Source: Sipunculus nudus
Lineage: Eukaryota; Annelida; Sipuncula; Golfingiida; Sipunculidae
Assembly: GCA_026874595.1 (NCBI GenBank)
Contig: CM049306.1
Location: 94,975,642 to 95,039,641 of the forward strand
Direction: 5' to 3'
DNA: 64,000 nt
In this document: positions 1 to 64,000 of the stretch, piece by piece
Layout of the letters: every line of letters starts with the position of its first letter
How positions within the stretch are numbered: position 1 is the stretch's first letter
Notes under the pieces: model-generated
What the model was told of the DNA's origin: nothing
Seen by the model: the letters and a program-made list of their open reading frames with translations, nothing else
The model's database searches: none
Position numbers and translations under genes: made by a program

Positions 1-1132
1 GTAACAATTGTCATGTTGCAACCATAGGAACTGTTTTTATTCAATTTCCTTTCTATATGAGTAACAGATCGTTTCGTGCTAAAATCCCAATTAACCCTCT
101 GGTGGGCCGGCAACGTAACAGAAAAATGTTGCATCGCCGTCGGCGGCTAGTCTCGACCAAGACTGAAGTAATTCAACGTCAGGTGCCATGACAAGTCCAT
201 GGCGTGCGACGTAGCAGTGTCCAATCATCTAAAATGCACTGAACTCTATTCGCTGGGCCCGGCAAAGCGGCACCCTCTGAAGATAAAAAAATTAGTATCT
301 CGAAGATTCAGTTAATCGGCGGGTCTCACGATATTGACTTGACTCAAACAATGCCGATGGTCGATGGGTCATTACAAAGCTCATGATCAAATACACCTGT
401 CACTTCTTCATCCCGGGTGTCAGCAGTCACAAGCCTTGATTAGAGGAAGTTGAGGATCCACAGGCATTAAATTAGTTCATCACCAATTTTATGATCACAT
501 TTGCAACAATTTTAACAGCTTGTTTTTTTTTTTAATATGTATACTTCCACTTTGTTGAGGCTGCAAAGAAGAGTAACATTTCATACAGGCCTTGCAGATG
601 AAAGTTCTCCTTTGGGAAATTTGCTTAACAAATCTGTCAACTCGATATATTACAACCATGACGTGGCGGTTTTGAAGAACGAAGTTCCCTTTGTTCTATA
701 TTTATTATTTCCCCTAAATTATGTTTCATTAGTTTCCGTATTAACTATCAGAGCTTTTCCAAGGTAAAGTCTGTCAATCAGATCAGTTAACTCTTTGAAA
801 TACCTTTAGGGGGATAAAACCTTCATGCTGGTCGTTGTTGTAGCTCCAAAAGTCTCAGATGTGGTCGTGTCACTGCATCAACAGCCACGTCCTACTCAGA
901 GCCCCCAAGAGAAAGCCTGACGTCAAGTGCTTTTCCAGCCAACAAACACTGGAGGGAGACATCCGCTATGAAATGACCTCTAACAGCCCAAGGAGCTGAA
1001 TTGACAGATCAGATGTGTCTAACTGCATTCCATGTATGCAAGACTTCAAGGGGCCCTGAATGCCGGACCCATTCACCCGGCGTCTCAGTAGCAGTGCTGC
1101 TAAGAATACCTGGAAGGCTCTCGGATGAACAA
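1..1132. other. No recognisable gene
   Basis: I see no coding exon with family resemblance on either strand and no clear repeat boundary. Short open frames are present but none shows domain features or matching splice signals. It could be intergenic DNA or part of an intron of a gene outside the window. Confidence 0.5.
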
Positions 1133-2096
1133 CTAGAAAATTGAAAGTCGACAAGCGACTGCAGGTATCCGCCATATCACATAGGCATGGGAAAGTAAGG
1201 CATTGAATGTTCCTGACATGTCATGACTCCCATTTGTGGCATCAGAGATGCCAATTTAACTCCTCATTTATGTGCAATTTTCACCAAAAACAGATCTACA
1301 GATGGATACGAGATGATATTGATCATGGCCTAAGCAGTCTTGTATACAAGATATACCATTCCAAGATGTATAGACATGCAAATTTTCAGGTGAACATCAA
1401 ACCACTCCTGAAAAGGCAATATACTCTACGATAACGGAAAGGTAGATGGCGCTATCTGTCTTGTTTATGATGGGACTGCGCTATGTAAAAACGATTGTAG
1501 ATGGCTCTACCAGGTTTCTGTACAAGATTGAAGTATCCAAAATCTGTGGTTATGTGAAATTTCAGGCTGATACATTTATCCAGTCCTGGGATAAATACAT
1601 GAACTTATTCTACAGATACGTGATTGCAGGTGGTGCCACTAGTCTGGTGAATGAGAAATCTATCAAAGACGGATGAACATGCAAAATTTCAGGCCGAAAC
1701 ACCGAATCTCTACTGAGAAAGAGTGCATCAATGTTTTCTTCAAAAACGGAACAGCATGTGGCAGCATCTGTATGGTCCACAACAAAGCTATCCAAGACGG
1801 ATAAACATGCAAATTTTCAGGTTGATACATCCATCCACCCCTGAGATATGAGCGATTTTCACCCAAAGCAAACGAACGGATGGACGCAAACCAACGCAAT
1901 TGCAGATGGCGCCACCAGTCTCGAGTACGATATGAAGGTACCTAATGTTACGGAACCTAATATAAACAGATCACGTATGCGTGATGAACACAAATTTTGT
2001 CAAGGGGATAAAAAAATCAGTTTCTGTTACACAAGGCAGCGTGAAATGTCTAGGGGAATGAATAAAGAAGTCAGTGTTTTTTTTTTGTTTTTTTTT

Positions 2097-2729
2097 TGTT
2101 AATAAATAACTATAATTTATTCGTAAATAACCCAAACATTACAATACACTAAATCAATACAATTATACAGTAAAACAGCGGTATAAAAACAAATGAATAC
2201 AATAACACAGTAAAATACACAAAGTGCACAGTACCTGGATACCACCACCGTCACAACGATAAGTTCTTTAAATGTATACTCTCGGAGAATGACAATCCAG
2301 TGTAAAGCTCATGTAACAGTCCAGAAAGTAAATTGAAGTCCAAAAGAAAATCTATAATTGCCGCACTCGTCGGATAAGGTCCCAGAAACTGACACACACG
2401 CTTCTGCGTCCGCTGGATATCTTCTCTGCTGCTCTCTCTCGGCTCTAAAACACAGCCCCTTTATATACTCTTCACCCCAAGCCGAGAATTTTCCACTTCT
2501 CGAACAGTCTAAAAGACCTTACACAACACAATAAACACGCGTTACAGGAATCATCTAAAAGAACATCGCTGTGTGTGTCTCTACATACCAGGGTCCACAC
2601 GTGACTCACGACCAGGCGAGAAAGCCCAAGGCTAGCATGACAACGAGAGTTCAACCAGTACGGATTAAACTGCGAATGTAACCAACGGCCCTGCGAGGGT
2701 GTCACAACACGAGTTACGCCTGTGTCACA
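2097..2729 (-). mobile_element. LTR-like retroelement insertion (possible solo LTR)
   Basis: Read on the minus strand this segment begins TGTGAC and ends TTAACA, so the ends have the TG...CA form usual for LTRs. It contains a strong TATA box (2457-2468) in its middle and AATAAA-type signals near the 3' end. Beyond the 3' end are two A-runs, seen as T-runs at 2077-2096 on the plus strand. It interrupts the tandem repeat around it. I could not identify a target-site duplication and see no gag-pol coding sequence, so a polyadenylated non-LTR insertion is an alternative. Confidence 0.4.
2457..2468 (-). promoter_or_regulatory. TATA box inside the LTR-like insertion
   Basis: The minus strand reads TATATAAAGGGG followed by a GC-richer initiator-like region (GAGCCGAGAGAGAGCAGC), a textbook Pol II core-promoter layout. 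In an LTR this would mark the U3/R boundary. Activity is inferred only. Confidence 0.45.
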
Positions 2730-3430
2730 CAATAAAAGAGCACCTGTAACACTATGTAGATGCACAATTTCAGGCCGATACGGCACACCACTCCTGAAAA
2801 AAGAACATCAATGTTTTCCACGATAAGGGAACATAGGTAGCGCCACCTGTCTGGTTTATGAGAAAACTCTCCAAGATTGATGGACATTCCAAATTTCAGA
2901 CCAATACATTGAACCACTCCTGAGATATATGAGTGATTTTCACCCAAAGCAAACGCATGGATGAATGCCACGCAAATACGATAACAGATGGCGCCACCGG
3001 TCTTAAGTACGAGAAGGAGGTATCCAAGACCTATGGACATGCATAATTCCAGCCCAATTCATTGAACCAATCACTAAGACGAACAGATGGCAAACACATG
3101 GATGAAAGCCATGCAAAAATGATTGTAGATGGTGCCACCAGTCTCGAGTACAAAATGGAAATTTCCAAGCTCTATATATATACACAATTTCAGCCCAGTA
3201 CATTGAGCCATTCCTAAAATATGAGCTGTTATCACGAAGACACCCAGATTTATAATGCACGAAAAGAATTGCAGGTGGCACCACAAGCCTTTGTTAAGCA
3301 CCAGTTTACATGTGACCCAATAACTATGCTGGGTTTCGGTAAGATCGGTCCAAGGGTCTCAGAGCAGTTCTCCGGAAACGAACGTGGCGGGGTTGGTGGC
3401 GGAAACCGAAAACTCTGTTTTGGCGGATAC

Positions 3431-4313
3431 ATTTACAAAATGCAGGTCACTACTTCATGGCGGACTTTCAACCATCACATGTACTTTCCAACATGTTTGA
3501 TCAAATGTTATAACAGGTACACAGTTGAACTTAAACGCAAAGTTCAGTGCTGAATATATGCAATCAAATAATTTGGATAATATATCAGTCACTGGTGCAA
3601 ACATCATGAAAGAAGCCTGTGGATGATCACCCTTGTGAACCATCTGTGTAAAGCCAGACCAATGTGGCCAAGACAGGCAAAGTACAGTACGAAGATTTCT
3701 TTCAAAGCAAATCCACATTTGAAATAGAATGCTAATACTCTCGGTTGGAGATTTGCTCATGAAGCATGGCTGACAGAATACTGGTTTCTGATACACAACT
3801 CTAAACACTGAATTGCCCTACAGAAGCGATAACTTCTAATGTCACCTTACTCTTTCTAATCTGTGCATCAGCTCTGATTCCTGTTGTAAAAGACTGTAAT
3901 GATGCTCATCCCATAAAAGTGGTCCTCTCATCAAGGGTTCTGACGTTGTAATCAACATTCACAGCAGCATACTGAAGGAAAGGTCGCAGACCATACCTTG
4001 GTGATGCTGCATAGTCATTTAACGATGGGTATCTTTCACGTTTCAGGACCTGAGGATACGAACAACTTAGCAGATGGACATGCGAAGACTCGATTAGAAA
4101 CTGGAATGAAAGGGGTGATGCATCTGCACCCTAAGACCTATATGCAATGGAGCCAGAAGTATTCGATAAGGAGCTGCCTGCATGATAGCTTGTCTCACTG
4201 AAGCGAGCTTAACATTCTTATCCAATTAAGAGAATACAAATTTGATATATATTTTCAAACTACCTGGGATAAATTCCGTCACTTGCATTGAGGACTACTC
4301 AACATAAGATGTA
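3431..4313. other. No recognisable gene
   Basis: A 117-codon minus-strand open frame spans 3455-3808, but it has no domain signature I recognise and no supporting splice sites. I treat the stretch as non-coding. Confidence 0.4.
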
Positions 4314-4490
4314 CAGTGGAAGCCCACAAGTACGACCACCTTGGGGACTGACCAAAGTGGTCGTAATTTGGAGGTTATCGTATTTTTGAAACTGTAAGTT
4401 ACATGAATCGTATATTTGGGGCCAAGAAAAAAGTAGGTATTTGTGGGGGTTGTCGCAATTGCGGGGTGGTCGCAAAGCTGAGTTCCACTG
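4314..4490. mobile_element. MITE-like element with CAGTGGAA inverted ends
   Basis: The left end reads CAGTGGAAGCCC followed by a CGACCACC motif. The right end is its inverted counterpart, GGGGTGGTCGCAAAG then TTCCACTG. The element is 177 bp with no coding capacity. TA precedes the left end, but a perfect TA duplication on the right is not evident. The ends resemble those of small Tc1/mariner- or pogo-type non-autonomous transposons; the superfamily is an inference. Confidence 0.6.
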
Positions 4491-7057
4491 TTTAGCCTTC
4501 TCAGACTGTTTGATGCTCTTTATATCATTCTTGGTGAGCTATGCAGCTGTTTTGATTATACGTGTACGTGCATTTTCATCATCTGGGTTAAGTATCCTTT
4601 GACAATGAAAGTAATACAGAATTCTCGCAGCAGAGCTGTAAATTTAACCTGATGTGGCTTTCCATTTATCTCCGTGATAATTATCCTGGCTCCAAAGTAT
4701 TTCTTTAATTCTTGCTTCATTATTTTGAAACATTAGGATCCACATTCTTTTACTTTGATAATTTTTTGCATTAAGTCAGTGAGGTAATTGATTATGATCT
4801 GTTTATACACCTTGTGCTCCAGGTATTCAGCCACTTGAAGAAAGACCATCGCTTCTCATCTCATCCTTTGGTCTACCACTAACTTCTTTATGTTAAGGTG
4901 CTTTTCGTTCATCCTTTTGCCTAGAAGCAAACACTTAAGCCATTTTCTTGCCTGTTAGAAAGTGAACGCAACACTTTTGATGGAATACCACGTCTGCACC
5001 AAGCAAAACCAGAGCAAACCGAGACCAGGTTTAACTATATTAAACCTCTTCACTGTCGTATTTTCCACACGCTTCCGGAAGAGTCTCGCAGGTCATGGCT
5101 CTTGACCAGAATTAGTGTGAACTCTGATTTCACTCCATCATATGGGTCAGAGCACCACAAAACTGTAGTCTGTCTGATAGTTAAATATGCCTGAAGATCG
5201 CAAGAAATATTTTTCTTTTTCATTTAATTATTCTCCATTACTTAACGGCTGGGTGCGGTATTTACAGATAGTCAGATACACAGGTCCATTTTGACGTCTC
5301 AGAAATCTGAGCATAGGTTTTTAGACTTTACACAAATTATCATTCTATTGATAGAACAAAATATTTATATGACAATTTTGTTATTTTCTTATGAATAAAA
5401 TATTTTAAATTATATGTATAAATATAGATTGTACCCGGCTAGCAACGCATCAAGATCTCCAAGAATATGAAATGAATTATCTCCCTCAACGGCTCAGTGG
5501 ACAAAGAAGTTGATCCTCATTTCAGTAAAACAACCTGGGCCCTTGCCCTTGTGCTAAGCTAAAGCAACAAGCAGATATCTACAAAATGGAATCGTACAAT
5601 GCAGTTGTCCTCTGCTCTATCTTCCATGGATACAATTAAAGCATATACGATGTATCCTAGACTCATAATATCTGCAAAATTGAAAGCGTACAATATAGTT
5701 GTCCTCTTTTCAATCTTCCATGGACAGGAGGCATACACGATATATATATATCAGACACAAAGAAACTGGATTTCATACATATGCAAACTCTCCACTTCAA
5801 ATTTGGACTCGGGGTTATTTAGGATCATATCTCCAACATTGAAGTCCTTACATGCATTCTTCAGCAACTTGCAAGCAGTACTCATCGAGGCATGCATGGT
5901 GTACTTACGTTTGGTGAAAGACACCCAGACCGACCAAAAAAGGCTACAAAGGGTCTGTTCAAGTGACCCTCCATGACAGAACGAACCTATGAGGATATAC
6001 GTTTTTGAGCATGAAGACACTGTATTTTTGGTCAAGCAATCATCTGCATACTAATACTATTAACTATTACTAATCCCGTTCACTGCAAGGGATCGAATAA
6101 CGTCGGAGAGAAGCAACAGCTTTATAGGTTTAAATAACTGACCTGATTGGCCATACCGTGCTGTGTCTCCGGATTTTTGTTGCATTGTCACTTTCAAATT
6201 CTAAGATGATTTTCAGTCTAGAAAATACTAAAGTCTTCTTCGAATTTCTCCGAAAAAGAAAACCCATAGACACAGAGCTTATTAGCATTGTAGTAAAACT
6301 GAGAAGTGTGAAAAATGTGTAAAATAATTGTCATCGAATTATTACAAAATGTTATATTTTGTATAACTACTCTTCATGTACGCATTCTTGCGGCATTCTT
6401 TATCATATACTAGTATAAGCAGAATGCTGCATCTCTCTATCTTTTCGTTTAAAAATTCCATAAAAGTGTTCAGTTTTGACGTTCAAGTCTTGTAGTGCAA
6501 GATTACATCCATGGGTTGTTGTTTTTATTTATAATTATAAGTACCGTAACACGTACTAGAGTTGCAACATATACTAGTACGTGTGTACAATCTTTTTCTT
6601 GTCACACTTTCCCGTTATGCTTTTGACAGCAAGTATGAACCACGGCTGGTTTATTGTAAGTCGTTTTAAAGAAATGGTCCTATAAATCAAAGAATTAATC
6701 AAATTAATGGCAATCTGAACAATACAGATTTTTAATACATGGGCGTCTTCACTATCCTGTGGCATCATCATGGTATAACATCATATGATTGACTTCATTG
6801 AAATTAATAGGAATGTTTAGTTGGTTTATATGTTTATTTCTCTTAACTGATACACAACAATGTATACTTAGTTGGTGAAAATAGCCATATAGGTTATGCT
6901 AAGATAATATTTATAAAAAAAGTTGTATTATAAATAATTGCCTATGAGTTCACGTTCAGAGAGATGCAAGTTACTTCTCCCGAACGATTGTGAAAAAAAG
7001 TTGTGAATGCGTTCACTTCCGTCAGACAAGAGCGCATGCACTTCTCGCCGATCCATC
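4491..7057. other. Upstream intergenic DNA and PMPCB 5' flank
   Basis: No coding exon or repeat boundary is recognisable. The last few dozen bases before 7058 presumably contain the PMPCB 5' UTR and core promoter, but I see no TATA box. An in-frame upstream ATG at 7007 is discussed under PMPCB. Confidence 0.4.
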
Positions 7058-23741
<16,684 letters not shown>

Positions 23742-23839
23742 GACTATAACAGAATTTTAGATAAATCCATCTCAGTATAACTTATTTGGCACTTTGTACA
23801 GCCACAAGAGTGTCTCTCCATGCGTTGTATTTGTATGTC

Positions 23840-23845
23840 AATAAA
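23840..23845 (+). terminator. PMPCB: PMPCB poly(A) signal
   Basis: Canonical AATAAA 99 bases after the stop codon, implying a short 3' UTR ending near 23860. Confidence 0.75.
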
Positions 23846-26800
23846 ATCTAATCAACCAATAAGTCTTGTTCCATTTGCTGCCCGTTTAAGTTTGGATGAT
23901 ATGGTTGTCTGTCAGGTGTGGGAAGTCAAGCCAAGATTATGAAGGCAACTACTTACAAACCAGAACTACCAAGTTGTACCCAAAGACTGAAAGCCCCAGA
24001 CATTTTTGGACAGATGTAGAAATCAAGTTTTTCCTAAGACTCAAATCATAAAATGTTGAATGGAACTTCTGCATGTTTCAAGCTGAGCTAAACATGAATA
24101 GGAGACCAATGTCATGAAAGTATTTGTAGAAACATTTCTGCCTTCTTGTCCTGGTAGATCTCTGTTCAGTTCTGCGATTAGCCAGTATATATCATTTTTT
24201 TTACCATTTTGGTGATTTTTATTTCTGCACAACTTTGTTATCTACCAAAAAAATCAAGAACCCTGCAAGCAGGTCATTTTAAAAAGTGTTCTGTACAATG
24301 GAAACTATGATATTTTTTTCCCCAAAATTGCACCAAGGTAGTCAATATGTAACCTGTACAATCACCAGAAATGGGTATCTATCAAACCATGCATTCATTC
24401 CTTCAGGGCTAAACACTGTCCAACAAAATGCCACATTACAAATAGATTTGTATTATGGTTCTCATAATTACACACAAACTTACATGCAACTGTCATACAA
24501 ACTTCTTGATATCTAGTGCATATTAATCTAGTTAGGGCCACACTTGAATAAGTGAGTCCTGTGTAGCAATCCTGTCCGAATGTGCCGACATTTGTTTCTG
24601 GATGACAACTCCAAGGTTTTGATTTGTTTCAAAATGTTCCCACTACTAAAGTAGGAATCCTAATGATTTTGGGGTCATGGTCACTGTGGTCACATCATTA
24701 AAGAGATTGTGGATGCTTTTTAAGCAAATCGTCTTGTCCAAAACTTTTGCTTCTTTCACTTATGACTTCCCTGTTGGGGGAAGAACCCGGTTGATATCAC
24801 ATGGTCAAGGTCACAGGACCTGACATGCATGCTGACCAGGTTACCAGTTTAGTACATTGGATGTATTATTTTGGATCCATCGCTAGGGATGCTCGACTTT
24901 CCAATGCCTACATCTTCATACATGACTGTCATAAATTCAAATGTTAAAATCTTTTTTAATACCGTTCAGTCAATTCCCCATCTCTACATATATTCAGTTC
25001 CTTTATTATATATTTCAGGCATCACTCCGCCCATGCATGAAGGCTGTGGGCCTTTTGCAGGGCCCTTCCTGACATGTCCCTCAGACTGTCAGTGTTCCAG
25101 TTAAATGTAAAGAATTCAAAGGTAAATCATGATCTACTCAGACCTCAAAAGATCCTCCACCTATCACTAAAAAATATGCATGCGTATCCAGAAGTGTATA
25201 TTTTTGGTATTACTGTTAGCATTTATAGGGGGGGGGGGGTAAAGGGAATTACTATGGGGTCTCCTTACCTCAGTGGGAATTCTCAACATTTAAACCCTAT
25301 TTACATGATATCTAAGACATATTCTGAATAGGAAATGAGCATAAATGTAATCAGTAGACACAAGAGGAAAAGGGGTTAATTAATACAGTGATTACCTGTA
25401 CACAGTCACAAAACCTTGAATGGTCACTGGCAGATGAAAAGATTCACAAAAGCAAAAACACTGGTATAGTTTTAATATAAAATTGTATTTACTTTTATAT
25501 ACAAACATATATAATATACAAATTTAATGGTCACATTTTGTACAAGACGATAAGAAAGACCACAGTGATTAAGTAATGTACATTGATAATACAATAAATG
25601 TTTTCCAGAGACAAATGCAGCCTCAGAAATGATTTGTTTCATGAACAATTACATCACAAGCATTGATTATGTAATTAATATAACAGCCTGTTTTTATCAT
25701 GAAGTGTGCAACAGCAAAATACAACATGTTTACTTCACAACCATAATAAATGGTAATGATAAAGAATAGGACAAAAAATTGAGATCAAAATGGGAAACAC
25801 ATTCCCATTGGTGTATCATTATATCGGCGTAACCAGTTTAGCACCTGTCTGGTTCCTGTTGCCATGTCAACATGCAATTCGCACAGTTTCATCATCTACA
25901 CAAAAGGATTAATTTGAGTGTCACATAAAAAGATACAAAATAAAATATAAATGATATGATAAAATATAACCTGCCACCAGTCTGCAATAACTTAGCAGCA
26001 AACTGATATAAAATTTATTCAACTTTCGCACTCAGAATTTATGATTATCTGCTGCACTAGTGCTTCTGTTAATATATTTTCAAGGAATTCATTTTTAATG
26101 ATATAAAATAAAACCTATCTTAATTCATATATCTGATATCTCTGCATTTAAAAGGATCATTCAAAGTTACCACACATTTCTGAGAGATTAAGGAGGTAAA
26201 TGTCCATACAAAAAATAACAAATGCATGCACACAGATATTCTTCACATAAATACTGATAACATTGTACCAGATTAACCTGTTGCATTTTTAAATGTTTTA
26301 TTTCAATTAATGTCAACTAAGCGAGTGATATGATGGTGTAAAAGGCTATATTTAAGTAGTTTTTTTGTAGTTACTTGACCACATATTCAAAAAAATTTTA
26401 TGAGCTTTGCTGAAAAACTGGTAACTATTCTGGATGTATCATTATTGGAAACTGAAGGATTTAACAAATAATATATAAATATATCTTGGATCGTGTGACT
26501 TTCTGATTGGACGGAGGACCTGTCACATCTCTGAATACATAGTAAAGCACTGAAATCAAGAAGGCAGGAGAAATTATCAAATTAAAAAATATTAAAACAT
26601 GAAAACCTACAGTCCATTCACAGCACAACCCTCTTAATCACGATGCAACTGGTCAGCTCTGGAATTAATAGAACCTCCTCCCCTGCTTGGGACCCCCATA
26701 ATACTGTAGTGTACATAACCCATAAACAATCCCAAATTTATAAGCTAAAATAACCCTCATTTCATAGCATCCTGTTATCTATTTATCCATTTCCTGTAAT

Positions 26801-27215
26801 CCCTTTTTTAAATATCCTGTAATAAATTCAAGATCTTTGTTTTATCTCTTGCTGAATCGTTTAGTTGACCAATACAGAATGACAATATATAATCCACATT
26901 CCAAGCCCCATACTATTGTTATTGTAATACTTCAGTAACAAACTGCTTGGCAAGAGAGATGACAACTCTAAAAAGGCTTAAACTGTATATAACATAATCA
27001 ACCCCAGACAACAAATGGTCATGTAGTTCCAAGTCCTGTGCTTGAAAATAATAACCTGGATATTATCATATAAATATTTCATGATTGAGTGAATTTCATA
27101 AATGTAACAGACTTGAGGTAATTTTCATTTTAGGGGAGATTTGTGTAGCCTGTTTTGATATGACAACATGATGGCCACAGTGATCATAGCTTTAACCCCT
27201 GAGGGCAGCTGGTGA
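23846..27215. other. Intergenic DNA plus distal CELSR 3' UTR
   Basis: No conserved exon is seen. The two genes converge here. A run of about 12 G lies at 25228-25239. On the minus strand AATAAA hexamers at 26297-26302 and 26014-26019 could end CELSR transcripts that use the distal last exon; the true end is not resolvable by eye. Confidence 0.45.
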
Positions 27216-27360
27216 TCACAGAACCACTTCATGGCTGACTTCTATGTCTTTCTCTTCCTCGTTCGGACTTTCTTTCTTGCTATTTTCTGACTTGGATTCC
27301 TTTCCTACTGGTAACATTTCAATACATGTCCCATGCCAGCTGCCTTCATCTTCACTGGAA
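27216..27360 (-). CDS. CELSR: CELSR alternative last exon b (47-residue acidic tail)
   Basis: The acceptor TTTACTTCAG is followed by T, which completes the same phase-2 codon, then SSEDEGSWHGTCIEMLPVG and a Lys/Glu/Ser-rich stretch ending EVSHEVVL and TGA (27218-27216). The open frame, strong acceptor and matching phase support a real exon. Conservation was not tested. Confidence 0.65.
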
Positions 27361-30300
27361 CTGAAGTAAACACACCTCATAAAAACAAATTCCAATACAG
27401 CAAGGCTGCTCTTCTCAAGCCAGAACCAGTTATATAGTTATATACATGTACATCCAGCGAAACTATGTACAAGTTAAAATCCAAAACTTTTTTTAAATTT
27501 CTTGTTATTTATGATGCAGAAATTACTATATTTGCATGCATGATGAATGAAGACTGGCAATGCTGCTAGTTTTGAATATCCTGTACACCTTTTGTCTGCA
27601 CCCTTTAAGATCTTAGTTTTAAGTTGCTCAGTTTATTCCGTAACAAAACTGCACTTTAACAGAGATGAACTTAGCTGCACTGGAGAGACCTCTGGTGGGA
27701 TTAAGATTCACTAAGAAAACTGAAAGATTCTTGCTGTCTGAGCTACTACACAAATGGCTGTGTGTAACATTTTTAGCAAAACACATGGTTAATGGGAGCT
27801 ATAAATAATTGAAAGAGAACTGCTTTGACACACACACTGATACATATTAATTCAAAATTTTAAGCTAAAGCTAAAACATAATACCCTCTGGGGCATGATG
27901 TGATAGATACAGCAAAATTATCCCTGTTCCCACTGTAAATTATATAAGCAGACCCTTGTTTAATGTGGCAGTTACAGGCAATGGCCTCTTTTAGAGTACA
28001 ATATAGAGGCCAGATCCCTGTATTTTTAGCTTATTATTTATAAAATGAACCTTTTTGAGCAGTCAATCTGTATTAGTTCTTAATATCTTGTGTTTTTTAA
28101 CATAATTTTAGCTTTGGTACATTTTTGAATTGACAAAACAGTATAAAAAATAATCTACTGGTACAGGTATATACACACTGAATGATACAAACTAAATGCA
28201 CATTACAGAGAATTTACAAGTGAACAGCTAGGTAACAAATAATATATGCTGGTATATACACTGAGATAGAAAGCAAAGGCTTCAGGAGTGGATGACGTGA
28301 GAGCGGGATGAGATGAAGATGAGGATGACATGCACATCAGTTGCTGATGCAGGCGAGGTTAAAGAACATGCAGACACAGCCACTGACTCCTTGAGGTGCG
28401 CTGGAGATCATACAGTTGTCTCATGACTGAAAATAAAATTAAAACATGCCATGCACATAACTGATAATGCAAATGAAAATCAATTATAAAACAACTTTTA
28501 AAATAACAACATGGTACACAAGCATGAAGCAAGCTACAAGACATAAAATAATGAAGACAACAAATTTTCATGCATCACATGCACCTAGCAAGATCAGTCG
28601 TGCAAATATTAAACGTGCTTTGAAATTATATCATTTATCTCCTGTAGTAATGAGCAAATGAAATCAAAATAATGGCATTCTAATAAAGTCAAAAAATAAT
28701 ATAACTACCAAAAAGCACAATATTTATGACACATATATACATACCTTTTTAAAATAAACTGTAGCAATACAATTATAAAAAGAGATAATTAATTATTAAA
28801 ATAATATAGACAATGATGTAAGGAAGTACCACATCTACTCCCCAATCTTCTGGTGAAACTTGGAGAGTACGCATATTATTGAAAGACATCAAAATACATA
28901 AAATAAAAGACTTTCCTGGGTAAGTCAAAGTCAATGTTAACAAGAGGCTTAAGGAAACTACATCCTGGTAAACCTTGCTAGGATTCGTTTTGATCTTTTC
29001 AAACAATGGAACTTATTTCATAATTTTTTCAATATAAAATAGACAACACACAGTTCATCATTCATGAATGAAATTAAATGGACAACAAGAAAAGGATCCC
29101 TCGTCAAATCATGTCATGCAAAGCCAACATAGTTGAAAGTATCTGACCATTCTTTCCTTTGTGCTCTATCATAAAGACACTGTACAATGAGACTTACTCA
29201 TCTGATGTTAAGCTGCCATTGTGTGTAAGCACTGGGATCTGGATTTTCTCTCGACTGCCGTGATGGCTGGGTAAGCTGTCCACCCTCTGTGGAGGCTGAA
29301 TAGGATCTGAAAAGGATAAGAATGACAAAATATATATCTGTAACAGTGATCATAAAATGTAATGTAATGGAAAAATAAAACAGTGATATTCCCAGCCTGG
29401 CTAGATGTAACCAGTGTTTTGTCATTCTTTAATATAATCCTTTCTCTTGTGCCTAAGATTGGCCATTTTGTTTCATATTTTAAATGTACAAATCACCACA
29501 CATGACATAAACAGGACTCCAGACAATATTTCTAATAATAACAATTATCTGCATACTGTGGTGTACACCACATGTGTGAGTTTGTATTTTCATGATCATC
29601 ACTTTTTCAGCGTTTCATTTTTGTGATCCCACAATACAAAACCCTATACAGTGTACAGATATTATTGTATCGATTATTTAATAAAATTGCAAAATCTTTA
29701 TAATCTGATGAGGACCAATGAGAACACTGAATGTAAATTCTTGTTCATTATCAGCAGAAAATTGATTTAAATATTTTATAATATCAATCTTGCAGATTTG
29801 TTTATATTTGTTGTTATTTGTTGTTATAATATCATTTTGGGCTTTCAGTGAGACAGACAACACGCTATATATGATGTTCACCAGTGTTGACAAGTCATCT
29901 TACATACAATGATTTACTTTTGTAATAATTTCCCTTTCAAGAATATCACTAATTTTAAACCTTCACAAACAAAGATCCAAACACAGGATACAACAGAAGA
30001 AATATAAAGCTTATTAATGAGATATATAGACAGACTGACCTGTAGGACTAGGAGTATGGTTACGTATGAGTTCAGGTCTGAGACGACCTGACGACGGTCG
30101 ACTGTCAGACATTTTTAAAGATGCTGGACTCTTGAGCTCCATGTCACTGGGAAGAGCTGTGGAATAATCGTCCCATCGCTGAGGCGAGGGTCGTGAAGGG
30201 AAGCCCGGCATATGAGATGATGGGGTGCTGTGTACGGGGCCCAGTGGCTGGGGAGGGGGTGTTGACTGTATCACCACTCTTCTATCTATAAAGGTATTAA

Positions 30301-33300
30301 AATAAAACATTTTAAAGACAAACCACTATTGAACATGTACGGGTTTAATTCAACTTTAATGAAAATTAACTTTAAACCAATTTTTTCCAAATATAATTGA
30401 AATGTTTAATCAATCTATTATGTATATTTATAATGTTTAAGAAATTTGTATATTTAAATTATTTATACACCTATTTAAAACCCTTTTCCTTGTGTGCACT
30501 TATCTCTAACTGATCTTATAACAATTAAGCGGTTTACAAATATAGTACAAAGAATTAGTATATGTTACATAGGTAATATTAGAAGTATAAATATCCCTCA
30601 TACAAACAGAGACTTACTAACCTGGTGGTTTAACTTTTCCATTACTAGCCCAGTGATGACTGCTGTGAAAGTCATCATCATCTGATGAGTGGCTGGAGGC
30701 CAGATCCATGACGACCGGATCCGGAGCTGACACCTCACTCTCTGTATCAGTGTCTCCTCCACCTCGGTGACGACTCTCCCCTGTATCAGGATCTGGGTCA
30801 ATATCAACTCCTACATACATGTCATGCACACTACTAGTCTACTTTATTCTGACCCCGGTTTATTAAAATTATCCCCTTGTATATTAAATGTTGTGTACTC
30901 AAATAAGCTCCACCAATAGCTAAAGCAATATTACAGTTAATTCAACAATTTAGGCACATAACACTTTTGTCCATAAATTTTTCAAACATATCCTGCCTAA
31001 AACCATAAATGTGAAGTGTAAAAACATATAAACCATCCATGGCATAACAGTAAAAATAAGTGTTTAAATTCTAGGATTTATCTTATAACTTAATTTTGAT
31101 CAAAGTCAAATCATGTTTGCGAGGTCAGAACGTAACTATAATAAACAAAAAGTAAAATTTCCAGGTAAAACCATGTCATAAATTTTGAACAAAATAATGC
31201 AAAATTCATGAATGATAAAACATTACATATCCATACCTCCATTTCCTCTCCTGTTTTTGATATATGCTGAGTTATTATATCTGTAGGATGGCACGCCTGC
31301 CGTAGGAGGATAGCCAGCCTCTGACGGTATGTGACCTGATGTAGACACACTGCTGCTGCCGGGCATGTATCCGTCCGGCCGGTACATCCCACTGCTACTT
31401 TTACTGGTTGAACGACTCGTTGTAGAGGTGGTAGATATCCCAATATTCATACGGTTCAGGCCACCATCAAGGGATGAGTCGTTATGGCGATAAGCAAGTG
31501 CAGAGTGCTGAAATATTATTAAAATATCATAATAATAAAAATATATATTTTTAAATTATAATATTAAAAATATTTTTATGTCCTTAACACATTATAATTT
31601 ACTATAAATATTATAATGCCAATATCATATATTTTATGCTTTTGGTTTAGTTTCTCTAATAAAATTTAAATATGTTTAATATTTAAATATGTTTATATGT
31701 TTATATGTTTATATAATCAAATATATTTTTTTCCAGTTTTACAATCAAAAGTGTCTCCAACAGTTCATAAAGTATAAAATGGCAAAGAGTTCTGAAGTTA
31801 TTTATTTTATTTTATCATTACTCACAGACATATCTCTTGAGCTGGCAAGACTGTTGTCAAAATCCTTGTTGCCTTGGAGACGGTACCATGTCCTCTTTAC
31901 TTCTCGTCTTACCTGAAGATCATAATAACCAATATTCAGGGATTCTTTAACAGAAAACAGGACTTTGCTCCAAGAAAACTCATCTTTTATGAACTTTATT
32001 ACTTTTTTAAAGGATAACTCCTGATAAGGACTCTTGGGTGGCACAGTCTATTGAGGATAAAGATAATAATATGATAAGAAAGGTATGTTATTTCATATGC
32101 CTTCTGGATATCAGGTTTTATATCCACTAAGCTATGGATAATGAAGAAGTCATACCTGTTGTTAAGATATTACAGTGGATCAGTGAGGGTCTACTGAGAT
32201 TTCACCATTTTGTCTTTAAGGCACATGTGGAATTTGAAATGATGAGTTTCTGCTCTGAACTTTTTATGCCTAGGCTACATCCTACCAACTTTATATCATG
32301 GGATGCAATCAGCATGGACATATTTTTATATTGAAATACATTCCACTTGGGGAATGGCATCTAGGAAGATAAAATTAAAAGGACTATTATTCATTAATAT
32401 TGAAACCTGCACCTAATATTTAATTATTGTTCTTTTAGTATTTAAATGTCAACAATTAATTATATTAGAAAATGTGTAAATTTAAATTCAAATTTTTACT
32501 TCAGATTTTTGTAGACTGATAAAGCACACAAATTTATTCTTGCCTCATCTATTTGTATACAAAAATTAAGACTCAAGATTTTATTTATAATAGAAATCTT
32601 TACCTTTCTATTAAAAATGACATATGCCAAGAAAATGGCCAAGCCCTGGATACATGCAAACAGAGCAAACAGGTAATGGAATGCCTCCAGCGTCTCATTG
32701 ACCGCAAGTAGTCCCAGCACCCAGCTCAAGCCGAAGATGGGAAGCAACATCATGGCCGACCCAAGGCATGATCTACAATAAACATAATAATAGTGAGATG
32801 AAAATGTCTCAAATACACTCCCCTGAATATATCTGATAAATAAAGCTTATGGAAATGAAATTTATATTAAAGTTCTTAATATTTACAGATTACCCTTCTT
32901 TTCTTTGCAAGTTTAGAAAACAGAGCAAAATTACCAAAGTTCAGTCACATGTTCATATAAGTGATGTCTTAAACTTCACTAAAGTAAACTCTTAAAAGGT
33001 GAAGAATCAAATATCTTTATCAATGGTCAAACAAAAAACTTGGTCATGGCTCATCAGGCGAGAAGCTTTCTGTGCAGAAAGTCTGGTTGCAAGGAGACAT
33101 GTATGGGCAACATTTAAAATAGGTAAAACACTGATTTTAGACCACACCCAAATCCTCAAATTATGGTTGGATTATTCAATTTGATAACCACACCATCTTT
33201 TACAGCATCATCTATCAAAGAGAAATGTGCTGGTCCTAAATAAAGCATGAGAGATAAAACAGGTTACATAACTTGGTTAACTGTATGTATTTTACTGTCC

Positions 33301-36300
33301 TTTCACTGAATTGATACTTACTTGACATAGTTGAGCTCACGTTCTGGTTTTTTAGTTGTTCTGGCTGCACACAAAGCCATTAGGCAGACAACAACAATCA
33401 GCTGCAAAACAATACAAACCTGTTAACACTTGTGCATTTTTCAAAACCAAGCAAGCTTTGTGAGTTTGGTATTATTTTCCTGAATGAAGGTGAACAAAAA
33501 AAAGAATTAGAACTAAAAAGGTATGCATTTACACTTGCAATCGTGGTTAACTCAAATGGAACACTTCAAGAATTGTTTAGTAAAACAATAAAATATACTT
33601 ACAAATACTGCCACACATATAGGTCCCGCAAAACTGATGACCAGAATATCCCGCACTCTCAACCAGCAACTGAAACATCAAGAAAATATCCAGGTGTTGT
33701 TTATGTAGAACTGTTTATGAAACAAGTAACGACTTGCTGAATACATCATTTTTTTAAGGAATGTCCTTAAGACTGTCTTGTACAGTTCTTTACAGAACCA
33801 TTTCATCACTGTTCAACATAGCTCATTGACTCATGAATATGATCTCCTAGTTTTCACATTAACAATAATGTTAATAATTTTTGTTTGTTTCACAATACAA
33901 GTAACAATGCAAAGTTCTCAAAACAAACAAATTCCACAGAATACGGATTTTGATATACAGATTATCATGTATACTTACAATTGTTCATTGCCGTAACCAT
34001 CTGTTTTAAGTCCCACAGCCAGACTCACTATGGTGCCAGGAATTGCTGTAATAGAAACAAGTTTGCTGTACAGATGTGGTCAGACTGCATGTATTTTGTT
34101 TCTAATACAAAATATAATGCCATGTGTGTATGTGAAGAAAACACAAATTATACTACAGAGACAGTCACAATAATTAAAAACATGATATCATAAAATTCAA
34201 AGGTTTCATTTTCCCCATAAATGGATGACCAAATTTTTAGAATAGATACATAGCATTTTACAATTTTTTCTTTGCTCTAATAAGTTTCCTGTGTACTATT
34301 ACAAACACAGAAGATCTCAGATCAGCAAAAGTGCTCTGTATATTTAGTACATGAAATAATGTATAGGTGGCAGCACAGGCTGACCAGCCTATTCCCATAA
34401 CATTCTGAAATACAAACTGGTAAAAAAACATTACAAAAAGTAGGTCCACTTTAATATTTAATGGAGGAAAGCAATCACATAAAGATTATCAGGAAAATAT
34501 TTAAACACTAAAATGTTTCCCTCTATGTAATTCAGTTCAATAATTCCAAGTCCACTTTTCATTTATTCACTATAACTTGCAAAATATTTTGTGCTGTCAG
34601 TTCACTTTACAATCAATCATTTTAATGCCTAATTCATTCCTTAATGACATGTATATGGTAATTTTCATTTTAAAAAAACATACATGGGAAAGACTCCATG
34701 CAATCATGGCGAAACCATCCCTTTGAGTACTGTAATACAACTGTAAACAGAACTTACCGTAACCCAGGACATAGTAGAAGACCATGGATCCGTGGTTGAT
34801 GTCTCTGATTTCCGTGATCATGCGGTACAAGTGAAGCACTTTGACAAAGGACCAAGAGAACACACACATGTGGAAGTACTGCAGACCAATGGCCATGATC
34901 TTGCATACAATCTGTCATAAGAGAATACACAAATTACTTGGTGGTTAATCACTATATAAAGTTCATTACCATTTAACAAGAAAACTGTCATGAGCATGAA
35001 GATGAAGCGATGAAAAATGTCTGATCATGCTAGATTATGCAATCTGAAAATTCTATATGTAAGGTTTCCTGCATACTCAGCCCAGCAGAAGCTTATAAGG
35101 AAAGATAAGATAAGATATACTCTATTAATCCAAAGCTGGGAAATTATATTGTGTCTGCATTATGCTGTATTATATAAGACACTGAAACAAATCACTGTTG
35201 TGTTAATTATAATATTGACTGCACTAAATTGGTTTTCAATAAATGGCCCTTTATTTATAGTCTTTGTTCAATCCTTTAACCATTTTTTCCCAACTTGGGT
35301 CAAAATTGCTTCTTTTTATATTTCTTTAATGACAAATATGTAACTGTATATACCGATAGGAATTTTATTTTTAAAAAAATACATACATTATTATAAATAT
35401 GTAACAGAAGGTTTGGTGTAGTACACTGGTTGCATACCTTTGGTTCAGTTCTATTGATTCCCACCAAGTAAAAGATGTGAGCAACAAAGAGAACAAACAC
35501 AATGTTCAGACAGATGGCATTGGCATTGGTGCGCAGTCGTTTGGGGATGCACAAAACAATGAACGTCAACAGGAGACAGACCAGAGCAATGCAGAGTCCG
35601 ATGTACGTTGCCACCTGTACGCTGATTACTGGCCCACGCTTTACCTGCAGATAATAAAACATAGAAGATGTTCAGTTATTATTTGAAGAAAAACTAAATA
35701 TGGAGTGCATGCATGAACAAGGGACCTATGGGTCACTGTGCTCAGCTGACGTTAACCTTGAAGGTAAAAATCTAAAATAATATCTAATGGAGATAAAGTG
35801 TTAGAGGAAGAGGTAATAAAGGCCATGGTTGGTTTAAATGATTGGTTTGAATTGATGAGCAAGAAATTGTTGCAAAAAATATTTTGTGACCTGACCATGG
35901 GTTTCCTAATGTTGAAACTAAAAGCATGTGAGCAGTTTGTGAACAAATGATCTGTATGAAATGTATACAGTTGAAATATAGCTAATTAACAACATAAAAC
36001 AGGGCAAACAAAGCCTGATCTCAAATTCTGCTGAGGCAGGAAAATAATGAACAAATGTTTGTATTATTATTTTTTATCACATCAATTATTTTCTAATTTA
36101 AGTTTATATTTCTATACATTTCCAATTTAACATATATATCTGAATATAAAAGTTGATTCATAATTCTCAATTGCATCATCATAAATCTCAATCTTGTCAG
36201 ATAACACCACATCATGCATACAAATGTTTATTTATTTTTTACCACAAAAATATATCTTTAAATCTGCAAAACAATAAATATCTAAAAATAATACTTGATT

Positions 36301-39300
36301 TAGATTTCACAATTTTTAATTGTGTCTTTATTTATCCATAATGTGCTTCATATTTTATAATAATTTAAGCATACTGATGGGTTCATTTATATTTGTTAAA
36401 ATCATTTAAAAGAAAATTGATTTCTTTAAAAATGCTACATTACACAACATTGCATCTTCTGGATTACACCTTGAATTATTTTTTCAAGGAAAGTTTCTGC
36501 ATATCGGAGTGGAAACAGCATTACAATTAAGAAGATAGAGTGAAAACAATAACAATTACTGCATAACACTTGGTGGGTTGGGTTTGCGGGGGGGGGGGGG
36601 GGGGGGGGGATGATTGGGGTGAGAATAACTGTACACCTGTCACGGCAGGGGATCTCCCCCAGTGACTGTAACAAATCAGAAACCCTCGCATAGCTGACTT
36701 CCAGTGACCTGGAGTGGGACCCTGCATCTGTAATCAAAGCAAGTGACTACAGAAAAAACTAGATGTGTCGGAACGATACGAATGCCCCCGCCTGGGGCAA
36801 ATTAGAAACATATGTAAAATTTTGAAAATTTTTTTAAGTTCAGGAGGTGTCGTATGGTCAAAAGTAGGTCAACAAGGGCAAAATGCAAACTCGATCTGTA
36901 ACGGGTCATTATCAAGCAACACACCAAAAATCATGCCAGTATATGCAGGCATTGTGAAAAAAAGTCCATACATGTGCATTTTCCATAAAAATTTCTGTCT
37001 TTCATGAAATTTTCTATGTTTAGGAGCCGTAAAACAATCAAAAGTAGGTCAACCGGGATGAAACGCGAACTCGATCTGTAACTGTCATTATCTGCCCACA
37101 CATAAAAAATCAGGGTGGTATCTGCAGGCACTGAGGAAAAAAATCAGTACATATGCATTTGTTATGAAAATTTATATTTTTCATGAAACTTTCTATGTTC
37201 AGGAGCAGTCAAATGGTCAAAAGTAGGTCAACTGGGACAAAACAAGAACTCGATCTGTAACTGGTCATTATCTGCCTACACACCAAAAATCAGGCCCGTA
37301 TCTGCAGGCACTGCGAAAAAAGTCCATACATGTGCACTTTTTTTATGAAATTTCTATGTTAGAGCACCGTCAAATGGTCAAAAGTAGGTAAACTGGGACG
37401 AAACGCAAACTCGATCTGTAACTGGTCTATATCTGCCCACACACCAAAAATCAGGCCAATATCTGCAGGCATTGCGAAAAAAAGTCCGTACATGTGTATC
37501 TGTCATGAATATTTCTATTTTTCATGAAATTTTCTATGTTCAGGAGCCGTATAACGGCCAAAAGTAGGTCAACCGGGACGAAACGCGAACTCGATCTGTA
37601 ACTGGTCATTATCTGCCCACACACAAAAAATCAGGCCAATATCTGCAGGCATTGCGAAAAAAAGTCCGTACAACTGTTTGATTTCGGAAGGAGGAAGGAC
37701 GGAATGACGGACATGGGTAAAACTATATGCCCCGGCCACTTTGTGGCGGGGGCATAATAAAAATCAATAACTAGCTTAATTTTCAAGCTTTTATTTTCAA
37801 ATTTCAGATTTAGACAAACTAAATATTTATGTTTACATGCTGTGAAAATTAAATCAATGGTGCTTACAGGAAAAAAACATTAAACATAGTTATATACTTG
37901 AGAAAATAGACTCTAGTTTCAAAATTTTTCATGTTAAGTGAGTTATTATTTTTCCTGATTTTTTACAAAATCCATTATATTTGGACCCATAACTTAAAGA
38001 ATTTATACTTTACAGACTTAATTTCTGGCATGTACATAGGAACTATATAGAGGAATATTTATGGTAAATATGAGGAAAAACAGATGAGTGGTTTTGATAT
38101 TAGGCAGTCCTGAAGTGTGAAAATAGGATTTTAATAAAAAATTGAGGTTTTTCCTTAATTTCTCAGAGGAACAAAGTCGCAAAGACCCAGTTTTCGGCTT
38201 GGTAGGAGATCTTGGGGACATCTAACATTATGATGAATTTTGGATTCCTAGGTCTTACGGTCTCAAAACGTGCCACATCTACGGACGGACGGACGGACGG
38301 ACGACGGACAATGGACCACGACTATAGCTCAGATGACTTATAGTCAGCTGAGCTAAAAATCACAGTTAAGCCCATAGTTATATTTATACTTCCTGTATAT
38401 TTATATATGTATATATGTGTGTGTATATGCATGTGTGTGTGACTTATAATGCTTGGCACTTCAAATCAATAACTAGAATACGGGTAGTCGACAAGCGACT
38501 ACTTGTATCCGCCTAAATCAGAGTGGAACGTGTGAAGTGTTGCATATTAGCATGGATGTCTGCAGCCAAATTGTGTATGTAGGTTGCGCTACCTACCAAA
38601 AAATCCAGAAAGCTCTATACACATGCAAAACTTTGGCCCAATCGGTCAAACGGTTCCCAAGATATGAGCTTGGATATCTGCTGCATAACCTAGAATGCAG
38701 GTGGCGCCACCTGTCATAAAATCAAGAGAGCTGTCGGGGATGTATAAACTTGCAAAATTTTAGGCAGATATGTCAAACCACTGCCGAGATATGAGTGATT
38801 TTATCCCATGGCAGACAAACAGATGGGAGCTGTGCAAACATGGCTGCAGGTGGCGCAACCAGTTTTGCGTATGATAAAGAGCTATGTGAGATTTATACAC
38901 ATGCAAAATTTTGGCCCAATCAGTCAAACGGTTCCCTAGATATGAGCTTGGATGTCTGCAGCGTAAACTTGATTGTAGGTGGCGCCACCTTTCATAAAAT
39001 CAGAAAAGCTATCCAGGATGTATAAGCATGCCGAATTTCAGGTGAATTAGTCAAACCACTGCCGAGATATGAGTGATTTTAACCCAAGGCAGATGAACAG
39101 ATGGACACTGTGCAAACATGGTTGCAGGTGGTGCCACCATTTTCGGTGTATGTTATAAAGCTCTCCAAGGGCTACATTTGTGCAAAAAAATTTTCCTGAT
39201 CGGTCAAACGGTTCCTGAGATATGAGCTTGGATGTCTGCAGCGTAAACGTGAATGTAGGTGGCGCCACCTGTCATAAAATCAGACTAGATGTGTCGGAAC

Positions 39301-42300
39301 GACACGAATGCCCCCGCCTGGGGCAAATTAGAAACATTTGTTAAATTTTGTAAATTTTTTTAAGTTCAGGAAGTGTTGTATGGTCAAAAGTAGGTCAACA
39401 AGGGAAAAATGCAAACTCGATCTGTAAAGGGTCATTATCAAGCAACACACCAAAAATCAGGCCAGTATCTGCAAGCATTGTGAAAAAAAAGACCATATAT
39501 GTGCATTTTTCATGAAAATTTCTGTCTTTCATGAAATTTTCTATGTTCAGGATCTGTTATATGGTGAAAAATAGGTTAACTGGGACAAAACGCGAACTCG
39601 ATCTGTAAGTGGTCATTATGCGCCCACAGACCAAACATTAGGCCAGTATCAGTAAGCATTGCATTGCGAAACTAGAATATTAGCAAAAGTTGATAATCAT
39701 TTATAAATTTAAATTGGAGAGGTATATACCATGTTTCATAACAATCCACCAAATGCTTCCTGAGAAATAAGCTCCTAAGTTTTTTTCTATAAAGAAGCTC
39801 TGTGACCTTGAAAAGTAGGTCAAGATCACCCATCTTTGAACTTGACCAAGATTTTGTAAATATAATGCAATAGGACTGAAGAAATGAAGTTCCTGTGTTG
39901 AATACCTTTGGAGATATCCTGCACAAAAGGCCAAAATTGAAAAAATCCGATAAAATTTCATTAAAAAATCAGAAATTGCAGGTGGCGCCACCAAAATTGT
40001 GCAGCACATACAGACCATCAGTCCCAATTATCATAGTAAGTTTTGTGAAAATCCACACAATGGTTCCTGAGATATAAACTTCTGAGTGTTTTTCTATAAT
40101 CAGCTCTAAAATGTAGAAAAAAGGGTCAAGGTAACCCATCTTCGAACTTGACCGAGATTTTATCGATATACATCTTCACTGCTGAAATAAAATTCCAACG
40201 GTGAATCCTTTTAGAGATATCCCCCTCACAAGGTAAAAGTTAACAGACGCGGAACAGACGGACGGACGGACAGACTCCGGACAGACAGATGGACAGCTTG
40301 GGTGACGACAATAGCCCATCAGCCTATGAGCTGAGGGCTAAAAACGGCTGTACATGTGTATTTGTCATGAAAATTTCTATTTTTCATGAATTTTTCTAAG
40401 TTTAGGAGCCGTAAAACGGTCAAAAGTAGGTCAACCAGGACGAAACAGGAACTCGATCTGTAACTGGTCTTTATCTGCCCACACACCAAAAATCAGGCCA
40501 ATATCTGCAGGCATTGCGAAAAAAAGTCCGTACATGTGTATTTGTCATGAAAATTTCTATTTTTCATGAAATTTTCTAAGTTTAGGAGCCGTAAAATGGT
40601 CAAAAGTAGGTCAACAGGGACGAAACGCGAACTCGATCTGTAACTTGTCTATATCTGTCTACACACAAAAAATCAGGCCAATATCTGCAGGCATTGCGAA
40701 AAAAAGTCTGTACAACTGTTTGATTTCGGAAGGACGGAAGGACGGACATGGGTAAAACTATATGCCCCGGCCACTTTGTGGCGGGGGCATAAAAAGCTAT
40801 CCAGGATGTATACGCATGCCAAATTTCAGGTGAATTAGTCAAGTCACTGCAGAGAAATGAGTGATTTTAACCCAAGGCAGACAAACAGATGGACACTGTG
40901 CAAACATGGTTGCAGGTAGCGCCACCATTTTTGGTGTATGTTATAAAGCTCTCCAAGGGCTACATTTTTGCAAAAGAATTTTCCTGATCGGTCAAACGGT
41001 TCCCGAGATATGTGGGTTTATGTGTGGAAACAGACGCACAAACGGACGCAGAGCGCAAAGGAAAGGTCAGAGGTCAAAACAAAATCGGGGCACAGCAGTT
41101 CACATGTGACCCGAACATTCCGCCCAGCGGTTACGGAGGAGTTCTCCGGACACCTACGCCGCGGCGGCGGCGGCGTGCAGCTGAAAACATAGTATCCGCA
41201 AAACTCTGTTTTGGCGGATACAATAACTATAATAACTAAGATTTCTTGGGATATTTAAGAATTTGTGTGATTTTTCCCCAAAATGGACCTATTCAAGGTC
41301 AAAGTCACTCTTCTAGTAAAGGTCATGACCCCATTTTAAATAGGCTCTCACAAATATCTATGCACATGTCAAGTTTGGTAAAGATCCGTGAAATATTTTT
41401 TGAGTTATCGCGTCCAAAAGAAATCTCTATGGCAGCGGCGATGCGACTGTGCTTAAACCATAGTATCCTGACTTTGTCTGGGGATACAATGAGCTAAAAT
41501 TAATAATAACCACATTAATAATAAGTCCCCACATCTATTTATGTGTTGATATCAGCAGAGGCAGAGTAAAACTGACTGGTTCAGCTGATGCATCCAGTAA
41601 ATATCAAGTGTAAAACAAAGAAAATATATTTCTAACTAACAAACCTAAATGCTCACTTGCAATGGCTAAAATACAAAAACAATGAGAATAAATTTACAAT
41701 ATGACTGCAAGATGGATGTACCTATTTGCTACAGATGACATAGGTCATTATACTACAAACATTTCAATTGATAACAGTTTACCTACATTATTTCTTGCAA
41801 GATACTATGACCAATCTTACATATAATTGATATCAGCAGAGGAAGAGTAAAACTTACTGGTTCAGCTGATGCATCCATGATGACTGCAAACGTGCTTAGA
41901 TGGTCACATGCACAAAAGCGAACACCTGGCTCAGTAGTGCCACCTGGTGTAACCAACCTACATCCTGCAGAACTCCAGTGACCCCCACTGCTACAAGTAT
42001 AATATGAAAAAGATATAATGGTTTATTAATAATGAAGATAAAATTATAAAGAAAACTATCAGTAAAATAAAAAATATAAATATTACATTAACAGTTGACA
42101 TTTATCACAGATTTCTGGTAGGATATACTATTTATTCAAATAATATTCATTAGATTCAGAATTTAGTAAATCATGTTTCACAAAAAATAGCTGCCTTTGT
42201 TATTCTGTATTTTGTATTTTCCCATTCATCCAATCCATTGTGATGACAGAGATTGTTCTACTTTGAATGTTCTACTTTTGAGAGAAGTTCTGACCTGTGT

Positions 42301-45300
42301 GTGAAGTTCCAGAAGACACAGCGAGGGTTGCTGCGTGCTGTGGTCTCTGTCAGCTTGAACTTAAACAGGTACGATTCCTTGTTCTGAGGTTTACTCAGCG
42401 GTTTCTCTCCATCCAGCAAGTTCAAAGTAAAAACGTGTGTGTTCACTACAATTGGTACTCCTTGTCGTGCACTAGATCAACACAAAGAAAATAACACATT
42501 GTATTTTTTTTATAAAACATAAGCTATAACATGTGAGCCATAACAAGAACAACAAAGTCAATCTCATAAACCATATTTTCCAAACGTGGCAGTGCATTTG
42601 ACCTTCAAGGTTCTATTCTATTAAACTGCAAATTAATAAAGATATACTCTTTATTCTCTTGTGAAGACATACCAAGTACAACACACAATCTCCATCTCCT
42701 CCATTCATAAATGTGCTGATATAAAAATCTTCTATGATGGGAACAGATCAGAAACACAACAGTATGTTAATTTTAACTGTGAAAAAATTTGATGAATTTG
42801 GAAATATATACTGTACAGTCTAGTATACATCATGGAGTTGAAGACAATGTGCAGCTAATACAAAGGAAATGTGAAACTGACCTGACAGAGTTTGTATCAA
42901 TTTTCATTGGCATGAAATCCCCAATGGTTTTGTAGATGATGTAACCAGCCACAGCCTTGTCTGTAATTCAACCACATGAGCAACAGATAATTCACATGAT
43001 TTCTACATATAAATCAATCATACACCCAAATTCTTGCAAATAAAGTTAATTTAAACTCAATCTCACAAGTCAAGATAATTAACATGCTATGTGTTTCTGT
43101 TGTACTAATATTATATAAATTTATCCAGTCTTAATATATAGTTAAATGAACAACACAGGCAATGGCATATTCTTTACATGTTACTCTAGCTCCACTAGCA
43201 TTTATAACTTTGATACCTGCAGATGCACAGATGACAACACCACTATTTTCTGGCAATCACTTTTTGCTTTAATTAAGCTGTATCAACCATTTAGTGATAT
43301 AAAGTATTGTTTTGTCTCTAATGATTAACGTTTCCTATTATTTAACAATAAATCCATGTAAAAAATTAAGGCAATTCAATGTACACAGTATGTAAAACCT
43401 ACAAAAAATGATCTTGAGGATTCCACAACAATGTTTAGCTTATAAATGTTAATTTTTATTATTATTTTGTCAATATCATTATTATTATCATCATCTAAAA
43501 GCCCATGCCTGTTCAAACAAACATCACAGTTATGTACTTGTGCTTCAGTTTCACAAACAAGAGATGAAGTAGAAAATGTCTGTTGAATGATGATATGACA
43601 TGTTAATATAAATTTCTTTCAGAAAGGAAAGCTTTTCTGAATGGGGATTTAAATAACCTGGCCAATTCAAGTTTCGAGACACTCAAGTACGTCACCTTTG
43701 CAAGATTTCATAATGGTAGTGATATTTTTTTAACCCAGACTCTCTCCCCCCCCCCCCCCCCCCACCCACATCAAAAGCAATAACAAGAACAGTGCACTAC
43801 AGCGTACATAACTGTCTCATTGACTTACCATTAACCTGCTGTATTGTCTCGTCTGGCACCGTGACCTTGGTGACTCGGTCAAACAGACTCGCTGGCTGCA
43901 CCTTGGTGTCATACTTTGGTATGTGGGACGCTGTGGCATTGGATTTCTCAATGTAGTCGACTCCAAGAACTGTGTTACAAATATGATAAGAATACACAAG
44001 TAAATACAATGATAAAGATATGTAAACCCTGGAAGAGGAACATATCCAGCTCTGTTCCCGTAACCCAATACTCTGGCTAGTAGACCCTCTAGACATAAAT
44101 CTTCACACAAAATGTTGTAGAGTAGTCACAAGCCTACATATGAGAAAAGCGACAAATAAAATTTACCAAAAACCAAATTTACCACCACCTCTGGTAAATT
44201 ATTTAGGAAAGTAAACTTTACAACAACAATTTCAGGCAAATTATTTAGGAAGTTTACATGAAGGGCACATGTGATATAACAAGCAAAAGGGTTCCAACAT
44301 ATAAATATGTAAAATGTAAGCACAATTAAATTGCACATTTAAAACATATGGATTAAATACCCGCCCTCAAAAGATAAGGCAGAGATCATGTTAAATAAAT
44401 ATTTCTTGATACATACCTATATTTTCATGGACTGTGTCAAAAGGTTCTGTAAACAGGTGTGGCATGTTTTTCGCTAGAGTTTTGGCATATTTCTCCAAGC
44501 TGTCCAAGAGGCCTACTGAACCAGAGGTTTTTGCGTTGATTGTTACCCATGATGCCTTGTACTTGGGGTCCAGGATGCGACTGACTGTACTGACTAGGTT
44601 CTGTATAAAGTTGCGGTCTTGTGTGTGACTCAGATTCAGGCCCTGCTGGCGGTTCTCGTAGCCCAGCACGTGCTGGACCAGATCTTGTGCCACCATGATG
44701 TCAGTTCCGAACAGCTCCTTGGTTTCTCGTGTGGCCATCTCCAGCTGCTTCATCATGTCCTTGGCCCTATACGATGCTGTTACGTTGTATTGTTGACTTT
44801 TGATTTCATCACTCTGGAAAAATTAAAAAATTTGTTTTCTTCTGTTTATTTGGGATTCATTATGCCACAGGACTAAAGATTAACTAGTATTTTCTGACTG
44901 ACTAGCTGCAAATAAATCTAATGTTTCCATGTAATTACTATGGAACCAGAACTATTTGCTGACTCTTAAATTTATGGATTTTGAGTTAGTGGTTTCCTAA
45001 ACTATGAAATCTCAGCAACCAGAATTAATAAGAATAGATATCCCAATGGCCTGCATCACCATATAACAACTCAGCATTATCAATGCTGAGTTTCATTGTC
45101 ATTATTCTTCAAAGAAGGCATATTGGGTGCAATCTTGCTGAGGGTTAAATTTTACATAAGATCTGATATTCTGCTGATCTGGCACAATATGAAATTCACA
45201 ATTTTAATACCTCCTGAACTATTTTGTAGAGCACACTTTAATCCCTTTTAAATATTTTTTTTCAAAAGTGCTTCATCATACAACCCGTTTTAGTTGGTGT

Positions 45301-48300
45301 TTATGGTGTTTCAAAGAATCTTACTGGATCCATAATCATTTGTTTTAATGCAGATTTCTTAAATGAGGAATAATACATAAACCACAATGCAGGTGTAAAA
45401 TTATACTGGTAATGTTAAACTTAACACTTTAAATCAACACCTACCACATTTATTGCATGTAACTTTTGACATACCTTCATTTTCAGGTAGATAAACTTGA
45501 CAGAGGTACAGTTAAATATATCAGGTTCATGCCAGCCTTGTTGAGCATCACATTTCCTTGTTGCAACACCTGCAAAATAATATATTATAAATTTATAGAA
45601 AAACAAATTCCTTATTGTATGCAGCATAAATTCAGTGTAAAGCACCAATACATTAAATATATTTAAAGTTAAAATAAAGTGTTTAACAACCTAACAGATG
45701 GACAGAAAGACCAACTGTTGAAATAACTGATGGTTAATGTTTTGGGTTTATAAAATATTTCAACACACATGATTCAGTTTCAGTGGGCCAAGTTTACAAT
45801 TTAAAGGCACAATTATAATGCTTGAGAGAAACATTTACAGAATTGCCAAAAATTAAGTTTTTATATGAAAATGGAATGCTTCATAACAGACTCCGTTAAT
45901 ATTCTGTTTACCTTTTGCTCCCTTTGGACATGACTGCTCGGCCACCGTGTTAAACAGAGTTTTCTCCCACCAGACACCAGCTTCAAAGTGCTTCGGACAG
46001 GAATCATACCACACTGCAACAAAAGTACAAGTATATAGCAACACCGCCTCAGCAATCATGTCACACTTTAACAAAACTACTGGTACATATCAAAACTGCT
46101 TCAGCCTGAACTTGTTTCTTATGGGAAACTAAATATCAAGTGTAAAACAAAGAAAATATATTTCTTACTGACAAAATATCAATGCTCACTTTCAATGGAA
46201 AAAAAAATCAAAAACAATGAGATTAAATTTACAATGTGACTGCAAAATTGATGTAGCTATTTGCTACAGATGACATAGATCATTATACTACAAACATTTC
46301 AACTTATTACAGTTTACCTACAATATTTCTTGCAAGATACTATGACCTGTCTTACATATATGAGTTCTCTATGAAAAACAGAGCTAAAAGCAATATACAC
46401 ACATCATTTGCTTATGATTAACTGACATCAAGAACAATGTGACATGCTGACCTTTACATCCTGATGTCGTGACCTCTGCCCTTTTGCTGTTGCAGACATC
46501 ACATCGCCTTCCAAGGACACCCTGTCGACATTTACATTTTCCTGTAACAGGATCGCATTTGCGCCCAAATGACCCAATCGCATAACAGTTACAAGGGTAA
46601 CATGTGGGAAGACCTTGCTCATTCTCGGACAGGTAGTGGTTCACCTGTAATCAATACAAAATAACTATACTCAGGTGAGCAAGTGCTTTATCATCAAAGG
46701 TCAAACATTATAAGTTACTCCAAGAAAATCATTTTTCCTGGAAACATACCATCAATATATATAAATTTTATGCATTATGTACATACATTTATTGTGCAAA
46801 AGTTCAAATGGTTATTTCATTATGGTATAAAATCATGCCATATGTGATACATTTCTTCACATTGTAACACTATGGGAGCAAAAATGAGGATTCTGATGTT
46901 ACATAATTATATGATATCAAACAATCTTCTGTGCACACTTGCACATTATTTTGTGATTGTTTGATAAATTTGTGTTCAACCGCCTTGAACAAGCCAAGGA
47001 GTAAATATAAAAATATAAAAATTTGTTTTGCCTCACAAAGCTTTCTGATAACATGTCAGTGGGAGTGAGAACACTGATATAGAAGAAGCATTTTGTTTGC
47101 GTTTCAAATAATTTTTATTTATTATAATTTCCAAATTTATTATAAATTTCACTTCTTTTGAATACAAGGGTTGGTCCCTACCTTGCAAACACATTCATTT
47201 GCTGATCCCTTGCAGCGATAGTCAAAGCCTCTCTCCACAGAACAGTTACAGGGACCACAGATTGGCGAGCCGACCCAGCCGTCAGGACAGGGCTGTGTGT
47301 ACTTCTTCTCGCAGGCCTCACCGTACTGGTATTTACTGCACACGCAGCGGTAGCCACGGGGAGCAAGCTTGTCTAGCAGGCAGGTGGCGCCTTTAGCACA
47401 CGGGTTCCAGTGGATGCAGACATTCTCACATTTTGGTCCCCTGTATCCTGGAAAATTAAATATATTATACAAATATACATAAAATATTCAAGTTGTCATC
47501 CTCAGCTCTTTTACTTCAGTGTAATTAAGATTGGAAAAAAAATCAAAATCAAAGGCTGGATGAAATGCTGCTGATTTATCAAATTGTACATGAAAACAAG
47601 ACAGACAGGCATAAATCACTGGAATACCAGTTTTGATGTTAATGTTCTGGAAAACAATCTATAAAATCAAATCTCTAAATTCTTTAAAATTGCTGTTAGA
47701 TGCCTGATGTGACATATTAAGACAAAGCTCCATTGTTCTGATGGCCTGAAAAGTTTTTTTTTTCTTTTTCTAACTTTTTTTTTTACATTTGCAGGTATGA
47801 GCTCCCCATCTGGCCTGACATTTACTGTTATAGGACTATCGGACTGTAATTAACCTTTTTTACACTTGCAGGTATGAGCACCCCTGCTGGACTGACTAAT
47901 GCTGGTTTATGACTATGGGACTGTAATTTACCTTTTCTACACCTGCAGGTATAAGCACCCCTGCTGGTACTAATGCTGGTTTATGACTACGGGACTGTAA
48001 TTTACCTTTTTTACACCTGCAGGTATAAGCACCCCTGCTGGACTGACTAATGCTGGTTTATGACTATGGGACTGTAATTTACCTTTTTTACACCTGCAGG
48101 TATAAGCACCCCTGCTGGACTGACTAATGCTGGTTTATGACTATGGGACTGTAATTTACCTTTTTTACACCTGCAGGTATAAGCACCCTTGCTGGACTGA
48201 ATAATTCTGGTTTATGACTATGGGACTGTAATTTACCTTTTTTACACTTGCAGGTATAAGCACCCCTGCTGGACTGACTAATTCTGGTTTATGACTATGG

Positions 48301-51300
48301 GACTGTAATTAACCTTTTTTACACCTGCAGGTATAAGCATCCCTGCTGGACTGAATAATGCTGGTTTATGACTATGGGACTGTAATTTACCTTTTTTACA
48401 CCTGCAGGTATAAGCACCCCTGCTGGACTGAATAATGCTGGTTTATGACTATGGGACTGTAATTTACCTTTTTTACACCTGCAGGTATAAGCACCCCTGC
48501 TGGACTGACTAATGCTGGTTTATGACTATGGGACTGTAATTTACCTTTTTTACACCTGCAGGTATAAGCACCCCTGCTGGACTGAATAATGCTGGTTTAT
48601 GACTATGGGACTGTAATTTACCTTTTTTACACTTGCAGGTATGAGCGCCCCAGCTGGCCTGACATGTGCTGTTGTGTGGACATGTTTTCCCTTCACAGGC
48701 ATCCTCCACTTTACATCCTGCCTCAATCTGGTAGTTGAAGGGATTCTTGGGTTCAGAGTTAGGAAAATTCCCGACACGGATATCCTGTAAATTATAAATA
48801 ATCATTATTAATTATTCATTCTTTGGAACAAAATTTAAGAATATAAAACATTCCAATAATGAACATAATCAGAGACAAATACTGTGAAAATACACAATTA
48901 ATGCAATCAAATAGTTTAATACTGTTGGTAATAAAAGGTTTCACCTAAAGGAAAGGTCAGAGCTACAACAATTTAAAAATATAACTAAATATCAGCAGCT
49001 TGAGGGAGCAAAATATGCAAGTATCCTTATTCACAACAGCATTTAATGACCACGCAAGAGATTTCCAGGATGTAACATAACATGAACATTTTAGTTTACA
49101 CTTGAATTCATTTTACAAGTTGGAGTTTAGTACCCATGGTAACTGAAATTACCTGTATACAGCCGATGAATCCTTCCAGAATGAGGGTGGTCCCTGACAT
49201 GTCCCTCTTCCGGCCCCCCACCATGATCTCCTTGACAACCATGCGATCTACCAGGTTTTCCATGGGGCGCTGAACCTGTTAGAGCAGAGTAAATATTACA
49301 GTGCCATCCACACAGAGTTGTTAGGTCTTCAAAAAACAGGAAATAATTTTCTGATGCTGCTAGAACATTAAAAGTGATGCTCACTGGCACAGCTTCCCAT
49401 TGAATTGTGTAATTCTCATGCATATGTGTTGTGATGCAAATCCACATACCACAACAAAGAATTTTTGAATACTGACATGTTGGTTGGATATGTCTATAAC
49501 AGGCTTTATAATTAGGCCCCATTATGTGAACTACAAAAGTTAAATCAAGAAATTATTTAAAAGACAGATCTTAAAATAAAATCCATCAGCAATGACTGGC
49601 TTCTTCAACTTTATCTGTCCATGGTGTAACAGAATGAAGTTTATTATTATTTTTAAGGATAGGTCCATGGCCTGTTTAGTGTACTATCTATTCAGTGAGA
49701 TTGCATGTAATGATTAAATAGCTTAATTTGTACTCATCAGTCTTCTAGGTGGCTCACCTCTATCTGTCCGTAGTCTAACAGGATGACGAGTTTGCTCTGC
49801 ATCCATCGAGTCTCCAGGTAGTGCCACTTCCCATCGTCCACTCGTACAGGTTCCACCATAATATTACTTTTCTCATGGGAGTAGAGGATTCTTCCATCTT
49901 TGATCTATAACAGTATAAACATTAAGCGTATTCGATTGGTCGATTTTGTGTAGCACATTCTCCCCGTTTTACACATTTTATATTTGGCTGGTTGCTTGTG
50001 TTACACTAACTTTTCACCTGTGTAGCACAAACTCCTAAAAAAAAATCCACTTTTGTGTCTGCCAGACAAGTGAGGTTTCATTTATGGTAGCCCATAAGAA
50101 GGGACTCCTCACTTGTTTTTTTAGTGACTGCCTCAATATGGAGCCCCGAATGACTTAATATAAAGAAAACTGTTGCGTCCATGTCAGGGGCTATGTTTAT
50201 GGTCACTGGCAGACAATTTTACTGGACTTAACTTGACTGGTCCTTTTCTAATCACTACTTCTTGGCTACAGCAGCGGTGGGCGGAATGTAATTTTACTCC
50301 TTGAAAAAGTACCAGTCAAATATGGCTGTGGTTTCATGAGACTGATGATATCATTATTAAGACTTCATCATAAGTAGAACAAAAAGTTTTTATATGTTGA
50401 AGTTATATTATCTGCTCTAACACATATTAGCTTCAAAGTTGTATTTTGTAAAGATGTGTTAATTTTTAGGCTTGATGATTTGATCCCAGGTAAAGTTATA
50501 CACAGACCTTGATGAAGATGCTGATGCTCTTTTGCTGTCCCCTTGCAGCCCCAGGTCTTTCAGCCTTCAAGTACATCAGAAGGGCATTTGTCTGTCGTGT
50601 ACGGAAAGCCACACCATTGTACCAGGGAAGTTTTATAGATTCAAGTCCATGATTAGTACCGTATAATATACAGCTGTCTCCAGAAAACTTGCTTGGTCTG
50701 TCGATAGCTGAAACAGAGACAACGCTCTGTAACTCAATACACTTCAACATTAATGATACTTCAGATACATCCTTATAATACAAATATTTAAAATATCCTT
50801 TAAAACAGAAATTACCACTTATTTTTTCTTATTTTTTTCTGTTTCTTCTGACAATGTTTGGGCCAGATATTAAAATAGGTAAAAGTTTAAGTATTGTACT
50901 CACAGATGAATGTTTAAACAAAAGACCTATAAAAATATGTTGATTGTTTATACTTTACAGATAAGTCCATATATGATTTTTAATGAAAATATAATTAGGC
51001 CTACTCCGAGTTTAATATATTAAGAAATTAATGAAAACTGATAAATAAAATGGTCTTTATTAATAAATTTCTATTTGCATGTAGGCCTATAACTTTAAAA
51101 TTCATCCATAAATTGCACAGAGTATTACTCATAATGCCGATGTCTGTATGTACTTATAGCTCTTCATTTAATTGTACAAGTGCTAAACAGGATAGTCAGG
51201 ACCTTAAGCTCTGGGGCAATGAGTCTGGGTCCGGAGCTCCAGACACTTTGTTTATAAAATTCTTTCCTTACTCTGAGTGCAGTCCTTGCCACCAAATCCC

Positions 51301-54300
51301 TCTGCACAGACACAGGAGAAGGCATTCCAGGCCTCTGAACATGTTCCTACCAAATAAACAGTTTTATACAGGTATACTTTATATTCAATATAAAAGCTGT
51401 GTTTGGGTATGTATTATGTTCAATATGTGCCACTGCTAATGGCAAAATTTTGTTTGATTTTATTTGTTAAACAATTTTGTATTTAAAGACTAAAATATCT
51501 AATGCCAACATTAGTGTGTAAGTACTTTAATCATTCAAAATAAGACAACAAAAAGCAATAATTCCTATATCCCCATAATAAATTTAAGATCCTTTCACTT
51601 AATTTTCTCTAATAACACAACTGTAACATGTCAGACCTACCTCCATTTTTACAGGGGTTATCTGCACAGAAGCCTTTCTTCTCTGGACATCCTTCCTCTG
51701 TACCATTAATTCCAACATAACTGTTGAGGTCAAGGAGTTTCTGATCAATGTGGATGTCTCGGATACAGCCAATGAAATTCTTGTTGACGATCTGGAAGTC
51801 TGCAGGGAGGTCAGGAAGGCCTCCCACTTGGAACGGACCAGTCAGGTCCAAGTACCGCTGACATATGGCGGTCACCTCACGACATCTGAAAAGAACAATC
51901 AGTTTTGAGTACCATTAAACTACATGCCCACTTACGCTTATGTGTTTTTGTGGATTCTATGGCTCAGGGGTAGAGCACAGGACTCAAAGCTAGGAAATTT
52001 GAGTGACATTTCTGACTGGCCTTTTTGTTAATAATAAAGTAACTTTTTTTCTGGGAAGATCTGAGTGAACCTTCTCACCCTGTAATTCTAGGAATGATCT
52101 GACTGACATACAGTTCATAGATGGATCCAAGTGATGTTATTTGAGTGATACATCTGAGAATACTCGAGTGACTTACTTTTCTGGGAGGACCTGGGTGACC
52201 CGTGAAGCACAGCTGTGATTGCTCAACTGTAACCCATACTTGACCTCCAGCTCAACATCACAATCATCACCAACACTTAAGGTTGCAGTCTGCAATAAAA
52301 TGACACCTTATAAAAATTAAAATGACACAATCATCACCAACACACACTTAGCATTGAAGTCTGCAATTTAATGACACCTTATAAACATTAAAATGTCACA
52401 ATTAGCACCAACACTGAGGATAGTTGACTGAAATAAAATGACACCCTGCACATTCCTGCTTATTCTTTTTTCTTGTTGAGAGCTTGTTTAAAGTCACAAA
52501 TATTACATGACAAGAAATAGCCAAAACCTTGGCTCCACACGTCTAAAACCATATATGCTGACACAATCACTACATCTGAGTCGTTATCTGACAATACTGA
52601 ATACAATAAAATACAATACAATAAAAAATAGGCTTCTACAAAAAGAGTCAGGTTAATTGTTCCATCTTCTTCCTGTAAGCAGATCTCTCACCCTTTACCC
52701 GATGACACTTTTGTTAAATGAACTGCTACATCATTAACTTCAAACAAGCTTGCACATGAGAGCCTCAAAATTATAACAGACACTGGAATTCAATATAACA
52801 AAAGTAAACAGTATACAAAGTTCTGTGCACACACCATTCTAACAAGAACACATGCACCAGAAACTGGATAGGTTTACGAGCCTTTACAGGACTGGTCATT
52901 TTCTCTATGATGTTCAGAACTGTAAGATTGTTGTTCTAAAACTAGCAAAGGCTTTGCTTTGCTGGTTGTGTACATGGAACTTATGCAAATCACTAAACTA
53001 GTTCAGTTACCATGTAAATATTTTTTTTATATAGCAGACCAGATGACATTCCCTGAAACCAGATCTCCTTATGAATTGAGAGGCATGCATATAAGATGAT
53101 GGATTCTTTACAATGAAAATTTGTAAAGACACTAAACATACCTCCCTTAAATAAAAGGAATTTCATAGGTTTGTGCATACAATAATATTCCCATCTACAA
53201 AAGACTGGCATGTGTGGATGACTAAGTGTACGTCAGTAGATAATGTAACAATGAAAGTATGGGGGTATGAGAGTTATATTCAAAGGATTTCTTTTTAACA
53301 AAACGACATGTTGTGACAGAGGTTTGAAGGTCTCCCCCGATATTCTGGTAGCAAAAAAAAATGAACCAGAATAAAAGCTATGGTTCAGCTAGGCTCAAAC
53401 ATGCATTTTGATCGTAAATTATGTGTACATTTTCAGTAGCCCCAAGGGATATAAAATGAACATTTATATCCAAACATAGATAAACACCACATTGTCCTTA
53501 TTAACATAAACACTAAAAGAAGCCAATGAACATCAGAACTCCAGTCACACAGAACAGTTTGCCCTCCATTTCAATACATGTTTATCACATGGTTGAACGA
53601 TCATAAAACTCATGCTTCTGAAGTACAGGGCCAATAAACTAGCCAAAGCTGTGCCTTCCTGCTTCAATGCTCAAACTGACAGACTAGGTATGAAGCTTCA
53701 TGCGTGCATGAAAGTACTCCATGAAAAATTTTAATGTCGGGTTCATAATCTGCTTCAAAGGAAAACCTTTATCGTATGAAAGGGATCATTATTAAAAACA
53801 GCACTTCACACCAACCAATCTCCACCTAGATTTCTCTTGAGTACATAATCATTTTTCTGCACACTAAAAGACGACGCATCAATCAGGTAAACACGCAAAC
53901 ACAGCCTCTTTACTGTAATGATAGGTATGCCCCGCATTGTAACATGACATGATGAATACACCCTATCATTCTTGAGCAGGGATATTCATGTTAAAGACAG
54001 ACAAGGATGATGGAACAAAGTCCTCACATACCCAGGAAGCAGCCATGTGGAACGTTATTACATACCTTACAGAACAGAGCGATATTTAATAATACATCTT
54101 CCCAGGGTGGAGCAGTGATGGTCATAAAGTACAATGCTGTATTAAGATTCAGCAATGTCTGTACACAGAAGCCCTGCTGTGAGGGAAACTGACATGCTAC
54201 CTACATACATGTTACACATGTCACTCTCCAATTCCTTTCAATCTCCACAAGCTACCAACCATAACACCTTATGGCCTGCCAATTTCTGTAATCTCCTGTG

Positions 54301-57300
54301 AATGAGTAAAATCTTTATATTTGCTTAATTTTTATCATTAAATCATTATTCTCAAATCTAGCTATTTAAATCCTTATGTGGCAGTTAATACATATATGTC
54401 CAGCTAGTTTTTTAATTTTTCTCTAAACTTCAAAATGGCTTTTTCAGTTATGATTTCATATGAAAATTTTATAATTTCTTAACTTAACAAACACGTTTTT
54501 AACTTGGATGGGTATGCAATGACCTTGTCAGTTCAAAATGAATTGGAGATACATTAAATAATAAATTAAGAAAAATAAAATAAGATATAATGGCAATCAA
54601 ATATCATTAAAATTTTCTCCTGGAAAGGACAAAGGTTTAGATGAAACAAGGGACCCATGGGTCACGGCGCTCAGCTGATCGTGATTGGACCATAAATGTT
54701 TCTCCACTGTGATACTATATCGAGTCGATAAAGCTTATGAATATCATGGACATGTTGGGCTATTATAAAGGAATGTAATGTAATATGTGAGTAAATGATA
54801 AATGAAATAACCTGACTGATGGATTAATAGAGTCATATATAGTGGTTTATTTTTTATTTATTAAAGAGGTGTAGAAAATTGTGATATATTTGAGCAAATA
54901 TGAATGCAATGACAGCAGTAATAAGCAGTAGTAGAATGATGATAAGGCTATTTGTTGAAGGATCTAAAGTGTATGGTAGTCTGCAAGCTTTCAATTTGAC
55001 AGATATGATGTTATGATTAACTATGCTGATGAAGTTATTTATGAATTTGTGACTGTATGACACAATATCTCTTTAGTCTTGACAAGGTACATTATTGTGA
55101 TGCCCACTATGTCTACATATTACACAATATTGACATAATTTCTGGCATGTACATAGGTACCTATGGACGAATAGTTATATAAAATATTAAAGTATGAATA
55201 TATCTGATTCATCTTGTTCTTTCTTACTGAGGCTGACTTTGGCATAATTTCTGGCATGTACATAGGTACCTATGGACGAATAGTTATATAAAATATTAAA
55301 GTATGAATATATCTGATTCATCTTGTTCTTGCTTACTGAGGCTGACTTTGGGATGGGGTTCGGAGAAGGGAAAAGTGAGGGCAGCACGAAGGTGGATGTA
55401 GAAATATTCTATTGTAATGTTTTTCATTTATATAAGAATATGAAAAGCTAAGAGGAAAGGGGCCCTCCTACTTGGTTATAGTAAAGTTCTAAATATATGA
55501 TTGCAAACTAATACTCTGACAAGACTGTCATGAAGAAAAACAGTAAAAGTTTTGAGATACTGTAATGTATGAAAATTTACAGATGGAAAATTTACAGATG
55601 GACAGGCAAGTGGACAGAATGGACTAATACCTTTATTTCACTTTCAAGGGAATAATGCATTTAAGTTAATATATATGCCTATTTTTTTTTAAGCATATCC
55701 ATTTTTTCCATTAAGAAGTTTTCATCTGAATCATTTTTTTTATTTACAGGTTTTATAAATTTTAAATGAAAAAAACCTGAAAATATAAGTTAAAATATTA
55801 GAATTGTTGCAAAAGTTGCAATCATTATATATACAGAATAAAAAACTGAAACTATAAGTTAAAATATTAGAATTGTTGCAAAAGTTGCAATCATCAAATA
55901 TCCAGAGTGTAGCTCATATTGGGTCATATTATGCATACACATATATTTTATTATTTTTAAATCATAAATGTTTAAACTGAATTTAAAAGAAAATAATGCC
56001 ACAACATGGCATCTACAAGAATATTCCTTGAATCACTATTAAAAAGTTTTGCACATTGGAGTTTTCAGTACCTGCTTAATTTTTTTCACCAAAATAAAAT
56101 AAAAGATTCAGTAAATTTGATAAATTAAAACATCTTTTCAAATAAAGTATACACACTGTTGGTTGAATGAGAAACAAACAATATCATTGTGCTAATTACT
56201 ATCCAAGTTTTAATTAATTACTGAAATTAATAGTCAATTTCACACCTGGTGAAGTTTTTACTCCTCTGAAGTAAGGAATTACTTATCTCATGAACACCCA
56301 CACTTTCATAGCAATACACCACTTTGTGGACACAATTAAATGTACACTTTAATCATTGTAACCCTGGTGGTACAATACAAAATCTAAAATGTAGCATAGC
56401 CTAGAATAAGAATGAATCACATACAGAAAATAATAACATTCATCTAGTTTATGCACCATCTGGGGGGGGGGAGGGAGTGCAGAGCAGAGGGGAAGCCTGC
56501 TGGTAGTGGCCAAGCTGACCCAAGGCAAGCTGCCTGGGGTGGGTTACATAATGCAAGTGAAGGCTGTACTACTAGGTGGGCTAGATGTAAACAACACTTG
56601 ACATGGTGTATGAAAACATGAATAAAAGCTATTCTTTCCAATCAATTTCTTTGAAATTTCAGATTTTAAAAGATTAAATCCTTATGTATATATGCTGTGA
56701 AAATTAAATCAACAGTGCCAAAGTTGGACAAAATTTAAGGTATTGATTTTTTATTTATGCTAATAACTTGAAAAATTTGCAAAATTCAGATCTAATTTTG
56801 GGTAAACAATTGAATCTTGATTAAATAAAGTTATATTCCTGAAAAAAAAGTCTCTAGGTTCAGCAATTCTCATGTGAGTAAATATATTTCCTGATTTTTT
56901 AACAAATTGCATTATGTTTTGGCCCATAACTTCAAAATAATACCCAATACTAACCTAATTTTTGGTATGTTCATAGAAAATGTATAAAAGAATGTGAATC
57001 CTAAATACGATCAAAAACAGATCAGTTGTTTTGATATTAGGCAGCCCTGAAGTGTAACAATGGCTTTTTTATGGAAAACAGAGTTTTTTTTCCCTTAATA
57101 TCTCGAAGTCCTGAACAAAGTCCTAATGACCCAATTTTCCGTATGGTAGGAGATTTTGGGGACATCTAAAATTATGTCAACAGCCTGGGGAGCATAGAGA
57201 TGTGCACTGAATGACCTACAGTCATCAAAGTGGACTGCTTGACAATGTAAGGGAATACAACAAGAGCCTCCAAAAAAATTCAATAACTAGCCTAATTTTG

Positions 57301-59994
57301 CAGCTTTTATTTTCAAATTTCAGATTTTAACAGATTAAATCCTTATGTATACATGGTGTGAAAATTAAATCCACAGTACTTACAGGAAAAAAACGTGCCA
57401 TGGCCAAAGTTGGGCAAAATTTAAGGTACCAATTTTATATTTTTGCCAATATTTAAAAAAATTTAACAAATTTTGATCTAATTTTTGGTATACAATTAAA
57501 TTTTGATTAATATAAGTTGTATTACTGGAAAAAAGTCCCTACCTTTAACACTTTTGGTCTTAAGTGACCAAATATCTTCCTGATTTTTTTACAAAGTCCA
57601 TTATGTTTGGGCCCATAACTTTTTTAAATTATATAATACTGACTTAATATCTGGCATGTACATAGGAACTATATAGAGGAATATTTATGGTAAATATGAA
57701 GAAAACCAGATGAGTGGTTTTGATTTTAGGCAGTCCTGAAGTGTAAAAATAGATTTTTAATAAAAAACTGAGGTTTTTCCTTAATATCTCAGGGGAACAA
57801 AGTCCTATTGACCCAATTTTTGGCATGGTAGGAGATTATGGGGACATCTAACTGTATGCCGAAATTCAGATTCGTAGGTCCAACGGTGTCGAAACGTGCC
57901 AGTCTTACGGACGGACATCCAGACGGACGGACGGACGGACAGACAGACGGACGGACGACGGACAATGGACCATGACTATAGCTCAGATGACTTATAGTCA
58001 GCTGAGCTAAAAATGAGAGACATGATGTACTATGAATATCCATAGATTATGGTACAATAAGATCAAACACAATACCTTCTCAGTCTCTGATCTATATGAG
58101 CTTATGCCAAGAATTAAAGGGAATTTTCCTAAAAAATATTATTTTAATCCTTTAAAGCAAATCATACCTCAAAAAGGTTAGTTTATAAGAGTTCTACTTG
58201 AATTTACTCCTGAAACCATGTCCTTGATTGGTAAAGAAACTAGAGTTTAAAACAGCATGTAGATGAATTTCAGTAACTGGAATCATTGTCCAAAATGGCT
58301 GATCCAAGTTAGAGTCAATATGAGCCAGACAGCAGCTTGGTGATCACCTGACCCAGGCTCTCTGGAGCGGTTTCTTCGACTTGGACCCTTCATGAATCTC
58401 GCCTCTAATCCCTGGTGGTGAGAGCTCAGTGTATAAGCCCATCATCAATCAGGCTCAGATAATGAATCAGAACGCAAATAATCAGCAGCGACCATCACTT
58501 CCTAAACGCTGGCGAGCAGCACTTACACAGGTCCTTACAGAGGACCCAAAGGTTAATGTTGAGCAAGGATCCTAGCTGCCACATCAGGCATTTCTTGAAA
58601 ACTAATAATGGCTAACCTTTTAGGAGCAAGACTGCATTACCTGGAAGATCATGATTATTACTTTATCACTGTCAAAGTCTGCTAAAAGGGAATTTATATG
58701 CACCGACATCACTAGATTTGAATATAAATTGATCTTCAAAACACAGAAAACCTGAGACTTCCTCAATAAACAATTAAGATTTACATGCTTGTCTCCTACC
58801 ATTCCATTAAACAATCTGCCCAGGTTTGAAGTTTTTTTCCCTTTCAGGTTCTGGCATGGTTTCTCGCTGCACAGAGATCAATGCCAGACTTAATCTATCC
58901 ATTATCACACATGGAACATTTGCAAGAGTTTGTAACATTTGGATCAATAACACAACCTCACAACCAAAGCTGTTTCATCACGATGCCAGGTCGTCTTCCA
59001 TAAAGTATCCAAGTTAGATAAAAAACAGAATCTGACCGAGCAAGAAGGAACAGTTTCATAACTAGGTGTAACATAAGGATATCCTCAGCAAAGACTGCAC
59101 ATAGAGACATTAGACCTCGTATATGAAGACAATATTTCTAGGACATTTTGACTGATCAAGCTAATGAGATGTCAGCATTATTTAATCAAGCCTGAACCAA
59201 CCAAACCAAGAAAAAAAATTGCAGTGTAAATTAATTATACCGCTTTAAAGGTAAGAGCAATTTTGTTATAAAGGAATGAAAATCTCTTACATTTCTGTAT
59301 ACACACTACTACTAGTGGTGTGCCAGTTAATCAATTATATTGATAATTGATCATTTTCTCTCATAATTGATTAAACTGACAGAATTGTTGCATAATCAAC
59401 CACAAACGATTATGTATGCACATCTGAAAAAGTCTTATTATCTGGATAAAATATTCTTATTTTGCCAGGGATATGAGAAAGATTAAAACTTAACCTTGTA
59501 CAACGAATAAGAGTCATCAACCCGGCCATTACCTTGACCTTTCAGTGTGATATACAAGCATGACTATATTTTAGGTATTTTAGGCTTTTAATCAAAATTT
59601 TTGGTACAATTCTATACAGCAGATTTCATGGAAATATAGATGGTACATAAAATATCATTAGTTTTTTTATCTTTCAATCTTTGAATATGATTTTACAAAC
59701 AATTCCTACTATGAATATACATTGCCTAATAAAATATGGTTGACATAATCCATGCTACAGAACACAGGTTAATTTAAACAACTCACCCTATTCAAGTAGT
59801 CCACTGTGACTGTGTGCCAATTCCCATCATTAACCTCAGATGCAAGATTGGTTCTGACTCTGGTGATTTCTGATGATCCCAGGGAGAACGAAAACTCAAC
59901 CTGACCACCAATAATCTCCAGCGCAATGAAATCATGTTTTTCATTGTATCTGCCATTGTAGAACAGGAGGCCATCCCTCTGACGTGTCGCAAAG
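27216..59994 (-). CDS. CELSR: Flamingo/CELSR-type seven-pass cadherin-family adhesion GPCR, 5'-partial
   Basis: Planar cell polarity receptor; this window carries everything from the first LamG domain to the C-terminus. Common exons, in transcript order: 59994-59787, 52289-52177, 51885-51641, 51346-51272, 50707-50508, 49904-49758, 49275-49153, 48784-48622, 47447-47182, 46644-46452, 46013-45912, 45569-45475, 44813-44417, 43969-43829, 42960-42882, 42471-42295, 41990-41858, 35644-35438, 34911-34758, 34045-33979, 33669-33603, 33401-33322, 32772-32604, 31912-31826, 31507-31237, 30810-30622, 30285-30040, 29306-29198. Then comes either last exon: 28426-28408 or 27360-27216. All phases join without a stop, giving 1506 or 1548 residues from the first complete codon. 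Domain order matches vertebrate CELSR1-3 and Drosophila Starry night. The first visible exon starts with the last base of a split codon, so at least one upstream exon is missing along with all cadherin repeats. Confidence 0.97.
27632..27637 (-). terminator. CELSR: Candidate poly(A) signal for CELSR last exon a
   Basis: The minus strand reads AATAAA about 770 bases after the stop of last exon a and about 270 bases before last exon b, a position that would separate the two transcript ends. Confidence 0.35.
28408..28426 (-). CDS. CELSR: CELSR alternative last exon a (short tail, ETTV end)
   Basis: After acceptor TTTTCAG the exon supplies T to complete Asp, then HETTV and TGA at 28410-28408. The resulting C-terminus D-D-H-E-T-T-V fits a class I PDZ ligand (T at -2, V at 0). 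The 3' UTR would run to the AATAAA at 27637-27632, before the other last exon. If intron 28 were retained instead, the protein would end TSDE. Confidence 0.65.
29198..31912 (-). CDS. CELSR: CELSR cytoplasmic tail, shared exons (5 exons)
   Basis: Exon 31912-31826 follows TM7 with VRREVKRTWYRLQGNKDFDN. Exon 31507-31237 is Ser/Thr/Gly-rich (ISTTSTTSRSTSKSSSG). Exon 30810-30622 carries SEVSAPDPVVMDLASSHSSD followed by DDD, like the acidic Ser-rich block of vertebrate CELSR tails. Exon 30285-30040 is proline-rich (STPPPQPLGPVHSTPSSH). Exon 29306-29198 ends TSD plus GA in phase 2 at GTAAGT, leaving the choice of last exon open. Confidence 0.9.
32604..35644 (-). CDS. CELSR: CELSR seven-transmembrane region (6 exons)
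   Basis: TM1 VATYIGLCIALVCLLLTFIV and TM2 ICLNIVFVLFVAHIFYLVGI are in exon 35644-35438. TM3 (FHMCVFSWSFVKVLHLYRMI) and the start of TM4 (MVFYYVLGYA) are in 34911-34758. TM4 continues in 34045-33979 (IPGTIVSLAVGL). ECL2 with FCWL and TM5 are in 33669-33603 and 33401-33322 (ILVISFAGPICVAVF, LIVVVCLMALCAA). TM6 (MMLLPIFGLSWVLGLLAV) and TM7 (FHYLFALFACIQGLAIFLAY) are in 32772-32604. The family B2 signatures and the TM3/ECL2 cysteine pair are conserved. Confidence 0.96.
35719..35755 (+). repeat. Solo fragment of family D 5' end
   Basis: Reads ACAAGGGACCTATGGGTCAC then CTCAGCTG, matching the non-hairpin end of the 2.6-kb family D elements. It sits just upstream (minus-strand sense) of the exon encoding TM1. 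Confidence 0.55.
36588..36609 (+). repeat. 22-G homopolymer
   Basis: Twenty-two consecutive G inside the CELSR intron between the GPS and TM1 exons. Open frames across it give only polyproline and are not genes. Confidence 0.97.
36759..37756 (+). mobile_element. Hairpin-ended element with 180-bp central repeats, family B copy 1
   Basis: Starts CTAGATGTGTCGGAACGA followed by a small hairpin (TGCCCC...GGGGCA). It contains about five 180-bp monomers with the ATCTGCAGGCA marker, then GGAAGGACGGAATGACGGAC, and ends in the hairpin TATGCCCC...GGGGGCATA. It is the most complete family B copy in the window. Confidence 0.8.
37771..38355 (+). mobile_element. Short hairpin-ended derivative of family D, copy 1
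   Basis: Starts CTAGCTTAATTTTC, continues into family D interior (TTTTACAAAATCCATTATAT, then ACATAGGAACTATATAGAGG), then a GGAC repeat tract, and ends with hairpin TAGCTCAG...CTGAGCTA. It lies directly behind family B copy 1. Confidence 0.75.
39285..40791 (+). mobile_element. Family B copy 2, inserted into family A
   Basis: Starts CTAGATGTGTCGGAACGACA and ends with the family B hairpin (TATGCCCC...GGGGGCATAA). The family A monomer resumes seamlessly at 40792 (AAAAGCTATCCAGGATGTAT). It is itself interrupted by element C. Confidence 0.78.
39672..40340 (+). mobile_element. Hairpin-ended element, family C, inserted into family B
   Basis: Starts CTAGAATATTAGC. Its interior reads like AATTTGACCTTGACC-type intergenic repeats and includes one GGTGGCGCCACC. 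A GGAC-rich tract precedes the final hairpin TAGCCC-A-TCAGC...GCTGA-GGGCTA. The surrounding family B monomer is split at its GCGAAAA run. Confidence 0.7.
41546..41877. repeat. 51-bp duplication of the GPS exon end flanking a 230-bp repeat
   Basis: The 51 bases at 41827-41877 (end of the GPS exon, its donor and the first intron bases) recur at 41546-41596 with very few changes. The copied donor reads GTCAGT instead of GTAAGT. Between them lies a 228-bp sequence (41598-41825) that has a second copy at 46130-46360. Confidence 0.9.
41858..41990 (-). CDS. CELSR: CELSR GPS autoproteolysis exon
   Basis: Encodes SGGHWSSAGCRLV, then FCACDHLSTFAVIMDAS. The GPS cleavage tripeptide H-L-S (residues 938-940) is intact, cleavage being expected between L and S, followed by the tethered-agonist-like sequence STFAVIMD. 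The second and third GPS cysteine sets are present. The tail of this exon and its donor are copied at 41546-41596. Confidence 0.95.
42295..44813 (-). CDS. CELSR: CELSR GAIN domain (4 exons)
   Basis: Exon 44813-44417 (132 codons) encodes the helical subdomain: KELFGTDIMVAQDLVQHVLG and FIQNLVSTVSRILDP, ending at FDTVHENIG. Exons 43969-43829, 42960-42882 and 42471-42295 build the beta-rich part with RVTKVTVPDE, AVAGYIIYKTIGDFMP, VPIVVNTHVFTLNLL and finally CVFWNFTH, the first GPS cysteine and tryptophan. Residues about 644-908. Sequons NVT, NLS, NAT and NFT are present. Confidence 0.93.
43746..43763. repeat. Poly-C run
   Basis: Eighteen consecutive C in the CELSR intron before the exon at 43829-43969. 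Confidence 0.95.
45475..46013 (-). CDS. CELSR: CELSR hormone-receptor (HRM) domain (2 exons)
   Basis: Exon 46013-45912 encodes WYDSCPKHFEAGVWWEKTL and AEQSCPKGAKG; exon 45569-45475 encodes ATRKCDAQQGWHEPDIFNC. The cysteine pattern and the WW-x-T / GW-x-x-P-D-x-F-N-C motifs are those of the HormR module next to the GAIN domain in CELSR proteins. Confidence 0.94.
46130..46360. repeat. Dispersed copy of the 230-bp intronic repeat
   Basis: Closely matches 41598-41825 from TAAATATCAAGTGTAAAAC to TATGACC..TCTTACATATA, in the same orientation, within the intron before the HRM exon. The 51-bp exon-derived flanks are absent here. Confidence 0.88.
46452..48784 (-). CDS. CELSR: CELSR two EGF domains and laminin-type EGF (3 exons)
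   Basis: Exon 48784-48622 closes LamG2 and encodes EGF CKVEDACEGKTCPHNSTC through TCKCKKG. Exon 47447-47182 encodes a second EGF (CENVCIHWNPCAKGATC, YRCVCSKYQYGEAC), then PDGWVGSPICGPCNC. Exon 46644-46452 completes the laminin EGF with CYPCNCYAIGSFGRKC, CKCRQGVLGRRCDVCN and AEVTTSGCKG. The end of the first exon, with its donor, is the source of the 77-bp minisatellite in the next intron. Confidence 0.95.
47793..48638. repeat. 77-bp minisatellite, 11 units, made from a CELSR exon end
   Basis: Unit starts are at 47793, 47871, 47948, 48022, 48099, 48176, 48253, 48330, 48407, 48484 and 48561; the real exon copy starts at 48638. Most units are exactly 77 bp. On the minus strand each unit reads S-R-G-A-Y-T-C-R-C-K-K-G followed by GTAAAT, copying the exon's S-W-G-A-H-T-C-K-C-K-K-G and its splice donor. 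The outermost unit (47793) shares longer homology with the exon (TGGCCTGACAT), as expected at the edge of a duplication. Confidence 0.95.
49153..50707 (-). CDS. CELSR: CELSR second LamG domain (3 exons)
   Basis: Exon 50707-50508 encodes PSKFSGDSCILYGTN, WYNGVAFRTRQTNALLMYL and KSISIFIK. Exon 49904-49758 encodes VDDGKWHYLETRWMQSKLVI and LLDYGQIE. Exon 49275-49153 encodes MVVKEIMVGGRKRD and EGFIGCIQ. Residues about 215-370. The spacing of the G-x-W-H strand and the final cysteine strand is normal for LamG. Confidence 0.93.
51272..51346 (-). CDS. CELSR: CELSR EGF exon between the two LamG domains
   Basis: Encodes TCSEAWNAFSCVCAEGFGG plus KDC, completing the EGF-like domain started at the end of the preceding exon (C-x-C-x5-G-x2-C spacing). 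Its 25 codons are split in phase 1 on both sides. It matches the single EGF that separates LamG1 and LamG2 in the family. Confidence 0.93.
51641..59994 (-). CDS. CELSR: CELSR exons 1-3 (window numbering): first LamG domain
   Basis: Exon 59994-59787 encodes FATRQRDGLLFYNGRYN through DGNWHTVTVDYLNR, the classic LamG core. Exon 52289-52177 continues with TATLSVGDDCDVELEVKYG. Exon 51885-51641 encodes LDLTGPFQVGGLPDLP, NFIGCIRDIHID and the closing EGCPEKKGF, then opens an EGF domain (CADNPCKNGG). Residues 1 to about 175 of the visible protein. The intron between the first two exons is about 7.5 kb and repeat-bearing. N-glycosylation sequons NGT and NHS are present. Confidence 0.94.
52258..52450. 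repeat. Three-copy tandem duplication of a CELSR exon acceptor
   Basis: The segment covering the 5' end of exon 52289-52177 and its acceptor recurs twice upstream (minus sense), with AG dinucleotides at 52361-52362 and 52428-52429, units of 67-71 bp. All copies share CACAAT..CACCAACAC and AATGACACC. The farthest copy still reads L-S-V-G-x-N-C-D in frame. Confidence 0.88.
54644..55351 (+). repeat. Degraded, internally deleted family D copy
   Basis: Begins with the family D end AAACAAGGGACCCATGGGTC. It reaches family D interior (ATAATTTCTGGCATGTACAT) at 55134, where the sequence is duplicated. Confidence 0.5.
55134..55351. repeat. 109-bp perfect-looking tandem duplication
   Basis: The units 55134-55242 and 55243-55351 differ visibly at one or two positions (TTCTTTCTT versus TTCTTGCTT), so the duplication is recent. 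The unit comes from family D interior sequence. Confidence 0.92.
55771..55894. repeat. 69-bp tandem duplication
   Basis: CTGAAAATATAAGTTAAAAT with AGAATTGTTGCAAAAGTTGC occurs twice, 69 bp apart, in the large CELSR intron. Confidence 0.85.
56640..58009 (+). mobile_element. Family D block: two modules, the second a complete short derivative
   Basis: A first module (about 56640-57180) has family D interior markers. It is followed by a short derivative starting CTAGCCTAATTTTG at 57287 and ending in a GGAC tract and hairpin TAGCTCAG...CTGAGCTA at 58009. The second module begins at the same point as the copy at 37771, so the truncation point is fixed. Confidence 0.7.
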
Positions 59995-62900
59995 CTGAAT
60001 TGATGATAAAGGAAATTATGAAACATATTTATTATATAATCTCTAAACTAACCTTTGAAAGATTTGTAAAGTACTGAAAGATTTGTAAAACATAAATATA
60101 ATAAATGAAAACATATCATCTTGAAATTCTTAAAATGATAAGTACAGTGAACTGCTTCAATTAATTATTATGTTGCCAGACAGAAATTTAAAAATGAAAA
60201 TAAAATAAATTAATTAATTTGACAGATATTAAAGCAAGAATTTTTTTTCTATAGCTTTTTTTATTTTTTCATATTTAAAATGAAAAAAAATTAAATCAAA
60301 ACGTGCTAAAAACAAGGGACCTATGGGTCACGGCGCTCAGCTGTTATATATGATAAAAAAAAAATGATTTAGAAATGAGGCACATGCTGATTTTGTGTGG
60401 TAATAAGTATAAGCTGTATTATGAGTTGTTGTTGTTTAACTTGTGTATGATTTTGATAGTACCTTTGGAGACAGGGAAGAGGATTGATTTCATTTATTTT
60501 ATTAACAAATGGAGTACTATTGTCACACAAATTTTGACTTGGCCATATAACTTATAAGCAGAACATATAATATAAGAGTTTAACTATTTATTAAAAAAAA
60601 TTACAAATATTGTCCCAGATATAATTTTTATTAAAAATAATGAGAGAATCGTATGATTTTTTAAATGAAATATAACTTAAATGATTATTAAAATAATATT
60701 AAAGAATATATTCATGAATGCATTCATGAATACATTTGGAAAGTATTTGCACTGGTATTCATATACTTTCATTTTTACCTGAATTCCCATTCTATATGCA
60801 AGAAATTTTATAATGGAGTACATATTCATATTCGTATTTAAATACAATTGCAAAGTATTCCCATCATGTCTGGTATTTATTCAGTTTTCACCAAACAATG
60901 GTGTTGAGAATCCAGAATGTACAAAATTCAAACATTTAAATAATGATCATAAGTACCTGGTTTTAATGCTTTTATTTATATGAAAAAAAAAAATAAATGT
61001 AATATATTCATTTTGGACTTATTTCACATCAATGTACACACTAGACACAGTAGGAATCTAGATTAATAATATCAACTGCATCTTTGTCTATCATTAATTT
61101 CCTTCATATGATCCCTAATGATTAGTAATGAATAATATGATTTACTTTTTTATTATTAAACTTGAACTGAAAAATGCCATAGGTGGACTGCATGGTGTTA
61201 TTTGGAATACGTGACATTCTATCCATCGATACAAGATTCTTATATCATCAGTAACTGCAAGTTAATTCCCTATCATTATAAACTAACAAATTCCTTTTCT
61301 ATTTTTCTTTAATTTGTTACTAAAAACCGATAAAAAATGATTAATTTATTGTTTATTGTTATGTTGTTGGTGCCTGGCTGCCCCAGTATATGCCTCGAAT
61401 CAAGCGTGCATAATTTGCTGAAAGTTCAACAAGGTCAACATACAGGTGACTCAAGAGTGGCTGGAGAGAGCCAAGGTCTGATATGGTCTCATAAAAACAT
61501 TAATAAAAGCTACAGTTTTTGGCCAATTTCTTTCAGCTTTCTAAACTAAAAAGCTGAAATCCTTATGTTGCATGATATGAAAATTATATTAACAGAGCTC
61601 ACAAGAAACAAACGTGAAATGGTCAAAGTTGGGCAAAATTTAAGGTACTAATTTTATATTTATACTAATAACTTATAAAATTTTAAAAAATTCAGAACTA
61701 AATTTGGGTATTCAATTGAATCTTGATTAAATAATGTTACATCCCTGACAAAAAATCTCTAGCTTCAGCAAGCCCCTTGTTAAGGGAGTAAATATATTTC
61801 TTGATTTTTTACAAAGTGCATTATGTTTGGGCCCATAACTTAAAACAATTACGCAATACTGGCATCATTTCTGGCATGTGCACAGAGAATATATAGAAAA
61901 ACATGTATATTATATATGATTAAAGTCAGATCAGTGGTTTTTATATTAGGCAGTACTGAAGTGTAACAATGGGTTTTTAATGGAAAAATGAAGTTTTTCA
62001 TTAATACCTCAAAGGTATTAAGTCCTAGTGACCAAATTCTTGGCATGGTAGGGGATTTTGGAGACATCTAATTGTATGCCAAATTTTAGGAACGAGAGCT
62101 GAAGCTGGGGAGCTGAGCTCTTGCAAACTATATAACACTAGCCTGATGTAAACAATAAGTTACATGGTGCTTGAAAACTTGAATAAAATCTGCAGTTTTT
62201 GATCAACTGATTTCAAATTTTTGGTGTTAACAGACAAAATGCTAACAAAAACATGCAGAGAAAATTAAATCCACAGTACTTACAGGAAAAAAACGTGCCA
62301 TGGTCAAAGTTAGGCAAAATTTAAGGTACCAATTTTTTATTTTTGTTAATATTTTAAAAAATTTAAAAGATTTTGATCTAATTTTGGGTATACAATTTAA
62401 TTTTGATTAATTAAAGTTATATTACTTGAAAAAAAGTCCATATCTTTAACATGTTTTGTGTTAAGTGATCAAATATCTTTCCTGATTTTTTACAAAATGC
62501 ATTATGTTCTGGCCCATAACTTTTTTAAATTATATAATACAGACATAATTTCAGGAATTTACATAGGAACTATATAGAGGAATATTTATGGTTAATATGA
62601 GGAAAAACAGATGAGTGGTTTTGATATTAGGCAGCCCTGAAGTGTGAAAATAGGTTTTTAATAAAAAATTGAGGTTTTTCCTTAATTTCTCAAAGGAACA
62701 AAGTTGCAAAGACCCAGTTTTCGGCTTGGTAGGAGATCTTGGGGATATCTAACACTATGCCGAATTTTGGATTCCTAGGTCTTACGGTTTCAAAACGTGC
62801 CACATCTACGGACGGACAGACGGACGGACGGACAGACGGACGGACGACGGACAATGGACCACGACTATAGCTCAGATGACTTATAGTCAGCTGAGCTAAA

Positions 62901-64000
62901 AAAGGTTAAAGTAAACATGTAAATATATAAAACAACACTTTATTAAATAAATCCTCACTCTTAGATAACTTATTAATTCCCCTGGTGTTAAAATAAAAAT
63001 GTCAAGTTGATAGTTATCATACAAGTCTCACTTCAGGGACCAGATCTACTTCTAAATAAATTATCTAATAAAATGAAGTGGCCCGTAATCTGCTGTTCTG
63101 TGTTATTGTTTTATCAGGGTTTGTTTGTAGACCAGTTCAGGATTATAATCAAATCACCCTGATTGTCAGCTCTGGAAATCATCCTTGTTTACAAACCAAT
63201 CTATGGACTCCACAAAACCCACTTAAACAGTTTACGACTGGAAGCAATCTGCCCCCGCTGGAGTGAGTCACCTTGCTGTGGTTGGGAGAAAGTGATCTTT
63301 TATTAAAATTCTAGCTACAGCTCTGAAGGCCGAGGGAACAAAATGCATTCAGCTGATAAAAGGACTGTTTATTTTTCATCTGGTTGGGCGTCAGACTAAC
63401 GTACATGAAATCTTCGTAAGTGACCTAATTATTTCACCATAATTTACCTTAGCCCATCACTCCCAGACTGACATAGGTCTCATCACAGAGCAATGAATAG
63501 AGAATTCATACCCAGGCACTGCCAGGCTATTACAGAGGCTTTTATGGGTATGGGACGTCCAATATTGGAGTGCCCCCTCCCCTGCCTGATTTCCATAGCA
63601 ACCTGCTAAGATTATATGGCTGGTAATGCCATGTGTCTACTGGCTGGTGTGGATAAATCAGAGAGTAATGCAGGAACTGTAGGCTGACTGACAGCTTTAA
63701 AGCCACCCAAGTCCATACATCAGTAACTGTAAATGGCCAGGGTCTGCTCGTACATCCAAAGTGTAGACTTGTACCTTCTTACGAATGCCCCATACAAAGC
63801 ACGGCCTCCAGTCATTTTAAATCCCCTAGGTAAAACCTGGGTGGCCATTAGGCCACACAACTAAATTTTGTTTACTCCCAGTATTTTTTGGACTATACTT
63901 ACGAATTTACTTACAACCACTTGCCAAAGGAGCTGCATGACATATTTCCTTTTTAAAAACATTTAACACTGTCACAGACAGCTATTTAAATTGAAATTTT
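59995..64000. other. CELSR intron upstream of the first visible exon
   Basis: No further exon is recognisable up to the window edge, although the visible LamG begins with a split codon and needs a preceding exon. Most of the stretch is the family D element at 60311-62898. The remaining 1.1 kb at the right edge shows nothing I can identify. Confidence 0.55.
60311..62898 (+). mobile_element. 2.6-kb hairpin-ended repeat element, family D, full copy 2
   Basis: Inverse-orientation counterpart of 14467-17075. It starts AACAAGGGACCTATGGGTCA and shares markers such as CATCAGTAACTGCAAGTTAA (61246 area), two diverged internal modules, a GGAC tract and the terminal hairpin TAGCTCAG...CTGAGCTA. No long open frame is present, so it is non-autonomous. 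Confidence 0.8.

Follow-up and report, generated by a model that had tools for sequence, protein, structure and literature searches.

A minisatellite made from the end of a CELSR exon and its splice donor, one of many splice-junction arrays in the genome of Sipunculus nudus

The window that we analysed, a stretch of 64,000 nucleotides of the Sipunculus nudus genome, carries a gene that an earlier note on this DNA had named as CELSR. The assignment holds: segments for LamG, EGF, laminin-EGF, HRM, GAIN and 7tm_2 domains follow one another in order (one LamG falls below the cut-off and another is unmatched), and two joined exons match CELSR1 (PDB 8vy2) with an E value of 6.5e-32. The features of this gene given below lie on the minus strand. 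An exon of 163 nt that ends in phase 1 (48622..48784) is followed by an intron whose native 5′ splice site, AAG/GTAAAT, occupies 48616..48624 (GT at 48621-48620) and whose 3′ splice site (TTAATTTTCCAG) occupies 47448..47470; the next exon spans 47182..47447. The native join keeps the frame (CKCKKG-YRGPKCE) and restores an EGF-like domain. This intron opens with an array of 11 units (47774..48621), in which the 3′ end of the preceding exon is copied; the acceptor lies approximately 325 nt past the array, in unrelated sequence. A second exon of the same gene, the HRM exon, also carries a junction-spanning repeat: about two 52-bp copies are found over its acceptor (45998..46105), the exon itself probably starting at 46013.

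TRF describes the array (47779-48671) as having a period of 77, 11.6 copies, 93% matches and a score of 1443. The unit donors start at 48544, 48467, 48390, 48313, 48236, 48159, 48082, 48005, 47931, 47854 and, in decayed form, 47774. Nine units are 77 bp long (units 1-8 and 10), one is 74 bp and the degenerate last copy is approximately 80 bp; of the eleven 77-bp units proposed earlier, the count stands, as 11 copies of the exon tail, and the uniform length does not. The last unit (47774..47854) is the most diverged of the array: it retains an exon-like GTCAGGCCAG that is absent from units 1-10, its A-tract is expanded, and its donor has decayed to GTTAGA. Past this unit, only the first bases (GTTA) of the continuing sequence resemble the unit's intron start, which leaves the reconstruction of the founding event imperfect.

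Local alignment of five units with the exon gave scores of 66-83, against shuffle maxima of 26-29; the resemblance is not due to chance. When the exon's last 57 nt are compared with the units in register, identity is 46/57 for unit 2 and 48/57 for unit 10. Outside a 43-nt core, 9 of the remaining 14 nt are identical in this in-register test (binomial P 0.008), and in the 20 nt upstream of those 14 there is no similarity (4/20 identical). Bearing in mind that similarity runs through 57 nt and is lacking in the preceding 20, we describe the unit as approximately 57 nt of exon plus 20 nt of intron; the earlier figure of about 36 exonic nt was too short. The left part of the unit alone did not reach significance in shuffled local alignments (0.38-0.63 of shuffles scored as well), and the outer 14 nt are thus supported by the in-register test only. 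The central claim, that this minisatellite is made of the CELSR exon end and its splice donor, is upheld by both the unit anatomy and the alignments.

Counting the native site, there are 12 donors: nine read AAG/GTAAAT (the native donor and those of eight units), two units have AAG/GTTAAT, and the last copy has GTTAGA. About twelve near-identical 5′ splice sites had been predicted; eleven fit that description and the twelfth has decayed. When each downstream donor was joined in silico to the next exon, a premature stop followed in 11 of 11 cases (the last unit's donor was placed one base off in these computations, as in those of donor strength and accessibility below), which bears out the expectation that use of a downstream donor shifts the frame. 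With the donor of unit 1, for example, the frame is shifted and the stop falls within the next exon. A stop had also been anticipated on read-through of the first units: there is one in unit 2, 111 nt into the intron, and unit 1 is open.

The native 9-mer, AAGGUAAAU, pairs with U1 at a computed -6.8 kcal/mol, versus -11.8 kcal/mol for the consensus; candidate donors at other exons of this CELSR gene, hand-picked from a list, range from about -5.7 to -10.1 kcal/mol. The shared 9-mer is therefore ordinary to weak, and it offers no explanation for donor choice. The computed accessibility of the native donor was 0.062, 0.038 and 0.037 in three settings, lower than that of 10, 10 and 9, respectively, of the 11 downstream donors. 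We rejected the idea that RNA structure masks the downstream donors, since the native donor is computed to be less accessible than most of the others. Nothing in donor strength or computed accessibility puts the native donor at an advantage, an observation that counts against the explanation offered below.

The CELSR locus is not singular; it is one of many junction arrays in this genome. In an own-genome control, such arrays were found at 7 of 29 laminin-G loci, and a fixed rule identified them at 6 of 138 kinase/carrier exons, where inspection added three further, older ones. They occur at donors and at acceptors, in unrelated genes; after one laminin-G exon there come 455 units of 39 bp (contig 15, from 48529351). 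An acceptor duplication of 87 bp, present in two copies that are 100% identical (L125), looks like an early stage of such an array. Two candidates were not scored as junction-spanning: one array starts approximately 9 nt past the donor (L039), and another is degenerate and merely reaches the acceptor (L075). Arrays straddle junctions more commonly than expected under a simple model of random founding; at LamG loci, the enrichment was not significant when the strict rule was applied by itself (2/16, P 0.066). The units of 15 junction arrays are mutually dissimilar, which argues that each array derives from its own exon. At acceptor arrays, too, the native site is ordinary. Our literature search for junction arrays as a genome-wide or a molluscan/bivalve feature returned nothing fitting.

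Human precedents for splice-junction VNTRs are provided by ABCA7 and CBS. The ABCA7 intron-18 VNTR is described as adjoining exon 18 and including its donor, with a 25-bp unit that starts at GT; splicing from the donor of the following unit keeps one unit in the transcript, with a frameshift and a premature stop, and donor use within the VNTR coexists with canonical splicing (PMC5954066). That VNTR is highly length-polymorphic, and its length correlates with expression and with exon 19 skipping (PMC5954066). The CELSR array is alike in that it abuts the exon, holds the exon's donor in its unit, and yields a frameshift and a stop from downstream donors. In contrast, the ABCA7 unit is described as intronic from the GT, whereas the CELSR unit adds approximately 57 nt of exon; furthermore, splicing and polymorphism were measured for ABCA7, whereas the CELSR array is described here from one genome sequence. 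In CBS, a 31-bp VNTR of 16-21 units, c.1444_1467+7(16_21), lies at the boundary of exon 13 and intron 13 (PMC2630376, PMC5188458). We read this notation as 24 nt of exon end plus 7 nt of intron, i.e., an exon end plus its donor in each unit, as in CELSR, and 31, like 77, is not a multiple of 3; however, the CBS unit is shorter, and as described this human case comes without genome-wide context. The primary paper on the CBS repeat is that of Lievers (2001). The human IFI6 (6-16) minisatellite, attributed to Turri in 1995, reportedly has 12-bp, frame-preserving units of which several donors are used. In CBS with a 68-bp junction duplication, there is a strong preference for the site that lies more distally (PMC2630376), and thus the 'first' site is no general rule; in our interpretation, the favoured distal site is the one joined to the intact exon. 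In human duplicated genes, variable internal tandem repeats located at exon-intron boundaries (on average, 30-bp units repeated four times) affect splicing and may form introns; that study is concerned mostly with the lengthening of exons and introns between paralogues (PMC2812944). These too are minisatellites at exon-intron boundaries, but they are not reported to consist of copies of a single donor or acceptor, unlike the CELSR array.

Beyond the anatomy, homology, stops and recurrence described above, we consider it likely that a junction-straddling duplication was amplified and is tolerated since the exon retains a splice site of its own, which is probably the one mainly used. A short tandem duplication of approximately 57 nt of exon and 20 nt of intron would have spared the exon and its donor; amplification of the duplicate, with partial homogenisation, would then have produced the minisatellite within the intron. 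A recurrent class of arrays, at donors and acceptors both, may have arisen in this way. The splice site on the intact exon body would remain the main site. The native exon measures 163 nt and the alternatives at least 240 nt, so exon definition would favour the native donor, which is also transcribed first; occasional use of a unit donor would lead to premature stops, and the transcripts would presumably be removed by nonsense-mediated decay.

It is unlikely that the array acts instead as a regulatory rheostat, in which the unit donors are purposeful competitors and the length of the array determines what fraction of CELSR transcripts goes to decay. A stop from every downstream donor, a native donor below the strongest possible (-6.8 versus -11.8 kcal/mol) and the length correlations in ABCA7 (PMC5954066) would suit such a role, but similar arrays occur in unrelated genes and unit lengths show no frame preference, being divisible by 3 in 5 of 15 arrays, as by chance. 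Nor are redundant splice dinucleotides conserved: 21 of 228 GT/AG site-copies are mutated versus 11.9 expected, an excess whose Poisson P of 0.011 is overstated because units are not independent. We accordingly reject selection that preserves redundant splice sites.

We consider it very improbable that the intron itself arose when an exonic AGGT segment was duplicated in tandem, as in the Rogers model, and that the array is what remains of this event. The units do contain AAG/GT copies, a fission-yeast intron gain by tandem duplication involved several copies (PMC4974935), and boundary repeats have been tied to novel introns in human paralogues (PMC2812944). That model derives both splice sites from the duplicated segment, whereas the CELSR acceptor, at 47448, falls beyond the array in unrelated sequence, and the ordinary native site at acceptor arrays also speaks against it. 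The units do retain the EGF-like frame S-S-R-G-A-Y-T-C-R-C-K-K-G, and in one acceptor array (L017) the exon frame runs without a stop across the 150 nt shown, but we give very little credence to their being extra coding sequence or mini-exons: stops occur in CELSR, in the five further donor arrays that were read and in three of the four acceptor arrays that were read. Assembly is difficult across tandem repeats, and this array was judged from the assembled sequence; nevertheless, an assembly artefact is scarcely to be expected, given units with private variants (3.8% from consensus), diverged array edges and independent arrays at many loci. An unrelated dispersed repeat that resembles the exon by accident is hardly conceivable, common as such repeats are here (a 180-bp family, for example): similarity to the exon is far above that of shuffles, and two own-genome searches, which skipped very common words, matched only the CELSR site. 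A paralogous CELSR exon was likewise rejected: a search that admitted matches up to E 10 returned nothing but the exon itself and one weak hit within the array.

Returning to a junction-straddling duplication as our preferred origin, we tentatively extend it: splice junctions could be preferred birthplaces of minisatellites here, with several per cent of exons adjoining arrays built from their own donor or acceptor, in up to hundreds of copies, and with splicing kept accurate by choice of the site nearest the exon body, however many identical competitors there are. Artificial duplications are the usual means of studying how identical splice sites compete. In these natural arrays, donors or acceptors are matched in sequence and in context (about -57 to +20 in CELSR) and differ chiefly in their distance from the exon; copy numbers run from approximately 2 to 455, and such arrays occur at either end of exons and in several genes within a single animal. 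They would let one ask how cells tell the correct splice site from its near-identical neighbours, and could reveal whether closeness to the exon body is what counts and how leakage changes as copies are added. They are also candidate length polymorphisms placed directly on splice sites. If junctions are indeed preferred birthplaces, this genome would amount to an experiment on exon definition that nature has run across the whole genome.

The exon that bears the native donor (163 nt, 48784-48622, minus strand) ends in ...TGCAAGTGTAAAAAAG with GTAAAT directly after. Its assignment to CELSR in the earlier note is borne out: the array-flanking exons, joined 48622/47447, match CELSR1 (PDB 8vy2, E 6.5e-32) across CKCKKG-YRGPKCE, and because the match runs through the junction, 48621 is the native donor. 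Segments of the gene follow in the order LamG, EGF, laminin-EGF, HRM, GAIN, 7tm_2 (Pfam); of the four segments in the LamG region, two exceed the cut-off, a third matches weakly and the fourth matches nothing. The array (47774-48621, minus strand) occupies ~848 nt of a 1174-nt intron, with a period of 77 bp, 11.6 copies and 93% matches (TRF). Cut at its donors, it resolves into the exon tail plus 11 copies; that count agrees with the eleven 77-bp units first described, but only nine have this length (units 1-8 and 10), unit 9 being 74 bp and the last, with a longer A-tract, ~80 bp. Some twelve near-identical donors had also been claimed: nine, the native one among them, read AAG/GTAAAT and those following units 4 and 10 read AAG/GTTAAT, but the last is GTTAGA.

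The exonic part of each unit exceeds the ~36 bases originally proposed: in-register identity spans the last 57 nt of the exon (46/57 for unit 2, 48/57 for unit 10), and the 20 nt upstream of that stretch have no in-register similarity to the units (4/20). The outer 14 nt of the 57 score 9/14 (in-register test, P 0.008); a local-alignment test against shuffles, run on just the left part, lent them no support. Copies most like the exon lie at the far end of the array: CTCATACCTGCAAGTG is common to unit 10 and the exon, and GTCAGGCCAG is kept in unit 11 and absent from units 1-10. These exon-like far-end copies would fit a history in which the duplication arose early and an inner variant then expanded. 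The gene also holds a second junction-spanning repeat, about two 52-bp copies over the HRM exon acceptor (45998-46105).

When all 11 downstream donors were spliced in silico onto the next exon, none gave a productive join. Donor 1 shifts the frame and meets a stop inside the next exon, and donors 2-11 all run into the stop that lies within unit 2, 111 nt from the start of the intron; both the frame shift and the read-through stop had been anticipated. In these joins the next exon had an extra base at its far end and the last donor was placed one base off, neither of which alters the stops. Predicted accessibility does not explain the presumed use of the native donor: under three settings it is lower there than at 10, 10 and 9 of the 11 downstream donors. 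Nor does donor strength, nine of the 9-mers being identical. What sets the native donor apart is distance: the exon measures 163 nt with it, then 240, 317 and up to ~1010 nt with the unit donors. The native donor would be chosen through exon definition plus first-come transcription.

Donor-spanning minisatellites are already known in man (ABCA7, CBS and IFI6, in the last of which one reportedly lies over the splice donor), and the single CELSR array is one more such case. ABCA7 resembles it in having the donor at the repeat start; according to PMC5954066, retention of one unit occurs, shifts the frame and is unchanged with VNTR length, and next-exon skipping rises with length. In the CBS 68-bp duplication of the intron 7/exon 8 junction, the more distal site is strongly favoured (PMC2630376); we read this site as the copy joined to the intact exon remainder, so that the same rule, and not 'first wins', would apply. 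The CBS VNTR c.1444_1467+7 (PMC2630376), a notation that to our reading denotes exon end plus donor, sits at the exon 13-intron 13 boundary (PMC5188458; a table of PMC1395315), and PMC2812944 describes variable repeats at exon-intron boundaries in human duplicated genes. Recurrence of arrays at both exon ends, in unrelated genes of one genome and with up to hundreds of copies, was not found in searches of open-licence PMC text.

This recurrence hypothesis arose from 29 other laminin-G loci of the same genome (1.43 Gb, 153 contigs), cut as a background control (30 cut, the CELSR one excluded). Seven of the 29, some of which overlap or adjoin, have arrays over a splice junction, exon ends beyond CELSR being placed by homology, frame and consensus. 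Four arrays lie at the matched LamG exon: acceptor arrays of 55 bp (L017) and 58 bp (L028), a 39-bp donor array (L036) and a reverse-strand donor array of 24 58-bp copies (L025), which includes only ~8 nt of exon and is graded 'probable'. Three lie at neighbouring exons: a 33-bp donor array (L029), a 79 bp x 2 acceptor array (L033) and 54 bp x 17 at CTCAG/GTGAGT (L035).

The L036 array, on contig 15 from ~48529337, follows a laminin-G exon and extends for 17.8 kb (17,756 bp; 455 copies; pieces L036, L177, L180 and L181), with a stop 2 nt past the exon's inferred donor. The fetched 39 kb of the contig hold 380 exact AAGTGTAAGT motifs (donor AAGT/GTAAGT), the last within this array, which also has longer-range internal repetition: exact 200-mers recur at offsets of, for example, 936 and 819. 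Eight more minisatellite arrays, of periods 26-180, occupy the 19.7 kb beyond (48547.9-48566.4 kb; L181, L182); introns of this genome can be very array-rich. Separately, a 180-bp tandem family (TGTACGGACTTTTTTTCGCAATGCC...), in appearance a repeat borne by a mobile element, recurs at several sites in the genome, in arrays that hold 2-7 copies (window 19982-21203, 36858-37672 and 40350-40714; also L028 and L181).

A later sample came from two unrelated families and comprised 78 Pkinase and 60 mitochondrial carrier exons (138 in all), each taken with flanks of 350 nt; one piece (L059) ends early at its contig end. Under a strict rule of TRF/coding-match overlap, six exons (five among the first 100, one among the next 38) have junction-spanning arrays, which share 22-71 nt with the homologous coding match and extend into the intron: donor arrays in L045, L105 and L165, acceptor arrays in L096, L114 and L125. 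Followed past the survey piece, L105 reaches 21.8 copies and L045 24.3. Self-comparison alone revealed older junction duplications of 2-3 copies in L072, L095 and L147. L125 (213-386, gene strand) is an 87-bp duplication over a carrier-gene acceptor with copies 100% identical, perhaps newly founded. In the 38-bp array of L114 (230-350, gene strand), the two units nearest the native exon lack AG (TTTCCG, TTTCAA) and farther units mostly retain it; this loss may be due to chance, or the closest competitors may have been pruned.

Compared among themselves, the units of 15 arrays give no match at E 0.01, and each array is therefore taken to derive from its own exon. Unit lengths are divisible by 3 in 5/15, equal to chance. 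Reading on in exon frame meets a stop within two units in six donor arrays (CELSR, L035, L036, L045, L105, L165); acceptor arrays read upstream have stops in 3/4, L017 having none over the 150 nt shown. There is no sign that redundant GT/AG sites are preserved in nine arrays: 21 of 228 site-copies are mutated where the remainder of the unit predicts 11.9, an excess that the P of 0.011 exaggerates because amplification spreads mutations. CELSR, with GT kept in 10/10 copies and 0.76 mutated of 20 sites expected, is uninformative both ways.

Are junctions hit more often than chance allows? Our null model founds each array by one unit-length duplication, leaving 8 nt or more on both sides and placed uniformly over the sampled intron or across the exon end. 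Survey arrays lie on junctions in 6 of 13 cases, against 1.86 expected (P 0.0045). The LamG set, which is not independent of the hypothesis, gives 2 of 16 under the strict rule against 0.43 expected (P 0.066), or 4 of 16 once exon ends are adjusted by visual inspection (P 0.0006); arrays beside neighbouring LamG exons are scored as misses. Combined, the figures are 8/29 (P 7e-4) or 10/29 (P 1.3e-5), against 2.3 expected. Throughout, the sample is small, its exons were eye-picked from match lists, two unit lengths were set manually and the model is crude. The enrichment may stem from a bias of mutation towards the vicinity of exons, or the null may simply be a poor one; that splice junctions are a hot spot for array birth in this genome is a tentative proposition, which we consider possible but rather doubtful.
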